A DNA stretch of 64,000 nt from an uncultured Saprospiraceae bacterium (lineage in GTDB: Bacteria; Bacteroidota; Bacteroidia; Chitinophagales; Saprospiraceae). A program made the translations under genes and the position numbers. This document shows, piece by piece, positions 1 to 64,000 of the stretch. The stretch lies in the NCBI GenBank assembly GCA_937929945.1, contig CALFUK010000030.1:1-64000 (forward strand), in the 5' to 3' direction. The number at the start of each line of letters is the position of its first letter. The first letter of the stretch is position 1. The notes below the pieces were generated by a model, which made no database searches, was not told where the DNA came from, and saw only the letters and a program-made list of their open reading frames with translations.

Positions 1-1
1 T

Positions 2-36
2 GAAAATCCCCTCTCAACCGAAGGGGAGGGGTTTTC
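2..36. repeat. Inverted repeat, possible terminator
   Basis: GAAAATCCCCTC and GAGGGGTTTTC face each other around a short loop with one bulged base. It lies about 100 bp past the stop of the truncated minus-strand metallopeptidase gene. It could end that transcript, or it could be one of the dispersed palindromes common in Bacteroidota intergenic DNA. Confidence 0.4.
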
Positions 37-135
37 AAATACTGGAGCGGACGTAAATATTCATAACTTACAGTCAACATCAGACCCAAATTAAAGTGTA
101 TGGTTTATGCTAACTGTCAGATGAAGTAGTGGCTA

Positions 136-756
136 TTACACATTATGATTTCGCTCCAACAGATGTACTAACTCATGCACTATTATATATTCCAAACAAT
201 CAATTGGCTTCTTTGCTAATTCAAGATTAAGCCAAATCCGTTTGGCTTCAATATTACAAGAACCCCATTTCGTACGCATTATTTTTATTCCAAAATCATT
301 AGCTTTCACACCAATTTTGGTTTCCCACTTATTCAGAATATCTGGGATTATTTCTTTCATTTCTTGACGATACCATTCATCCATTATCTCCTTTCTTTTC
401 AGTGTCGAAGTGTTAGGCCTGATATACATTTCTAAGTTACCATGCCTTAAAATAACTTTGGGTTTTTCATCTCGCTCAATGACTTGTAACAAATACCTTT
501 CGCCTTTAAAGTAATGACTTTCTTGGTTTAAGAACTCACGACGTGTCTCTCTATCTTGATTCTGGAAGGCGGATTTTTGGTTTTTAATCCACTTCAACTT
601 ATTCAAAGCAAAGACACGAATGGTATCCATGTCCATTTTTTCTGGTGCTGCAATAGTTACGTTCCCATTTGGAGGATGAACACTAAGATGAATGTTCTTG
701 ATATCCTTCAACTCTACATCTATTTTAATATCTCCTAAAGCAATCTCTGGCATCAA
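136..756 (-). CDS. YgjP/DUF45-family metallopeptidase, C-terminally truncated
   Basis: This is a zinc-metallopeptidase-like protein of the YgjP (DUF45, M48-like) family, often encoded beside type I restriction genes; its substrate is unknown. The signature HExxHxxxxxH is visible at residues 194-204 (HELVHLLERNH), so all three metal ligands are present. The reading frame stops two residues later, giving 206 residues, whereas family members usually carry some 30-40 more after this motif. The start codon overlaps the end of hsdR by 4 bp, so the two genes are translationally coupled. The family assignment is secure. Whether the shortened protein folds or is active is doubtful, and it may be a pseudogene. 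Confidence 0.75.
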   Translation of the reverse strand: MMPEIALGDIKIDVELKDIKNIHLSVHPPNGNVTIAAPEKMDMDTIRVFALNKLKWIKNQKSAFQNQDRETRREFLNQESHYFKGERYLLQVIERDEKPKVILRHGNLEMYIRPNTSTLKRKEIMDEWYRQEMKEIIPDILNKWETKIGVKANDFGIKIMRTKWGSCNIEAKRIWLNLELAKKPIDCLEYIIVHELVHLLERNHNV

Positions 757-3700
757 TATTCCTTTTGTGCTTTGATGATATCAAAAATGCGTTCTACTTT
801 ATTTTCTATTCCATAAGGTACAGGTGGTTCATTCGCTACACCAATACCTGAGTCCACTGAATAGGATGTAAGCTGTTTGTGAATCTCTGCTTTAACTTCT
901 CTTTCTTTCGCCAAATTTCCTCTCCAGCTATCTCTTTTTACTGACTTGACAGCTTTGTCAATAAGTATAGCAAGCTCTTCATCCTTACCTAAATTATTAT
1001 ACAAAGCTCGTTGAGCAACTGTTGCTAAAGCACCAGGTGTTTCTTCACTTTTTCCATCATTTACCTTCTTGGCTAACGCTGCGATCTTCTGAAGGTATTC
1101 TTCGTAGCTTACCGCATTCTCTTTTCTTGCTTTAATTATCTCTGAGAGTAGCTTTGACATCTCTTCAAAAAATGCAGGATCAATCAAATGCTCTTTAATG
1201 ATCTTCTTTCTTACATTATTCTCGATCGTTTCTGCTACGGCCTCATTACTACTTCTTACACCTTCTGGCAAATTAGCTATAGCTTCTATAATACCATCGC
1301 TGCTGATAATGTCTAATAGCGAAGTATCTCCAAAAGGAGAAATCTTTTCAGACTCCTCAGCTTGGATATAGGTATCAATCAGGTGACGCATATCCGCTTC
1401 GTAAGTCTTTAGATCTAAAACTTCTCCGCTTGCTTGTCTTATCTCCTCACGAAGTTTAAGATAGTGATCTATTTCCTTTTTGATTTTCACTGTTTCAGAA
1501 ACGGTATATCCCGCTTCTTCCATTTCGTCGGCAATATTTGCATAAGCTCTTATTAATGCAACTGTTTTCTTGTACAAGGCTGTTCGCTGTACTTCTCTGG
1601 CTTTTAGTTCGGCTTCGATCTCTGTATTGCCGCAGAAATAACGAATGTAAGCCAAGGTGTCTTTTGGCGAGTGAACAGGCTCACAGAGTAAGGCAATCTC
1701 TTCCAAGGCGGTATCCAAGCGTTCTTTTCCTTTCTCTAATCTGTCTTGAAGCATGATATCTATATCCTCTGCTTCAAATTTATCGTACTCTAATTCAGTC
1801 GTGTATACCTGTAAAGCACCTGTTCCTTCTTCATTCACCAATTTTTTAAACAAGTCTTTGTAGTCAACGATATATCCGAACTGCTTATCTGGACTATCTA
1901 ATCTATTGACTCGTGTAATGGCTTGAAACAACCCATGGTCTTGCATAGACTTATCAATGTATAAATAGGTGCAACTTGGTGCATCAAATCCTGTGAGTAG
2001 CTTAGACACAACTACTAACAATTTCATGTTGGCAGGTTCCTTCTTGAATTTGTTTTTTGCCCAATCCTCATATTGCTCAGTAGACTTTGTGCCTAACAAG
2101 TTTTTGTACAGATTGTACATAAACTCCTTTTCCGTCTCTGTACTTGCTCCTGTGTCTTCTGTGGTAATATCACTTGTCTGAGGACTATATGAAGTGACGA
2201 TGGCACATTTGTTTTTTAGAGGTGTTTTCAAAAACAATTCGTAGTAACGACAAGCTTCATAAATAGAGCTTGCTACTAAAATAGCGTTTCCCTTCTCTGA
2301 ATTTAATCTTGGCTTTGTGCTAAAGTCGAAGATAATATCGGTGACCACCTTGCTCATCCGAGATCTGCTACTCAATACTTTTTGCATCGTGCCCCATTTC
2401 TTTTTGATTTCCATTTTTTGAAAATCATTTAGTCCTTTTGTCTTAGCAGCAAACCATTCGTCTATTTTACTTTGAGAGCTTAGTTTTTGGTCTATGTCTC
2501 TGGCTTCATATATCAAATCTAAAATCACCTTATCATCTACACCTTCATTAAACTTATAGGCATGAATATACTTGCCAAATATCTCTAAGCTCGTCTGCTT
2601 GTCCTTTTTGAGTAATGGTGTTCCTGTGAATCCAACAAAAACTGCATTGGGCATCATGGCTTTCATAGTACGGTGTAGTTTACCGCTCTGAGTACGGTGA
2701 CACTCATCCACAAATAGGAATAGCTCTCCTACCGTCTGAGGTGGATTATCTTCTAATTCTTTGATGAACTTATTAAAGTTGCCAACATCCTTTTTACCGA
2801 ATTTATGCACCAAAGAACAAAGCATTCTTGGGTTGGGCTTGCTCAATTGAGTCATAAGGTCTTTACCGCTATTTGTTCGGTAAATCTTTTCACCTGCATC
2901 TGTGAATACAGCTTCTATTTGTTTATCCAGCTCATCTCTATCGGTCAATATCACTACTCTTGCCTTAGGCTTGTTTTCCAATATCCATTTGGCCAACCAT
3001 ACCATTGTGATACTCTTACCACTGCCTTGAGTATGCCATATAATGCCACCTTCGTATTTATTGACATATTTTTGGGATTCCTTGACTCCAAAGTATTGAT
3101 GTACTCTTGGCAGCTTTTTTACCCCACCATCAAACAATACGAAATCATAGAGCAACTCAATCAATCGCTCTTTGTCACACATCTTCAATAGGTACTTGTC
3201 TAATAAATTCCTACTGTCATCTTCTACATCTTCTTTCCATTTGAGATAATACTTCTCTGCGGTGTCTATCGTACCATACCGAAGTCCTTCAGTATCATTA
3301 CCTGCAAATAGATATTGTACCGTGGCAAAAAAGGATTGAATAAACTGATCTTGTTGGTTGGTGATATTTTGGCGAATACCGTCATTGACGGTTACGGTGC
3401 TTCTTTTGAGTTCTATGACTCCGACAGCGATACCGTTTATATAAATTACAATGTCTGGTCGTTTGGTCTTGTTGCCTTTTATGGTGACCTCTTCTGCTAT
3501 GGCAAAATCATTATCCTTGAAGTCTTTCCAATTAATTAGATGGACATCCTCAAAATCACTACTTGCGTCTGCTTTTACCTTTACACCATATCGCAGTTGT
3601 TGATAAACATTTTTGTTTGTGGTGTATAGGCTATCATTGAAGTTCTCAGCTGTGTTTTTTAGTTGAAAAATGGCTCTGCTGATATGAACACTTGAGTAGC

Positions 3701-3857
3701 CTTTGCGAGTAAGATAGGCGGTCAATAATTCTTCTTCTATATTGCTATTCTCTTCTCTCTCTTGCCAATCTCCCAAATACGCATAGTCTAAATCTTCTTG
3801 AAATAGCTTTACTACTCGGTCTTGTGTTACGCGTTCAATGCTACCTACGTCGGTCAT
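753..3857 (-). CDS. hsdR: Type I restriction enzyme, R (motor/nuclease) subunit HsdR
   Basis: This is the ATP-dependent translocase and endonuclease subunit of a type I restriction-modification enzyme. At 1034 residues it has full family length. The N-terminal PD-(D/E)xK nuclease is visible as D135, E149 and K151 (VIELKRS). The helicase motor follows: Walker A at 277-282 (QGSGKS), DECH box at 384-387, a GFTGTP motif near 420, and a QAITRVNR motif VI. The reading frame is intact. Its partners are not: hsdM is absent from the window, hsdS is only a C-terminal fragment, and the DUF1016 gene just upstream is cut short. The metallopeptidase gene follows with a 4-bp overlap. Without M and S subunits this R subunit should have no sequence specificity, unless they are supplied from elsewhere. 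Confidence 0.95.
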   Translation of the reverse strand: MTDVGSIERVTQDRVVKLFQEDLDYAYLGDWQEREENSNIEEELLTAYLTRKGYSSVHISRAIFQLKNTAENFNDSLYTTNKNVYQQLRYGVKVKADASSDFEDVHLINWKDFKDNDFAIAEEVTIKGNKTKRPDIVIYINGIAVGVIELKRSTVTVNDGIRQNITNQQDQFIQSFFATVQYLFAGNDTEGLRYGTIDTAEKYYLKWKEDVEDDSRNLLDKYLLKMCDKERLIELLYDFVLFDGGVKKLPRVHQYFGVKESQKYVNKYEGGIIWHTQGSGKSITMVWLAKWILENKPKARVVILTDRDELDKQIEAVFTDAGEKIYRTNSGKDLMTQLSKPNPRMLCSLVHKFGKKDVGNFNKFIKELEDNPPQTVGELFLFVDECHRTQSGKLHRTMKAMMPNAVFVGFTGTPLLKKDKQTSLEIFGKYIHAYKFNEGVDDKVILDLIYEARDIDQKLSSQSKIDEWFAAKTKGLNDFQKMEIKKKWGTMQKVLSSRSRMSKVVTDIIFDFSTKPRLNSEKGNAILVASSIYEACRYYELFLKTPLKNKCAIVTSYSPQTSDITTEDTGASTETEKEFMYNLYKNLLGTKSTEQYEDWAKNKFKKEPANMKLLVVVSKLLTGFDAPSCTYLYIDKSMQDHGLFQAITRVNRLDSPDKQFGYIVDYKDLFKKLVNEEGTGALQVYTTELEYDKFEAEDIDIMLQDRLEKGKERLDTALEEIALLCEPVHSPKDTLAYIRYFCGNTEIEAELKAREVQRTALYKKTVALIRAYANIADEMEEAGYTVSETVKIKKEIDHYLKLREEIRQASGEVLDLKTYEADMRHLIDTYIQAEESEKISPFGDTSLLDIISSDGIIEAIANLPEGVRSSNEAVAETIENNVRKKIIKEHLIDPAFFEEMSKLLSEIIKARKENAVSYEEYLQKIAALAKKVNDGKSEETPGALATVAQRALYNNLGKDEELAILIDKAVKSVKRDSWRGNLAKEREVKAEIHKQLTSYSVDSGIGVANEPPVPYGIENKVERIFDIIKAQKEY

Positions 3858-3878
3858 TATAGTTTATGATTTAATAGT

Positions 3879-4298
3879 TTATGCGTTTCTTCTTACAGAC
3901 CAATTATCTAACTGACTTTGCTGATAATAAAAAGAAAATGCAAGCTGGTCAGATATAGTGAGCAGCTCTGCATAATGCGACCAAGATAATTTTCCAGACA
4001 GTGTCTGGAATTTTGGAAACTTAAGGTATAACTGGCGCATTACATATAAATTTGACTTGCTAAACCCTTTACCAAATTTACCTTTTAAGTCTTTAGAGAG
4101 TAAATTAAGCATCTCACTGCCATATTCAGCTCTTTCTTGACCCGCTTGTTCAAAGTCTACAATTTGTTTACCTATTTGCCAATAGGTTTCTACCAATTTG
4201 GTATTGACTTTTTGAAACGCTTTTTGCCTACCCAATGACAGCAAACTGCTTATTCGATCTACTAAGTCCTTGTAGTTGCCCTGTTTAAGTTTTATCAT
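3879..4298 (-). pseudogene. DUF1016/YhcG nuclease, N-terminal domain only
   Basis: The 139 residues match the N-terminal helical domain of DUF1016 (YhcG-like PDDEXK nucleases): the LSWSHYAELL stretch and the FYYQQSQLDNWSVR stretch are typical. Family members are usually about 340 residues, with a C-terminal PDDEXK nuclease domain. Here the frame ends right after NWSVRRNA, and hsdR starts 21 bp later. The short gap contains two near-identical copies of ATAAACTAT, so a deletion between short direct repeats may have removed the nuclease half. These genes commonly sit inside type I restriction operons. I read this as a degraded accessory gene. Confidence 0.8.
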
Positions 4299-4343
4299 TT
4301 TTCTTCTTTATTTGCGGCCACAAATTCTATAGGTTTACTTTAG

Positions 4344-4664
4344 TCATACCAATCTTATTTTACCGGTTAACAAGATTTGCATTAAGCCTTGTTTTATTTG
4401 CTTGTATTTTGCTAATTGCCTTTCTAACAATTCTATCTCTTTATCTATAGCTGATAGTATTTCAGCAATGATAACTTGTTCTGAAAGAGGTGGAATAGCA
4501 ATGCTAAGCTTTTTAAGCGCTTCTTGATTAATATTGGTATTTGCACTTACTGAAGAGCTTGAGATTAACGAATTCCTAAATCTTTCATCATAAAAGCAAT
4601 GCTTTTTGTAATTAACATCTAACTCTCCATTATCTCTAAACCTAATTAGGAATCCACTAAACAC
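4344..4664 (-). pseudogene. hsdS: HsdS specificity subunit, C-terminal fragment
   Basis: About 106 residues corresponding to the end of the second target-recognition domain and the C-terminal conserved helix of HsdS: the IPPLSEQ turn, then AEILSAIDKEIELLERQ and KQGLMQILLTGKIRL, are hallmark sequences. A complete HsdS has roughly 400 residues and two recognition domains. Upstream of the GTG at 4664 an in-frame stop is reached after only two codons, and no further HsdS sequence is found. The fragment lies in the same orientation as hsdR. It is a remnant. Confidence 0.85.
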
Positions 4665-4751
4665 ATGAACTTAGAGAAGTCATGAATTTGATTTTTTGGT
4701 TTTATTGGATTTCAGTGCGGATTTTGCTTTGAATTATCATTATCAACCTGA

Positions 4752-4934
4752 TCAGTAATTATTTTTCCGCAGTTCATTCTAAATAAAAAACCTTATGGGA
4801 ATGGTTCTTTTGTTAAGGCTGATACAGGCTCTGTAGATAATTTGATGATGTCTGGCGCGAAATACGTCCGCTTTTTGGAATACCGTATTAAGAAGCTTAT
4901 TGTATATACAAAAGCAATAAATAAGCATATATAG
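4752..4934 (+). pseudogene. Tail of an unidentified plus-strand gene
   Basis: A 60-codon open frame without a plausible start codon runs from just after a TGA at 4749 to a TAG at 4932. Its translation looks protein-like: a KKPYGNGSFVKADTGSVDN segment, then a basic amphipathic C-terminus. It is followed 18 bp later by a good intrinsic terminator on the same strand. I do not recognise the family. The best reading is the 3-prime end of a gene whose front was lost in the rearrangement that also truncated hsdS. Confidence 0.35.
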
Positions 4935-4952
4935 CAAATTGTAAGTCAATGG

Positions 4953-4980
4953 CAGTCAAAGAATTGACTGTTTTAATTTT
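4953..4980 (+). terminator. Intrinsic terminator
   Basis: CAGTCAA and TTGACTG form a perfect 7-bp stem with an AGAA tetraloop, followed by TTTTAATTTT. It sits 18 bp after the stop of the plus-strand gene remnant, with no other gene to serve. Confidence 0.65.
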
Positions 4981-5035
4981 CCCATAATTAATATTATGTT
5001 AAATAGAGAAATGACGCGCCCCTTATGCCAAAGAG

Positions 5036-5641
5036 AACTCAGATCACTCATAACTCATCACTCAAAAACTCATAACTCCTCTGCTTGGAACTCAGATCAC
5101 TCATAACTCATTACTCAAAAACTTATAACTCCTCTGCTTGGAACTCAGATCACTCATAACTCATCACTCAAAAACTTATAACTCCTCTGCTTGGAACTCA
5201 GATCACTCATAACTCATCACTCAAAAACTCATAACTCTACTGCTTGGCCAGATACTGAAACAAGTTCAGCATGACGCGCGCCCAGATCACTCATAACTCA
5301 TCACTCAAAAACTTATAACTCCTCTGCTTGGAACTCAGATCACTCATGACTCATCACTAAAAAACTCATAGCTCCTCTGTCCGGCCAGATACTGAAACAA
5401 GTTCAGCATGACGGGCGAATTTCAAGTAAAGCATGATGCGCCCCTTTTGCCAAAGAGAACTCAGATCACTCATGACTCATCACTAAAAAACTTATAACTC
5501 TACTGCTTGGCCAGATACTGAAACAAGTTCAGTATGACGCGCCCCTTTTGCCAAAGTAAACTCAGATCACTCATAACTCATTACTCAAAAACTCATAGCT
5601 CCTCTGTACGGTCAGATACTGAAACAAGTTCAGTATGACGC
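5036..5641. repeat. Composite array of 53-bp and about 30-bp repeats
   Basis: Unit A (AACTCAGATCACTCATAACT..., ending CTGCTTGG) is exactly 53 bp. It occurs four times head to tail at 5036, 5089, 5142 and 5195, again as a 49-bp copy at 5283, and as full copies at 5332, 5458 and 5559. Unit B (starting CCAGATACTGAAACAAGTTC, about 30 bp) follows A copies at 5248, 5385, 5511 and 5612. A short unit C (GCGCCCCTTTTGCCAAAG) precedes A at 5458 and 5559; a variant precedes the first copy. Unit B resembles the dispersed intergenic repeats common in Bacteroidota, whose reverse complement would translate as HTELVSVSD. No protein is encoded. Confidence 0.9.
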
Positions 5642-5691
5642 GCGAATTTCGTAACTCTACGGAATAGCAGAAACAAAAACCAATGGCTTGC

Positions 5692-5804
5692 CAGAGAACC
5701 CTCTGTATCTCCCTTGAAAAGGGAGACTTGGCTTTCGGTATTGAGTACCAGAGAACCCTCTGTATCTCCCTTGAAAAAGGGTGACCTTGCTTTCGGTATT
5801 GAGA
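5692..5804. repeat. Tandem pair of about 57-bp repeats
   Basis: Two head-to-tail copies, 5692-5748 and 5749 to about 5804, start with CAGAGAACCCTCTGTATCTC, contain a CCCTTGAAAAGGG-type palindrome, and end with GCTTTCGGTATTGAG. They lie directly downstream of the GH32 gene. The sequence type resembles dispersed palindromic elements of Bacteroidota. Confidence 0.8.
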
Positions 5805-5826
5805 CTATTTCAGCGTTTTTGATCAA

Positions 5827-7407
5827 TTACCAAATCCCCTGTAGCTCATACAGCTGTACTGCCTGAGCCTCCCCCGTAATTTGTAATCTGTTGAACGGCT
5901 CAGTCGGAAAAAAGATCTCTGAGAAAACATTCGTCCCTTCGTCTAAAAAGAGCTCTATGGAGGCGTGATCGAGATAAGCGATAAGCTCTATCGTGTCATC
6001 GCCCGCAAGTCTTGTGACGCTATGTACTCCTGAAAAATCAGCAGAAAATGAATCGTCTCCGGCCTTCGTTCTGTCGAATGTGAACTGACGCTTTACTGCC
6101 TGAAAGTTCAATGTGACAGACTCGTTTTGATTATTCGATAGCTCGATCGAGAAATCTTGATCCGCAGGAAATGTACCGCGTATCTCCATCAATCCGGATG
6201 GAATCTCGATGGCTTCGCCTTGTTGATATCTTAGCTCTTTTGATCTGAGTGTCTGCAGCTCGTCCACCGGCGTACCGATCAGTCTTGGCACCTCATCAAT
6301 ATGGATGATGCTAAGCGACCATGGGATCGTCATCGCACTTCGCCACTTCTCTGTCGGGACGACCTGCGCGTATGACCAGTTACTCATCCAGCCCATGAAT
6401 AATCTTCTACCGTCTGATGCTGGTACATCTGACCAAGTCACGCCTGCATAGTTGTCCCTGCCAGCATCCAGCCACACAGATCCTTTGGCATCCAGCAGCT
6501 TACCAAATTCAGGATCCAAGCTAAATGACACCCCATCAAACTGACCAATGAAATACTGTGTACCAGATCCACCATTGGGATTTCCAGGATTCATATTCTC
6601 GATGAGCACCCAGTATGTCTCGCCATTATCTGCGACCATGGGAAATAGATCTGGGCATTCCCAGACTCCTGCATGACTCCCCTGCTCTTTACCGAATTCA
6701 CTCTGCAGCGCCCAGTCTTTCAGATCAGGCGAAGCGTAGAATTTTAAATGGTCTTTCACTGCCACAGCCATCACCCACTTTTGAGACGCTTCGTGCCAGA
6801 TGACCTTGGGGTCTCTGAAGTCGCGACTGCCAGGATTCTGAATCACTGGATTACCCTCATATTTCGTCCAGCTCCGACCCTTATCCAGGCTATAAGCTAT
6901 GCCCTGCGTCTCATAGTCATCCTCGACACCTGCGCGCTCTTTTTCCAGATCATGATAGGTGAATATCGCTACCATGGGCGGCACTCCCCCATCTCCAAAT
7001 CCAGAGCTGTTGTCCCAATCGATCACAGCACTGCCACTGAATATCAGGCCATGCTCGTCTGGATAAAGCGCAATCGGCAGATGCTCCCAATGGACTAAAT
7101 CCTCGGAGACAGCATGACCCCAATGCATCGGGCCCCAGACAGTGCTGTCTGGATAATATTGATAAAACAAATGATACTCACCATCATAGTAGACCATGCC
7201 ATTCGGATCATTCATCCAGTGCTCTTCTGGTGAAAAATGGAATTGCGGTCTGTGTTTTTCTTGGTAATAGTCTTCTTGTTTTTTTACGCTCGCTGATGAA
7301 GGGGTGTCAGCAGAATCACGATGCTGACAGCTAGCACATAGCATGGCCATAATAATGACAATGGCATAGCTCACTTTATAAGGGTACTTCATAAATTCTG
7401 ATTTCAC
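5827..7407 (-). CDS. GH32 fructan/sucrose hydrolase, lipoprotein
   Basis: This is a glycoside hydrolase family 32 enzyme (levanase, inulinase or beta-fructosidase) that hydrolyses beta-fructofuranosyl bonds. The fold signature is clear: WMNDPNG at 64-70 with nucleophile Asp67, FRDP at 197-200 (stabiliser), and EC at 250-251 with acid/base Glu250. The C-terminal beta-sandwich follows from about residue 390. The N-terminus has a short hydrophobic stretch and a lipobox-like ASC (Cys27), so the protein should be anchored in the envelope. Met6 is an equally good start. At 526 residues it has normal length. No fructan transporter or SusCD pair lies beside it, so it stands alone here. Whether it prefers levan, inulin or sucrose cannot be told from the sequence. 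Confidence 0.92.
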   Translation of the reverse strand: MKSEFMKYPYKVSYAIVIIMAMLCASCQHRDSADTPSSASVKKQEDYYQEKHRPQFHFSPEEHWMNDPNGMVYYDGEYHLFYQYYPDSTVWGPMHWGHAVSEDLVHWEHLPIALYPDEHGLIFSGSAVIDWDNSSGFGDGGVPPMVAIFTYHDLEKERAGVEDDYETQGIAYSLDKGRSWTKYEGNPVIQNPGSRDFRDPKVIWHEASQKWVMAVAVKDHLKFYASPDLKDWALQSEFGKEQGSHAGVWECPDLFPMVADNGETYWVLIENMNPGNPNGGSGTQYFIGQFDGVSFSLDPEFGKLLDAKGSVWLDAGRDNYAGVTWSDVPASDGRRLFMGWMSNWSYAQVVPTEKWRSAMTIPWSLSIIHIDEVPRLIGTPVDELQTLRSKELRYQQGEAIEIPSGLMEIRGTFPADQDFSIELSNNQNESVTLNFQAVKRQFTFDRTKAGDDSFSADFSGVHSVTRLAGDDTIELIAYLDHASIELFLDEGTNVFSEIFFPTEPFNRLQITGEAQAVQLYELQGIW

Positions 7408-7676
7408 AGTTACATAATTTTTGCATCAGCGGCTGTCTCTGAGTCACTATACCCTCTCCCTGTATCTATTTCATTAAACCTTGGGGTGAGTGACTCTCTA
7501 TCTCAATGTACAAATAACGCTGGTATAGCAGTCATTTTCTGAGCTCAGTCATCATTGAAATACACATTCAGACCAGTTCACTTTCTAAACAAAATTAATA
7601 TTTATCGCGAAAGTGGTTCACATCTTTACTAACTGCCCGTCTTATCAGGCCAAATACATTATTCACAATAAAACAT

Positions 7677-8171
7677 TTGACCATGTACCATTTAAAAATT
7701 CAAAAGACAGGCATTTTTTCTTCGTATCAATTCTTGGCTATGGCAGCCATACTCGTACTCTATGGGCTGAGCATCAGTTCTTGTACTAAGGAGGTCGATG
7801 AGGTCATCGGCACCTGGGAATTGACTGATTGGAGTCTTTCTGGGTGTCCTGATTCATCAGATAATTTCTCGCTGTCCTTTGGGCCTGATGGCTGTATAAG
7901 CAGTGCAGGCGAATCATTATGTTCTACCGTCAGACAAACATTCAATGAAGATGGAACTTACAGTGTCACTGGTGGCATAACCGAAAGCGGACGCACCCTG
8001 ATCAGCGCCATGGACAGAGGGACCTGGCAGCGTGTCGGAGGTGTACTAGAGATTTGTGATAGTGATGGAGAGTGTAATACAGACATCACTACACGAATCA
8101 ATGGCGACAGAGCCACAGTCATTAGAGGTCTCAATGGATGCACCAGCACCCAGACCTACGAAAGATTGTAA
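7677..8171 (+). CDS. Lipocalin-like lipoprotein
   Basis: A 164-residue secreted protein with a hydrophobic signal sequence ending in a lipobox (SISSC, Cys36). An IGTWELTDW strand follows, then several short beta-strand segments with paired cysteines. The pattern (GTWxLT near the N-terminus, small all-beta, lipoprotein) is that of the lipocalin-like domains common in Bacteroidota. The ligand is unknown. The ATG at 7683 is an alternative start two codons in. It is convergent with the DUF4412-like gene, from which it is separated by hairpins. Assignment to a lipocalin-like family is by pattern only. Confidence 0.7.
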   Translation: MTMYHLKIQKTGIFSSYQFLAMAAILVLYGLSISSCTKEVDEVIGTWELTDWSLSGCPDSSDNFSLSFGPDGCISSAGESLCSTVRQTFNEDGTYSVTGGITESGRTLISAMDRGTWQRVGGVLEICDSDGECNTDITTRINGDRATVIRGLNGCTSTQTYERL

Positions 8172-8185
8172 AGTATAATGGTCGT

Positions 8186-8253
8186 GATGCCCGGGCATCA
8201 TTAACATGGTCAGGGGAGTGAGCAGTCATCACTGTTCACCTCCTCTTTGACCA
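8186..8253. promoter_or_regulatory. Palindrome and stem-loop after the lipoprotein gene
   Basis: GATGCCCGGGCATC at 8186-8199 is a perfect 14-bp palindrome. It is followed by an imperfect stem-loop at 8207-8253, whose ends TGGTCA and TGACCA pair. Neither has a T-tract. They may end or protect the lipoprotein mRNA. The rest of the gap up to 8420 shows nothing. Confidence 0.35.
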
Positions 8254-8420
8254 TACTGAGCAGAACACATACACGCATTCGTTCACGACTCATTGCCCTC
8301 GCGAAGACGCCTCCCTCTCCCCTATACTGCGCACACACACCATGAATGATGCTATGGCTTCTTCAAATCAGAAGACTTACTGTCCTCATAAAAAGGACAT
8401 ACTACAAAGCCCAATAAAAA

Positions 8421-8455
8421 AAGCCACAGACGAATTAACATCTGTGGCTTTCTTT
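8421..8455. terminator. Bidirectional intrinsic terminator
   Basis: AAGCCACAGA (8421-8430) and TCTGTGGCTT (8441-8450) form a perfect 10-bp stem with a 10-nt loop. On the minus strand it is followed by a run of T, making a strong terminator for the DUF4412-like gene. On the plus strand TTTCTTT follows. Confidence 0.8.
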
Positions 8456-8475
8456 AATTATATGTGATTTCTTTC

Positions 8476-9186
8476 TTAGAATCCGAAGCCGCCCATCTGA
8501 CCCATGGAGCCCATGATTTCTTCCATGCTCATCTTGGTATAGCCTGATGCATCGATGTCAAAGACCTTTGAATCCACTTCATCCTTGATCTCCATGGTAG
8601 TAGAAACCAGCTTCATCTGGCCAGCGTCTATGATGTACTCTAATGGGAAGCCCTTAAAGATGCCTAAGTCAATGCCCTGCATGACTGATGCACTGATTTT
8701 TATTTCTTCTGTGACGTATGCTTCGATGCCAAAGCTAGCAGCATCACCTTTACCTTTAGCTACCATCTTATAGCAATCATAGCCAGCTATCTTCTTTCGG
8801 TCATTCTCATCATAGGTGATTTCTAAGTCATCCATTGGATTTGGATTTTCGGCTTTCATCTTATCTATCTCCGTCTTAGCTGATTCTGCGTGCATTTTAT
8901 TACCCATAACATCCATGTACATATTCATGTTACCATCTTTGTCCAGCATATTCTTCATCTGTACCATGCCGCCCATAAGGTTCATATTGGTCAGTGACTT
9001 ACCGTCTTGGAAGTAGACTTCTGTCTCTGTGCCTTTCATCATTTCCAGCATGGCAGCCATTTCCTGGTTATCAGTGATGACATCTGTGATCTCCATTTTG
9101 ATGTAGCCTTCCTTCATACCGTCTTGTGCTGTCATGATTCCGATGGACAGAAAGAAGAAGCAGAGGACTGTTGTGAATATTTTCAT
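8476..9186 (-). CDS. DUF4412-like secreted protein
   Basis: This is a 236-residue protein with a cleavable signal peptide (hydrophobic residues 5-19, then AQD). The mature part is rich in methionine and acidic residues. It has the layout of DUF4412 proteins: an early EGYIKMEI strand, a central segment on conversion or detection of a small group (KKIAGYDCYKMVAKGK), and a C-terminal VFDIDASGYTKM region. It is predicted to be periplasmic or outer-membrane associated, with unknown function. The Met-rich C-terminus (GSMGQMGGFGF) might bind metal, which is speculation. It is monocistronic, with a terminator directly downstream. Confidence 0.65.
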   Translation of the reverse strand: MKIFTTVLCFFFLSIGIMTAQDGMKEGYIKMEITDVITDNQEMAAMLEMMKGTETEVYFQDGKSLTNMNLMGGMVQMKNMLDKDGNMNMYMDVMGNKMHAESAKTEIDKMKAENPNPMDDLEITYDENDRKKIAGYDCYKMVAKGKGDAASFGIEAYVTEEIKISASVMQGIDLGIFKGFPLEYIIDAGQMKLVSTTMEIKDEVDSKVFDIDASGYTKMSMEEIMGSMGQMGGFGF

Positions 9187-9300
9187 TTGTATTTTTTTTA
9201 GTGGTGATAATCAAGTATTTCTTACAGGTCAACTAAGCGCAAAAAGATAGATTAAGTTTAGCTGCTCAGCTATTTTCGATAAAATTAAGGTTTCAGAGGA

Positions 9301-9888
9301 CTAATACCTCCATTCATCGATGTATTTAACGAATATTTTACACAGATTATTAGCGTCTGAGATGGCCCTGTGTTGGACTCCCTCGAACTCAAATCCTTCG
9401 CGTTCCAGCGTACGCTTCAGGCCGGTGTATTTATCCATATTTTTGATGCGGTGATACTGCCCTTTGAGATTCGTGTAGTGCTCCAGCCAGTCCTGTTCCA
9501 AGTTGTGCAGGGTGCAGTCATTGCGGATCATCTGGATGTCAAAGTCGCCCCATGCGCTAAGCAGATAGTCATCATACACTCCGATCCAGTCTTTAAAATC
9601 CTCGATCACTCTGGGGAAGGTGGATGCTGCATCGACTTGATCTTGCGTGATTGTCGTGAGTTTGGTGCAGAAATAAGAGAGCTTTGGATTGACCGTTGGC
9701 TTGACAAACCGGCTGAATTTGCCCAGGGTCTCGCCGTACTCATTGAGTTTATAGGCTCCAATCTCGATGATCTCATTCGCCCCGTGCGGTGGTCTGCCTC
9801 TCCAGCAGGTCGCTTCTAAATCGTATATGATAAAATTCACTGTTTCTAATTTTACTGTGTCGTCAGGCGGTAGCCACTGGCTCTGCAA
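9301..9888 (-). CDS. DEDDh 3-prime to 5-prime exonuclease (ERI1/KapD-like)
   Basis: This is a stand-alone exonuclease of the RNase T/DnaQ superfamily. The catalytic acidic residues are visible: D23 and E25 in YDLEAT, the third Asp in the WGDFD motif near 117, and the ExoIII pair His173 and Asp178 in HRAISD. The insert WRGRPPHGANEIIEIGAY resembles ERI1/KapD-type proteins, which act on RNA 3-prime ends, more than DNA polymerase epsilon subunits. It has 195 residues and no other domain. Its start overlaps the acyltransferase gene by 26 bp, so the two are co-transcribed, though the functional link is unclear. Confidence 0.85.
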   Translation of the reverse strand: MQSQWLPPDDTVKLETVNFIIYDLEATCWRGRPPHGANEIIEIGAYKLNEYGETLGKFSRFVKPTVNPKLSYFCTKLTTITQDQVDAASTFPRVIEDFKDWIGVYDDYLLSAWGDFDIQMIRNDCTLHNLEQDWLEHYTNLKGQYHRIKNMDKYTGLKRTLEREGFEFEGVQHRAISDANNLCKIFVKYIDEWRY

Positions 9889-11548
9889 GCGATGATTTTA
9901 CGGTCGATGTCAAATCGTAACCTACGATTCTATTATGATAATAGTAGAGCAGCTTACTGTCTTCCGTCTGCACGACGCCTTTAGAGATCTTCAGCGGTCT
10001 TTTCTTATGATAGCCACCCAGATAGTGTAATGAGCGCGTGATAAAAGCCTCGACCTCTAAAGTAAAAGATTCTTCGCAGATTAAGAGCCCTGCTCTTTCT
10101 TTCTCTTTGATGAGCTCCATCATTTCACCTACAGTGTGTACAAAAGGCTCATAGGCTATCTCCAGATCTGTGCTGGGCAGCCTGAGCAGGCTGTAGATAT
10201 CGAGGTTCTTATTCTCGAGTTTGAATATTTCAAATGCGACAAAGGCTAAGACATGACTGCCGAGGATAATGTGCTCTGTCTTGAAGGCTTTCAATATCTT
10301 CGACCCTAAGATACTGGTATACTTATACTCTCGCTGCTCGTCCTTAGTCAGTTCTCCCTGCAGCTTGAAGTAGTCAGCCACATGTAGCTCTCGCTGTCGC
10401 TTATCATAGCTCCTGCCCTCTCCATCTACTTCATTGCCAAAGACATCCATGGGCGCGCCAAAATTAAAGAGTACTTCAGAATCCTTTGACCACATCTTCT
10501 TGACAAAATTAAGGAGTGATCCTCCCCCATCCTTATCACGTGAGTCCTTGATGAATTTCTCCTTCCCTTCCTTAGCGAGATGCTGCTGGATGAGAGACTT
10601 AGCTTCCAGAGTGAAGTGGTACCCTACCGTCATCGGCACGACAAATATCTTTTTATCGCTCCCTCGCTGGCAGAGGTTTCGCTGAGCTTCGACCATGGTG
10701 CCGAAGAGGCCGTACTTTATTTTCTTTTCAAACTCACCACTCCTGGACCTGGTGCCCCCAGGATAGAATATGCTATTGACCCCTTCCAGCAGGCTCACCG
10801 CCGAAAATGTCTTGAGTGATGATAGGTAGACGGGATTCTTCTTTCTCCGATCTAACTTGTAGGCCCCCAGCCGATTGATGAAGTAGGCAACTAATTCTAC
10901 ATCATACAGATTCAGCCCGGCGCCGTAAGAGAATGCTGGTATGCCAATCTTGCTATCGATCACATAGCCCATCAAGATCGAGTCTAGATTACTGTAGTGA
11001 TTCGGGACGATGACGACTGTGCCCTTCTGATAGAGCGAGCGAAGCTTCTCTATTTCACCGTAGCATTTGATCTTGTCGGTCAGCATCCGTCTAGTCCCCC
11101 AAGGCCTCCAGCTCCCCTTTTCTCTCCCTTTATTGTAGATGCGCTTAAAGAATGAAGTGAGTATTTTTCTGGCGAATAAAAAGGTCTTCGGCATGAAGTT
11201 GCCCGCTATTTCTTCTGAATATCGATTGATGATCTTCTTTAGAATAATCAGGTTTCTTTCGTGCTTATCTTCCTTGTTTGAGTTTTTCTTGATCCGAGAT
11301 TCTAATTTTTTCCAGTACTGGTATTCATTTGTTGGATCTACTTTCCATGGATTGGTCTTCACTCTGATCTTCTCTTGATACACCGTGCTGGCCAGGGCAC
11401 TTTCGATTTCTTCGGGCGACAGGGAGGCGAATTTGTTGTAGGTGTACTCGTTCATGAGACCTACGACACGTTGACGATTCTTGTAAAATTGGCTGATGGG
11501 CCAATCTTCAACATTTTCAATGATATGGGGGTGATTCTTTGTACTCAT
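9863..11548 (-). CDS. Glycerol-3-phosphate/lysophosphatidate acyltransferase (PlsB/PlsC-like)
   Basis: This is a membrane-associated acyltransferase for phospholipid or related lipid synthesis. The PlsC-type HX4D motif is at 184-189 (HYSNLD), and the substrate-binding loop FYPGGTRSRSG is near 262-272, where Gly replaces the usual Glu of FPEGTRS. With 561 residues it is much longer than PlsC (about 240). It has extra N-terminal (1-165) and C-terminal (about 390-561) regions, as in PlsB-like enzymes. There is no clear transmembrane helix. The exonuclease gene overlaps its 3-prime end, and engB lies 51 bp upstream on the same strand. The acyl acceptor is uncertain. Confidence 0.82.
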   Translation of the reverse strand: MSTKNHPHIIENVEDWPISQFYKNRQRVVGLMNEYTYNKFASLSPEEIESALASTVYQEKIRVKTNPWKVDPTNEYQYWKKLESRIKKNSNKEDKHERNLIILKKIINRYSEEIAGNFMPKTFLFARKILTSFFKRIYNKGREKGSWRPWGTRRMLTDKIKCYGEIEKLRSLYQKGTVVIVPNHYSNLDSILMGYVIDSKIGIPAFSYGAGLNLYDVELVAYFINRLGAYKLDRRKKNPVYLSSLKTFSAVSLLEGVNSIFYPGGTRSRSGEFEKKIKYGLFGTMVEAQRNLCQRGSDKKIFVVPMTVGYHFTLEAKSLIQQHLAKEGKEKFIKDSRDKDGGGSLLNFVKKMWSKDSEVLFNFGAPMDVFGNEVDGEGRSYDKRQRELHVADYFKLQGELTKDEQREYKYTSILGSKILKAFKTEHIILGSHVLAFVAFEIFKLENKNLDIYSLLRLPSTDLEIAYEPFVHTVGEMMELIKEKERAGLLICEESFTLEVEAFITRSLHYLGGYHKKRPLKISKGVVQTEDSKLLYYYHNRIVGYDLTSTVKSSLAEPVATA

Positions 11549-11599
11549 ACTGATGCTCGAATGTAACGACGGCGAGGCTCATCGTATTCTAATGCAAGC

Positions 11600-12199
11600 T
11601 TATGATATTTTTTCGTTGATGCTGTCAATGAATTGCAAGATTTCATCCTTGCCCGCTTTAGACTTAGCAGAGGTGATGAATTGTGTCGGGAGTTCGTCCC
11701 AGTAGGCCAGCAGCTTCTGATTGATGGCATCGACGTGACCTTCCACTTGATGGTCTTTGAGCTTATCCGCTTTTGTGAAGACCATAGCAAATGCGATCCG
11801 TACCTCACCCAGCCAATTGATAAACTCTAAATCAATCTGCTGCAACTCATGTCTGACATCCACCAAAACAAAGGTACACTGCAGGGAAGCTCTAACGGTC
11901 AGAAAGCGCTGAATCATACGCTCGAACAGCTCTCGCTTTTTCTTAGACACCTTCGCATAGCCATAGCCAGGAAGGTCGACAAGATACCACTGCTTATTCA
12001 CCTCGAAATAGTTGAGCAGCTGGGTCTTACCAGGCGTATTCGAGACTCTTGCCAGGTTTTTCTTATTGGTCAGCATGTTAATCAGAGAGGATTTACCCAC
12101 ATTAGATCGACCTATGAAGGCGTATTCGGGAAGATTAGCAGCGGGACATCCCGCCTCTGAAGTATAACTGCCAATGAACTCTACATCTAACTCTACCAT
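11600..12199 (-). CDS. engB: Ribosome biogenesis GTPase EngB/YsxC
   Basis: This is an essential small GTPase needed for maturation of the 50S ribosomal subunit. All G motifs are present: G1 GRSNVGKSS at 30-38, G3 DLPGYGYAKV, and G4 TKADK, followed by the SAKSKAGKDE G5 region. Its length of 199 residues is normal for the family. It is probably the first gene of a minus-strand group with the acyltransferase and the exonuclease. It is divergent from the beta-barrel gene at 12335. Confidence 0.96.
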   Translation of the reverse strand: MVELDVEFIGSYTSEAGCPAANLPEYAFIGRSNVGKSSLINMLTNKKNLARVSNTPGKTQLLNYFEVNKQWYLVDLPGYGYAKVSKKKRELFERMIQRFLTVRASLQCTFVLVDVRHELQQIDLEFINWLGEVRIAFAMVFTKADKLKDHQVEGHVDAINQKLLAYWDELPTQFITSAKSKAGKDEILQFIDSINEKIS

Positions 12200-12334
12200 G
12201 AATCGGCACCTTATTTGATGATATACTAAAAAGTAATAATACTTAAAACTTTCTTAATACAGTGCAGCGGGTACAACTTCATATAATTCACACCCGTCAT
12301 TGAAATAAGCTCTTTGATTAAAAGTTATCATGTT

Positions 12335-12961
12335 ATGAGAAAAATATTATTAGTCAACCTCCTGCTAATCAGCTTCTTAACAACTCAATATGGACAATTA
12401 GAATTTGGCTTTAGAGGCGGAATCCACTCGATCGATCTTCATAAGAATTCTAACTTATCTCCTCTTTCTGATGAATCCGTGAGGCTCAATTTTGCAGAAT
12501 CGAATTATGGATATCAGTTTGGCCTCTATACCAGACTGCACATAGTAGGGCTTTTCATCGAGCCAGGGGTGATGCTGCACTCTACCCAGGTGAATTACAG
12601 CATTGAAGATGTAGAGGGCCTTAACATAGATTCTGTCGAAGACAACTTCACTAATTTAGATATACCCGTGATGGTCGGTCTGAAGCTGGGGTTGATCAGG
12701 ATATTCACCGGTCCAGTAGCTCATTTGCATTTAGATAAGGCATCTGACATCATCAATATTCCAGCTTATTCTGATCGCTTTGATTCTTCCACACTGGGAT
12801 TCCAAGCAGGAGTGGGTGTCGATATCTGGAAGCTGCGATTCGAAGCTAAATACGAAGGCAATCTATCCAGATATGGAAATGAAATTTCTATTGGCGATGA
12901 ATCATTCGCTTTGGATAAGCGGCCATCTCGAGTGATCGCCAATATTGGTTTCAAATTCTGA
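12335..12961 (+). CDS. Outer-membrane beta-barrel protein (PorT-like)
   Basis: An ATG at 12335 gives MRKILLVNLLLISF, a clean Sec signal peptide, so I prefer it to the TTG at 12314. The mature protein has alternating strands beginning LEFGFRGGIHSIDL, internal strands such as YGYQFGLYTRL and GLFIEPGVMLHS, and a C-terminal aromatic strand VIANIGFKF. This is the layout of the eight-stranded outer-membrane barrel (OMP_b-brl_2, PorT-like) family. Its function is unknown, and many such proteins are structural or gliding/secretion associated. Confidence 0.8.
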   Translation: MRKILLVNLLLISFLTTQYGQLEFGFRGGIHSIDLHKNSNLSPLSDESVRLNFAESNYGYQFGLYTRLHIVGLFIEPGVMLHSTQVNYSIEDVEGLNIDSVEDNFTNLDIPVMVGLKLGLIRIFTGPVAHLHLDKASDIINIPAYSDRFDSSTLGFQAGVGVDIWKLRFEAKYEGNLSRYGNEISIGDESFALDKRPSRVIANIGFKF

Positions 12962-13358
12962 TAAGTCCGTTTTCTTAGTTCTCTATTCTACACGTGGGGA
13001 CTAATGATCATCATACTTCGATTGCACTGAATATAGTGTACTCAATAGCTTTATAGCAGTTATGTCATTATGCTTGTATCATAACGATATCGGCTGCAAT
13101 GCTTCTATATTTGTGTCAAGCTTTTATTTCAAATCCCTACCCGATAACAAGTTAAATCCAGTCTTATCCGACTATCTAATCTCTGCGCTCTATGCTGATA
13201 TTTTCATCTCTTCGCAGACATAAACTCTCTTTTGTATTCTTATAATGGGATAAGCATAAAGACTTAAGTTTCTATGTAGGGTCAATCCATTATTTAAAAG
13301 AAACTTTCAGCAATCTTACCAAAAGTTCTATTTATTTAAATACTTTAGAGAATCAGAT
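12962..13358 (+). promoter_or_regulatory. Leader region of the alginate regulator gene
   Basis: About 400 bp without a gene. TATATTTG at 13106-13113 fits the Bacteroidota -7 element (TAnnTTTG) but lies 310 bp before the regulator, so it would imply a long leader. I see no further coding sequence. Confidence 0.35.
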
Positions 13359-13385
13359 TTGGTCACCCAATTATTGGTAAACCAA
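13359..13385. promoter_or_regulatory. Twin operator for the FadR-type regulator
   Basis: Two 12-bp inverted repeats stand side by side: TTGGTCACCCAA (13359-13370) and TTGGTAAACCAA (13374-13385), with centres 15 bp apart. Both fit the TGGTnnACCA type of site bound by FadR-subfamily GntR regulators; the second matches exactly. They end 36 bp before the regulator start, so autoregulation is likely. A lone half-site, AAACCAAAT, occurs before susC near 14142-14150. Confidence 0.6.
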
Positions 13386-13421
13386 ATTTATTTGAAATAG
13401 TACACAATGAAAAGCCTTTAG

Positions 13422-14120
13422 ATGTTAGAAAACCTGAATCGAATCGAGCTAGACAATCCAGTGGACCTAATAATTTCACAAATCAGAGATCTAATCAGCT
13501 CTGGAAAGATCAAACCTGGAGAGAAGCTGCCCCCCGAACGAAAGCTCGCCGAACATCTAGGCGTCAGTCGCAATCAAGTCAGAGAAGCGATCAATAAGCT
13601 TCAGATCTATGGCATACTCAAAGTACTCCCTCAAAGCGGCACCATCGTCAATGGCATCGGCATCGTAGCCATCGAAGGACTCATCACTGATATACTCAGA
13701 ATAGAAAAGACAGACTTTACCTCACTAATAGACACCAGAGTCCTACTGGAGCGCGAGGCTGCAAGACTCGCTGCGATCAATCGTGACAGTGATAATCTCG
13801 TCCAAATGAGTAAAGCACTAGACCACTACGAGAAGAAACTTTCCGCAGGTCAGCCAGCCATGGAGGAAGACCTCCTCTTTCACATCAAAATATCTGAAGC
13901 CAGTAATAACTCAGTGCTGAAGTCGCTTATGATGATCATCACGCCTGACATTCTCAAGAGCTTCACAAATCTGAAGGTCTGTAACGATATTAATAATAAG
14001 CGGACGATCGAAGAACACAGAACCATCTTAGAGATGATATCAGACAAAAATCCAGATGGAGCGATCAAGGCCATGGATGCACATCTTAGAGACATTATAG
14101 AATTCAAAGCCAATTACTAA
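13422..14120 (+). CDS. GntR/FadR-family regulator of alginate use
   Basis: A winged-helix domain (residues 10-75; recognition region RKLAEHLGVSRNQVREAINKL at 40-60) is followed by an FCD ligand-binding domain (about 95-225). The FCD metal site is visible as D104, H154, H199 and H221, so a small carboxylate sugar is a plausible ligand, for example KDG or DEH. It has 232 residues, the family norm. It directly precedes susC of the alginate locus and has a twin palindromic operator just upstream. I infer that it represses the locus until an alginate breakdown product binds. The effector identity is not shown by sequence. Confidence 0.9.
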   Translation: MLENLNRIELDNPVDLIISQIRDLISSGKIKPGEKLPPERKLAEHLGVSRNQVREAINKLQIYGILKVLPQSGTIVNGIGIVAIEGLITDILRIEKTDFTSLIDTRVLLEREAARLAAINRDSDNLVQMSKALDHYEKKLSAGQPAMEEDLLFHIKISEASNNSVLKSLMMIITPDILKSFTNLKVCNDINNKRTIEEHRTILEMISDKNPDGAIKAMDAHLRDIIEFKANY

Positions 14121-14182
14121 TACATCATATTCATTATCTACAAACCAAATGAAATTATTTCACATGAAAAAAACTATAAGCA

Positions 14183-17100
14183 ATGGATAAACGAATCAAA
14201 TTCAGGCTACACCAAGCCATCTTGATGCTATGCTTTATACAATGCAGCATCACATATGCGCAGGCACAAATCGTGACTGGAAAACTGACCGATGAAAATG
14301 GTCAGGCCCTCATCGGTGCTAATGTCATGATCGAAGGAACCAATGTAGGAACCATCACTGACTTAGAAGGAAATTTTGAGATACCAGCATCTGGTGAAGA
14401 TGTGATCGTCGTCAGCTACTTAGGCTATGACGAGCAGGTCATCAACGTAGGCTCCCAATCCTCACTGACCATCATTATGAAGCCAAACTCTGCCCAACTA
14501 GACGAGGTAGTCGTCATCGGCTATGGATCATCAAGGAAGTCACACCTGACAGGAGCCATCTCAAAAGTCAGTAACGAGACCCTCGATAAACTACCCGTAT
14601 CCAGAGTGGATGAAGCCTTAGTCGGCCAAGTCTCAGGAGTCAATATAGCCGCGACCGAAGGCGAAGCTGGATCAGCGCCGACGATTCGGATCAGAGGGAC
14701 AGGATCCATGGTAGCCAGTTCTGACCCACTCATCGTAGTGGATGGACTCATCGTGGACAATGACTTTCTGGGTTCGCTAGACATGAATGATGTGGAGTCA
14801 TTTGAAATACTCAAAGACGCAGCCTCATCAGCCATCTACGGTTCAAGAGGTGGTAATGGTGTCATCCTGATCACGACCAAAGACGGCAAATCGGGCAAAA
14901 CGAAATTCTCATATAACGGCTACTATGGTAACAAGGAGGCCCGTAAAAGTGATTCATACTACTTCAGTATCGCAGAGGCAGCAGCAGCAGAGATAGCCGC
15001 TAATGGTGAGCTATCAGAAAGAACGAGATATAAGCAGCTCATTGGCATCGATAGAGACTGGCAGGATGTGATCTTTGACGGCGGTGCCATTCAGAGTCAT
15101 TCATTCAGTGCCCGAGGTGGCAGTGACCGGACTAAATTCAGTACCACCTTTGGATACACCCATGATGAAGGTGTCTTGCTGACTGATGATTTCAAAAAGT
15201 ATAACCTCAATTTTAAAATCAAATCAGAGCTGAATGACAGAATATCATTCGGTGCGACGATCGCTCCATCCTATACGGACAGGAGAAGATTCGATGGTTC
15301 GACACATGACATCCTTAGACAGACGCCATGGCTTCCTGTATATCATGATGATAATACGATTCAATACGTGGATAGAAATATCTACCCTGATGTGAAGGTC
15401 GGGGACTATGCTACTCAAAGGCATTTTGACAATTACAGCGGAGACGGATTTAATGCACAGGACATCAGTAACACGTCCAATACCAATCCAGCTGCAAAAG
15501 TGATTGAAAGAAATAGAAATGATTATAAGTTCAAAGTCTTTGGAAATACCTACTTACAGTTTGAACTGGCAGAAGGTCTGAAATTCAGAACATCTCTCGC
15601 AGGTGATTTTCAAAACACAGAGCAAGACAGATACCAAGGCCTCTTAGCTCATAGAAATGGAGCCTCAAATATCTCCTTGAACTTATTCAACAGAAATAGA
15701 ATACACCTGGTCAATGAAAACTACTTCACCTATGATAAGGAAATCGGAGCTCACGAACTGAATGCCGTCTTAGGTATGTCAGCTGAAAAGTGGGACACGA
15801 AAGAAAGTAACATCACAGGTACAGGCTACGACTCAGATTTGATCCAGACCATTTCTGGTGCGACCACCATAGCTAATGCTGGATCTACCGAATATCAAGA
15901 TCGATTCCAATCATACTTTGGAAGGATTAACTATGCTTATGACTATAAGTATCTACTGTCAGTCAGTGTCAGACGAGATGGAAGCTCCGTCTTTGGGATC
16001 AACAATAAGTATGGTAATTTCCCAGCTATCTCTCTTGGGTGGGTAGCCAGTGAAGAAGGCTTCTTACAAAACACCGGTCTGGTGGATTTCTTGAAATTCA
16101 GATTTAGCTATGGACTGACAGGTAATAACCGATTAGACACGGGAGACGACCTGATCGATAACTACCCTTACATCGCGCTCTTAGGTACGACCACAGCGGT
16201 CGTGGATGGCAGCATCGCTTCAGGATTTAATGCACTTAATATTGCTAATCCAGAATTGAAGTGGGAACGATCCAGAGAGATCAATCCAGGAATTGACTTC
16301 GTTCTTTTTGGTGGATTCCTGTCCGGCTCAGTAGACTACTATAACAGAACCAGTGATCAACTGCTGCTCTACAATCCTATATCCTCTACGACAGGATTTA
16401 CAGAGGCTCTGGTCAACTTAGGTAAGGTAGAAAACAAAGGCTACGAGATCGAACTAAGGACTGAGAATATTAGAAACGGAGATCTAAGATGGAATACGAC
16501 ATTCATTGCTTCCAGAAATGAGAATACACTGCTGGATTTTGCAGACTCGGATGGTCAGTTACAGAATGTAGACAGCAAGCGTGCTGCTCAGTGGATTAAT
16601 GCAGAGGGACATCCGATTTCCTCCTATTATGGATGGGTGGTCGACAGAGATATTCCGACTGAATTTCTGAAAGAGCCCTTTCACCCGATCGGTGGAGAAG
16701 CACAAGATGTATACGTCAAAGATCTCAATAACGATGGTCTGATAGATGATGACGACAAAACGATCTTAGGCAATCCCTATCCAGACTTAGTATGGTCATT
16801 GACTAATGCATTCGGATATAAAATGATCGATCTGAGTATCATGCTACAGGGATCACATGGTGCTGAGATAAGAAATATGGGTGACCAATATCTATTCAAT
16901 CAGTTCAACAGTGGCCAAGACTTTCTTACAGCTACGACACCAGATCAAGGATTCATTAAGCAGAAGATATTCACTAATGATATCATCCAGGATGCGTCCT
17001 ATGTTGCTATTCGAAATATTACACTCGGTGTCAACCTCGGTGACCTTCTACCTGATTCAAATGTCCTGTCCAGAGCAAGAGTGTATCTCTCTGGCCAAAA

Positions 17101-17242
17101 CTTACTGTACAAAACGGCAGCGGACTACACTGGATTTAATCCTGAATCGATTAATAACACCAGTCCGACTACATGGGGATATCAGAGAGCTGGATCACCC
17201 ATACAGAAGACTGTATCCTTTGGTCTAAACCTTGAGTTTTAA
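14183..17242 (+). CDS. SusC/RagA-type TonB-dependent transporter (alginate oligomers)
   Basis: This is an outer-membrane importer of the SusC family, 1019 residues. After the signal peptide (ending TYAQAQ) comes a carboxypeptidase-regulatory-like domain (about 30-110, VTGKLTDENGQALIGANV). The SusC signature LDEVVVIGYG and the TonB plug (about 120-230) follow, then the beta-barrel, which ends in SFGLNLEF. It pairs with the SusD protein downstream, where the plug and lid open under TonB energy. The lyase genes behind it point to alginate oligosaccharides as substrate. The start at 14183 is 62 bp after the regulator gene. Confidence 0.95.
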   Translation: MDKRIKFRLHQAILMLCFIQCSITYAQAQIVTGKLTDENGQALIGANVMIEGTNVGTITDLEGNFEIPASGEDVIVVSYLGYDEQVINVGSQSSLTIIMKPNSAQLDEVVVIGYGSSRKSHLTGAISKVSNETLDKLPVSRVDEALVGQVSGVNIAATEGEAGSAPTIRIRGTGSMVASSDPLIVVDGLIVDNDFLGSLDMNDVESFEILKDAASSAIYGSRGGNGVILITTKDGKSGKTKFSYNGYYGNKEARKSDSYYFSIAEAAAAEIAANGELSERTRYKQLIGIDRDWQDVIFDGGAIQSHSFSARGGSDRTKFSTTFGYTHDEGVLLTDDFKKYNLNFKIKSELNDRISFGATIAPSYTDRRRFDGSTHDILRQTPWLPVYHDDNTIQYVDRNIYPDVKVGDYATQRHFDNYSGDGFNAQDISNTSNTNPAAKVIERNRNDYKFKVFGNTYLQFELAEGLKFRTSLAGDFQNTEQDRYQGLLAHRNGASNISLNLFNRNRIHLVNENYFTYDKEIGAHELNAVLGMSAEKWDTKESNITGTGYDSDLIQTISGATTIANAGSTEYQDRFQSYFGRINYAYDYKYLLSVSVRRDGSSVFGINNKYGNFPAISLGWVASEEGFLQNTGLVDFLKFRFSYGLTGNNRLDTGDDLIDNYPYIALLGTTTAVVDGSIASGFNALNIANPELKWERSREINPGIDFVLFGGFLSGSVDYYNRTSDQLLLYNPISSTTGFTEALVNLGKVENKGYEIELRTENIRNGDLRWNTTFIASRNENTLLDFADSDGQLQNVDSKRAAQWINAEGHPISSYYGWVVDRDIPTEFLKEPFHPIGGEAQDVYVKDLNNDGLIDDDDKTILGNPYPDLVWSLTNAFGYKMIDLSIMLQGSHGAEIRNMGDQYLFNQFNSGQDFLTATTPDQGFIKQKIFTNDIIQDASYVAIRNITLGVNLGDLLPDSNVLSRARVYLSGQNLLYKTAADYTGFNPESINNTSPTTWGYQRAGSPIQKTVSFGLNLEF

Positions 17243-17367
17243 CATCGCTTAAGCCAAAACCAAAATTGTAAAAACGATAAAGCATCAAAGAATCACAGTC
17301 ATCAGACAAATGGATCATAGAAAATATTCATCCAAAAGTCGTAGAGCTTTATCAGAAATTAAAACTA

Positions 17368-17464
17368 ATGAACTGTCTAACGCGCCGTTAATTAAGACAC
17401 CCAAGTGGATGATTAAACTTAGTTACGTGCTGTGAGGCATTCATTTTCAAAAAAAAATAAACAG
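17368..17464 (+). repeat. 94-bp leader element, copy A (ahead of susD)
   Basis: This is a copy of the dispersed leader element also seen at 55243-55429, 58578-58686 and 59273-59460. Shared core: TTAATTAAGACACCCAAGTG, then GATGATTAAACTTAGTTA and a GGCATTC stretch. It begins with ATG, contains a mini-ORF of seven codons (MNCLTRR), and ends exactly at the susD start codon. It widens the susC-susD gap to 222 bp, when such pairs are usually nearly adjacent. Confidence 0.8.
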
Positions 17465-18883
17465 ATGAAAGAAATAAATAAATTAGTGCTCCTTGTCATA
17501 GCCATCTGCCTGAGCTCATGTGGTGAAGACTTCCTGAGTCCTGATCCTGTATCAGCCGTCAGTGCAGCAGGATACTTTGAGACAGAAGCACAGCTCGAGA
17601 CCGGCGTCATCAATATGTATGACGGTCTACAAGGTGAGAATACGACAGGTAATAACTCCAATCGTGGAGTTCAACTGGAGTTCTACCTGACAGAAATGAG
17701 AAGTGATAATACACGCACCAAAAGCAGTGAAGGTGAAGCTGCTCAGTTTGAAAATTACACCATCGAATCGAATAATGGAATCATAGCCGATTACTACAGA
17801 AGTATGTATGGCATAATCTTCAGAGCCAATACCGTCTTGGAGAATTTGGACGTAGCATCTTCAGCCGTCGCAGCCCAGTTTGAGGGTGAGGCAAAATTTG
17901 TACGAGCATACGCCTATTTTCAGTTAGTCAGACTTTATGGTGACGTACCCCTAATCGATCAAGTGGTCAGCCCTCTCGATACCGAAAAGCAGTTTACCAG
18001 AGTCAGCACCGATCAAGTCTATAACCTGATCATTAGTGATCTGCAGACTGCGGCAGCTAATCTAGAAAAGCGAAATACCACCAGAGCCTCTAAGGCTGCA
18101 GCTCAGGGTCTCCTTGCTAAAGTACAGCTGACCCGTGGTAACTACAGCGAGGCGAGATCACTGTGTGAAAGTGTTGTCGGCAGCGGCTATTCTCTACAAA
18201 CTAATTTTCAAGACGTCTTCTATAATGAAGGTAATGATGAAGTGATTTTTGCGATTGGCTATATATCTGATGATAATAATGACTCACAGAATTTTTCTGC
18301 TGAATTTCTAAATGCCGTAGGCAGAACTACGGGTGTCAACTATCCGACTGACGAAGCTGTGGCAGCGCTGGATGAGCTGGGAGGTAACCGTGCAGCCTAC
18401 TCATACCGAGTGGATGCCTTACAGCCGATACATCATCAAGTGGTCAAGTACCTGCCTAATGGAGACGAAGCTCTGGGCATAGCTCCTACCTCTGGCGACC
18501 CTACCTTAGCAGGAAATGATTGGATCGTCCTCCGATATGCGGATGTACTACTTATGCATGTCGAAGCGATCATGGGTGAGTCTGGCATGACCAATGATCC
18601 AGCCGCACTTGCCTCATTCCAAGCTGTGAGAGACAGAGCGGGACTGACGGAGACTGTTCAGCTGATTACCAAAGAAGACCTATTGAATGAAAGACGTGTG
18701 GAGCTGGCATTTGAAAATCACCGCCTCTTTGACCTCATCAGATTTGGCGTTGCTCAGAATGTGCTGTCAGAATTTTCAGCTAACAATGGTTTCGCATTTA
18801 CTGCTACTGATCTTTTACTACCCATCCCAGATGGCGAAATCGGACTCAGCAATGGAGTACTCACCCAAAATCCAGGGTATTAA
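17465..18883 (+). CDS. SusD/RagB-type glycan-binding lipoprotein
   Basis: This is the surface lid lipoprotein partner of SusC. ATG at 17465 gives MKEINKLVLLVIAICLSSC, a clean lipoprotein signal with the lipid-bearing Cys at 19. The GTG at 17432 lies inside a repeat and is unlikely to be used. Typical SusD features follow: EDFLSPDP, FEGEAKFVRAYAYFQLVRLYGDVPL (SusD TPR-like helices), WIVLRYADVLLMHVEA, and the C-terminal LLNERRVELAFENHRLFDLIRFG. It has normal length. It is predicted to bind alginate oligomers, based on its neighbours. Confidence 0.95.
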   Translation: MKEINKLVLLVIAICLSSCGEDFLSPDPVSAVSAAGYFETEAQLETGVINMYDGLQGENTTGNNSNRGVQLEFYLTEMRSDNTRTKSSEGEAAQFENYTIESNNGIIADYYRSMYGIIFRANTVLENLDVASSAVAAQFEGEAKFVRAYAYFQLVRLYGDVPLIDQVVSPLDTEKQFTRVSTDQVYNLIISDLQTAAANLEKRNTTRASKAAAQGLLAKVQLTRGNYSEARSLCESVVGSGYSLQTNFQDVFYNEGNDEVIFAIGYISDDNNDSQNFSAEFLNAVGRTTGVNYPTDEAVAALDELGGNRAAYSYRVDALQPIHHQVVKYLPNGDEALGIAPTSGDPTLAGNDWIVLRYADVLLMHVEAIMGESGMTNDPAALASFQAVRDRAGLTETVQLITKEDLLNERRVELAFENHRLFDLIRFGVAQNVLSEFSANNGFAFTATDLLLPIPDGEIGLSNGVLTQNPGY

Positions 18884-18912
18884 TTTCTAATAAACATTAA
18901 AAAATAACAATC

Positions 18913-19830
18913 ATGATATCAATAATAAAAACAACAGCAGGGATCTTATCCATGATGGTCATTATGGCCCTTGCCTTTGTCTCATGCGATTATGAATTTG
19001 AATTACCTGAAGCAGGATCGATAGCTGATGCGACGCCGCCTAGAGCTGCTTTTAGTGCCAGCCAAACTGATCCTGAAGATTTTCGTATTGTCTCCTTCTC
19101 TAATGAGTCAGTCAGTGCGACCACCTATGCTTGGGATTTTGGTACAGGAGACAGTTCTACCGAAGCTAATCCTATGTATACCTACGAAGGCGAAGGGACC
19201 TACACCGTCACTCTGACCTCCAGTGATGGTAATGGTGTCTCAGATGTCGTGTCTAAGGACATCGACATCATCATGCCTGATGAGCCTGATGCCATTGTCC
19301 CCAATGTGGTTAATGGAGACTTTTCAGAAGGCCAAGATGGCTGGAAAATTTCCAGCTTCAGCGGAGGTACCACAAGTCCATTTAACTCTTCGAGTGATGG
19401 ATCTCCGATCGATTATGATGGCAATGATACGGGTGCTAAAACGGGTGGTGCTAAGTGGACATCATCAACATCAGCTGGTCCCTTATTAAGTAATAAATCT
19501 AGGTTTGCTTACCAAGCCTTTACTGTATCAGCTAATACGACCTACATCGTCGAGTGGGAACATGCCATTAAAAATGATAAAGAAGATGCACCTGGTGGGG
19601 ACAGAATAGGTCTACAAATATTAGACGGACACTACAGCGACGGAGTTGATGCTTTAACAGCTCCTGTGATCAGTGAGACCATCGGAAACCAAGCACTTGG
19701 TAAGGGGAATTTCACTTTGCTAAAGACAGAATTTGATACCAATGACTCAGGACTGATCTCTATCTGGATGTACGGAGTCACCAGCGAGGATGCTTATGCA
19801 GATAATGTAAAGTTATACCCTAAAGAGTAA
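18913..19830 (+). CDS. PKD-domain surface lipoprotein, likely alginate-binding
   Basis: This 305-residue lipoprotein (LAFVSC lipobox) has a PKD/Ig-like domain at about 40-120 (signature TTYAWDFGTGDSSTEANP). A jelly-roll-like C-terminal domain (about 130-305) begins VVNGDFSEGQDGWK and resembles carbohydrate-binding modules of the CBM4/9/22 type. Its position directly after susD is that of SusE/SusF-type surface glycan-binding proteins, so it probably holds alginate at the cell surface. No catalytic residues are recognised. A 13-bp perfect hairpin follows its stop codon. Confidence 0.85.
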   Translation: MISIIKTTAGILSMMVIMALAFVSCDYEFELPEAGSIADATPPRAAFSASQTDPEDFRIVSFSNESVSATTYAWDFGTGDSSTEANPMYTYEGEGTYTVTLTSSDGNGVSDVVSKDIDIIMPDEPDAIVPNVVNGDFSEGQDGWKISSFSGGTTSPFNSSSDGSPIDYDGNDTGAKTGGAKWTSSTSAGPLLSNKSRFAYQAFTVSANTTYIVEWEHAIKNDKEDAPGGDRIGLQILDGHYSDGVDALTAPVISETIGNQALGKGNFTLLKTEFDTNDSGLISIWMYGVTSEDAYADNVKLYPKE

Positions 19831-19836
19831 TGAGCT

Positions 19837-19875
19837 GTCTATGAAGAAGCTCAGGAATAAGCCTTCTTCATAGAC
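19837..19875 (+). terminator. Hairpin after the PKD lipoprotein gene
   Basis: GTCTATGAAGAAG and CTTCTTCATAGAC form a perfect 13-bp stem 7 bp past the stop codon, with a 13-nt loop. No clear T-tract follows, so it may stabilise the mRNA end or end transcription weakly. Confidence 0.6.
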
Positions 19876-19937
19876 TTATCTAAATTGTTACTGCGCTGGC
19901 ATTAGCCAACCGTAGCTCAACAATAAAACCATCAAAC

Positions 19938-20024
19938 ATAAGAGCTGAAATAGAATATACTCTAAAAGATACAGGAAGAAAATCCATATATTTTGGAGGT
20001 ACTAATTCAGCTCTTATTTTTTTT
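19938..20024 (+). terminator. Long-loop terminator in the PL7 leader
   Basis: ATAAGAGCTGAA (19938-19949) and TTCAGCTCTTAT (20006-20017) form a perfect 12-bp stem closing a 56-nt loop, followed directly by eight T. It ends only 23 bp before the PL7 start codon. It looks like an intrinsic terminator placed so that it must be passed or avoided to transcribe PL7; an attenuator is possible. Confidence 0.65.
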
Positions 20025-20047
20025 AATCTTAGAAACAGAATAGATCT

Positions 20048-20935
20048 ATGTCTTTCATTCGATTCGTCAGCTCTCTAGGACTCATCACAGTACTGAGTCA
20101 CTCATGCAGTCCAGCAGATGCACCTGTGACGACGGTCGAAGAGAATGAGTCTATTGTAGATGAAGCTCCACTAGCTCCTGAGAGTTTAATCGACATTGAT
20201 CTGAATCATTGGAAAGTGACACTGCCCATCGGCAACCCAACTGAAGTAGAACCTCCAGAAATATTGGACTACGCATCGAATCCGCTACTCATGAAGTATA
20301 TGTACAATAGCGAATCGGATACTTCTTTAGTCTTCTACACAGAGCCTGGCAGTAGCACGCGTAATTCTTCTTACTCTAGGACTGAGCTCAGAGAGCAAAT
20401 GGAGCCTGGATCTAATACTGTAAACTGGACCTTTGCACAAGGCGGCACGATGAAAGGACGCTTGAAGGTAGCAAGAGTCAGCGGTGAAGCGGGTAAGCTG
20501 GATCGGATCATCGTCATGCAGATCCATGGACGACTGACAAATCAGCAGCGAGATCTCATAGGTCAAGATGACAACAATGCACCTCCAGTATTGAAGATCT
20601 ATTGGGATGACGGAAAGATAGACGTCCGCCGGAAAGTATTAAGAGACATCACAGTTTCTGATGAAGAAATACTTAGTAAGGCAGCTTGGAAAGACGAATC
20701 ACATTTCTTCCAAGCAGAAGTTGGATATGAAGCATTTGACTTAGAAATTAATGCCAGTGGGACAGTCTTAAGAATCACGCTTAATGATGGTGAAGAGGAG
20801 TTGCGCTTCGATGATATACATACAGAGAAATGGGGCGTCTTTGAAAATTATTTTAAAGCTGGTAATTACTTGCAGACTTCTGCGGCAGGGACATATTCGG
20901 AAGTCAGATATTACGAATTAGAAGTGATGCATTAA
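20048..20935 (+). CDS. PL7 alginate lyase, lipoprotein
   Basis: This endo-acting alginate lyase cleaves by beta-elimination. The three signature blocks of polysaccharide lyase family 7 are present in order: RTELR at 111-115, QIH at 158-160, and YFKAGNYLQ at 268-276. Together they hold the catalytic Arg, Gln/His and Tyr. The Ile in QIH is usually linked to activity on guluronate-containing stretches rather than pure polymannuronate. It has 295 residues. The signal peptide ends in a lipobox (LSHSC, Cys20), so the enzyme is probably displayed on the surface. Terminator-like hairpins lie on both sides of the gene, so it may form its own transcription unit. Confidence 0.93.
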   Translation: MSFIRFVSSLGLITVLSHSCSPADAPVTTVEENESIVDEAPLAPESLIDIDLNHWKVTLPIGNPTEVEPPEILDYASNPLLMKYMYNSESDTSLVFYTEPGSSTRNSSYSRTELREQMEPGSNTVNWTFAQGGTMKGRLKVARVSGEAGKLDRIIVMQIHGRLTNQQRDLIGQDDNNAPPVLKIYWDDGKIDVRRKVLRDITVSDEEILSKAAWKDESHFFQAEVGYEAFDLEINASGTVLRITLNDGEEELRFDDIHTEKWGVFENYFKAGNYLQTSAAGTYSEVRYYELEVMH

Positions 20936-20960
20936 TCGCAGATTGTTTTTTCATGTGCTA

Positions 20961-20992
20961 TAGGTGTCTTGTAAAGGGCACCTATTTTTTTT
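20961..20992 (+). terminator. Intrinsic terminator between PL7 and PL6
   Basis: TAGGTG and CACCTA, extended by G-T pairing, form a stem around TCTTGTAAAGGG and run directly into eight T. It lies 26 bp past the PL7 stop codon. It overlaps the front of the longest PL6 reading frame, which argues for a later PL6 start. Confidence 0.7.
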
Positions 20993-21009
20993 CTTCAAAA
21001 CCCTTATCC

Positions 21010-23298
21010 TTGAATCGTAAAGAGCTTCTCTTGTTTTGCTTATTGACACTCTCTAGCATCGCGTGTAGTACGTCTCCGAGAATGAGTGCAGGTGAAGGCG
21101 AATCGAAGCTTCAGCAGATCCAGAAACCTGCGAATCTGGTTGCTTCTGCAGAAGAGCTTTCAGCGGCCCTAGACAGAGTGAGCCCAGGGGACACGATCCT
21201 ATTAGCCAATGGCACTTGGGTAGACACAGAACTAAAAATAAATGCCAACGGAACAGCATCAGATACCATCTACATCATAGCTGAGGAAAACGGCCAAGTC
21301 TTCTTCGAAGGACAATCAAACATTAACATCGGTGGAAGCTATCTTCATGTAGAGGGCTTAGTGTTCAGAAATGGATATACCGCCACCAGTTCGGTCATCA
21401 CCTTCCAAAATGATAAATCCACACCCTGTAATCACTGCCGAGTGACAGAGTGTGTCATCGACAACTATAATCCTTCTGAACGATTTGATGCTGACTACTG
21501 GGTAGAGATTTATGGTAAGCATAATCGATTCGACCATAACTACTTAGTGGGTAAAAGAAACAGAGGTGTGACCTTAGCCGTCAGACTTAAGAACGTAGGA
21601 GACAGAGAAAATTTTCATCGGATCGATCATAACTACTTCGGCTATAATCCAGTCTTAGGATCAAATGGTGGAGAGACTCTAAGAATCGGTACAAGCCACT
21701 ACTCCCTGTCTAACTCTAACACGATCGTCGAAGACAATTACTTCGAGCGATGCAATGGCGAACTCGAAATCATCTCCAGCAAGTCTTGTCAGAATACATT
21801 TGAAAATAATACTTTCTATGAGTGCCAAGGGACCCTGACCATGAGACACGGTAATGAGACGCTGGTGCAGAATAATTACTTCATCGGAAATAAAAAATCT
21901 AATACTGGAGGCATACGAATCATTAATGAAACCCAAACGGTAAGACATAACTACCTCGAAGGGCTGACAGGCTATCGCTTCAGAGGAGCGCTAGTGGTCA
22001 TGAATGGCGTGCCCAATTCTCCACTGAATCGATATTTCCAAGTGAAGGATTCTGACATCAGTCATAATCTGGTCGTGGACTGTGACTACGTGCAGCTGTG
22101 TGCGGGCAGCGATGAAGAACGCAGCTCCACACCGATCAATACGACCTTCATGAATAATGTCATCTCTAATGATCGGAAGGATGAAGTATTTACCATTTAT
22201 GATGATGTGTCGGGTATTAGCTTCTCTAATAATGCACTCAGCCAGAATATCAAAACACCTGACTATCAGGGCAAGCCCATCGGAGGTTTCCAACAGCAAG
22301 ACATCAAAGTAACAAGAAAGTCTGGGCTGGCTCAAGCTGTCGGCCATCCAGATGTGGGTCCGCAATCAAATAAACCTATGCCCACGGCCGATAATACTGG
22401 CGTCAGTTGGTATCCCAGAAAGAACTACCAAATCGAATTTAACAAGGGAAAAGTCATCACCGTGCTGCCAGGAGAGAATACCATTCAGAAAGCTATCGAT
22501 ATGGCAGCATCGGGAGATATACTTTCATTGGAGCCAGGAGTGTACCATCAGACCAGGTCACTTTCGCTGCAGAAGACGCTGACGATTCGAGGAGCTACTG
22601 GCTCTTCATTTCCTGTCATTACATTCGAGCGGTCACCATTCATTGCATTAGAGAATGGAGGCTCACTGAGCATGGACGGCCTGCACATTTCTGGAAAAAA
22701 GTCGGATGATGACTCTGGCAACTCCGTCATCAGTACCAGTCGATACGCTATGATCGATAATTATAAATTGATGGTGAAAAACTGTAAAGTCACCGACTTA
22801 GATGTGAATCATAGTTTTAATTTTTTGAAAGTCTATAAGAATACATTTGCTGATTCCATCCATTTGGAAAACACAGAATTCAATAATGTATCTGGTCATA
22901 TACTCAATCTGGATAAAGAAATCGAGGCTACCGGAATTTATAACGTAGAGAATGTGGTCGTCAAGAATTGTCAATTCAAAGATATCGGGGGCAGCGCCAT
23001 TCATCTGTACAGAGGTGGGAGAGACGAGAGTACCTTCGGCCCCATGATTTGGCTGAGCGATTCTAAGTTTGAAAATGTCGGTAAGGGCAAACGAAATAAA
23101 AATCAATCAGCTATTGATCTGTCCGGTGTCCAACATGCAGAACTAAGCAACTTGCAAATTAGAGATTCTGAAAAAATGAATCTCCACCTGATAGTCGGTG
23201 ATCCTGTCATTAAACTAAAAGACATAGAATTTAAAAACGCGGTGTTGATCAGTAATAGTGAAGCTTATCAAAAAACGAATATTACATTTGAGAATTAG
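21010..23298 (+). CDS. PL6 alginate lyase, lipoprotein
   Basis: This is a parallel beta-helix lyase of polysaccharide lyase family 6 (chondroitinase-B fold), acting on alginate. The catalytic Lys and Arg sit in IISSKSC and LTMRHG, 21 residues apart as in characterised two-domain PL6 enzymes (Lys277 and Arg298 when counted from the ATG at 20953). The first helix spans roughly 60-480, and a second helix domain fills the C-terminus. I chose the TTG at 21010 because it gives MNRKELLLFCLLTLSSIAC, a perfect lipoprotein signal. The upstream ATG (20953) would place a terminator hairpin inside the gene and add an unusual front. PL17 follows 3 bp after the stop. Confidence 0.92.
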   Translation: MNRKELLLFCLLTLSSIACSTSPRMSAGEGESKLQQIQKPANLVASAEELSAALDRVSPGDTILLANGTWVDTELKINANGTASDTIYIIAEENGQVFFEGQSNINIGGSYLHVEGLVFRNGYTATSSVITFQNDKSTPCNHCRVTECVIDNYNPSERFDADYWVEIYGKHNRFDHNYLVGKRNRGVTLAVRLKNVGDRENFHRIDHNYFGYNPVLGSNGGETLRIGTSHYSLSNSNTIVEDNYFERCNGELEIISSKSCQNTFENNTFYECQGTLTMRHGNETLVQNNYFIGNKKSNTGGIRIINETQTVRHNYLEGLTGYRFRGALVVMNGVPNSPLNRYFQVKDSDISHNLVVDCDYVQLCAGSDEERSSTPINTTFMNNVISNDRKDEVFTIYDDVSGISFSNNALSQNIKTPDYQGKPIGGFQQQDIKVTRKSGLAQAVGHPDVGPQSNKPMPTADNTGVSWYPRKNYQIEFNKGKVITVLPGENTIQKAIDMAASGDILSLEPGVYHQTRSLSLQKTLTIRGATGSSFPVITFERSPFIALENGGSLSMDGLHISGKKSDDDSGNSVISTSRYAMIDNYKLMVKNCKVTDLDVNHSFNFLKVYKNTFADSIHLENTEFNNVSGHILNLDKEIEATGIYNVENVVVKNCQFKDIGGSAIHLYRGGRDESTFGPMIWLSDSKFENVGKGKRNKNQSAIDLSGVQHAELSNLQIRDSEKMNLHLIVGDPVIKLKDIEFKNAVLISNSEAYQKTNITFEN

Positions 23299-23301
23299 TC
23301 C

Positions 23302-25569
23302 ATGATAAAGTGTCACACATTTATATACAGTATCTGCATCATAGTCATGATGCTCTCCTCATGTCAGCGCCATCATCCTATGGAAGCTGCGGGCAAGGAG
23401 CTGACAGCGCCTAAAGTACAAGAGCTTACAAAAGAAATCATGTCAGAAGCAGAACAGCTCTCACTATTTGATAAAGTGCTCGCTGAAGTCATCGCAGAAG
23501 TCGATGAGGAAATCAGTCAAGGAATAGAAGTCCCCCTACCTAAAGATATGGCTGGAGGCTATACCCACGAACGCCATAAGCGCAACTTCTTTATCCTCGA
23601 AAAAGCAGGGAATCTGTATCGCATTACCAAAGAGAATAAGTATGCCAGCTACATCAAGGAAAGCCTGATGGCTTACGCTGATATGTACCCTACCCTGCCG
23701 CTGCATCCGACTCAGAAGTCATATGCCACCGGTAAAATATTTTGGCAGTGTCTGAACGATGCTAACTGGCTGGTCTACGTCAGTCAAGCATATGGTGCCA
23801 TCCTTGACACACTTTCATCAAGTGAAAGGAATCACTTAGAGACACAACTGTTCCGACCAATGGCTGATTTCCTATCGATCGAAAACCCTAAATTCTTCAA
23901 TCGAATCCACAATCACAGCACCTGGGCTAATGCTGCCGTCGGAATGATCGGACTGGTCATGAATGACAAGGACCTGATCGACAGAGCACTTTATGGACTA
24001 CCCATAAATGAAAATAATACGCTCACCAAAGATAATGACGGAGGATACATCTATCAGCAAGGCATGGCCAAAGCAGGCTTCTTAGCCCAACTGGATGGAT
24101 CATTTGCTCCGGATGGATATTTCACTGAAGGGCCTTATTATCTGCGCTATGCGATCTTTCCCTTTTTAAAATTTAGTCAGGCCTTGTCTCGTCGTATGCC
24201 TGAGTTAGACATAATGAATTACAGAGATGGCATCATGACGAAAGCTATCTATGCCTTACTCAATCAGACAGACGCTAATGGACAGTTCTTCCCCATTAAT
24301 GACGCTCAGAAAGGCATGTCATGGAATGCTCGCGAACTGGTGACTGCTGTCGATATCCTTTACTATGAAGATCCATCGAATAAGACACTACTCGATATCG
24401 CCAGACGTCAGGCTAAGGTGCTCTTAGACGAGACAGGCTTAGCTGTATCTAAGGCATTGGAAGCAGGAGAAGCAGAGCCATATCGTCAGACACCGATGAT
24501 CTATGGCGACGGAGAGGATGGCAGCGAAGGAGGCGTCGGTATATTGCGAAATGGCCAGACCTGTTTGGTCATGAAGTATTCTGCCCAGGGCATGGGCCAT
24601 GGTCACTTCGATAAGCTATCCTATTCTCTTTATGACGATGTCGGTGAAGTAGTGCAAGACTATGGAGCAGCCAGATGGGTCAATATAGATCAAAAAGGTG
24701 GAGGCCGCTATCTGAAGGAAAATCAAAGCTTTGCCAAGCAATCTATAGCACATAATACTGCGGTGCTCAACTCGACATCACACTATGTGGGTATGATAGA
24801 GAAAGGAGAGCTACACCACCCCTTTCTGTATTTTGCGAATTACGAAGATGCTGATCGACAAATCATGAGTGCTAAGGATACCAATGCATATGAGGGTGTA
24901 GAACTTCACAGGACGATGATCCTGCTGACTGATGAATCTCTCCCTAATCCCTTAACATTGGATCTCTTTAGAGTGTCAGGCGAAGTGCCTGCGCAAGTAG
25001 ATCTACCACTTTGGTTTCAGGGACATGTGTTAGCTACTGATTTTGAATATACTAAGTCACTGTCAGAACTAAGGCCTCTCGGAGACAGTTATGGATATCA
25101 GCACGTCTGGCAGCAGGCTTCTACGGCCATTGATGAAGATCAAAACCACACATTGACATGGTTTGCCCAGGGAAAATTCTATACCACCACCTTTAGTGCC
25201 TCATCCGGGGAAGAGCTAATCATCGGGATGGCTGGAGCTAATGACCCCTCATTCAATCTGCGCCATGATCCTGTCTTGATAAGACGCAAACCAGCTGTTA
25301 CTGATGCACTCTTTGCTTCAGTTATAGAATCACACGGCACGTACGATCCGATATCCGAGATACCACTGAATCCCTATTCGGACATTAAGACATTAGATGT
25401 CCTCCAAGATGACGAAGTCTATACCATCATAAAGCTATCGACAAATGAAGGTATCTCTTGGATAATCGGAATAGCCAATCAGTCGCTGGATCAATCAATG
25501 AATCACGCCTTATCCTTAGCTGACCAGCAGCTCAGTTGGACAGGGCCATATACCATTACAAAACTATAA
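23302..25569 (+). CDS. PL17 oligoalginate lyase, lipoprotein
   Basis: This exolytic lyase releases unsaturated uronate monomer (which becomes DEH) from alginate oligomers. Family 17 features are clear: an (alpha/alpha) toroid with NHSTWAN at 204-210, holding the catalytic Asn204/His205 pair; Tyr279/Tyr280 in TEGPYYLRY; and a C-terminal heparinase II/III-like beta-sheet domain with the metal/catalytic MGHGHFD at 431-437. It has 755 residues, normal for Alg17c-type enzymes. The signal peptide ends at a lipobox (MLSSC, Cys21), pointing to the periplasm or outer-membrane inner face. The gene is packed tightly between PL6 and the broken transporter. Confidence 0.94.
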   Translation: MIKCHTFIYSICIIVMMLSSCQRHHPMEAAGKELTAPKVQELTKEIMSEAEQLSLFDKVLAEVIAEVDEEISQGIEVPLPKDMAGGYTHERHKRNFFILEKAGNLYRITKENKYASYIKESLMAYADMYPTLPLHPTQKSYATGKIFWQCLNDANWLVYVSQAYGAILDTLSSSERNHLETQLFRPMADFLSIENPKFFNRIHNHSTWANAAVGMIGLVMNDKDLIDRALYGLPINENNTLTKDNDGGYIYQQGMAKAGFLAQLDGSFAPDGYFTEGPYYLRYAIFPFLKFSQALSRRMPELDIMNYRDGIMTKAIYALLNQTDANGQFFPINDAQKGMSWNARELVTAVDILYYEDPSNKTLLDIARRQAKVLLDETGLAVSKALEAGEAEPYRQTPMIYGDGEDGSEGGVGILRNGQTCLVMKYSAQGMGHGHFDKLSYSLYDDVGEVVQDYGAARWVNIDQKGGGRYLKENQSFAKQSIAHNTAVLNSTSHYVGMIEKGELHHPFLYFANYEDADRQIMSAKDTNAYEGVELHRTMILLTDESLPNPLTLDLFRVSGEVPAQVDLPLWFQGHVLATDFEYTKSLSELRPLGDSYGYQHVWQQASTAIDEDQNHTLTWFAQGKFYTTTFSASSGEELIIGMAGANDPSFNLRHDPVLIRRKPAVTDALFASVIESHGTYDPISEIPLNPYSDIKTLDVLQDDEVYTIIKLSTNEGISWIIGIANQSLDQSMNHALSLADQQLSWTGPYTITKL

Positions 25570-25581
25570 ATCATAAATCAG

Positions 25582-26123
25582 ATGAGTCTACACGATAGTC
25601 TCAAACCGATCGTTCCCAATTTGGTCTATGGTATTGACGCGAAGACAATAGGCGTGAATGGGCCCCATATACAGGAGCCTATGGCAGGAGCCTTCTTCGG
25701 AGGCCTGTTGGCACAAAATAGGATTAAAGCTGGCTGGACAGTGGGTAAGACGCGAAAGATGGTCATCAGCTTAGGCTGTCTGATCATGCTGCCCTCTTTA
25801 CTCGCTATGGCTAATCCAGGAGAACCCGTCAGAGCTGTGCTCATCATGGCAGTGATTCTTTTTGGATTTCAGACGGCCATAGGCAATGTACAGACGCTAC
25901 CCAGTGATTTTTTGGTAGAAAGACGGTAGGTACGCTAGCGGGCTTTGCTGGAATGGCTGCTAAATTGACTGCTGCAGGATTAATATATCTCGTACCTTGG
26001 CTGACTGCCGGTGGAAACTACACTCCAGTCTTTATCATCGGAGCTACCTTCGCCCTTATTGCTCTGGCAAGTATCTGGCTGCTGTGTCCTAAGATTGGAC
26101 CCTTAAAACCGCTTAAGCAATAA
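25582..26123 (+). pseudogene. MFS uronate transporter, N-terminally deleted and frameshifted
   Basis: This is a remnant of a major facilitator permease that would carry DEH or another hexuronate across the inner membrane. Only the C-terminal part remains, with the segments RIKAGWTVGKTRKM, ILFGFQTAIGNVQTLPSDF and then VGTLAGFAGMAAKLTAAGLI. The first frame (25582-25929) stops at a TAG. The sequence continues in another frame from about 25926 to a TAA at 26121. Adding one G in GTAGAAAGACGG restores FLVGKTVGTLAG, the expected family text. About two thirds of a normal permease is also missing at the front. The single-base shift alone could be a sequencing error; the missing front could not. Confidence 0.85.
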
Positions 26124-26165
26124 AGCAAGACAAACTATTAGCAAATAAAATAAATACTAAAAAAT

Positions 26166-26930
26166 ATGATTACATCAAATGGCAAAGTTGCGATTGTTAC
26201 AGGAGCAACTGGAGGAATAGGTTTTGAAGTAGCAAAAAAATTAGGAACGGATGGATACACTGTCATTTTTAATGGTAGAGACGATAGCCGTGGAGCTGAG
26301 AAAGAGAAAGAACTTATTGCAGCAGGGATCACAGCTGAGTACTGTGGCTTTGATGTCACGGATGAAGCAGCAGTCACATCTAATATTGCTAAGATCGGAG
26401 AGAAGTATGGAAAAATAGATACCCTCGTCAACAATGCAGGTGGATTAGGCGGTCGATCCAGATTTGAAGAAATGACGACTGAGTTTTATAGAAATGTCAT
26501 GGCTCTTAACTTAGACTCTGTATTCTTCGCGTCCAGAGCAGCTATACCCTTTCTAAAAAAAGGTGAGCATCCATCCATCATCAATTTCACATCCAATGCC
26601 GCTTGGAATGCTGGAGGACCTGGAGCAGGTATGTACGGTACATCCAAAGCTGGCGTGAATACGATCACAAGGGCATTAGCCAAAGATTTAGCTGAATATG
26701 GCATCAGAGTTAATGCGGTATCACCTGGAACCATTGACACCCCATTTCATAAGCAGATCAAATCCACTAAACCAGAAGTATTCGCTTCATGGGCGAATAA
26801 TATCATGCTGGGCAGATTGGGTCAGCCGGAGGATGTTTCTGGAGTCGTGTCTTTCTTAGCTAGTAAAGAGGCTTCATTCATCACTGCAGAAACGGTCCAA
26901 ATTGGTGGCGGACAAGCCTTGGGTATATAG
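26166..26930 (+). CDS. SDR-family reductase, probably DEH reductase
   Basis: This is a classical short-chain dehydrogenase of 254 residues. It shows the cofactor loop TGATGGIG (12-19), NNAG (89-92) and the catalytic Ser143, Tyr157, Lys161 (YGTSK). Arg38 in NGRDD suggests a preference for NADPH. Its place at the end of an alginate locus, after PL17, matches reductases that convert 4-deoxy-5-hexoseulose uronate (DEH) to 2-keto-3-deoxygluconate (KDG). The family is certain. The substrate is inferred from context, since SDR sequences alone do not separate DEH reductases from 3-oxoacyl reductases. Confidence 0.85.
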   Translation: MITSNGKVAIVTGATGGIGFEVAKKLGTDGYTVIFNGRDDSRGAEKEKELIAAGITAEYCGFDVTDEAAVTSNIAKIGEKYGKIDTLVNNAGGLGGRSRFEEMTTEFYRNVMALNLDSVFFASRAAIPFLKKGEHPSIINFTSNAAWNAGGPGAGMYGTSKAGVNTITRALAKDLAEYGIRVNAVSPGTIDTPFHKQIKSTKPEVFASWANNIMLGRLGQPEDVSGVVSFLASKEASFITAETVQIGGGQALGI

Positions 26931-27440
26931 CTTACGAGCCATAAGAACTGTCTTAATAAAAAATACTTTGAGGGGCAGAGAGTTATCATTACTGAGGCTC
27001 TGTACCCCTCATGGTTTAATCGTAGTGTAAATTTGTAAGAGATCATACCATCGGGTAAATAAGCTTCTTGAATTCATCGGCTTCTGCACTGCCTCATTCA
27101 CATAGCAGCTTCAGAGAGACTTCTATCAATGGTAGAGTAGCATACCATGGCTTGTACCGCATCATGCAAAACTTCCTCAGTATGATATCTCAAACACTGT
27201 AAATGGTAGATATATCGAGGTTTTATCGCAGTACTGCATAGGATACTTGCAGGATATACGGAGATAAATCAGACAAAAGTCTCAATCGTTCTTTTTTGGA
27301 ACGGTGCTTGCATAGATAGAAATGTGTCAGGGAGTGATCATATGTAAAGCTCCTTGCTACTGTTAAAATCAACCGCGAGCCTCAATTCATAAGTGAATTG
27401 GGGCTTTTTCTTTTTAGCGCTCCCCCATCATAGATCACAG
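26931..27440 (+). other. Gap with hairpins, no gene seen
   Basis: This 510-bp stretch holds a stem-loop at 26969-27011 (TGAGGGGCAGAG against CTCTGTACCCCTCA, no T-tract), likely the end of the alginate locus, and a strong terminator at 27378-27410. Between them (27012-27377) I see no open frame or RNA gene. Yet the second terminator has no visible plus-strand gene in front of it, so a short untranslated RNA is possible. Confidence 0.4.
27378..27410 (+). terminator. Intrinsic terminator
   Basis: AGCCTCAATTCA and TGAATTGGGGCT form a 12-bp stem (one G-T pair) with a four-base loop, followed by TTTTTC. No coding sequence lies within 440 bp upstream on this strand. Confidence 0.8.
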
Positions 27441-27447
27441 AATAGTT

Positions 27448-27455
27448 TATCTTTG
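27448..27455 (+). promoter_or_regulatory. -7 promoter element before the CNNM/CBS gene
   Basis: TATCTTTG matches the Bacteroidota TAnnTTTG element and lies 25 bp before the start codon at 27481. No clear -33 TTTG was found. Confidence 0.5.
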
Positions 27456-27480
27456 TGTCTAAATAAATTTTGTTCCCTAC

Positions 27481-28548
27481 ATGGGTGATTATACGCTACT
27501 AATAATTTTCTTCTTTGTCTCTATTATCTTTTCCTTTCTTTGCTCCATCTGGGAAGCTGTACTCCTGAGTATCACGCCCTCCTACGTACAGGTCAAACTA
27601 CAGGATAAAAGTGCTATCGGTAAGACCTTAGAGTCATTTAAGAGTAATATTGACAGGCCACTGGCCGCTATTCTGACACTCAATACCATCGCTCACACTG
27701 TGGGTGCTATCGGTGTGGGTGCCCAAGCTTCCAAAATCTGGGAAGGCAATCTGGCCGCTACCATCGTCTCTGTGGTGATGACCTTGGCCATATTATTTCT
27801 TTCTGAGATCATCCCTAAGACCATTGGCGCGAATAACTGGAAGGGATTAGCCCCATTCACCGTGAAGAGTCTGAACTTCATCATCAGGGTCCTCTACCCT
27901 CTGGTGTGGTTCTCTCAGATCATCACGAAGATGCTTAAAAAGGAGAAGAACAAAAGTGTCCTCAGCCGCTCCGACTTCATGGCCATGGGCCAGGTCGCCT
28001 CTAAGACGGGTATTTTAGAATTGGGTGAGTCCAGAATACTGGAAAACTTGCTCAAGTTCAAATCGCTGGAGGCCAAGGATATTATGACTCCCAGGACTGT
28101 AGTGAAAGCCTCAAAAGAAGGCACCACCATCCAGGACTTCTACAAAGAAAATAAAGAACTCAGGTTCTCACGAATCCCCGTTTTTTCTGATACCAAAGAT
28201 CAGATTACCGGCTTCATCCTCAAAGATGATCTATTATCAGCCGTGATCAATCAAAAAGGTGCCCAAGCACTCAGCTCCATCAAACGAGACATCCAGATCG
28301 TCGCTGTCAACGAAAACCTGATCAAGCTGTACGAGGATCTGATAGAGAAGAGATCTCATATAGCTCTTGTCGTAGATGAGTTCGGAGGTATGGCTGGAAT
28401 TGTCACCATGGAAGATATCGTCGAGACTCTTTTCGGCCTGGAGATCATGGACGAATTCGATAATGTCATCGACATGCAAATTCTCGCCCGAAAAAAGTGG
28501 GAAGAAAGAGCTAAAAAGCTGGGCTTGATTACAGAAGAGGATAAGTAG
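27481..28548 (+). CDS. CNNM/CorC-type membrane protein with CBS domains
   Basis: This 355-residue protein has an N-terminal DUF21/CNNM transmembrane domain (about 1-160; four hydrophobic segments, with the SEIIPKTIGANN motif near 105-116). A pair of CBS domains follows (about 195-325; IMTPRTVV and then LVVDEFGGMAGIVTMEDIVE). Relatives transport or sense divalent cations such as Mg2+ or Co2+, and older annotations call them hemolysins. The C-terminal CorC_HlyC domain is missing, which is a common variant. It is preceded by a good promoter element and followed by a T-rich stretch. Confidence 0.9.
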   Translation: MGDYTLLIIFFFVSIIFSFLCSIWEAVLLSITPSYVQVKLQDKSAIGKTLESFKSNIDRPLAAILTLNTIAHTVGAIGVGAQASKIWEGNLAATIVSVVMTLAILFLSEIIPKTIGANNWKGLAPFTVKSLNFIIRVLYPLVWFSQIITKMLKKEKNKSVLSRSDFMAMGQVASKTGILELGESRILENLLKFKSLEAKDIMTPRTVVKASKEGTTIQDFYKENKELRFSRIPVFSDTKDQITGFILKDDLLSAVINQKGAQALSSIKRDIQIVAVNENLIKLYEDLIEKRSHIALVVDEFGGMAGIVTMEDIVETLFGLEIMDEFDNVIDMQILARKKWEERAKKLGLITEEDK

Positions 28549-28551
28549 GTT

Positions 28552-28623
28552 TTTTTTAATGTTGAATGATTAATGCTTAGTGTTGAATGAATCATACTTT
28601 GTGTTGAATGCTTAGTGTTAAGA
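28552..28623. repeat. T-tract and 21-bp imperfect tandem repeat
   Basis: After the CNNM stop come eight T, then three units starting GTTGAATG at 28561, 28582 and 28603, each 21 bp apart and sharing AATGCTTAGTGTTGAATG. The rest of the gap to the smc stop shows nothing. Confidence 0.6.
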
Positions 28624-28819
28624 CGAACCTTCTGTATCACTGATAGTAATCGGGATAGACGATTGATAAAGTAGTCACAGCTTTTGGTAGTGAGATTACT
28701 TCAGGTATCATTCATTTCTTAGTAATGGTCTCCCATGTAAAGAGAATACAACGTATTGTCAGGAGTGTCATTCCATTCATTAAACAATAATCACTAAAGA
28801 GACTCCAACATTACAACCT

Positions 28820-31800
28820 TTAGCCTACCACGTCCATGATCGGCTCGTACTTGTAGTTACGCAGATCCACGGGACTAAGACCTGAAACGCCTTGCTCCTG
28901 CATGTAGACACCGTAGAGGACATCCACTTCGGCCATCGTCATCTTGTTGTGAGTCACGATGATAAACTGTGATCGCTCGGAGAATTTCTTGATGATTTTA
29001 TTGAATTTCTGGACATTGGTATCATCCAGTGGTGCATCTACTTCATCAAAAATACAGAAGGGTGCGGGCTTCAATAGGTAAAGAGCGAAGAGCAATGCCG
29101 TAGCGGTCAGTGTCTTCTCTCCACCAGAAAGCTGGCTGAGTGACTTTGGCTTCTTACCCTTTGGCTTAGCTATGATTTCGATGTTGGCGTCCAGGGGTGA
29201 TGTCTCACCGTCTAATAATATCAGATCGCAGTCATCATCCTCTGAGAAGAGGCTTCTGAATACCTCCTTAAAGTTGACTTTGACTCGATTGAAGGCATCC
29301 ATGTATTGGTCTGTGGCCTTGGTCTCAATCTCTTTGATGGTCTCGATGAGTGAGTCTTTTGACTGCAGGATATCCATCTTCTGAGAGTTAATGTTATCGT
29401 AGCGGATCTTCATCTCCTCATAAGCTTCTAAAGCCAGCGGATTCACCTCTCCAAATGAGTGAAATCTGGATTTGAGCTTGTTCGTCTGCAGCTCTATCTC
29501 CGTGACCGTACGCTCATCATCAGTGGGAACATCTGACAGATCCACACTGTCTCTAGCGATTCCAAATTCTAAATCAAGTCTTTCGAAGATGCTGTTGGTG
29601 CTGAACTCGATGTTGATTTCTTTATCCTTGATGTTATTGATATTGAGTTGACATTCAGATATCTTACGTGAGATCTGCTTTTGCTCATCTTCCTTGACAT
29701 TGATCTCATTTCTGGCTTGGAAGTACGCTTGCTCAGCTCCTGAGAGCTTGGCCTCGAATTGTTTTTTCTCCTCGTAGCTCTTCAGCAGAGCGTCTTTTAT
29801 GACTTTGACCTGATCTTGGCTTTCTGCGTTTTCCTTATCGAGTTCTATTTTAAGTTTTTCATTGGTAGCTATGGCTTCTTCGATCTGCACTCGCTGCTGC
29901 GAATTGTAGTCTAGCTCCAGCTGAATGTTCTTGAGCTCACTTTCCTTTTTAAGAAATTCGATATTCAGCGTATTGTATCGTTCTGTGGCTTTGGATAGCG
30001 CCTGTGCCAGTTGGTCGAGGCTTTGATCATTGACTTCATCGTCTTCATCATTCGAGGCCAGATCCGCATTAATTTTCACTAGCTCTGCTTCGATCTCTTT
30101 TATCGATTGAGCTTTATCTACCATGGACTGCTCCGCTTTCTCGATTGATCCGAGCCATTCTGCATTTCTACCACGCTGGAGATCCAGCTCGGTACTCAGC
30201 TTTACGATGTCCTGATTCTTTTGATTGATGCTCGCATTCACTTCTTGAATCTCCTTCTCTAAGCTTGAAAAGTCGATTGCCGCCTCTTGCTGGTTTAGCT
30301 TTTGCAGCGCCTCTTGGGATCCAGCCAAATCAGTCTGTACTGCGGTCTTAGCGATGCGCAGTTCTTCCAGTTTCTTTTTCCGGCCCAGCTTAGTCCCTTC
30401 AAAAAGGCCGACTGAGCCTCCGGAGATACTTTTCGGCTTCTTTATGAATGTGCCCGTGTGTGATAAGACATCTATATCAGCTGTATCCAAGGCATTTAGC
30501 TCCTGGATATCATCTTCGAATATATAGGCATTCTCCAGCAGATGATGTAGTAAGGAACTATACTTAGCCTCTACTCTCACGTAGTCGGTCACGGGCTGGA
30601 GGTCAGCATCTACGCTTCGCTGAGAGCCCATATTCTGGATTTGGTCTAAGATGAAAAAATTCGCTTTCCCTTTTTGAGCAGTATTTAGCAGCTTGATGGC
30701 CTCTACGGCAGCAGCCAGCGTATCACATACATAATAGTTGAGGTATGGGTCCAGATACTGCTCTAATACACCTCTGATGGATTCGTGTGGCTCTAATACG
30801 TCGGAGAGTAGCTTGGCTTTACTCTTCCATTTGTCCTGCAGGTATTTGATGGATTCTGGAAAGCCTTCTAAATTTTCGATCATCCCTTCTAACAGATTGA
30901 TCTCGTTGGCTCTGGAGTCCAGGATTCGATTGAGCTTAGCTTCCTTGGCTTTCTGCTCTTTGATTTGATGCGCGATCGAAGCTTGCTGCTGGCTCAGCTC
31001 CACCACTTTTTCATTCAGTGCAGTGAGTGATCCACGATCTTTTTCTTGCTCAGCCTGAATTTGCTCAATTTCTTTAGCCTTATCTTCCAGTTCTTTGAGC
31101 GTCGACTGACTTCTGTTTTTGGTATTACTTAGTTCGGTTTGGAGTGACTCGATTTGGTCATTTAGGATGGCCTTCTGCGTTTCTTTAGATTGTATGAGTT
31201 CGCTGGCTTTGATCTTCTGCATTGTCATCGCATCAAATGACGACTTCATGCTATCAAAGTTAGCTTGTAGCTCTTCTTTTTCCTGTTTTGCTGTATTGAG
31301 TTCATTAGACAGCTCGAGTAAGGTATTGTCGACCAGTCCTTTATTACTATTCAGATCACTGATGCCTGATTGGAATACAGATAGATCTGATACGCGCTTT
31401 TCGGCCCCTGATTCGATCTCGATCAGTCTTCGATTGTTGTAGCTGATCTTTTCAGTCAGCAGATCTTTTTGATACTCCTCATTACGCTGACTGTTGATCA
31501 GCTCATTCAGTTCTTTCTGAAATTGTGAGAGGTCTTTTTCTTTATCGATGTTATTCGCCTTCAGGGCTTGCACTTCTGCCTCAATGGATAGCAGGGCAGC
31601 ATTGTGCTTCTCATAGTTATCTGATTCTTTTTCTTTGCGTTCTTTGAGTCGCTCTAATTTCTCTCGCAGCGCGATAGCCTTTCGCTTTGTGAAAAGGATT
31701 GATGAGTCTCGATAGGCCTGCTTGACCTCGTTATACTTTTGGGTTCTTTTAGCTTGCTTCTCTAAATTTTTCAGGTTTTGCTCCAGCTCATAGAGCAGAT

Positions 31801-32377
31801 CATCCACCCGATTGAGGTCTGCCTCGGTGAGCTTCAACTTGTTCATGGTCTCCACCTTGCGCTTCTTAAACTTGGAGACGCCTGCAGCCTGCTCAAACAT
31901 CTTTCTTCTCGAGTTATCCTTGTTAGACAGGATATCGTCTACCATACCTAATGCAATGATCGCATAGGAGTTAGATCCGATCCCCGTATCGATGAATAGA
32001 GCGTGGATGTCCTTCAGTCGGCAGGACACGTCATTGAGCCGGTATTCACTTTCTCCACTTCGATATAGAAGACGTGTGACAGTTACAGAGGTATACTCTG
32101 TTGGCAGGATATTTTTCGTGTTATCAAAAGTCAGAGATACCTGAGCTAAGCCACTGGCTTTTCGGTTTTTTGTACCATTGAAGATGACATCTGTCATCTT
32201 ATTAAGCCTCAAATCTCGACTCTTCTGCTCTCCCAATACCCAGCGTATGGCATCTATGATATTAGACTTGCCTGATCCATTAGGACCGACGACGCCTATC
32301 ACCCTCTCATCAAAATTAATGACAGTCTCATCTGCAAAACTCTTGAAACCCTTGATGTAAAGTTTCCTTAACCTCAT
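28820..32377 (-). CDS. smc: Chromosome segregation ATPase SMC
   Basis: This is a full-length SMC protein (1185 residues), the core of bacterial condensin. Walker A GPNGSGKS is at 31-38 in the N-terminal head. Long coiled coils flank a hinge near 510-660. The C-terminal head has the signature LSGGEK near 1083-1088 and Walker B FCIFDEVDAPLDD. It acts with ScpA/ScpB, which are not in this window, to load at origins and align chromosome arms. A -7 element lies only five bases before the ATG, so the mRNA may be almost leaderless. The MATE gene lies upstream on the same strand. Confidence 0.97.
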   Translation of the reverse strand: MRLRKLYIKGFKSFADETVINFDERVIGVVGPNGSGKSNIIDAIRWVLGEQKSRDLRLNKMTDVIFNGTKNRKASGLAQVSLTFDNTKNILPTEYTSVTVTRLLYRSGESEYRLNDVSCRLKDIHALFIDTGIGSNSYAIIALGMVDDILSNKDNSRRKMFEQAAGVSKFKKRKVETMNKLKLTEADLNRVDDLLYELEQNLKNLEKQAKRTQKYNEVKQAYRDSSILFTKRKAIALREKLERLKERKEKESDNYEKHNAALLSIEAEVQALKANNIDKEKDLSQFQKELNELINSQRNEEYQKDLLTEKISYNNRRLIEIESGAEKRVSDLSVFQSGISDLNSNKGLVDNTLLELSNELNTAKQEKEELQANFDSMKSSFDAMTMQKIKASELIQSKETQKAILNDQIESLQTELSNTKNRSQSTLKELEDKAKEIEQIQAEQEKDRGSLTALNEKVVELSQQQASIAHQIKEQKAKEAKLNRILDSRANEINLLEGMIENLEGFPESIKYLQDKWKSKAKLLSDVLEPHESIRGVLEQYLDPYLNYYVCDTLAAAVEAIKLLNTAQKGKANFFILDQIQNMGSQRSVDADLQPVTDYVRVEAKYSSLLHHLLENAYIFEDDIQELNALDTADIDVLSHTGTFIKKPKSISGGSVGLFEGTKLGRKKKLEELRIAKTAVQTDLAGSQEALQKLNQQEAAIDFSSLEKEIQEVNASINQKNQDIVKLSTELDLQRGRNAEWLGSIEKAEQSMVDKAQSIKEIEAELVKINADLASNDEDDEVNDQSLDQLAQALSKATERYNTLNIEFLKKESELKNIQLELDYNSQQRVQIEEAIATNEKLKIELDKENAESQDQVKVIKDALLKSYEEKKQFEAKLSGAEQAYFQARNEINVKEDEQKQISRKISECQLNINNIKDKEINIEFSTNSIFERLDLEFGIARDSVDLSDVPTDDERTVTEIELQTNKLKSRFHSFGEVNPLALEAYEEMKIRYDNINSQKMDILQSKDSLIETIKEIETKATDQYMDAFNRVKVNFKEVFRSLFSEDDDCDLILLDGETSPLDANIEIIAKPKGKKPKSLSQLSGGEKTLTATALLFALYLLKPAPFCIFDEVDAPLDDTNVQKFNKIIKKFSERSQFIIVTHNKMTMAEVDVLYGVYMQEQGVSGLSPVDLRNYKYEPIMDVVG

Positions 32378-32382
32378 GGAGG

Positions 32383-32390
32383 CAAATATA
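32383..32390 (-). promoter_or_regulatory. -7 promoter element before smc
   Basis: Read on the minus strand, TATATTTG fits TAnnTTTG and ends five bases before the smc ATG. Transcription would begin at or within a few bases of the start codon. Confidence 0.5.
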
Positions 32391-32453
32391 TTGAATTAGC
32401 CTATATATAGACTTTCAACATATTTTAGTTATCCACACTTTATCTGAAGTTAT

Positions 32454-33791
32454 CTACACTGTGTATTTCTGCCAAAGACCCGATCTAAGATATGCTATCG
32501 TGACACCGATAATCAGCAGCCAATAGCCCACCTCAATGCCCCAGGCCCACTCCAGTGATAATTGCCTGACATTCACAATGTAATGTGCCGCAATGATGTA
32601 AAGCACAGCCATGCCGCCCTGTATGTATAGGGCTACCATCGTCGCTCCAGTACCGACTAATCCGCTGATGATCACTCCACCTATGGAGAATGCTACCATG
32701 ATAAACAAGAGAATCCAGAACAGACTGCCAGCTTCATACATGATGCTCATATCTTCTGATCCGAATAGTGGATACAAGCTATACTCTGGCAGCAGTATGA
32801 CGGGTAAGGTGATCAATAGGCTGGATACCAGGGACAAGAGCGTGGTCTTCTTGATGATGGACATGATATCATCATAGCCTTGATAGCCCATAAAGTTACT
32901 GACCAGGGTATTGATGCCCGCAGCATAGCCCCAGCAGGGCACTGATAGGATCAAGTATACATTACGAATCAGATTAGATACTTCCAGTGAGCGCTGGCCC
33001 AAATTCTCAATGATCGAAAAGAAGATAAACCAACTGCCAATCCCAATCACTGCCTGTAGCACGATAGGAAAGGACACTTTCAGCATGTTGACGATATCCT
33101 TCACATCTGGTCTGAGGAGATGCCACATTCTAAATCTCTTAAAGGCACCTTCGTAAAAGAAGTAGATCACAAAGACGATAAAAGCTACAATCTCAGCTAT
33201 CGTGCTGGCCCATGCTGCACCGACAATACCCATCTCAGGCATTCCGAATCGTCCAAAGATGAGGCAGTAGTTCAAGACCAAATTGATCGATACCAACAGT
33301 AAGGTATCCCAGATCACAAATTTAGTCTTAGCTATAGCCGTATATAGCCCTATTAAAGCGACTCCGGTGAAGCTAAAAAACAGACCGTAGGATCGGGGAT
33401 ATATATATTCTAAACATTTAGTAAGCACAGCAGGATCACTGATGAAGTAGCTCAAGAATTCATCTGCATAACATTGGATAAAAAAGAAGATCAACCCTGC
33501 GAACAAAAGCTCCAAATAGAGAAGAGACATCGTACTCTTGCCGACACCTGTCGTATCTGACTCACCGTAGCGTCTGGCTATGATGATCTGACCACCTCGA
33601 CTGAATCCATAACCCATGGCAGCAATCACCAGATAGAAGACTCCGATCAACCCGATCGAAGCGAACTCTAATGAGCTGCGATGATACAGAAACACATTGT
33701 CCGTGAGCACGATTAGGTTTTGGGCAGCTCCTCCCAGCATGATGGGTAGTGAAATGGTAAGTATCTGCTTATACGTGTTCTGTAGTTTCAA
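32454..33791 (-). CDS. MATE-family multidrug/Na+ antiporter
   Basis: This is a twelve-helix inner-membrane exporter of the MATE family, 445 residues. It begins TYKQILTISLPIMLGGAAQNL, typical of MatE repeat 1, with the second repeat from about 230 (ISFPIVLQAVIGIGSWFIFF-like). Such proteins expel cationic drugs or metabolites using H+ or Na+ gradients. The substrate is unknown. The start is 31 bp upstream of the next feature-free stretch, and it is probably transcribed alone. Confidence 0.9.
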   Translation of the reverse strand: MKLQNTYKQILTISLPIMLGGAAQNLIVLTDNVFLYHRSSLEFASIGLIGVFYLVIAAMGYGFSRGGQIIIARRYGESDTTGVGKSTMSLLYLELLFAGLIFFFIQCYADEFLSYFISDPAVLTKCLEYIYPRSYGLFFSFTGVALIGLYTAIAKTKFVIWDTLLLVSINLVLNYCLIFGRFGMPEMGIVGAAWASTIAEIVAFIVFVIYFFYEGAFKRFRMWHLLRPDVKDIVNMLKVSFPIVLQAVIGIGSWFIFFSIIENLGQRSLEVSNLIRNVYLILSVPCWGYAAGINTLVSNFMGYQGYDDIMSIIKKTTLLSLVSSLLITLPVILLPEYSLYPLFGSEDMSIMYEAGSLFWILLFIMVAFSIGGVIISGLVGTGATMVALYIQGGMAVLYIIAAHYIVNVRQLSLEWAWGIEVGYWLLIIGVTIAYLRSGLWQKYTV

Positions 33792-34016
33792 TGCGCGTGT
33801 TCTGGGATCAGTTAATAATGCCTATACTGATGATGGATTTAATGATGAAAAGTCACTATTACAGACAAGTCTTTCCAATAATTTATTGCGAAGATAAGTC
33901 CCCATGTGATGAAGTAATAATTGAGTCATGCTTTTAAAGATTTTTGAAAGCTATATATTGAGCGCTGGTTGTCTTATAAAGGCTCTAACATTACCAATCA
34001 CAAGCAAACACCATTA

Positions 34017-36278
34017 ATGAAACTATCGAACCTTATTCTGCTGTTATTATGCTCAGGCTCCATATTTTTTATTTATTCGTGCTCCGTATCCAAAGACACA
34101 CTAAGCTCAGCAGAAACCACCATTACAGAAAAAGCTAATATAGTAGAAGACATGCCCATAAAACTTACCCCTGTAGCTCCCCAAGAAGCTAAAACCATGG
34201 AAATACATGGTGATACCAGAACGGATAATTACTACTGGATGAGATTGACTGACGATCAGAAAAATGCAGAAGTGCCAGATGCTCACACGTCTAAAGTCCT
34301 CAACTACCTCAATGCTGAAAATGATTACCGAGAGAAATCCCTGAGTCATCTGGATGACTTTGAAGATAAGCTCTACAACGAGATCGTAGGCAGAATCAAA
34401 CAGACTGACCTCTCAGTACCCTATAAGTACAATGGCTACTACTACCTCACCAAATTTGAAGAAGGAAAAGAATACCCCGTATACAGTCGTAAGAAAGGAT
34501 CACTAAATGCGGCCGAAGAGCTGCTCTTGGATGTCAATGAATTAGCTGCTCCCTATGAGTATTTCGCTGTGGGCGGGCAAGCCTTCAGCCCCAATAATAA
34601 GATGATGGCTTATGGCGAGGATACGCTGAGTCGAAGGATATATACTGTCAGGTTTAAAAATCTGGAGACAGGAGAAATGATGAGTGATGTACTCGAAGGT
34701 ACCACTGGTGGTGCCACGTGGGCTAATGACAACGAGACACTATTCTATACAAAGAAAGACCCTGTGACCCTTAGATCTGATAAGATCTACAGGCATAAGT
34801 TGGGCACAGACCAAAAGGATGATGTGCTCATCTATTCTGAAGATGATGATACTTTCTACACCGCAGTGTATAAGTCAAAGTCAGAAGACTATATCTTAAT
34901 CGTGTCTGGTCATACGCTGACGACTGAGTTTCAATACCTTAAGGCAGATGATCCAGAGGGCGAATTCAAGACCTTCGAAGCCCGTGACATAGAAAACGAG
35001 CATGAATATTACCTGTCACACTATGAAGACCACTGGTACATCAGATCTAACCATGATGCACCAAACTTCAAGCTCATGAAGACGAAACTGGCTGATACGG
35101 CTAAAGAAAACTGGGAAGAAGTCATCGCTCATAGACCAGAAGTATTCCTCCAAAGTATCGATATCTTTAAAGACTACTTAGTGCTCTCAGAAAGAGTCAA
35201 AGGAATCAGAGAGATCAGAGTGAGACCCTGGGACGGCAGCGAGGAGCACTACATCCAGTTTGAAGAGGCAGCCCATACCTCCTACACGACGACTAACATA
35301 GAATTCGATACCGACATACTGCGGATCGGCTATCAAAGTATGAAGACCCCAAGCACGGTCTATGACTATCACATGGGAAGCAAGACGAAGACCTTACTTA
35401 AGCAGTCAGAAGTCGTCGGAGAATTTAATCCGGATGACTATGTCTCAGAGCGCATCAATATCAAAGCGAGAGATGGCATAGAAGTGCCTGTCTCCATCGT
35501 GTATCACAAGAGTGTCAAAAAAGATGGGACTGCGCCCTGCCTGCTCTACGCCTATGGCTCGTACGGCAGCAGTATGGATCCAACCTTCAGGTCTTCTCGG
35601 CTGAGCCTTTTAGATAGAGGCTTCGTGTATGCTATAGCACACATTCGCGGTGGACAAGAATTAGGTAAGCAGTGGTACGACAATGGCAAATTACTAAACA
35701 AGAAAAACACATTTACTGATTTTATAGATTGCGGAAAAGCTTTAATACAGCAGGGCTATAGTGCTGATAATCAGCTCTATGCACTCGGTGGTAGTGCGGG
35801 TGGGCTACTCATGGGAGCGATTGTCAATATGGAGCCTGAGCTATGGGCTGGCGTTATCGCAGCAGTCCCGTTTGTGGATGTGATCACGACCATGTTAGAC
35901 GAGTCCATTCCCTTGACCACATTCGAATTTGACGAATGGGGGAATCCTAAAAAGAAGGAATACTATGACTACATGCTGTCCTATTCTCCCTATGATAATG
36001 TAAAGCGCATGTCTTATCCTCCGATGCTGGTTACTACAGGTCTATTCGATTCGCAGGTCCAATACTGGGAGCCCGCTAAGTGGGTCGCTAAACTGAGAGA
36101 ATACAAGACTGGTGATAATCCGCTGTACCTCTATTGTAATATGGACTCGGGACACGGCGGTGCCTCTGGCAGATTTCAGCGGCAGAAAGAGACGGCCAAG
36201 GAATATGCCTTCTTACTCGATTTGGCAAAGCGAACTGATGATCAGGCGAAATCTTCAGAGACAGGATCTGAAGAGTAA
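34017..36278 (+). CDS. Oligopeptidase B-like serine peptidase (S9A), lipoprotein
   Basis: This is a prolyl-oligopeptidase-family peptidase of the oligopeptidase B branch, cutting short peptides probably after basic residues. The seven-bladed propeller spans about 90-460, then comes the alpha/beta hydrolase domain. The catalytic Ser is in GGSAGG, the Asp in TGLFDSQVQYWEP and the His in DSGHGGASGR. The ATG at 34017 gives a lipoprotein signal peptide ending FIYSC, so I prefer it to the frame start at 33969. The last 37 bp overlap the convergent glycosyltransferase gene. Confidence 0.92.
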   Translation: MKLSNLILLLLCSGSIFFIYSCSVSKDTLSSAETTITEKANIVEDMPIKLTPVAPQEAKTMEIHGDTRTDNYYWMRLTDDQKNAEVPDAHTSKVLNYLNAENDYREKSLSHLDDFEDKLYNEIVGRIKQTDLSVPYKYNGYYYLTKFEEGKEYPVYSRKKGSLNAAEELLLDVNELAAPYEYFAVGGQAFSPNNKMMAYGEDTLSRRIYTVRFKNLETGEMMSDVLEGTTGGATWANDNETLFYTKKDPVTLRSDKIYRHKLGTDQKDDVLIYSEDDDTFYTAVYKSKSEDYILIVSGHTLTTEFQYLKADDPEGEFKTFEARDIENEHEYYLSHYEDHWYIRSNHDAPNFKLMKTKLADTAKENWEEVIAHRPEVFLQSIDIFKDYLVLSERVKGIREIRVRPWDGSEEHYIQFEEAAHTSYTTTNIEFDTDILRIGYQSMKTPSTVYDYHMGSKTKTLLKQSEVVGEFNPDDYVSERINIKARDGIEVPVSIVYHKSVKKDGTAPCLLYAYGSYGSSMDPTFRSSRLSLLDRGFVYAIAHIRGGQELGKQWYDNGKLLNKKNTFTDFIDCGKALIQQGYSADNQLYALGGSAGGLLMGAIVNMEPELWAGVIAAVPFVDVITTMLDESIPLTTFEFDEWGNPKKKEYYDYMLSYSPYDNVKRMSYPPMLVTTGLFDSQVQYWEPAKWVAKLREYKTGDNPLYLYCNMDSGHGGASGRFQRQKETAKEYAFLLDLAKRTDDQAKSSETGSEE

Positions 36279-37345
36279 ATAGCTATCAGTTTTCTTTCTT
36301 CTATAGACCATTGAAGCTTTTGCCGAGCTTGCAGGCATTGTGCTCTGTGATACGCGTAGTTGTCTTTCACCTGCAGTACTGCGTCCAATATCGTGGAAGC
36401 TTTAAGATCACCTACGACCACGCCAAGCTCATATTCATCGATGATCTTACGGTATTCAGGGAAGTCCATGGTAATCACAGGCAGGCCGGCCATAATGTAG
36501 TCATAGAATTTATTGGCTGAGGAGTAGTAATAATTATCACTGCTGGCGTCCAAAAGATTGAGACCAATGTGGTAGTCGCTGGTCAGCAGTTTGAGTTGTT
36601 TGGGACTGACATAGCCCAAGAGATTGATCGCGGCAGGATTCTGACTCACTCTTGATCTGACCTCCTGTATGATATCACCATCACCAATAATGTCCAGAGA
36701 TATGTCTTTTTGATCTTTGATCGCTTCGATGGCCTCTAAGACACCTCGTCCTTGATTGACCATACCCTGATACAACAGTCGCAGAGGGCCTTCGATCTCC
36801 ATAGCTGTCAGGTGATCGCTTAGTACTGGATAGTTATACACAGCAGTGAATGGTACACCGTAAGATCTACTGAGAATGGAGGCCAAACTCTCATTCACCG
36901 TGTAGCAAGATATCCGATTATTGATGCAACGCCTCCCTATCCAGGTCCAGATAGCTTTGACCAAGCCTCGACCCTTCAGTTCTGGCACTTCTGTGAATAT
37001 CTCATGAGCGTCGAAGTACAGCTTACGCCCTCTTAGCCTGCTGGCCAAACTGCAGGCCATCAGTGTATCTAAATCAACAGCGCTGATCACTTCAGTATCT
37101 GCTCTCAACAGATACCACAACAAGCGAAAATTATACTCGGCGTAGAAAAGAAATCCTCGATGAAAATAACAACCTAGTCGGTGGATGTTGAAACTCGATT
37201 TGCTTAGCTGGGTGGAAGCTGGCTTTAGTCTACCGACGAGGGTCACATCCCATCCTGCATGAGCTAAGGAGTGGCAGATCCGCTGCATCCTTTGATCATG
37301 TCCGATATCATTGCTGACCGTGAATGTGATTTTAGAGAGCTTCAA
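36242..37345 (-). CDS. Glycosyltransferase family 4
   Basis: This is a GT-B-fold glycosyltransferase, 367 residues. The N-terminal Rossmann half holds [18 protein letters not shown] and [12 protein letters not shown], and the C-terminal nucleotide-sugar half has [26 protein letters not shown] and the [18 protein letters not shown] motif with its donor-binding residues. It probably acts in surface polysaccharide or lipid glycosylation; the substrate is unknown. It starts with TTG overlapping the recQ stop (TTGA), so the two are coupled. Its 3-prime end overlaps the convergent peptidase gene by 37 bp. Confidence 0.87.
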
Positions 37346-38925
37346 GAGGCATCTGTTCTATAGATCTCATGATCTTGAAAGTTGATCAGCTCTTCTTCAT
37401 AGAGATCAGAAATGACCTCGAGCACATCTTTCTTTTTATAAGATGGAAATCGTGATACGACATCCTTAACTCTAATCGATTGATCCCGATGGAAGAGACC
37501 TAAAATTTCTTTCTTATGTAAGGGCTGCAGTCTCACAGGAACATTCGTCAGACAGTTATCACAATTCTGGCAGGCTGATATGACCTGGTGATCGAAGTAC
37601 TGACTCAGATACTCATGCCGACAAGAAGATAGCTGAATGAATGACAACATATGCATGAAGTGATCCATTTTAGGCTGCTGTATCCGCTCAAATGTAGACC
37701 TCAAGCCTCTCAGCTTCACCTGATTCAACATTTTGACTTTATGGATATCAGAGGGATGCAGTCTTAATTTAAGCATCAGAGATTGCAGTCGTTCTTGCCG
37801 ATTGATGTTGACATACTTTTTGGATATCGCATCTATGAAGCGAGGCCAGTCTATGATCTGTCGTTCTCTGAATCTGTCGAGGCTGATATCCTTTTGATTA
37901 TATAGCAGGTGGCATGTTGCGGGCTGTCCATCTCGACCAGCTCTACCGATTTCTTGCACGTATTCTTCGATCGAAGATGGTATGCCATAGTGAAAGACCT
38001 GCCGGACATTATTCTTATTGACACCCATGCCAAAGGCGTTAGTGGCTACCATACAAAGTCGATGACCTGAAAACCACAGGGCTTGATGTTTTTCTCGATC
38101 CTGCTTGGTCATGCCCGCATGGTAAGGGATAGCACTAACACCGTGACTCTGAAGATAGTCACTAAATACATCCACATGCTTTCTGCTCCGCACATAGACG
38201 ATGGTAGACTGCGATCGATCTAAATGATCCATGATGTATCCTCGCTTATCTTCAATCTTATTGATGCATAGACGCAGATTTGATCTTTGCTCATTCACTC
38301 TGACCTGCTCCATCTGATCTACCTGTAAGCTTTGGATGATATCTTCGGCGCTACGTGCTGTGGCTGTAGCCGTGAGTGCGAGCACAGGGACATGTGGCTT
38401 GATCTTGATCAGTCGATTCAGTTTGAGATAGCTTGGTCTGAAGTCATGACCCCACTGTGATATACAATGCGCCTCATCGATGACGATACCTGCAATCTCT
38501 GTTCTTTGGAGCAGCTGTAGAAAGGCTTCTTGCTCCACTCTTTCAGGTGAGACAAAACAAAGATCACAATCCCCATCACTTAATTGCTGACATACCTTGG
38601 CTTTCTCTTCATCTCGCATACCAGCATGAATAGAGAGAGCTCTGACGCCATACTTTCTCGCTTGGTAGCACTGATCCAGCATGAGTGATACCAGCGGGCA
38701 GATCACAATGATTGGTGCATCCAGAAGAAGAGATGGTAGCTGATAACAAAGAGATTTGCCTGTACCTGTGGGCATAATGGCGAGGCTGGACTGGCCAGCT
38801 AAAAAGCGCTTGATGACAGCTAACTGTACAGATCTGAATGCATCAAATGACCAATGATGTCGTAAAGTATCAAGTATGATAGTATCTGTAAATGCAGCTC
38901 TCAAGCGTTGGATTTTGAAGACCAA
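37342..38925 (-). CDS. recQ: RecQ-family ATP-dependent DNA helicase
   Basis: This is a superfamily-2 helicase that unwinds recombination intermediates 3-prime to 5-prime. Walker A MPTGTGKS is at 51-58, DEAH in [19 protein letters not shown], motif VI in [12 protein letters not shown], and a RecQ zinc domain with four cysteines (CRHEY, then CQNCDNC near 430-450). The protein is 527 residues and lacks the HRDC domain of long RecQ forms. It starts at TTG, with no better codon nearby. It overlaps the glycosyltransferase gene, which is probably translated from the same mRNA. Confidence 0.93.
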
Positions 38926-38953
38926 TGGTAAAATAGAGACTACAGCTTAGAAA

Positions 38954-39811
38954 TCAAAAAACCGGACATTTAATTTCAGACCTGCTGTCTCCTGCTAACT
39001 TGTAGATGACAGATATCGTACCAGATAAGAAATAGTCATTCACTTCAGGATTACCTCGGACGACTCCCGTAGTCGAAGGACTCACACTTGGCTTACGACT
39101 GTCCCTACCGATCCATGGATCAGCTAGCTGGGCTGCCAGTACCCCATTCAGTTCCGTGAGAGCTCCTATCTCTACATAAGCACGGGAAGCGACATCGTCT
39201 AAATAGTCAGTGAAGGTGACTCTCCCTAACATCTCCACCTGAACTGACAGATCCTTCGTGATGGATCGGCGCAGGCCTCCTCCAAGCGGGATAGCAAACT
39301 GCAGCAACTTGTACGGCGATCTCAGGTGAGCCGCTGTCAACCCCTGACCTTCAGTCCCGAGACTCTGCAGCTCTACCAGCTGATTATCGACGATATTGAC
39401 TGCCTTGGGACTATGTCTAAACACAGCTGGGCCGCCAGCAGCGTATAGACTCCATCCCCGCCACTGGATGATATCGTACTCCGCCAAGAGGCCTAATTCC
39501 ACCAGCTTGTTCTGAAAAGACAAGTTACGATTGAGTCGGACGGGACTATCTGTAGAAAAAGCATCAGAGCCACTAATGTTTAGAATACTGAAATTGATCC
39601 TCACAGCAATTCTTTCGTGTATACTCTGTCTGATAAAAAGCTGAAACGCAGATTCCGTATTCTGTACGATATTTGACATCGGTACTGGATCCAGATCTCC
39701 TGTATAGAGCGCAGCTCCACCTCCGACACCGATGGCACTCTTCTGCGTATTCGCTACAAAGCACCAAGCCAGTAGTAGGGTCATCATAGCCAACTTATGC
39801 ATACTCTTCAT
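38954..39811 (-). CDS. DUF6089-like outer-membrane barrel protein
   Basis: This 285-residue protein with a signal peptide (ending VANTQ) has an AIGVGGGAALYTGDLDP start, then IAVRINFSILNISGSDAFS and RNLSFQNKLVELGLLAEYDI. These are the usual strand sequences of DUF6089 barrels in Bacteroidota. It probably lies in the outer membrane; its function is unknown, and some relatives are linked to type IX secretion or gliding. It precedes recQ by 28 bp on the same strand, so recQ may be transcribed with it. Confidence 0.82.
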   Translation of the reverse strand: MKSMHKLAMMTLLLAWCFVANTQKSAIGVGGGAALYTGDLDPVPMSNIVQNTESAFQLFIRQSIHERIAVRINFSILNISGSDAFSTDSPVRLNRNLSFQNKLVELGLLAEYDIIQWRGWSLYAAGGPAVFRHSPKAVNIVDNQLVELQSLGTEGQGLTAAHLRSPYKLLQFAIPLGGGLRRSITKDLSVQVEMLGRVTFTDYLDDVASRAYVEIGALTELNGVLAAQLADPWIGRDSRKPSVSPSTTGVVRGNPEVNDYFLSGTISVIYKLAGDSRSEIKCPVF

Positions 39812-40165
39812 CAGATTTCTTAAATATTGCTTAAATGTAAACTAAGTACAACCCTTTCTTCATACCTGCTTGTTAAGCAATTTATTGAATAAATTTTTAA
39901 CCAGCCTGATATGATTAGGACAATCTGCTGGATATCATATCTTTACTGTCCTATTATTATAAAATGATAAATTTCACGATTCGTCTATGAGGTCAATAAT
40001 AATGACACCTAAGAGTTCCCTTTAGCTTACTTACGTACACATGGGTATTGCAACCTACAGTATTAATCTATGACATAAGTAAAAGGTAGATCGATAAGGT
40101 ACGAAAGCGAATGATTAAGCTCCATATATTGAGCAATAGACTTTGAGTGACTAAAAATTACAAAC
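39812..40165. other. Divergent intergenic region, no clear element
   Basis: This 354-bp gap between the DUF6089-like and S8 peptidase genes is AT-rich and must hold both promoters. I see a GATATCATATC inverted repeat near 39931 and a TATCTTTA near it, but no full promoter match and no coding sequence. Confidence 0.35.
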
Positions 40166-41806
40166 ATGAAAATTATTTCAATTGCCTTAGCTGTGTTAAT
40201 CAGCTCTTACATGTATGGCCAACAGCCGGCCATTGATTGGTATTACTCTTCTATTCAGCTGGATGATACCTACAGTGACTTACTATCGAGTCGCAGCTCC
40301 ACACCCGTCATAGTTGCCGTCATCGATTCTGGAGTCGATGTAGAGCATGAAGATCTCAAGCCCAATGTATGGACAAATACCGACGAGATACCTGGCAATG
40401 GCATTGATGATGATAAAAATGGCTACATAGATGACATCCATGGTTGGAACTTTATAGGTAATGCTGATGGTACTAACGTCAATGGGGAGACTCTAGAAGT
40501 GACTCGTCTATATGCTAAATACCATCCGAAATTTAAGGATGCTAAACCAGAGCTACTTACGAAAGAACAAAAAGAAAAGTACGACCTATATATCAAATAT
40601 AAAGAAGAGGTAGAATCCAAAAGAGAGTCAAATCAAGCCAATGCCGACAACTTTAAAATGCAGAGAAACTTTGTCCTCGGCATGGTCGACGGCTATGTAG
40701 ATCAGATTGGAGATGTGGAGATTACACCAGAATACATAGACACCACTTCTGTGGAGATCCCAGGCGAATTTAAAAGCGCCATCACGGAGCTCTTGGTCCA
40801 ATATCAGGCAGAAACGGGTGAAACTCCGACAATGGTGGATATTAGAAATCTCATTGATGAAGAGCTCTCAGGAGCTGTCGATCACTACCAGAAACAAGTA
40901 GACTACTACTATAATCCAGACTTCAATTCAAGAAAAATCATTGGTGACAACTATGAAGATCAGACAGAAAGAATTTATGGTAACAGCGATGTAGAAGGCC
41001 CTGATGCTTTTCACGGGACACACGTAGCTGGTATCATCGGCGCTGTCGCAGATAATGAGGTAGGCATCAAAGGCATCGCCAAAAATGTGCAGATCATGTC
41101 AGTCAGAACAGTACCATCAGGTGATGAGCATGATAAAGATGTGGCTAATGCAATCCGCTACGCCGTGGATAATGGCGCAAGCGTTATCAATATGAGCTTT
41201 GGGAAGAGCTATTCTTGGAATAAGCAAGTGGTAGATGATGCTGTCCGCTATGCTGAGAAAAAAGATGTACTACTGGTCCATGCAGCTGGAAATGACGGCA
41301 AAAACAATGACACCGCCGATAATTTCCCAAATGATAAATATGAAAAGCCTAAAGGCTTCTTGTTCTGGAAAAAGAAGCACGCTAAGTCTTGGCTAGAAGT
41401 AGGTGCTCTCTCCTACCAGCCAGGCGAAGGTCTTGCCGCTTCATTCTCTAATTATGGTAGTGCGAATGTAGATGTATTCGCCCCAGGTGTACACATGTAC
41501 TCTACAACGCCTGATAACAACTATAAAATAGCTCAGGGTACCAGTATGGCGGCTCCTGTGGTTGCTGGAGTTGCGGCAGTACTTAGATCCTATTTCCCTG
41601 GTCTCACAGCTAAGCAAGTGAAATCAGTCATCATGGAATCATCTACTCCACACAATGTGCGAGTGAAAAAGCCAGGCTCTGATGAGCTAGTCGGATTCAG
41701 CTCACTGAGTGTGTCAGGAGGCGCGGTGAATCTTAAGTCAGCTGTACAACTGGCCTCTACAACTAAAGGGAAAAAGAAAGTAAAGAAGAAAAAGAATAGA
41801 GCATAA
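40166..41806 (+). CDS. Secreted S8 (subtilisin) peptidase with large insertion
   Basis: This is a subtilisin-type serine endopeptidase, 546 residues, with signal peptide (ending YGQQ). The catalytic triad is Asp54 (AVIDSGVD), His283 (FHGTHVAG) and Ser460 (GTSMAAP), with the oxyanion Asn376 (AAGNDG). About 229 residues separate Asp and His, against about 30 in subtilisin, so a helical, Lys/Glu-rich insert occupies roughly 100-275. The C-terminus is very basic (GKKKVKKKKNR) and has no type IX sorting domain. It is probably periplasmic or secreted. It is convergent with the DUF721 gene. Confidence 0.93.
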   Translation: MKIISIALAVLISSYMYGQQPAIDWYYSSIQLDDTYSDLLSSRSSTPVIVAVIDSGVDVEHEDLKPNVWTNTDEIPGNGIDDDKNGYIDDIHGWNFIGNADGTNVNGETLEVTRLYAKYHPKFKDAKPELLTKEQKEKYDLYIKYKEEVESKRESNQANADNFKMQRNFVLGMVDGYVDQIGDVEITPEYIDTTSVEIPGEFKSAITELLVQYQAETGETPTMVDIRNLIDEELSGAVDHYQKQVDYYYNPDFNSRKIIGDNYEDQTERIYGNSDVEGPDAFHGTHVAGIIGAVADNEVGIKGIAKNVQIMSVRTVPSGDEHDKDVANAIRYAVDNGASVINMSFGKSYSWNKQVVDDAVRYAEKKDVLLVHAAGNDGKNNDTADNFPNDKYEKPKGFLFWKKKHAKSWLEVGALSYQPGEGLAASFSNYGSANVDVFAPGVHMYSTTPDNNYKIAQGTSMAAPVVAGVAAVLRSYFPGLTAKQVKSVIMESSTPHNVRVKKPGSDELVGFSSLSVSGGAVNLKSAVQLASTTKGKKKVKKKKNRA

Positions 41807-41820
41807 TCAACAATACAGGA

Positions 41821-42123
41821 TCACAAGATCCGCACGTCAGTAAACTCAAGCTGATCAAATTCATCAGATAGCAATTTGATCAGCTTGTCCTTACTGTATT
41901 GTAGCTCCGTCCTCAGCGGGATGGATGTAATCTCCACTGTTAATACACCATTCCGATAGCGAAGACTCTTCGTATAATTAGAGATAGTCATCCCCATCTG
42001 CTCGTACCAAAATTTCTTGACATCGACTTCAGAATAACCCCTTTTGATTCTTTTCTGACCTACGAATGCCTTAAGGACGTTCTGGAGTGTGTCTTCGTTT
42101 CCTTTCTTCTTCATAGCTTTCAT
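41821..42123 (-). CDS. DUF721/DciA-like protein
   Basis: This small protein is of the DUF721 family, whose members include DciA, a loader or partner of the replicative helicase DnaB. The KH-like core is visible as VDVKKFWYEQMGMTISNYT and VLTVEITSIPLRTELQYSKD. Starting at the Met at 42123 gives about 100 residues; the longer frame from 42153 adds ten residues of doubtful value. Its position directly downstream of recF is the usual DUF721 context. Confidence 0.8.
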   Translation of the reverse strand: MKAMKKKGNEDTLQNVLKAFVGQKRIKRGYSEVDVKKFWYEQMGMTISNYTKSLRYRNGVLTVEITSIPLRTELQYSKDKLIKLLSDEFDQLEFTDVRIL

Positions 42124-42187
42124 TTTTAGTAGTGTGTGCCATCCCTCAGTCACATCAATCCTCTACCTGAGTCATCAACTGATTAAT

Positions 42188-43330
42188 TTACCTATTTGAA
42201 TTATTCTCGTGTATTAGTCTTGGTGAATTCTCATCGATGTAATAAACCTCATGCGTGATAGACGAATCCTTCAAAATAGAAGAAACGCGATCCGCATCCG
42301 TATCAGTGATAAATATCTGAGTGTCATCATAATGATGAATGTATGTCAATAAGTTCCGCACACGATCTGCATCTAGCTTAGCAAAGATATCATCTATCAG
42401 CAAGATCGGAGTCTTACCCGTCTCTGCTTTGATTTTTTCTTTCATGGCAAGCTTTAAGGAGATTAGAAAGCTCTTCATCTGGCCCTCAGAGCCAAATTGC
42501 TTAAGCACTTGACCATTCATCTTAAAGATGATATCATCCTTGTGGATACCCACTGTCGTCCGCTGCAGGATCATATCCTTCTGTCTCGCTTCTATGAGAG
42601 CCGTCGCAAAGTCGTAAGTCAGCAGCTGACTGCGATAATCGCATGATACCGCCTCGCGATCTCCTGATATGGACTTATAGGCTTCCATAAATAACAATGA
42701 AAAATCCTGAATAAACTGCTCTCTCACCTTCTTGATGAATTCTGCGGGCTCCAAGAGTTGCTGGTCATAACTACTCAGTAGAGCTTCGTTTAGCCCCGTG
42801 GACTTAATGCTCTTCAGATAGCTATTGCGCTGCAGCAACAGCCTGTTATAGGTGATCAGGTGATGCAGATAGGCTTTGTCGTACTGACATATGCCAGCAT
42901 CGATGAATTTTCTTCTGTCTGCACTCCCCTCAAAGAATAGCTGGATATCTCGGGGGCCAATCATGACCAATGGAATAGCTCCTACGTGATCAGATATTCG
43001 CTCTCTCTTCTTTGCATTGAGCAAAATTTCCTTTTTCCCTCCTTTGGGGTACTTGATGACTACGAGATCCGTGGCACTCAGATGCTGGTACTTCCCTTCG
43101 ATTCTAAAAAAATCTTCTCCGTGGATGATGAGCTTAGAATCTCTCGGTATATAGCGGCTCTTACCTAAGCTCAGCATATAGATGGCATCGAGCAAATTAG
43201 TCTTTCCAGCACCATTATTCCCTGTAAATAGAATCGTTCTCTCTCCAAACTGGAGCTGAGTCGCCGAATAATTTTTAAACTGAGTAAGCTTGATGGACTG
43301 TAGAAGCAATAGCTGGTGTTTATGAGACAA
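42188..43330 (-). CDS. recF: DNA replication/repair protein RecF
   Basis: This SMC-like ATPase helps load RecA at gaps. Walker A GNNGAGKT is at 37-44, the RecF-type GPRDIQLFFEGSADRRKFID segment follows, and the C-terminal signature FGSEGQMKSFLISLKLA and Walker B ILLIDDIFAKLD are present. It has 380 residues counted from the TTG at 43330. That codon overlaps a TACATTTG promoter element, so the TTG at 43309, seven codons later, may be the true start. The DUF721 gene follows. Confidence 0.94.
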   Translation of the reverse strand: MSHKHQLLLLQSIKLTQFKNYSATQLQFGERTILFTGNNGAGKTNLLDAIYMLSLGKSRYIPRDSKLIIHGEDFFRIEGKYQHLSATDLVVIKYPKGGKKEILLNAKKRERISDHVGAIPLVMIGPRDIQLFFEGSADRRKFIDAGICQYDKAYLHHLITYNRLLLQRNSYLKSIKSTGLNEALLSSYDQQLLEPAEFIKKVREQFIQDFSLLFMEAYKSISGDREAVSCDYRSQLLTYDFATALIEARQKDMILQRTTVGIHKDDIIFKMNGQVLKQFGSEGQMKSFLISLKLAMKEKIKAETGKTPILLIDDIFAKLDADRVRNLLTYIHHYDDTQIFITDTDADRVSSILKDSSITHEVYYIDENSPRLIHENNSNR

Positions 43331-43335
43331 ATGTA
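43328..43335 (-). promoter_or_regulatory. -7 promoter element before recF
   Basis: On the minus strand TACATTTG fits TAnnTTTG. It overlaps the first TTG of the recF frame, which suggests that translation begins further in. Confidence 0.45.
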
Positions 43336-43554
43336 AAGGAGTTAGCCCTAACTAATCGAATAATCTGAATGGAATCATCGTCGGCATACATCTTGGATCA
43401 ATTATGGCAAAAACAAGTAAATCAACTAAATCCAAACAAAGGTGTTTATTCCAGGTATCAGATGGACAAAGAAAAGCCTCTGAATCATAAAACAGCACGT
43501 GCTTTTTCTATTTATCTCAAAGATCAAGTATCTTGCTCACCAATTTGAAACTAT

Positions 43555-44592
43555 ATGGCAGTTACGACTAAACCAAAGAAGAAGACAGCAAAGAAGGCGA
43601 AAGCTTCATCCTACAGCAAAGAGACCTATCTATCGTGGTTTGAGGTGATGTATCGCATCAGAAGATTTGAGGAAAGGACCCTTATGGCCTATGGCCAACA
43701 GAAGATTAGAGGTTTCTGCCACGTATACATAGGCCAGGAGGCTATCGCCGCAGGTATGGTATCTGCACTGACATCAGAAGATAAGGTGGTCACAGCATAC
43801 AGACAGCATGGTATTGCACTCAGCCGGGGCTTAGACTCTAAGTCATGCATGGCTGAGTTATTCGGTAAGGCCACGGGCTGCGTCAAAGGAAAAGGAGGCT
43901 CTATGCACTTCTTCTCTAAAGAACATAACTATTTCGGTGGTAATGGTATCGTCGGCGCCCAGATTCCAATTGGCACGGGCATCGCTTTTGCCGAAAAGTA
44001 TAGAAAAACGTCTAATCTCGCTGTCACCATGTTTGGAGACGGTGCCGCGAGGCAAGGTGCCTTATATGAGTCGTTCAATATGGCAGAGACATGGGATCTC
44101 CCTGTCCTGTACATATGTGAGAACAACGGCTATGCCATGGGTACATCCGTAGAGCGAACCAGCTCAGTGACTGACATATACAAGATGGGACAACCCTTCA
44201 ATATGCCAAGTGAGCAGGTAGATGGTATGTCTCCAGAGGCAGTGCACGAAGCCATGACCAGAGCTGCTGAATACATCCGCTCAGGCCAGGGCCCTTATTT
44301 CTTAGAGATCAAGACCTACAGATATAAAGGACACTCCGTATCAGATCCTGCTAAATACAGAACAAAAGAAGAGCTCCAGCACTATAAGAACCTTGATCCT
44401 GTCAAGGCCATCGAGGCGAAAATTCTTGCAGATAAAATCGCATCTGAGACTGAAGTGAAAGCCATCAAAGATGCCATCAAGCAGGAGCTGGATGAAGCAG
44501 TCAAGTTCGCGGAAGAGTCGCCACAGCCAGACCCATCAGAGCTATACACTGACAATTATACTCAGGAAGATTATCCCTTTATCACCGATTAG
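43555..44592 (+). CDS. pdhA: Pyruvate dehydrogenase E1 component, alpha subunit
   Basis: This thiamine-diphosphate enzyme subunit decarboxylates pyruvate for acetyl-CoA formation. The ThDP motif begins GDGAARQ at 161-167 and ends at Asn190/Asn191. The regulatory loop RYKGHSVSDPAKYR of E1 alpha subunits is present. It has 345 residues, with a Lys/Ala-rich N-terminal tail of about 18 residues before the conserved part. E1 beta and E2 are not next to it. A branched-chain keto-acid E1 is the main alternative, but the sequence favours pyruvate. Confidence 0.92.
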   Translation: MAVTTKPKKKTAKKAKASSYSKETYLSWFEVMYRIRRFEERTLMAYGQQKIRGFCHVYIGQEAIAAGMVSALTSEDKVVTAYRQHGIALSRGLDSKSCMAELFGKATGCVKGKGGSMHFFSKEHNYFGGNGIVGAQIPIGTGIAFAEKYRKTSNLAVTMFGDGAARQGALYESFNMAETWDLPVLYICENNGYAMGTSVERTSSVTDIYKMGQPFNMPSEQVDGMSPEAVHEAMTRAAEYIRSGQGPYFLEIKTYRYKGHSVSDPAKYRTKEELQHYKNLDPVKAIEAKILADKIASETEVKAIKDAIKQELDEAVKFAEESPQPDPSELYTDNYTQEDYPFITD

Positions 44593-44699
44593 AGGCAGCA
44601 TTCTCAGTATAGCTGTGGTTAAACAAAGTGAAATATTGCTTAGCCCGCGTCAGAGAGACATTTTCTGAAAAACATATCGACTGAGCAGGCGTTAAGTCT

Positions 44700-45443
44700 A
44701 TGTCACGTAACATCTTTTGTATGATTCGATTGCTCATAGCACTTAGTCTACTATCACTTTGCATACTCTCTTGCGGAGATGATAGCTCTGATTATGATGT
44801 ATTCTTTAAGTTGGAGTACGATGGGGAAGCTCTCGTCATGTTGGAAGAGTATGACTACCCTGACGGCCAGAAGGTAAAATTTACCAGATTTTCATTCTAT
44901 GCATCTGATATAAGGGTATCAAATGGCTCAGAATCCCAACTTATCAAAGAAGTAGACTTCCTCAACCTTACAGACAGCCATTCTCGCATAGAATTGGCCA
45001 GTACAGGGTATAGAATGAACCTGAAAGACATCACCATCAAAGATCCCACACGTCTGGACTTCAATATTGGTGTTACCGCAGATCAGAACGCTACAATTCC
45101 AGCTAACTACACTGGTGATCATCCACTAGCCAAGCCAGGAGAATACTGGATCGGCTGGGAAAGCTTCATCTTCTTCAAGATAGAAGGCATTATGGATACG
45201 ACTGGTGATGGAGATACGGACACGAATATCGCCCTGCACATCGGCTCGGATGATATGTTGAGATTTACTTCCGTGGATCTTTCTGCTGATGAAGATGAAA
45301 CTGAAGTTGTCATCGATCTGCAAAATATTTTTAGTGACGGCGATGTCACCTATGACATTCTGAATGACCCTCAGATACACAGCCTAAATCAAATCGCGCA
45401 AGCCGAGTTTTTAATCGATAACTTACAAAAGCAGATCAAATGA
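44700..45443 (+). CDS. MbnP-family copper-binding lipoprotein 1
   Basis: This is a 247-residue lipoprotein (LCILSC lipobox) of the MbnP family, proteins processed by dihaem MbnH enzymes that oxidise a tryptophan to make a copper site. The core strands are visible (VKFTRFSFYASDIRV, VDFLNLTDSHS, LDFNIGVTADQN) and so is the HIGSD motif near 180. The usual HWNW segment is here YWIGWES, so the modifiable Trp may sit differently. The gene overlaps its paralogue by ATGA and precedes the dihaem enzyme, forming a three-gene operon. Confidence 0.85.
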   Translation: MSRNIFCMIRLLIALSLLSLCILSCGDDSSDYDVFFKLEYDGEALVMLEEYDYPDGQKVKFTRFSFYASDIRVSNGSESQLIKEVDFLNLTDSHSRIELASTGYRMNLKDITIKDPTRLDFNIGVTADQNATIPANYTGDHPLAKPGEYWIGWESFIFFKIEGIMDTTGDGDTDTNIALHIGSDDMLRFTSVDLSADEDETEVVIDLQNIFSDGDVTYDILNDPQIHSLNQIAQAEFLIDNLQKQIK

Positions 45444-46186
45444 CAAAATTAAAACATGCTTTAGCTCTTATAGCTGTCGTAGCCTTGTCATCATTGTTCT
45501 TCTATGCCTGTGGAGATGATTCAGATAGCCAATCCGTTTTACTGGATTTTGAATTTGATTTTCGGATCAATGATCAGAAACTCGTATTTGGTCAAGTCTA
45601 TGATCTAAATGAATCTAAAGTCAGCTTCAAAGTAGCTAACTACTACATCGGAGGCCTCCAGATGACACAGGAAGATGGTGCTGTAATTGATCTGTCTGCA
45701 GATTATCTCCTAGCAGGTCCAGGCAACATTTTTTCTGCAGCCGAAAAGGTACCCAACAATGATATCGTCAAATTCGATTTTTTCATCGGTGTAGACGAAG
45801 CTTCTAACAGCCAGACGGAGACAGACTTTACCTCTCGGCCCAGTACTGACCCATTGGGTATGAAAGACCCATCCATGCATTGGAACTGGAATTCTGGATA
45901 CAAATTCCTCAGAGTGGATGGCGAAGTCGATACGGATGGTGATGACATACCGGATACTCCCATAGCCTATCATATAGGTTCTGATCCCTTACTGAAGAAC
46001 GTATCGATATCTAGTGATCGAGACATCAGTGATGATTCTACGATTCATTTCGTATTGGACATAAACGAGTTCTTTGCTGGTGTAAACTTCCAAGTCGTAG
46101 AAAACCAAGACACCCATACTGGTAATAACTTGGAGCTGGCGCAGCGCTTAGTCTCTCATCTAGACACAGCCTTATCAGTAGAATAA
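45440..46186 (+). CDS. MbnP-family copper-binding lipoprotein 2
   Basis: This is the second MbnP-family member, 248 residues, with a signal peptide ending in a lipobox (SSLFFYAC). The family strands VSFKVANYYIGGLQM, the HWNWNSGYKFLRVDGEVD block and AYHIGSDPL are all closer to the family norm than in copy 1. Copy 1 and copy 2 overlap by four bases. It is predicted to bind copper in the periplasm after modification by the dihaem protein encoded next. Confidence 0.88.
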   Translation: MTKLKHALALIAVVALSSLFFYACGDDSDSQSVLLDFEFDFRINDQKLVFGQVYDLNESKVSFKVANYYIGGLQMTQEDGAVIDLSADYLLAGPGNIFSAAEKVPNNDIVKFDFFIGVDEASNSQTETDFTSRPSTDPLGMKDPSMHWNWNSGYKFLRVDGEVDTDGDDIPDTPIAYHIGSDPLLKNVSISSDRDISDDSTIHFVLDINEFFAGVNFQVVENQDTHTGNNLELAQRLVSHLDTALSVE

Positions 46187-46224
46187 GCCTCTATAGTAGC
46201 CTGGTCGCTATCGCAGCGGGACTC

Positions 46225-47199
46225 TTGCTGGGAAGTAATGCATGTTATGAAGGTACGACTCAAGCAGAAATGATATTCCCTTACAGTCTGGTGCCAGAAG
46301 ACATAACTCCATTTGAAGTCCCTGCGGATAATCCCTTGACCCTTGCTAAGGTAGATTTGGGCAGACGACTATTCAATGAACCATCCATCTCCCTGGACAG
46401 CACCATTTCTTGTGCCAGCTGCCATAAGAAAGATCTCGCCTTCGCTGACACACTGTCGATCACCCCGGGCATCCATGGCCTTACAGGCGATAGAAATCCT
46501 CCATCACTATTAAATGCGGCTTACCTGCAGTCGATTAATAAGGATGGCGGAGTCGCAAAGCTCGACATTCAAGCGCTGGTACCCATCGAAGATGAGAATG
46601 AAATGGGTATCTCTATCGTGAAGCTCATCGACCGATTACAAGCGGATCCCGATTACAGTCGACAATTTACAGCCGCCTATGGGACAGATGTAAACGGATA
46701 TAACATCCCGAGAGCATTAGCCAGCTATGTCAGAACCCTGATCAGTTTTGATTCGCCATATGATGCCTACACCAATGGAGATATTAGCGCCTTATCCCAG
46801 TCTGCGATAAAAGGTAAAGCACTTTTCTTCAGCGATCGGCTTAACTGCGCTTCCTGCCATTCAGGTAATCTACTGACGAATCAATCATTTCAGAACAATG
46901 GGCTATATAACAATTACTCAGACCTCGGGCGTGCGTTGATCACACTGGACAGTGCTGATGTGGGGAAGTTTCGAGTGCCCAGTCTGCGAAATGTGGCATT
47001 GACGGCTCCCTATATGCATGACGGCAGCCTGAATTCTCTACAGGAAGTACTGGATCACTATCAGCATAACTTAAGCGGACATACGAATCAAAGTCCCCAG
47101 CTGCGCTCATTCGAATTAGATGATGATGAAGTACAAGACATGATGGCATTCTTAGAGTCACTCACAGGAAGTCAAGCTAAGCGTGGATTAAATCAATAG
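46225..47199 (+). CDS. Dihaem cytochrome c peroxidase-like enzyme (MbnH-type)
   Basis: This protein has two c-type haem sites, CASCHKKD and CASCHSGN, and the dihaem peroxidase/MauG fold (PSISLDSTISCASC, RNPPSLLNAAYL, VPSLRNVALTAPYMHDGS). Next to two MbnP genes it is best read as MbnH, which oxidises a Trp of MbnP. The only standard start in frame is TTG at 46225, which cuts off most of a signal peptide. Reading upstream in frame from ATA at 46183 gives a complete lipoprotein signal (SLYSSLVAIAAGLLLGSNAC), and that ATA overlaps the preceding stop. The true start may be 46183. Confidence 0.88.
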   Translation: MLGSNACYEGTTQAEMIFPYSLVPEDITPFEVPADNPLTLAKVDLGRRLFNEPSISLDSTISCASCHKKDLAFADTLSITPGIHGLTGDRNPPSLLNAAYLQSINKDGGVAKLDIQALVPIEDENEMGISIVKLIDRLQADPDYSRQFTAAYGTDVNGYNIPRALASYVRTLISFDSPYDAYTNGDISALSQSAIKGKALFFSDRLNCASCHSGNLLTNQSFQNNGLYNNYSDLGRALITLDSADVGKFRVPSLRNVALTAPYMHDGSLNSLQEVLDHYQHNLSGHTNQSPQLRSFELDDDEVQDMMAFLESLTGSQAKRGLNQ

Positions 47200-47224
47200 C
47201 TTGTAGACACTCGATCTCCATTAC

Positions 47225-50200
47225 TCAGCCTACAATTTCTATTACTCCGTAGCCTTGCATATTCTTCTTGACTTTGATTTGTGTGAGCATCCGCTCTTTG
47301 ATGGCTTCTACGTGTGATATCACTCCAATGGTCTTACCACTATCGTTTTGAAGTTTCTCCAGTGTGCTCAGCGCCATATCCAAGGTCTCAGGGTCTAATG
47401 TGCCAAAACCTTCGTCAATGAAGAGACTCTCTAAACTGACATTTTTAGAAGCCAGATCGCTGAGACTCAGTGCCAGAGCCAGGGATATGATGAAGCTCTC
47501 TCCCCCACTTAGAGTCCTTACTACCCGCTCTGCATTCCCTTGATACTGATCGATCACCAGTAAGTCGTCATCATCCAGATCATGTTTCAGTAGATAGCGA
47601 TCACTCATTGTCATCAGTCTCGCGTTGGCTATACTAAGAAGTCGAGATAGTGTGAGCTCTTGTGCAAAATTAGAAAACTTTGCACCTTGGGCATCGCCTA
47701 TATATTGACTTAAGAGAAGGTATTTCCGATTATCCTTCAGTTGCTCGTCTAGCTTTAGTTTAATTTCTTGATGCTGCTTCAGTTGAGTATCGTCCTGTTT
47801 AATCTTTTCTTGTAAGGATCCGATGTCCTTATTGCATGATTGTATATTCTCATTGAGCTCCGTGAGCAAGCGGTCGATTTCTTCCATAGAGGTCTTAGGG
47901 ATTTCTTGGTTCTCCAGTTTAGACCTCTTGGCAGCCAGTGCCTCCTTCTTAGTGTCAATAGTCGTGGCAATCGCTTTTAGCCTCTCTACTGCAGTAGAAA
48001 TTCGGCCTGCCTCCTGGGTAGTCAATAGTGACTGCCGCGCTTCCCGCACATCACTGAATCCTAAGTTCTTAGTTGAGCTGGAGAGAGACTGAGTGAGTTT
48101 CTCTATTTGTTTTGATAGACTCGATTTTTGAGCAGTTGATCTATTAATTAGTGCAGCTTGCTCTTTACTTCCAGCTTTAGCGGCTGTGTATTTATCTTGT
48201 ATTCGATTCGCGTCTTTGTGTATGTCATCTCCTTGATAAGCTTTATCTCGGTCTTTCTTAGTGATTTGATATTGAGTCAATACTTGCGATAATTGTTCAT
48301 AGTCCTTTCTGATTGTCTTGACCGAACTGAGTTCTTGCTGATGATGTATTCTCTGATCCACTTCTTTCATCTGCTTTTCTAAATCCTTGATCGCGTCCTT
48401 AGAAGCATCTCGATCCACCTGGTTCAATTCCGGAAACTCTTGCAGACGTTTTGTCTTTTCTTGCTGACTGACCCTTAATTCTTCATCGCTAACTTCCAGC
48501 TGCTTTTGCAGTGTGCTCATTCTGGTTTGAGTCGAGGCCTGTTGTATTTTCGCGGATTCCATCATGCCTTCTAGTTTTTGTCTATCTCGTTTGAGTCCAG
48601 CGAGAGCGACGGATAGCTGACCGACATCTTGGTAGGCATCATGCAGCGCATAGGGATGTTCCAGTGACCCGCAGAGCGGACATGGTTCACGATCGACCAG
48701 TTGTGCGCGATGTTCTTCTAACGTAGCGTGTGCGATGGCACTTTGGCTCTCTTTTTCTTTGATTAGGATTTCTTCTTTCTTGTGTCTCAATTCCACATCA
48801 AACCTCTCTAATTGCTGTCTCGTTCCTTCACTTCTCTTGTTTAGCTCTGCCGATTCTGAATTTATCTTTTCTGCTTCATCAGTAAGTTTGGCTTCTTGCT
48901 CTAAGAGCGATATCCATTGGTGGGTCAGATCCACTTGAAGCTGGAGCTTATTTTTCTGAGCGATCAGTTGTGTCATTGATATGCCCGCTGACTCACCTAT
49001 CGACGCCATTCTGGTGTCAAGTAAATCGATAGCCTCAACAGGGCTAATCTTATGACTGAGCTTAGTTTGTAATGTCGGCTCCAGATGGGGCAGCTCTGCC
49101 GCAATACGAGCCCGAAGGTCCTTCCCCTTTGCTATGTATTGCTTAAGCTCGTTGTTGTAGCCATCGACAAGCTTCTCAAAGACTTCCATTTCCTCAGTGA
49201 ATGTATCCGAGCTTAGGCTTTTTCCGACTAATAGTGACATCTCCTTGATCGCTGCATCAGCCTCACTTTTATATTGGTCTAATCGCGATTGATAACTTGC
49301 GATATCTTCAGTCTCATGTTGGTAAGAATGCTGCGCATCATGCAGTGATTTAATATCAGGAGCCAAGGGCATCAGCGCGAGATGCAGCTTGAGCCGCTGT
49401 TCATCCTGAGCATGACTTTCGGTAAGCGCTTGGTAGTCTTTTTCCTCCCTCTCAATAGACGCTTTCGTATCTGCATAGTCCAGCTCTATCTGCTTGATCT
49501 CCTTATGCTTGATCACACGCTCTGCAGATTTTACCAGCTTGTCTAATTCTGTTTGCTTATCAGTGACTGACTGTTGTAATCGTGATTTCTCCTCGGCGCT
49601 GAGGAAGCTGATCATATTCAATCTTTCCCTGGCGACCTCCGTTTCTTGCTTCTTTTCTTTGAGCAGCTCGTAGGCCTTCGCCCCGATGCTTCGATAGATG
49701 TGAGTCCCCGTGATGTCTTCGAGCAGTTTTGATCGCTCACCTTTCTTAGACTTTAGAAACTTAGCAAATTCGCCTTGTGACAGGACGATAGATTTCACAA
49801 ATTGATCGTAGTTAAGTCCGATGAGTGACGCATTCACAGAGGGGACTTGACTCCTTCTACTGACCAGCTGCCGACCCGTCATCAGGTCTGTGACGGACAT
49901 ATCATAATCCCTGAAATTTCCACTCTTCGTTTTTGATATTTCCCAGCGAGATAGATACTTACGCTGCTTCACCTGGTAGCTTACCTCTGCCCAGGCCTCA
50001 TCAGTGAAGTGAGTCACCACCGATCCCATTTTCTGGATTTCTGACTTACTGATTTTACTCTTGAAGCGAGGCACTTGATTATAGAGGGCTAAGGTGATGA
50101 CGTCCAGTAGGCTCGACTTACCAGCTCCAGTAGCTCCTGTGATCGCAAAGATGCCTGCACTCAATAATGGCTCTACATCAAAGCGGACTTCGTGTTTACC

Positions 50201-50245
50201 TTTGAGAGAATGGATATTTTTAAATCGAATACTCAGTAGCTTCAT
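47225..50245 (-). CDS. sbcC: SbcC (Rad50-like) ATPase subunit of SbcCD nuclease
   Basis: This ATPase works with SbcD to process DNA hairpins and protein-blocked ends. Walker A GATGAGKS is at 37-44. Long coiled coils hold a zinc hook, CPLC, near residue 521. The C-terminal half has the signature LSGGESFIISLALALS and Walker B LFIDEGFGTLDPETLD. It has 1006 residues. It overlaps sbcD by four bases (ATGA). Convergent with the dihaem enzyme gene. Confidence 0.96.
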   Translation of the reverse strand: MKLLSIRFKNIHSLKGKHEVRFDVEPLLSAGIFAITGATGAGKSSLLDVITLALYNQVPRFKSKISKSEIQKMGSVVTHFTDEAWAEVSYQVKQRKYLSRWEISKTKSGNFRDYDMSVTDLMTGRQLVSRRSQVPSVNASLIGLNYDQFVKSIVLSQGEFAKFLKSKKGERSKLLEDITGTHIYRSIGAKAYELLKEKKQETEVARERLNMISFLSAEEKSRLQQSVTDKQTELDKLVKSAERVIKHKEIKQIELDYADTKASIEREEKDYQALTESHAQDEQRLKLHLALMPLAPDIKSLHDAQHSYQHETEDIASYQSRLDQYKSEADAAIKEMSLLVGKSLSSDTFTEEMEVFEKLVDGYNNELKQYIAKGKDLRARIAAELPHLEPTLQTKLSHKISPVEAIDLLDTRMASIGESAGISMTQLIAQKNKLQLQVDLTHQWISLLEQEAKLTDEAEKINSESAELNKRSEGTRQQLERFDVELRHKKEEILIKEKESQSAIAHATLEEHRAQLVDREPCPLCGSLEHPYALHDAYQDVGQLSVALAGLKRDRQKLEGMMESAKIQQASTQTRMSTLQKQLEVSDEELRVSQQEKTKRLQEFPELNQVDRDASKDAIKDLEKQMKEVDQRIHHQQELSSVKTIRKDYEQLSQVLTQYQITKKDRDKAYQGDDIHKDANRIQDKYTAAKAGSKEQAALINRSTAQKSSLSKQIEKLTQSLSSSTKNLGFSDVREARQSLLTTQEAGRISTAVERLKAIATTIDTKKEALAAKRSKLENQEIPKTSMEEIDRLLTELNENIQSCNKDIGSLQEKIKQDDTQLKQHQEIKLKLDEQLKDNRKYLLLSQYIGDAQGAKFSNFAQELTLSRLLSIANARLMTMSDRYLLKHDLDDDDLLVIDQYQGNAERVVRTLSGGESFIISLALALSLSDLASKNVSLESLFIDEGFGTLDPETLDMALSTLEKLQNDSGKTIGVISHVEAIKERMLTQIKVKKNMQGYGVIEIVG

Positions 50246-51456
50246 AGCTCTTTACTTAGTGCCGCAGCGTAGACTTCTTCAAAGGCATCCAATAATAATT
50301 CATGATCTTCTTGTGACAATCCCTCATTCTTGATCCGCTCTAAAAATACATCTCTCGGCTTGAGATCTTCGATATCTTCTTCCATCACCCGATCACTCAG
50401 TGACACAGCTGATTCTGAAAATTGTATTTTGTAATTGATGATCAGATAATGAGGTGAAGTTGCCTCTGCTACGGCAATGGTCTCTAATATGATAGACTCA
50501 TTCCTTTGGGACTCTTCAATGTTAATCTCGATATAAGCAGCCAGCTGTCCAGCGGACCTATAGGCGTCAAGTGCTGTCTTCACCTCATCCAGCGTACCAG
50601 ATACTCGAGCTAGAGACCTAAATACCGGCACTGAGACAGAGCGAACATCAGATAGCTTTGCTGCCTCTATCTCTAATAAGACCACCTGCTTCTTATCTTT
50701 CCGCTCTGAAAAACTCAGTGATATCGGAGAGCCTGAATATCGAATGGTGCCTTCTGCATTAAGCTGCTGTGGGCGGTGGATATGGCCCAGTGCAACATAA
50801 TCAAACAAGCCTTCCAGACGATCTACGGATAGACCAGCTAAATTTCCAATATGAATATCTCTCTCACTTCGCTTCTCAGAAAGACTGACTCCCTGAATGT
50901 AGAGATGCCCCATAGCGATCACGGGAAGAGCAGGATCTTGAAGCTGGGCCATCTTCTGTAGTGACTGATAGTGTTCTATAATTCCTCGCCTGAGTGCTGA
51001 GACCTTATCCTCATATGAAAGACCTGTCTGGCTCATGTGCACATCACCTGCCCTTAAAAATGGTACTGCCAGAATATGAGCCGCCGACCCATCCGACGCC
51101 TCCACCTTCAAGAGCTGTCGTTCTGCAGGACTCCCATGTCCAATCACATGAATATCTAACTGGTCCAATAAATCCTTCGGACCTTCGATCAGCGATGGGC
51201 TATCATGATTTCCAGCAGTGATGATGCACTTGACGCCGAGCGAGTTCAGTCGATGCAGCATGCTATAGTACAGCTGCTTATCCGCATTAGAAGGATTAGC
51301 AAGATCAAAGACATCCCCTGATACCAGCAGCACGTCTACCCTCTCTGACTGAATGAGCTCAATCAGCCAATCGAAGAATAACCGAATCTCTTCGTTCAGC
51401 TGCTGCTTATAAAGCGTCTTTCCGATGTGCCAATCTGCCGTATGGAGTATTCTCAT
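50242..51456 (-). CDS. sbcD: SbcD (Mre11-like) nuclease subunit
   Basis: This metallophosphoesterase is the nuclease of SbcCD. The motifs HTADWHIGKTL (I), LLVSGDVFDLANPS (II), ITAGNHDSP (III) and ALGHIHRPQ are in order. The capping domain and the SbcC-binding C-terminus follow. ATG at 51456 is preferred over the TTG one codon before. It is followed by sbcC in the usual order. Confidence 0.96.
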   Translation of the reverse strand: MRILHTADWHIGKTLYKQQLNEEIRLFFDWLIELIQSERVDVLLVSGDVFDLANPSNADKQLYYSMLHRLNSLGVKCIITAGNHDSPSLIEGPKDLLDQLDIHVIGHGSPAERQLLKVEASDGSAAHILAVPFLRAGDVHMSQTGLSYEDKVSALRRGIIEHYQSLQKMAQLQDPALPVIAMGHLYIQGVSLSEKRSERDIHIGNLAGLSVDRLEGLFDYVALGHIHRPQQLNAEGTIRYSGSPISLSFSERKDKKQVVLLEIEAAKLSDVRSVSVPVFRSLARVSGTLDEVKTALDAYRSAGQLAAYIEINIEESQRNESIILETIAVAEATSPHYLIINYKIQFSESAVSLSDRVMEEDIEDLKPRDVFLERIKNEGLSQEDHELLLDAFEEVYAAALSKEL

Positions 51457-51737
51457 CAAGGCCTAAAGTAAGATAATCACCCGAAAAGCGCATGATAAAG
51501 TGGCTAGCAAGCTCTAAAAGATATAAGGCTTCATACCTATATGTATCGAACGCAATACCAGATCAATGCGTGATTCTTAGAGCTGCAGGAGTAACTGAGT
51601 CGCTGATTCGCCAACATTCTGCCCAGGAATGGCAGAGTTCATCAAATTAAAGTGTCCGATAGTCTAAGAAAATCAACTGAAAGCCTTTATTTTACTTTAT
51701 TGAACTATAAATCTTCAATTAGCATATCTTTAGATAT

Positions 51738-52289
51738 ATGACCATAGACCTGAAAAAGCTATTTGGCGCAGTGCAAAACCCTGATAATAAATTTCACTCA
51801 GCCTTACTGAAAGCACTTAAAACCAATGCCAGTCCTGACTTTGACTACCTAAAATTCAAGCAATCCGTCACATCGATGGAAGACATGGATATGGAAAAAT
51901 CCATAGCTGTAAAGTCTGCCTTTGCCACTGCCTCTACCATGGGCATGACGAAGAGTAAGCTCCTTAGCTCTGCCAAGCAGTATAAGAAAGTCCTTAACTC
52001 AGAAAAATCAAAATTCGCGGAAGCACTGCAAAACCAGATGGATATTCGAGTCAGCAAGAAAAAGGAGGACGCCATCAAGCTGAAGGAAAAAATAAACGAA
52101 TACGAGAGAAAGATCCTGAAGATGAAAGAAGAAATGGAACTTTACAAGCAAAAGATTGGTAATGTAGATAGCGAGATACAGGAAGCGAAAAGTAAGATTG
52201 AAAATACTAAAAACGAATTTTTAACCGCTTATGATAGTGTGACCGAAATCATAGATGAAGACATGTCACTTATCACAGGAAATTTATAA
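51738..52289 (+). CDS. Unrecognised coiled-coil protein
   Basis: I do not recognise this 183-residue protein. It is charged and helical throughout, without signal peptide or membrane segment. The N-terminal 90 residues are a compact helical part (LKKLFGAVQNPDNKF, then DMEKSIAVKSAFATASTMGM). From about 95 to 165 it is a continuous Lys/Glu-rich coiled coil. The next gene, 11 bp on, encodes a membrane-anchored coiled-coil protein, so the two probably form a complex at the inner face of the inner membrane. TATCTTTA at about 51726 resembles a weak -7 element. Confidence 0.6.
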   Translation: MTIDLKKLFGAVQNPDNKFHSALLKALKTNASPDFDYLKFKQSVTSMEDMDMEKSIAVKSAFATASTMGMTKSKLLSSAKQYKKVLNSEKSKFAEALQNQMDIRVSKKKEDAIKLKEKINEYERKILKMKEEMELYKQKIGNVDSEIQEAKSKIENTKNEFLTAYDSVTEIIDEDMSLITGNL

Positions 52290-52300
52290 CATAAAGAATT

Positions 52301-53323
52301 ATGACTGATTTCAGCAGTATTGATGGAGGGTCTAAACCCAAATCATTTTGGAAGCGACCAGAAGGAGTCACGGGGACTATTTTCTTAGTCGGTGTCGTAG
52401 CTGTATTTGGGTTTTTGGTAGCCACTAATATTGGTGCACTCTTAGCACTGGTCAAGACGACCCTCGGACTAGCCGTCACCCTCTTAGCACTCGGTGCGAT
52501 CATCTACATGGCTCTGGATCCAAAGATGAGAGCTCTGATCAGCTATGCCTATAAAGGCATCATGAGAAAGATCACGGGAATATTCGTCACCATAGATCCA
52601 GTAGGCATTCTTAAGAGCTACATAGAAGACTTAGAGGCGAATCTCAGAAAAATGGGCAAACAGATAGGCGAGCTGAGAGGCCAAGCCAGAAAGCTCAAGA
52701 CCATGATGTCTGATAACAACAAGGAGATCGAGCAAAACATGCTGATCGCGCGAAAAGCGAAAGAACAAGGAAATCAAAAAGCCATGCTGCTATCCAGCCG
52801 AAAAGCAGCCAGACTAAAGGATACCAACAGCAAATACGCAGCTCTCCATAGCAAAATAGGTGTCCTCTATAAGGTATTGACAAAGATGTACTCCAACTCA
52901 GAAATCCTGCTCGAGGATACGAAAGATCAAGTGAAAGTGAAGGAGCAAGAGCGCAAAGCGATCAGAGCCTCACACTCTGCGATGAAATCCGCTATGAGCA
53001 TCATTAAAGGAGACTCTGATAAGAGAGCCATGTTCGATGCCTCGATGGAGGCTATAGCAGATGATGTAGCGAATAAGGTGGGAGAAATGGAGCAGCTGAT
53101 GGAGATGTCATCCAGCTTCATGGACAGCGTGGACCTGCAAAATGGAGTCTTCGAAGAGCAGGGCTTAAAAATGCTGGCAGAATATGAGAAGAAGAGCAGC
53201 CTCTTACTATTGGGAGGGACCGAGCAGGCGGATGAAGTGCTGGACTTAGAGATGCCCGAGAAGGATGTCCAATACAGATCAGGGTCTTCTTCCAGTGATT
53301 CTTACGACAATTTATTTGATTAA
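52301..53323 (+). CDS. Two-TM coiled-coil membrane protein, PspA-like layout
   Basis: This 340-residue protein was not recognised by family. Two adjacent hydrophobic helices (about 25-47 and 50-72) are followed by a long, mostly uninterrupted helical region (about 80-260). That region begins DPVGILKSYIEDLEANLRKM and is rich in Ala, Lys and Glu. A short helix (about 275-300) and a Ser/Asp-rich acidic tail (SSSSDSYDNLFD) end it. The layout of a membrane hairpin with long helices recalls PspA/Vipp1 (ESCRT-III-like) proteins, but I see no diagnostic motif, so this is only a structural guess. It belongs with the genes before and after it. Confidence 0.6.
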   Translation: MTDFSSIDGGSKPKSFWKRPEGVTGTIFLVGVVAVFGFLVATNIGALLALVKTTLGLAVTLLALGAIIYMALDPKMRALISYAYKGIMRKITGIFVTIDPVGILKSYIEDLEANLRKMGKQIGELRGQARKLKTMMSDNNKEIEQNMLIARKAKEQGNQKAMLLSSRKAARLKDTNSKYAALHSKIGVLYKVLTKMYSNSEILLEDTKDQVKVKEQERKAIRASHSAMKSAMSIIKGDSDKRAMFDASMEAIADDVANKVGEMEQLMEMSSSFMDSVDLQNGVFEEQGLKMLAEYEKKSSLLLLGGTEQADEVLDLEMPEKDVQYRSGSSSSDSYDNLFD

Positions 53324-53338
53324 CGACAAAGCTTAGCT

Positions 53339-53905
53339 ATGAACATACTTAGATGCTTATTATGCTTAACGCTCCTCTCTACAGCGATCGGCTTCACCTC
53401 ATGCGGTGATGACGAAGCAGAAGAGACGGTGCTCAATTATGATGGAGATAATGTCACAGGCCCTCAGTTTCTAGCCGGAGAGTATGTGACCGCAGCCAGA
53501 TTTCCCAATCTTATTATGAGGGCCTATACAGGCCAGACTATCACTGCCTTAGACATCTACATATTGGAGGTGCCTAATAGTGCTGAGGTGATCATCTACG
53601 GAGGGGACGGATCAGATGCGAGCCCAGCTACAGAGATTCAATCACAAAATGTATCCTTAAGAGCTAACAGCTGGAATAGAATCCCTCTGAGCACTCCATA
53701 TCTGGTAGACGGGTCTGAGATTTGGTTGGGACTCTTATTTGGCGTGGATAGAGCGACTCAAGTGACGGGATGTGATGCTGGACCTGCTAATGCTAATGGG
53801 GACTATCTCTTCCAGAATTCAGACAGGCAGTGGACGACCTTCAGAGGTCTGACCACCACTGAGAGTATTAACTGGAATATCAGAGCAATCATTTCAGAAT
53901 TTTAA
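53339..53905 (+). CDS. Small surface lipoprotein with beta-sandwich domain
   Basis: This 188-residue lipoprotein (lipobox GFTSC, Cys22) has a single beta-rich domain resembling the adhesion-type modules often appended to secreted Bacteroidota peptidases: TVLNYDGDNVTGPQF, ALDIYILEVPNSAEVIIYGG, WNRIPLSTPYLVDGSEIWLG. Its function is unknown. It starts 15 bp after the coiled-coil membrane gene and is probably co-transcribed with it, which gives that pair an outer-membrane partner. Confidence 0.65.
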   Translation: MNILRCLLCLTLLSTAIGFTSCGDDEAEETVLNYDGDNVTGPQFLAGEYVTAARFPNLIMRAYTGQTITALDIYILEVPNSAEVIIYGGDGSDASPATEIQSQNVSLRANSWNRIPLSTPYLVDGSEIWLGLLFGVDRATQVTGCDAGPANANGDYLFQNSDRQWTTFRGLTTTESINWNIRAIISEF

Positions 53906-54253
53906 TCGAATTAGATAAAAAACTTGTACGGTTGAGTATTCATCAACAAGTGTTTACATTCAAATGTTTGAATTCTAAGAAGAGTTTACAAGCTTCAAAT
54001 TACAGCTTCCAATCGCCTACTTGAGTGACCTGTTTATTTACGCCATAAACGGTTTACTTGTTTAGATTGTAATCTATAGTTCAGTCTACAATAACGAATT
54101 CTAACCATCCCTATCGGAGTTATTGTAATCTATATCACAAGCTTTTCTGGATTGATTCTCTGCTGGAAGACTTGCTGCAGACGCTGAAATAGGTTAAAAA
54201 ATTTGATATATTATTATATAATCATATCTTAAATTTTTGTTTAAAAAAGAACT
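53906..54253 (+). promoter_or_regulatory. Leader of histidine kinase gene with inverted repeats
   Basis: This 348-bp gap has no gene. TAGATTGTAATCTA (54063-54076) is an inverted repeat with a two-base centre. TACAATAAC (54087-54095) and GTTATTGTA (54119-54127) form a perfect 9-bp stem around 23 bases. ATTGTAATCTATA occurs twice directly (54066 and 54122). These overlapping repeats look like a regulator-binding region or a structured leader. Confidence 0.45.
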
Positions 54254-55222
54254 GTGATTCCCCAACACCTGCAAGCGTTAGCAGACTATATAAGTCAAAT
54301 CGATAAGCTCACATCTGAAGAGAGATCCACCATCAACGGATACATCAGCAAACTCAAAGGTGAGTCAGAAAGCAATCATTTTAAGCACAGCAATACCGAG
54401 AAAGATCGGAAACTTGTCATCAGCTATCTGCAGAACACCATAGAAGACTTAGAGAAAAACCATCAACAATTAGAAGAGGCAAACGGTCTATTATCCGATC
54501 AAAATCTTATCATCGACAATCACCTGAATAAGCTAGTCGAAGCTTATCAAGAACTAGAACAGTTCACCTACATAGCCTCTCATGATCTAAAGGCCCCCCT
54601 TCGCACAATCGGATCCTACAGCCAACTTCTTAAAACACGGTACGCAGAAAATCTCGATGAGAAAGCCCTGCAATATCTTAATCTTATGATTAGCTCGGTG
54701 ACGAAGCTCACTCAAGTCATTGATGATTCGCTGAAATTCTCGAGTATTGGCAAAGATTCCCTAAATAATGCCAGCTACCACGACCTCAATCAAATCATAG
54801 ATATCGTCAAACAAAACTTACAACAAGAGATACATACCACAGGAGCCCTCATACACTACCAGGACCTCCCGAAAATATACGGTAAACAATCAAGCCTGAT
54901 CCTGCTCTTTGAACAGCTACTGCAGAATGCTATTAAATTCAGGACGGCCTCCGCACCGACTATCCTGATTACCAGTCATGTGACGCATGAGCTTACGGAG
55001 ATCAGTATCATCGATAACGGACGAGGTATAGATCAGAAATACTGGAAGAAAATTTTTAATCCCTTTCAAAAATTAGACGCCACTGATATGCCTGGGACAG
55101 GTATTGGCTTAGCTCTTTGTAAGAAGATTGTCACTCTCTATGGTGGCAATATCACCTGCCAGTCAGAACCAGGTAAAGGCAGTACATTTACGCTCGCATT
55201 CAAAAAACGTATGCCCAGCTAA
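54254..55222 (+). CDS. Soluble sensor histidine kinase
   Basis: This two-component kinase has 322 residues. The N-terminal 100 residues are a helical/coiled-coil segment without membrane helices or PAS domain. The HisKA phosphoacceptor is His110 (YIASHDLKAPLR). The ATPase part shows the N box (LLQNAIKFR), G1 (DNGRGID) and G2 (GTGIGLALCKKIV). GTG at 54254 is the only good start. Without membrane helices it must be cytoplasmic and receive its signal from a partner. No response regulator is adjacent. The family relationship is to phytochrome-like and bacteriophytochrome-type kinases. Confidence 0.88.
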   Translation: MIPQHLQALADYISQIDKLTSEERSTINGYISKLKGESESNHFKHSNTEKDRKLVISYLQNTIEDLEKNHQQLEEANGLLSDQNLIIDNHLNKLVEAYQELEQFTYIASHDLKAPLRTIGSYSQLLKTRYAENLDEKALQYLNLMISSVTKLTQVIDDSLKFSSIGKDSLNNASYHDLNQIIDIVKQNLQQEIHTTGALIHYQDLPKIYGKQSSLILLFEQLLQNAIKFRTASAPTILITSHVTHELTEISIIDNGRGIDQKYWKKIFNPFQKLDATDMPGTGIGLALCKKIVTLYGGNITCQSEPGKGSTFTLAFKKRMPS

Positions 55223-55242
55223 GTCACATTAAAATCCTACGC

Positions 55243-55429
55243 ATGAAACGTCTATGCACAGATAATTAAGACACCAAAGTGGTTGATTAAACTTAGTTAT
55301 TTGCAGATTGGCATTTCGCCCTGAAATTTAAACATATGAAACGCCTATGACGTAGATAACTAAGACACCCAAGTGGATGAGTAAACTTAGTTATATGCTG
55401 ATCGGCATTTCGCCCTAAAATTTAAACTT
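55243..55429 (+). repeat. 94-bp leader element, tandem copies B1 and B2
   Basis: Copy B1 is 55243-55335 and copy B2 is 55336-55429. Each starts with ATGAAACG and contains GACACC(C/A)AAGTGG, then TAAACTTAGTTA, GGCATTTCGCCCT and AAATTTAAAC. Each has a mini-ORF (MKRLCTDN in B1, MKRL in B2). B2 ends exactly at the ATG of the BstA-like gene. In B2, ATAACTAAG and CTTAGTTAT form a perfect 9-bp inverted repeat. Confidence 0.88.
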
Positions 55430-55951
55430 ATGAAACAATACCCCATAGGTAAATTCAAAATACCGAAGATGGTAGATCATAACTCCATAAAGTCATGGAT
55501 CAAAGAGATCGAAGAGCAGCCTAAAAAGCTAAAATACATCTGTAATAAACTTTCTGAAAGCGAACTAAACTATCAATACCGAACGGGTGGCTGGAACATC
55601 AGACAGGTCATCCACCATCTAGCAGACAGTCATATCAATAGCTATGTCAGATATAAGTGGACACTGACAGAAGAGACCCCACTCATCAAAGCATATGATG
55701 AAGTATCTTGGGCGACTCTTCCAGATTATGAGGCACCTGTCGATATCTCACTGGCGCTACTAGAAGCACTCCATCGCAGGTGGACGCTTCTGCTCCATAG
55801 GATGGTTCCCTCAGACTTCGAGCGTAAATTCATTCATCCAGAGACTAACAATCAAATATCTTTAGGCTCTCTCACCAGCATGTATGCCTGGCATGGTAAT
55901 CATCATATAGCTCATGTCGAACTTGCTTTGGAAGAGAAGATCGTAGAATAA
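55430..55951 (+). CDS. BstA/YfiT-like DinB-fold thiol transferase
   Basis: This 173-residue four-helix DinB-superfamily protein resembles bacillithiol S-transferase BstA (YfiT). The metal ligands are visible: His63 in IHHLADSH and His158/His162 in WHGNHHIAH. N-terminal YPIGKFKIP is typical for the YfiT branch. It may conjugate electrophiles with a low-molecular-weight thiol; which thiol this organism uses is unknown. Two tandem leader elements lie directly upstream and end at its start codon. Confidence 0.88.
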   Translation: MKQYPIGKFKIPKMVDHNSIKSWIKEIEEQPKKLKYICNKLSESELNYQYRTGGWNIRQVIHHLADSHINSYVRYKWTLTEETPLIKAYDEVSWATLPDYEAPVDISLALLEALHRRWTLLLHRMVPSDFERKFIHPETNNQISLGSLTSMYAWHGNHHIAHVELALEEKIVE

Positions 55952-56044
55952 AAGTAAAGCACTCTTTACAAAATTTACACAGCACAGATAAATTGCTGAT
56001 TTTATACTTTAATGAATACCAGTTTGATTAGCTTTTAGATTGAC

Positions 56045-56329
56045 ATGACCTATACAGAATTCACAGCCACGATACAGCACAGCGGAGATGAAGTAAATGA
56101 CCCCATCCTACGAGCACTACGCTTAGATGCGCAGGGAGACTGGTCTGCAGCTCACCAGATTATAGACGGGATGCCTGGTGATGACGCTGCCTGGGTCCAT
56201 GCCTATCTCCATCGGAAAGAAGGTGATATGTGGAATGCAGACTATTGGTATCGTCAAGCTGCTCGGACACGACCACAATCATCACTGCAAGAAGAATGGG
56301 AATCACTGGTCAGACATTTCACAACTTAA
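56045..56329 (+). CDS. Conserved small TPR-like protein
   Basis: This 94-residue protein of a widespread uncharacterised family has two helical hairpins: DPILRALRLDAQGDWSAAHQ, then AAWVHAYLHRKEGDMWNADY followed by WYRQA. The pattern is like one and a half TPR repeats. No signal peptide is present, so it is cytoplasmic. It lies between the BstA-like and PhoD-like genes. Its function is unknown, and a role as an adaptor is only a guess. Confidence 0.75.
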   Translation: MTYTEFTATIQHSGDEVNDPILRALRLDAQGDWSAAHQIIDGMPGDDAAWVHAYLHRKEGDMWNADYWYRQAARTRPQSSLQEEWESLVRHFTT

Positions 56330-56348
56330 GCTCCCAAAATAAAGACAA

Positions 56349-57404
56349 ATGAAGATATTTCTACACCTGATATTATTAGTTGGCATAGTCGCTGCTTGCA
56401 AACCCAAGGCAGAAAGCCCCGCAGATACAGCAGAGATCTCCAGTATTCCGGCTGAAGCCCCGAAAGAAGGTGATGTCATCATTAGTTTTGGCTCCTGTAA
56501 TAAGCAAGACAGTGAGCAGGTCCTGTGGGACGATATCAATCAAGAATCATCTGACATGTGGATCTGGCTCGGCGATAACATCTATGGAGACAGCGAAGAT
56601 CCCGCAGTGCTTTCTGAGAAATATGAGATGCAACTGCAAAACCAAGAATATCAAACACTACTGCGAAGCACACCCATCGTCGGTACTTGGGATGATCACG
56701 ACTATGGTAAGAATGATGCTGGAAAAGAACTGGCATCGAAAAAAATAAGTCGAGACCTCCTCTTCCAATTCTTAGATCTCGATAAGTCAAATCCAGCATG
56801 GGAGCGCGAAGGCGCATATACCGCACACGATCTGGATAAAAATGGCATTAAGATCAAGGTGATACTGCTGGATAGTCGCTACTTCAGAGATGCCGTGCAT
56901 AAGAAAAATGGCAGGTACAAAGCATCAGTCGGAGCGGACATCTTAGGAGAAGCACAGTGGACCTGGCTGGACAGCCTTTTGACTCGTAATGATGCTGATG
57001 TACACCTAATAGCCAATGGCATCCAGATCATCGCTGAAGACCATAAATATGAGAAATGGGCTAACTTCCCCGCAGCGCGTCAGCGACTCTTCGCATTACT
57101 CCAAACCAAAAATGTGAATCGTCCCATCTTGATGAGCGGTGACAGACATTTGTCAGAGCTGTCTGCCATCCAGTTAGAAGGCCTAGAGCTACCTCTCTAT
57201 GATATTACCTCCTCGGGACTGACCCACAGCTACCGTAACTATTCAGGTGAGAAAAACCAGCACCGAATCGGCGAAGTCACAGCGACTAAGAGCTATGGAG
57301 TCTTAGTCCTAAACCAGACAGGTAAGGATTCGATTCGTGTCGAATTACGATTTATGGGTGACGGCAGAAAAATTTTACAATCGTTTCAGCTTTTCCCCGC
57401 CTAA
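56349..57404 (+). CDS. PhoD-like phosphatase/phosphodiesterase, lipoprotein
   Basis: This 351-residue metallophosphatase has the PhoD pattern: SFGSCNKQ, WIWLGDNIYGD, GTWDDHDYGKND and MSGDRHLSE supply the metal ligands. The signal peptide ends in a lipobox (IVAAC, Cys17). It lacks the extra N-terminal domain of B. subtilis PhoD, and belongs to the shorter type often found in Bacteroidota. The substrate could be phosphodiesters from teichoic acids, lipids or nucleic acids. It starts 19 bp after the small TPR-like gene. Confidence 0.9.
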   Translation: MKIFLHLILLVGIVAACKPKAESPADTAEISSIPAEAPKEGDVIISFGSCNKQDSEQVLWDDINQESSDMWIWLGDNIYGDSEDPAVLSEKYEMQLQNQEYQTLLRSTPIVGTWDDHDYGKNDAGKELASKKISRDLLFQFLDLDKSNPAWEREGAYTAHDLDKNGIKIKVILLDSRYFRDAVHKKNGRYKASVGADILGEAQWTWLDSLLTRNDADVHLIANGIQIIAEDHKYEKWANFPAARQRLFALLQTKNVNRPILMSGDRHLSELSAIQLEGLELPLYDITSSGLTHSYRNYSGEKNQHRIGEVTATKSYGVLVLNQTGKDSIRVELRFMGDGRKILQSFQLFPA

Positions 57405-57527
57405 GTCATTGTATTATTGTCTTAAGCGGTCTTAGCTAGAGTCAGTGAGGTGGATTGCCTAGACAGCTTAAAACAAAATTTAACTTTGACATTCACAGCA
57501 GAACTGATTATCTAAAATCGTATTTGT

Positions 57528-58490
57528 ATGAAATGGGGACTTATAGCGTGTGGAAGAATCGCACAAAAATTTATCGCGTCACTTGGGACAGTTCCCGAAG
57601 CGACACTGAAGGCCATTGCCTCTCGATCCAATGCAGAATCTCTGCGTGAGCAATACGCATCAATAGACATACACGACAACTATGAAGCTGTATATGATGA
57701 TCCAGAGGTAGACATCGTATACATCAGCAATACGCACAACTACCATAAAGAAAATGTCCTTAAAGCACTACATGCGGGTAAACACGTACTGTGTGAAAAG
57801 CCCATGGGCATCTCAGCTGCTGATGTGGCAGAGATGATCTCTTTGGCCCGAGACAAAGAATTATTTCTGATGGAAGCGATCTGGACGAGGTTTTTACCCG
57901 CTTACAATCGCATGAAGGAGATCGTAGCTTCAGGGGTCATCGGTGAGGTACAGCAGATTCAAGCTAACTTCTCATTCAATGCCCGAGGATTTGGTCCAGA
58001 TAATCGGCTGAACAACCCAGCCTTAGCTGGAGGTGCCATTTGGGATGTCGGCATCTACCCCATCTCTCTCGCGATAGATTTGTATGATGAGGCACCACAT
58101 GAAGTGATTGCTCGTGGCGTTCTTTCAGATGATAATGTCGATCTGAGAGCTTCGATGTTGTTTAGCTTTTCTGATCAGCGACATGCCCAGCTCTTTTGTG
58201 GCATCGATCTGGAGACGCAGTATGACGCTGTGATCTCTGGGACTAAAGGCTGGATCAGACTCCCAAAATTTTGGTGTGGCCAGGCTATCGAAGTGAACCA
58301 TGATGATCAGAAAGAAAATCTACTACTTCCTATGGATGAGCCGACTAGCTTCTCTTATGAGATCAAGGCCTGCTACGAAGCTATTGCGGAAGGAAAAATA
58401 GAGCACCATAAGATGAGTCATCATCACAGTCAAATCATATCTGAAGTCATCGATGCCGCTCTCCATCAGATTAGAACGACCTCAAGATGA
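57528..58490 (+). CDS. Gfo/Idh/MocA-family NAD(P)-dependent oxidoreductase
   Basis: This 320-residue sugar oxidoreductase has an N-terminal Rossmann domain (GLIACGRIAQKF), the family motif CEKP (HVLCEKPMGIS), and a C-terminal alpha/beta domain with GGAIWDVGIYPISLA near 165-180. It resembles dimeric dihydrodiol/xylose dehydrogenases. The substrate is unknown. The 123-bp leader has faint similarity to the 94-bp elements nearby, but not enough to call a copy. Confidence 0.88.
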   Translation: MKWGLIACGRIAQKFIASLGTVPEATLKAIASRSNAESLREQYASIDIHDNYEAVYDDPEVDIVYISNTHNYHKENVLKALHAGKHVLCEKPMGISAADVAEMISLARDKELFLMEAIWTRFLPAYNRMKEIVASGVIGEVQQIQANFSFNARGFGPDNRLNNPALAGGAIWDVGIYPISLAIDLYDEAPHEVIARGVLSDDNVDLRASMLFSFSDQRHAQLFCGIDLETQYDAVISGTKGWIRLPKFWCGQAIEVNHDDQKENLLLPMDEPTSFSYEIKACYEAIAEGKIEHHKMSHHHSQIISEVIDAALHQIRTTSR

Positions 58491-58577
58491 CACTCTAAAG
58501 AATGCATCAGAGAAAGCACAAACAATTTAACCAATCAAACTGAGGAATTAACTTTCTGACTCCGTAGCCGTTATCAA

Positions 58578-58686
58578 ATGAAAAAGGTTTATGACATAGA
58601 TAATTAAGACTCCCGAGCGGATGATTGAACTTAGTATTTTGCTATTATTCATTCATTTCCAAAGTTTAACATAGGAATCGACAAAT
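58578..58686 (+). repeat. 94-bp leader element, diverged copy C
   Basis: This copy keeps ATAATTAAGACTCCCGAGCG, then GATGATTGAACTTAGTATT, but its last third is diverged. The tip CCAAGTGG of other copies is CCGAGCGG here, a paired change that keeps the two arms complementary. A mini-ORF of nine codons (MKKVYDIDN) starts at 58578. It ends at the start codon of the DUF4199 gene. Confidence 0.75.
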
Positions 58687-59169
58687 ATGAAGGAATATCG
58701 GACAGAGATTAAATGGGGATTGATCATGACAGCGAGTAGTATCATATGGGCTGTGATAGAGCGGCTCTTAGGATTCCACACCAGCAGAATAGCTGCTCAC
58801 TCACTCTTCTCCTATCTGTATATCGTTGTGGCGGTCATGCTATACTATGCGGCACTTCGAGAGATACGCCACACGACTCAGTATCGCATGAACTGGAGAC
58901 AGGGTATGATCTCAGGCATCATCATGGGTCTTGTCGTGATGATCTTAGCGCCAGTGACTCAGGCCATCATCCACCAGTTTATCTCGCCCGACTACTTTAC
59001 TAATGCGATCAAGCAGGCGGTAGACGCTGGCTATGTTTCACCAGATGATGCCCCTAAATACTTTAATCTCAGCTCCTACATGATGCAGTCGATGATCATC
59101 CCCATGCCCTTTGGAGCCTTAGTGAGCTCCATCATCGCATCATTCATGAAAAATAAAACTATCACTTAA
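58687..59169 (+). CDS. DUF4199 membrane protein
   Basis: This 160-residue protein has four hydrophobic segments (about 10-30, 40-60, 75-100 and 140-158) and the DUF4199 layout: MTASSIIWAVIERLLGFH, YYAALREIR and the long polar loop with DYFTNAIKQAVDAGYVSPDDA. It is an inner-membrane protein of unknown function, common in Bacteroidota. A diverged leader element lies upstream. Confidence 0.85.
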   Translation: MKEYRTEIKWGLIMTASSIIWAVIERLLGFHTSRIAAHSLFSYLYIVVAVMLYYAALREIRHTTQYRMNWRQGMISGIIMGLVVMILAPVTQAIIHQFISPDYFTNAIKQAVDAGYVSPDDAPKYFNLSSYMMQSMIIPMPFGALVSSIIASFMKNKTIT

Positions 59170-59272
59170 GTACCCGAACACTTCGCAGGCCTGAATATTC
59201 AGACAGATTTATCATGCATTCAAGCTTCATATCTAATCTTATTGATTAATTTACAATATCATAAGCCATCTA

Positions 59273-59460
59273 ATGAAAGGTCTATGACGTAGATAATTAA
59301 GACACCCAAGTGGATAAGTAAACTTAGTTATTTGCTGACAGGCATTTCGCCCTGAAATTTAAACATATGAAACGTCTATGACGTAGATAGTTAAGACACC
59401 CAACTGGATGAGTAAACTTAGCTATTTGCTGATCGGCATTTCGCCCTGAAATTTAAACAT
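59273..59460 (+). repeat. 94-bp leader element, tandem copies D1 and D2
   Basis: D1 is 59273-59366 and D2 is 59367-59460, each exactly 94 bp and about 90 percent identical by eye. Both begin ATGAAA and carry a four-codon mini-ORF (MKGL or MKRL) ending in TGA. They end AAATTTAAACAT. D2 ends at the ATG of the serine hydrolase gene. The central inverted repeat and the GGC-ATTTC-GCC hairpin are kept. Confidence 0.9.
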
Positions 59461-60744
59461 ATGAAATACCTACACATCGTCTTATTACTCAGCTTTCTCG
59501 CGTGTACCTCGACCCAAAAAGTAGCAGACTCGACCAGCGCCGAAGTAAGACAAGACATCCCTACTGCTGAGGTCGCTCCCTTAGTTCCAATGCAAGAGGT
59601 CTCCAACCACGGATTTTCCATGGACCGGCTTAAACGATTTGACGACTATCTGAATGCTGAGATAGAGGCTAACCGAATCCCTGGAGCAGTACTGCTCATC
59701 ACCCGAGAAGATGAAGAAGTCTATCACAAGAGCTATGGTGAAAAAGAAAAGGACTCAGGGGCATCGATGGCTAAAGATGAAATATTCTACATCCAATCCA
59801 TGACCAAACCTATCGTAAGCATAGCCTTCATGATGCTCTACGAAGAAGGACACTTTAATCTGACCGACCCCGTCAAGAAATACCTTCCACAATTTGACAA
59901 TATGAAGGTCGCTACCGAACACCAAGGAGATATGAAACTAGAAGATGCCAAGAGTGACATCACCATCAGTCAGCTACTCAGTCATACAGCAGGAATGTCT
60001 CACGGCTTAGGAGCGAGTGACTTGGACAAGAAGTATCTTCAGGCTCTATACTTCCAGCAACATGCAGATATAGAAGCCCGAGTCAATGTACTGCCCGATC
60101 TGCCATTAGTGGGTCAGCCTGGTGCACAGTGGTATTACAGCGCCTCGCCTGATGTATTGGCTCTACTCATAGAAAAATTCTCGGGTATGAATGCAGCTGA
60201 GTTCTTGCAGCAGCGGATCTTCGATCCATTGGGTATGGATGACACTGGCTATAACATTGCTCCAGCTAAAGAATCACGAAAAGCAGTACTCTATAACACC
60301 CAGCCAGATGGAACCTTAGTGAAGTCAGACCGCCAGACTCCAGCCTCTGGTCATACCATCTATGGCGGGACACATGGCCTCTTCTCCACAGCTAGTGACT
60401 ACATGAAGTTCTGTAAGATGCTGTTGAATCAAGGAGAAGTAGACGGGGAATACCTGATCGGTAGAAAGACCTTAGCGCTCATGACCAGCAATCACTTGAG
60501 CGATGATATCGAATATGCGGCGGGAGAAGGATTTGGCCTCGGCTTCGGTGTGATCACTGACTTAGCTAAGACGAAGGCACTTGCAAGTGAAGGTAATTAT
60601 TCATGGGGTGGAGCATTCAATACCTACTTCTTCGTGGACCCTTCTGAGGATCTTGCAGCCGTACTGATGATGCAGTTCAATCCATATACGGATCACTATG
60701 CTGATAAGCTCAGACAATTTGTATATCAGGCTTTAGTGGATTGA
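59461..60744 (+). CDS. Class C beta-lactamase-like serine hydrolase, lipoprotein
   Basis: This 427-residue protein of the beta-lactamase/transpeptidase family has the SxxK motif at 113-116 (SMTK). The YxN-like Tyr is in WYYSASPDV near 225, and the third motif is in GGTHGLFSTASDYMKF. The signal peptide ends in a lipobox (FLACT, Cys15). Such proteins are usually esterases or peptidases of the EstB type, rather than true beta-lactamases. Two leader elements end at its start. Confidence 0.9.
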   Translation: MKYLHIVLLLSFLACTSTQKVADSTSAEVRQDIPTAEVAPLVPMQEVSNHGFSMDRLKRFDDYLNAEIEANRIPGAVLLITREDEEVYHKSYGEKEKDSGASMAKDEIFYIQSMTKPIVSIAFMMLYEEGHFNLTDPVKKYLPQFDNMKVATEHQGDMKLEDAKSDITISQLLSHTAGMSHGLGASDLDKKYLQALYFQQHADIEARVNVLPDLPLVGQPGAQWYYSASPDVLALLIEKFSGMNAAEFLQQRIFDPLGMDDTGYNIAPAKESRKAVLYNTQPDGTLVKSDRQTPASGHTIYGGTHGLFSTASDYMKFCKMLLNQGEVDGEYLIGRKTLALMTSNHLSDDIEYAAGEGFGLGFGVITDLAKTKALASEGNYSWGGAFNTYFFVDPSEDLAAVLMMQFNPYTDHYADKLRQFVYQALVD

Positions 60745-60809
60745 TCAACTAATTTTATACGACTTAGATTAGGATGATTCAGCACGAAACATTGCATCTC
60801 TAGATAGAT

Positions 60810-60827
60810 TCATTGATCGATCAATGA
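60810..60827. promoter_or_regulatory. 18-bp perfect palindrome upstream of sulfatase
   Basis: TCATTGATCGATCAATGA is fully self-complementary and lies 80 bp before the sulfatase start. Its length and position suit a dimeric regulator site. No T-tract follows, so it is not a terminator. Confidence 0.45.
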
Positions 60828-60906
60828 TGATAAGAAGAGCAATTCAGTGATAAATTACCCTTCTAAGTGATAGATATTTAACCATAAAACGATAAGATTC
60901 AAATCT

Positions 60907-62538
60907 ATGGCAGACTTTCGATTTATACTTCTCCTGATGACCATCCTCTGTGCGACATCATGTAAGACTTCTGACGGTGACTCCAGTTCTGCTAAAGCTG
61001 AGCGGCCTAATATCCTCTTCATCATGTCAGATGATCATGCTTATCAAGCCATCAGCGCCTATAGTGACCACCTGATCCAGACGCCACACATCGATCGTAT
61101 TGCGAAGGAAGGCATGCTGTTCACTAATGCCTGCGTCACCAACTCGATCTGTGCCCCCTCTCGTGCCGTGATCCTTTCAGGTAAGCACAGTCATCTCAAT
61201 GGTAAGATTGATAATATATTCCCGTTTGACACGACACAAATCACTTTCCCTCAGATCCTGCAGTCGTCAGGCTACCAGACAGCCATGTTCGGCAAGCTGC
61301 ACTTTGGTAACAATCCGAAGGGATTTGATCAGTTCAAAATTTTACCTGGTCAAGGCTGGTACTACAATCCTGACTTTAATACAAAATATGACGGCAGAAT
61401 CAATGTCGAAGGCTACACGAGTGACATCATCACTGACATGACCATCGATTGGCTGCGAGAAGAAAGAAAGGATGACTCCCCTTTCTTGCTAATGTACTTG
61501 CATAAGGCACCACACCGCGAATGGCTCCCTCCCAAACGTCACTATACAGAATACATCAATAAGACATTCCCTGAGCCTGAGACTCTATTCGATGATTATG
61601 AAGGTAGAGGAAAAGCTGCTAAGGAGGCAGAGATGAATCTTCTCACCCATATGAACTGGGCAGGTGACTCTAAGATACCGCCAGAAGTGATGAAAGAGCT
61701 TGGCATCCCAGAAACGGCTAAGTGGGATCATGCAGCCTATACACGCACAATAGGCAGAATGACGGATAGCCAAAAAGCTGACTGGGATAAAATATATAAT
61801 CCCATGATCGAGGACTTTAAAAAGAACTATCCTCAGATGAGTCAAAAGGAGCAAATGAAGTGGAGATACCAGCGCTACATGCAAGACTACCTGGGATCCA
61901 TCGCCGCAGTAGATGACGGAGTCGGTGAGGTATTGGATTATCTGGATGAAGCTGGGCTCAGTGACAATACCATAGTCGTCTATACTTCTGATCAGGGCTT
62001 CTACTTGGGAGAGCATGGCTGGTTTGATAAGCGCTTTATCTATGACGAATCATTTAAGACCCCGCTACTGGTCAGATGGCCAGGTGTCATAGAGCCTGGA
62101 GCAGTCAATACGCAGATGGTGCAAAATCTGGACTTTGCACCCACACTGCTTGATGCTGCCCAGGCGACCATCCCAGACGACATGCAGGGGGAAAGTCTTC
62201 TGCCATTATTCAAAGGTAAGACTGAAGGTTTTCGGGATGCTGTCTACTATCACTATTATGAGTATCCATCAGTGCATATGGTCAAACGACACTATGGTAT
62301 CGTGACGGAAGATTATAAGCTGGCTCACTTTTACTATGACGTCGATGAGTGGGAACTTTATGACCGCAAAAACGACAAACAAGAGATGAAAAATGTCTAT
62401 GATGATCCTGCATACGCAGAGGTAGTGAAAAAATTGACCGCAGATCTGGCTGATCTTCGAGTCAAGTACAAAGACTCACCTGAGTTAGACCAAATGTATA
62501 TTGACAAGTACAATGACCTGAAGCGCTGGGATAAGTAA
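60907..62538 (+). CDS. S1-type sulfatase (CxPSR), lipoprotein
   Basis: This formylglycine-dependent sulfatase has 543 residues. The maturation motif is CAPSR at 82-86 (Cys82 becomes formylglycine). Metal ligands lie in MSDDHAY near 40-46 and later in YTSDQGFYLGEHGWFDKR. The signal peptide ends CATSC, a lipobox-like end. Relatives act on sulfated polysaccharides such as fucoidan, carrageenan or ulvan, or on glycosaminoglycans; the substrate cannot be told. It needs a formylglycine-generating or anSME enzyme from elsewhere. It is convergent with the next sulfatase, with 32 bp between. Confidence 0.93.
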   Translation: MADFRFILLLMTILCATSCKTSDGDSSSAKAERPNILFIMSDDHAYQAISAYSDHLIQTPHIDRIAKEGMLFTNACVTNSICAPSRAVILSGKHSHLNGKIDNIFPFDTTQITFPQILQSSGYQTAMFGKLHFGNNPKGFDQFKILPGQGWYYNPDFNTKYDGRINVEGYTSDIITDMTIDWLREERKDDSPFLLMYLHKAPHREWLPPKRHYTEYINKTFPEPETLFDDYEGRGKAAKEAEMNLLTHMNWAGDSKIPPEVMKELGIPETAKWDHAAYTRTIGRMTDSQKADWDKIYNPMIEDFKKNYPQMSQKEQMKWRYQRYMQDYLGSIAAVDDGVGEVLDYLDEAGLSDNTIVVYTSDQGFYLGEHGWFDKRFIYDESFKTPLLVRWPGVIEPGAVNTQMVQNLDFAPTLLDAAQATIPDDMQGESLLPLFKGKTEGFRDAVYYHYYEYPSVHMVKRHYGIVTEDYKLAHFYYDVDEWELYDRKNDKQEMKNVYDDPAYAEVVKKLTADLADLRVKYKDSPELDQMYIDKYNDLKRWDK

Positions 62539-62570
62539 TGGCCTAATTCTTAGGGTATTCTGATGACTCA

Positions 62571-64000
62571 TCAATCAATCTTTCCAGCGGTCCTAAGCCC
62601 CGTACCTGCTGTCTCAGTCAAGGCATCTCCCATATCGTTACGGTATTCTTCTGCAAGTGCATCTAGTCGTTGAGCAATATCGGGATGTTCTTCGATGACG
62701 TTATGTTGCTCTTCTTTGTCATGCTCTAAATGGTACAGCTCTCGTTGATTCATCGTGATGTGCTCATAGTCAATAGGCAGACCGTCAGATGTCCCAACTC
62801 GGCCATTGAGCGTTCTGTATTTATGAGGCAAGACTAATTTCCAACCATCAGAATACACCGCTTGCAGATGATTTTTATGATAATAAAATGCATAGGTATC
62901 ATTTGGATTCTCATCAATCTCACCCTGCAAAAGCGGAAGGAGATTATGCCCATCTATCGCTCGATTTGGAAGATCAGCAGAGATCATAGCTGCCATCGTA
63001 GGCAACAGATCAATGGTCATAAAGTAGGCATCAGACTCTCTGCTAGCTGGTATCAGACCAGGGCATGACATGATGCAAGGAACCCTCGTACCACCTTCCC
63101 AGTTAGTCCCTTTACCTTCTTTCAGAGGCAGTGCTGAGCCAGAGTGTGTGCCATAAGATAGCCATGGCCCATTGTCAGACGAGTAGATGATCAGGGTATT
63201 TTCCTTCAGTCCATGCTCATCCAAGCTTTTGACGATCTGTCCCACCGACCAGTCAATCTCCATGATCACATCTCCATACAAGCCGCGTTCTGACTTTCCT
63301 TTGAATTTGTCAGAGACGTACAGGGGTACATGTGGTTGAGGATGAGGCACGTATAAGAAGAATGGCCTATCCTGATGCCGATCTATGAAGTCTACGGCTC
63401 TCTCGGTGATCTGAGTGGTCAGCATAGATTGGTCATGCAGCGTATCAATCCGCTCCATGCCGTCATAGAGCGGCAGGTCTGGAAAATTAAAGACGCTGCC
63501 CTGCCACGGATGGTGTGGCCACATGTCATTAGAATAAGGAATGCCGAAGTACTCATCGAAGCCGTGATTCAGCGGATTGAACTCATCCTGCCAGCCCAAG
63601 TGCCACTTCCCAAAAACAGCCGTAGCATAATCTTTCTGCTTAAATAATTCGGCCATGGTCGTCTCTTCTTGATTCAGTCCATGCTGACTGTCAGGGCCGA
63701 TGGCCCCGTGCATGCCCAGACGGTTAGGATAGCATCCAGTCAGGAGCGAGACACGGGAGGCCGTGCAGACTGGCTGAGCTGTGTGAAAATTAGTAAAGCG
63801 GGTACCTTCTCTCGCGAGTCGATCGATGTGAGGTGTGCTAATATCAGGAGAGCCATAGCAGCCTAAGTCTTGGTAGCCTTGGTCATCCACATAGAAGATG
63901 ATGACATTATGTGGGGCATCATGGTTTCGATCTGAGCCCAGCTCATTGGGCAGCGTAGGATCTCCACAAGACATGATCATCCATATCGACAGCAGACCTA
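62571..64000 (-). CDS. Sulfatase with CTASR motif, 5-prime end outside window
   Basis: This is the second formylglycine-dependent sulfatase. The frame stays open to the window edge, reading GLLSIWMIMSC just before the mature part, so it is a lipoprotein whose first codons lie beyond 64000. The maturation motif is CTASR (Cys72 counted from the ATG at 63980), the Ala form of CxPSR/CxASR. Metal ligands are in YVDDQGYQDLGCYGSP and SSDNGPWLSYG. The C-terminus has ELYHLEHDKEEQHNV. It resembles arylsulfatase A-type S1 enzymes, not the CAPSR enzyme next door, so the pair likely attacks different sulfate positions. Confidence 0.92.
   Translation of the reverse strand, partial: GLLSIWMIMSCGDPTLPNELGSDRNHDAPHNVIIFYVDDQGYQDLGCYGSPDISTPHIDRLAREGTRFTNFHTAQPVCTASRVSLLTGCYPNRLGMHGAIGPDSQHGLNQEETTMAELFKQKDYATAVFGKWHLGWQDEFNPLNHGFDEYFGIPYSNDMWPHHPWQGSVFNFPDLPLYDGMERIDTLHDQSMLTTQITERAVDFIDRHQDRPFFLYVPHPQPHVPLYVSDKFKGKSERGLYGDVIMEIDWSVGQIVKSLDEHGLKENTLIIYSSDNGPWLSYGTHSGSALPLKEGKGTNWEGGTRVPCIMSCPGLIPASRESDAYFMTIDLLPTMAAMISADLPNRAIDGHNLLPLLQGEIDENPNDTYAFYYHKNHLQAVYSDGWKLVLPHKYRTLNGRVGTSDGLPIDYEHITMNQRELYHLEHDKEEQHNVIEEHPDIAQRLDALAEEYRNDMGDALTETAGTGLRTAGKID

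What the first reader, a model, noticed from the sequence alone, without database searches (positions are those of the whole stretch)
55243..59460. Dispersed 94-bp leader element ending at start codons of unrelated genes
Six copies are visible: one before susD (17368-17464), two tandem before the BstA-like gene (55243-55429), one diverged before DUF4199 (58578-58686), and two tandem before the serine hydrolase (59273-59460). Tandem units are 93-94 bp. In the susD, BstA and serine hydrolase cases the last copy ends exactly at the ATG, and every unit itself begins with ATG. The core (TTAAGAC.CCCAAGTGGATGA.TAAACTTAGTTA) is kept between copies whose flanks have diverged. Such placement suggests a mobile or recruited 5-prime UTR, possibly a regulatory RNA or a promoter cassette. 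I know of no named element that matches.
Basis: seen in the sequence. Interest (0 to 1): 0.8.

Follow-up and report, generated by a model that had tools for sequence, protein, structure and literature searches.

The report
Miniature IS110 elements at start codons
Short repeats sitting exactly in front of many unrelated genes in this bacterium look like stripped-down jumping elements whose recombinase, probably steered by a guide RNA, drops them at the sequence ATGAAA, which is often a gene's start codon.

Summary
The window has the six copies described and two weak remnants. The genome has 168 core matches, the reversed control 0. In about 412 kb of it (window plus stretches around matches) there are 233 profile hits in 112 head-to-tail arrays of 1-5, spacing 92-95 in 107 of 121 neighbours. 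Of 91 arrays judged, 57 end at the ATG of an ORF of 60 codons or more; 74 of 91 end on ATGAAA, including 17 of 22 where only a short ORF opens.

Neighbours in an array are rarely each other's closest copies (7 of 94), so arrays look built by separate insertions.

In six genomes the core is the left end of an IS110-type recombinase gene. Three elements with both ends (1.53-1.58 kb, two with frame-broken genes) are bounded like a unit and followed by ATGAAA; their right ends fold into two domains that repeat the base plus ATGAAA of their own junctions (6 of 6, seen after the fact).

Best reading: non-autonomous IS110-type elements moved in trans to ATGAAA. Movement, guide role and effect on expression are not shown, and no IS110 recombinase was found in this genome.

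The parts
17368..17464 (+). one diverged unit directly before the susD-family gene (ATG at 17465)
   Evidence: 58.6 bits; gene SusD_RagB/SusD-like_3
55243..55335 (+). first, more diverged unit of a two-unit array
   Evidence: (79 bits)
   Evidence: (93.4 bits)
58578..58686 (+). diverged single unit before the DUF4199 gene (ATG at 58687); the profile matches 58583-58669
   Evidence: (49.5 bits)
59273..59366 (+). first unit of a two-unit array
   Evidence: (92.9 bits)
59367..59460 (+). second unit, ends directly before ATG 59461 of a Beta-lactamase-family (PF00144) serine hydrolase gene
   Evidence: (95.8 bits)
59367..59414 (+). left part of the unit (GAAAC....ATGA ... ATGATTA-type core; this copy has GAGTA in place of GATTA) related to the left end of IS110-type elements
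59383..59429 (+). inner stem-loop of the unit (unit positions 17-63)
   Evidence: swapped-arm test on the phylum-wide set
59430..59460 (+). variable 3' part and A/T-rich tail ending AAACAT before ATGAAA
39978..40059 (+). weak remnant of a unit
   Evidence: 22.1 bits
53966..54054 (-). weak remnant of a unit on the other strand
   Evidence: 17.2 bits

Best explanation
Each 94-bp unit is a non-autonomous (MITE-like) relative of one subgroup of IS110-family insertion sequences found in Bacteroidota and neighbouring phyla. The larger elements (1.53-1.58 kb) have a short left end that carries the same core as the unit's 5' part, a DEDD recombinase gene, and a longer right end predicted to fold into two domains like a bridge RNA/seekRNA. 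Recombinase and guide RNA recognise ATGAAA. ATGAAA is often a start codon plus a lysine codon, insertions inside genes are lost by selection, and the gene keeps its ATGAAA, so surviving copies mostly sit directly before start codons and replace the 5' leader. The short units carry both ends and are moved in trans. Repeated insertion at the same ATGAAA boundary builds head-to-tail arrays. Shown here: copy number, positions, fixed orientation, mixing of copies between arrays, the shared left end with IS110-type genes in six genomes, and three larger elements bounded like a unit. Inferred: movement in trans, the guide role of the right-end RNA, selection as the reason for absence from genes, and the source of the recombinase in this genome.
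For: Junction: 74 of 91 arrays end on ATGAAA (51 of 57 at ORFs of 60 codons or more, 17 of 22 where the ATG opens a shorter ORF, 6 of 7 undecided, 0 of 5 without ATG); 0 of the first 87 arrays lie inside an ORF. Native start codons: Pfam profiles of FGGY kinase and semialdehyde dehydrogenase begin at residues 3 and 2 of genes behind arrays. Serial insertion: neighbouring units closer to each other than to the best copy elsewhere in 7 of 94 pairs; subfamilies mixed in 40 of 90 typed neighbour pairs. Wider family; the first ATGAA within 160 nt opens an ORF of 60 codons or more in 41 of 92 decidable hits against 256 of 3,997 random positions. IS110 link: L305 (PF01548 and PF02371), L307 (broken gene), L253 and L257 (contig ends inside the gene, read by eye), G424, and the only PF01548 gene of G203. 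Three elements of 1575, 1527 and 1534 bp are preceded by ACAN, end in ACAN or TCAN and are followed by ATGAAA. Their right ends share sequence and a two-domain consensus fold. At two aligned positions the base before ATGAAA equals that at the left junction (domain 1) and at the right junction (domain 2), 6 of 6. In published assays a mini-IS with a 29-bp LE and 16-bp RE moved with transposase and seekRNA expressed outside it (PMC11187229, section 12).
Against: The window's genome, with about 190 pattern matches, has no detectable IS110 recombinase: PF02371 0, PF01548 0, L305 protein 0 (6 of 10 candidates scored); no right-end RNA in its fetched stretches. G034 has units and no PF01548 hit; G005 has units and two PF01548 genes, but these lack the core by a relaxed pattern; congener G002 has five PF01548 genes and only one weak partial unit match. 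Of the 30 loci only L343 and the fragment L363 show the core (by pattern; the others were not read by eye). Of the three larger elements only G203's is followed by an ORF of 60 codons or more (65; G424 43, L305 8). Domain 1's ATGAAA is partly paired in the predicted fold, L305 and G424 have further ATGAA in their right ends, and in domain 2 the base after ATGAAA does not match the flank. Right-end remnant L275 has A where its right junction has T, and L246 is mutated there. IS1111-type subterminal inverted repeats are absent. The G203 and G424 genes are frame-broken. No empty site could be compared; congener alignments are only 65-79% identical.
Confidence: 0.72

Rival explanations
1. The units are functional regulatory leaders (RNA element or promoter cassette) recruited by many genes and kept by selection for expression; mobility is secondary.
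For: 57 of 84 decided arrays sit exactly at an ORF start; the last unit is closer to the consensus than the first in 39 of 58 arrays, Wilcoxon p about 4e-6; stem arms pair better with their own partner than with swapped partners (z -4.8, 0 of 2000 permutations).
Against: 22 arrays end at an ATG that opens no ORF of 60 codons, and 17 of these still carry ATGAAA; at least five arrays lie between convergent genes; the seven downstream genes scanned are of unrelated families; two congeners have none; order of insertion also explains the conserved last unit.
Confidence: 0.1
2. The units are an older host repeat that these IS110-type elements merely use as a target, as IS1111 used a MITE in Coxiella.
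For: Such a case is reported (PMC10969869, one passage seen).
Against: In G203, L305 and G424 the whole element lies between the upstream junction and ATGAAA in place of a unit, with no left-over 3' half of a unit seen after it (by eye), and the core is joined to the start of the recombinase gene in six genomes.
Confidence: 0.14
3. REP/REPIN-like hairpin elements moved by an IS200/RAYT-type tyrosine transposase.
For: Dispersed hairpins of 94 bp with a GTAG near the inner stem and high copy number.
Against: No Y1_Tnp (PF01797) match in the genome, while 5 of 14 control genomes ring; units in an array keep one orientation.
Confidence: 0.03
4. Arrays arose by local duplication and copies were spread by gene conversion rather than by transposition.
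For: Some neighbours are 97-100% identical (for example in the arrays on C39 at 52778 and on C123).
Against: Only 7 of 94 neighbour pairs are closer to each other than to the best copy elsewhere; the outer flanks of different arrays share no visible homology that conversion into new places would need.
Confidence: 0.04

Closest known systems
IS110/IS1111-family insertion sequences with bridge RNA/seekRNA (PMC11208160, passages seen; PMC11187229, abstract and sections 6, 12, 13 seen)
   Same: Recombinase of the family in the larger partners (PF01548, PF02371); no terminal inverted repeats found; fixed orientation at a specific target; two-domain non-coding end that repeats junction sequence; in the published assays element ends plus transposase and RNA suffice for movement.
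   Different: Here most copies are 94-135 bp and lack recombinase and long RNA end; one genome has about 190 pattern matches, many in tandem arrays; the target is a start-codon context; the left end carries a conserved stem-loop; subterminal repeats of IS1111 are absent.
Mycobacterial interspersed repetitive units, MIRUs (one passage seen in PMC12548453; rest recalled)
   Same: Short, apparently mobile repeats reported to insert at start codons, often in tandem (tandem recalled).
   Different: Different sequence and phylum; MIRUs are described as carrying an ORF coupled to the gene; by eye no reading frame is kept here, and there is a link to IS110 recombinases.
MITEs (review PMC10969869, one passage seen)
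   Same: Short non-autonomous copies of an insertion sequence, high copy number.
   Different: Classical MITEs have terminal inverted repeats (recalled); none found here.
REP/REPIN-RAYT systems (recalled; listing of PMC2817692 seen)
   Same: Dispersed hairpins moved in trans.
   Different: No Y1 transposase found in this genome; site and orientation at ATGAAA.

Membership tests
IS110/IS1111 family (larger partners) | DEDD_Tnp_IS110 and Transposase_20 domains in one protein | tested here: met
   L305 protein, PF01548 3.5e-29 and PF02371 1.4e-24; G203 and G424 by PF01548 only, genes frame-broken
IS110/IS1111 family (larger partners) | non-coding end that encodes a two-loop guide RNA matching target and donor | tested here: inconclusive
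   two-domain consensus fold of three right ends; base before ATGAAA equals junction base in 6 of 6, one remnant disagrees, domain 1 site partly paired; no RNA data
IS1111 group | short left end, longer right end | tested here: met
   left end 68-96 nt to the start codon in three elements; right end 203 nt from stop to junction in L305, conserved part to junction 182-212 nt in three
IS1111 group | subterminal inverted repeats of 7-17 bp | tested here: not met
   longest match 3-5 nt in the outer 40 nt, not above shuffles
IS110 family (the 94-bp units) | depends on a recombinase of the family | tested here: inconclusive
   none found in the window's genome or G034; G203 has one with the same left end; G005 has two without it
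IS110 family (the 94-bp units) | ends and target shared with a larger element | tested here: met
   left core and ACAN/ATGAAA junctions in G203 units and the G203 element
IS110 family (the 94-bp units) | insertion without target duplication | not testable with these tools
   no empty site available; ATGAAA at both ends can be read either way
MITE | terminal inverted repeats | tested here: not met
   (unit consensus and three larger elements)
REP/RAYT | Y1 transposase in the genome | tested here: not met
   PF01797, 0 matches, 5 of 14 control genomes ring
Rfam families | score above gathering threshold | tested here: not met
   window and 20 of the 109 related loci, 0 matches

The most novel reading that the evidence does not exclude
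Across Bacteroidota and relatives, start codons serve as attachment sites for an RNA-guided recombinase, and gene leaders are exchangeable cassettes: short units that carry a guide-like stem-loop of their own are inserted one after another in front of genes, including core metabolic ones, and rewrite the leader without touching the protein.
Probability: 0.33. Interest if true: 0.9.

Novelty: new variant of a known kind. Interest (0 to 1): 0.8.

Why it matters
IS110 recombinases are of wide interest as programmable DNA-writing tools. A natural set in which some 190 short passenger units sit at one short target would show how small a cargo can be, would give a large natural record of a recombinase's target choice, and suggests that start codons can be a safe harbour for mobile DNA. 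It also offers a testable source of leader turnover in bacterial genes, and an explanation for tandem leader repeats that carry no name in Rfam.

Tried and rejected
Rfam: no family in the window or in 20 of the related loci at gathering score; a permissive search of 55150-59600 gave six matches, all below their gathering scores. Plasmid collection: no match. Exact G000-type core in genome contigs and viral contigs: none, though the own genome may be left out there. Y1 transposase/RAYT: none. Reverse transcriptase: one gene on C160. Congeners G001/G002: 20 sampled stretches (329 kb) hold no profile match, and 0 pairs among 81 and 1 pair among 128 upstream regions look alike; too distant for empty sites. 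RNAalifold on 138 units gave no structure. On 60 units the whole hairpin shows no clear covariation beyond shuffles (pairs with a two-sided change 3 against 4.3 shuffled; cells with one 11 against 6.7); only pair 24-56 changes clearly on both sides, so within-genome covariation is weak. Hammerhead, attC and a conserved short peptide were considered by eye and dropped. Model R2 contained six sequences of G005, G034 and G203, so their matches to it are by construction; the other G203 places were not in it. The G027 match has no ATGAAA behind it and was not counted. On checking this report I lowered the main odds from 0.75 to 0.72 and those of the novel case from 0.35 to 0.33, and raised the 'mere target' rival from 0.12 to 0.14, because only one of three larger elements precedes an ORF of 60 codons, domain 1's site is partly paired, and G005's IS110 genes lack the core.
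Full report
What is there. A profile built from the units adds two faint remnants in the window. The window is part of contig C30 of a 5.07-Mb draft genome in 211 contigs. The core occurs 168 times in it with up to three mismatches, the reversed pattern never; a 5' pattern occurs 190 times. In about 412 kb analysed (the window and stretches around matches) there are 233 profile hits, 183 of them of 60 bits or more, in 112 arrays: 35 singles, 41 pairs, 30 triples, 4 of four and 2 of five. Start-to-start spacing is 94 in 74 of 121 neighbours and 92-95 in 107. Because contigs end just behind or within units (C25, C49, C102, C87, C75), the true number may be larger.

Where they end. I judged the 91 arrays whose last unit scores at least 60 bits and reaches its 3' end. 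In 57 the ATG after the last unit opens an ORF of at least 60 codons, in 22 a shorter one, in 7 the contig ends first, and in 5 there is no ATG within 14 nt. The six letters at the junction are ATGAAA in 51 of 57, 17 of 22, 6 of 7 and 0 of 5. For comparison, 7 of 42 ORFs of at least 150 codons in the window begin with ATGAAA, three of them (17465, 55430, 59461) directly behind units. So ATGAAA belongs to the insertion site or the element, and the start codon is the frequent but not the only place. In the first set of 87 arrays none lay inside an ORF of 90 codons or more. Seven genes behind arrays were scanned; they belong to unrelated families, and in FGGY kinase, semialdehyde dehydrogenase and a thiamine-pyrophosphate enzyme the first Pfam domain starts at residues 3, 2 and 4, so the ATG looks like the native start.

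How arrays grow. Units fall into two main subfamilies by their 3' part. Neighbours mix them in 40 of 90 typed pairs (about 45 would be expected for random order, my estimate), and in only 7 of 94 neighbouring pairs are the two units closer to each other than to the best copy elsewhere (181 units, weak ones included). The last unit is closer to the consensus than the first in 39 of 58 arrays. This fits separate insertions, the latest often next to the gene; relaxed constraint on upstream units is another reading. Gene conversion cannot be excluded for single cases.

Structure. The consensus folds into a long hairpin. Within this genome the inner stem (positions 17-29 with 51-63) is mostly kept, the outer stem is not, and only the pair 24-56 shows a clear two-sided change; the formal covariation measures are weak. 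Across the phylum the arms around the core pair better with their own partners than with swapped ones: 38 non-redundant hits, mean -6.0 against -4.6 kcal/mol, 0 of 2000 permutations as low, though only 23 of 38 beat the median of their own swaps; relatedness of the hits may add to this.

Wider family. The G000-type core is absent from 99 other genomes, two congeners included. A model of the units found relatives in other genera of the same GTDB family: matches in 5 of 199 genomes, own included, with only 21 candidates scored per genome. A mixed model gave matches in 7 of 10 chosen genomes, 19 of them in G203. G203 has a tandem pair spaced 94 bp, a 135-bp variant that stands before a 94-bp unit at three places, and two chimeras that change type right after ATGATTA. 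Of the 80 titles shown, all name Bacteroidota or relatives (Melioribacteraceae, Chlorobiota, Cloacimonadota; grouping recalled) except eight that read only 'Bacterium BMS3Abin03'. I had expected about one by chance (own estimate), and single hits may be chance. Of 112 matches, 92 could be decided: in 41 the first ATGAA within 160 nt opens an ORF of 60 codons or more, against 256 of 3,997 random positions. One Saprospiraceae contig (L260) carries the G203 135-bp variant with few differences, so the window's family is probably Saprospiraceae.

The IS110 link. In L305 the core lies just before a 415-aa protein with both IS110 domains. L307 has the same before a broken gene. L253 and L257 have it before genes cut by the contig end (by eye). 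A protein search of 296 genomes gave matches in 69; the closest relative, 73% identical over residues 4-310, is in G424 and has the core as its left end, with three units in tandem before it (by eye). G203 has one PF01548 gene, and it too has this left end. Among the 30 loci and the 10, a relaxed pattern finds the core only in the G424 locus, in the G203 locus and in a decayed fragment in G320, L363, so this is one subgroup of IS110 recombinases. The elements of G203, L305 and G424 are 1575, 1527 and 1534 bp, counted from ATGAAAC or ATGAAAT to the letters before the next ATGAAA. That ATGAAA opens an ORF of 65 codons in G203, 43 in G424 and 8 in L305. By eye no left-over half unit follows them.

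Guide. The three right ends align and share a two-domain consensus fold. Each has NATGAAA at two aligned positions. N in domain 1 is G, C, G for L305, G203, G424 and the left junctions read CAG, CAC, CAG; N in domain 2 is C, T, G and the right junctions read CAC, CAT, CAG. The base after ATGAAA in domain 1 (C, C, T) equals the left-end base in all three; in domain 2 it does not equal the flank. The domain 2 site is unpaired in the predicted fold, the domain 1 site partly paired; L305 has two and G424 one further ATGAA in the right end. The sample is three and was noticed after the fact; remnant L275 disagrees and L246 is mutated there. This is in line with a bridge RNA, whose left guides pair with the bottom strand of target and donor, core included (PMC11208160, passages seen). 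In the published work a mini-IS with ends of 29 and 16 bp moved with transposase and RNA expressed outside it (PMC11187229, section 12), which makes the 94-bp units plausible passengers.

What does not fit or is open. The window's genome has no IS110 gene by two domain models and one protein, and G034 has none by PF01548; the source is lost or sits in an assembly gap. G005's two IS110 genes lack the core, and the congener G002 has five IS110 genes and no unit beyond one weak match. IS1111-type subterminal repeats are missing. Movement, guide function and any effect on expression are untested.

Literature. Nine searches were answered. No listing showed a title on IS110-derived miniature elements at start codons. 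In the main texts held, 'start codon' does not occur in PMC11208160 and occurs once, in methods, in PMC11187229. Most subscription papers and bioRxiv preprints are missing from the library, so this is no proof of absence. MIRUs are a published case of repeats reported to insert at start codons (PMC12548453, one passage).

Noticed in passing
L215 (G203) and L343 (G424), recombinase genes: Both IS110-type genes change frame at the same A-rich place (after ...SAGKKK / SGGKKK), whereas L305 reads through; this could be a programmed frameshift or two separate breaks.
   Followed up: no
L218, L219, L220, L222, L223 (G203): A 135-bp variant unit precedes the 94-bp unit at three places, and two units are chimeras switching type right after ATGATTA, as if 3' halves were exchangeable.
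   Followed up: partly
L121 (G000 C160), 916-2418 +: The only reverse-transcriptase match found in this genome, 500 aa, RVT_1 only; type not identified.
   Followed up: partly
window 5035-5643: Another tandem repeat, 53-bp units and 137- and 101-bp periods, between ORFs.
   Followed up: no
L248, L263, L316, L321, L331: Units of several Bacteroidales have tails with CCCCGGGTTT-like stems and ACCGTTTTGGC-like letters, a possible separate subfamily (by eye).
   Followed up: no
G000 contigs C25, C49, C102: C25 and C49 end, and C102 begins, at a unit before the same gene start, so the draft breaks at these repeats.
   Followed up: no
unit positions 6-18: A short perfect palindrome ACGTC-TAT-GACGT lies just inside the left end of the consensus unit and is kept in some G034 and G005 units.
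   Followed up: no
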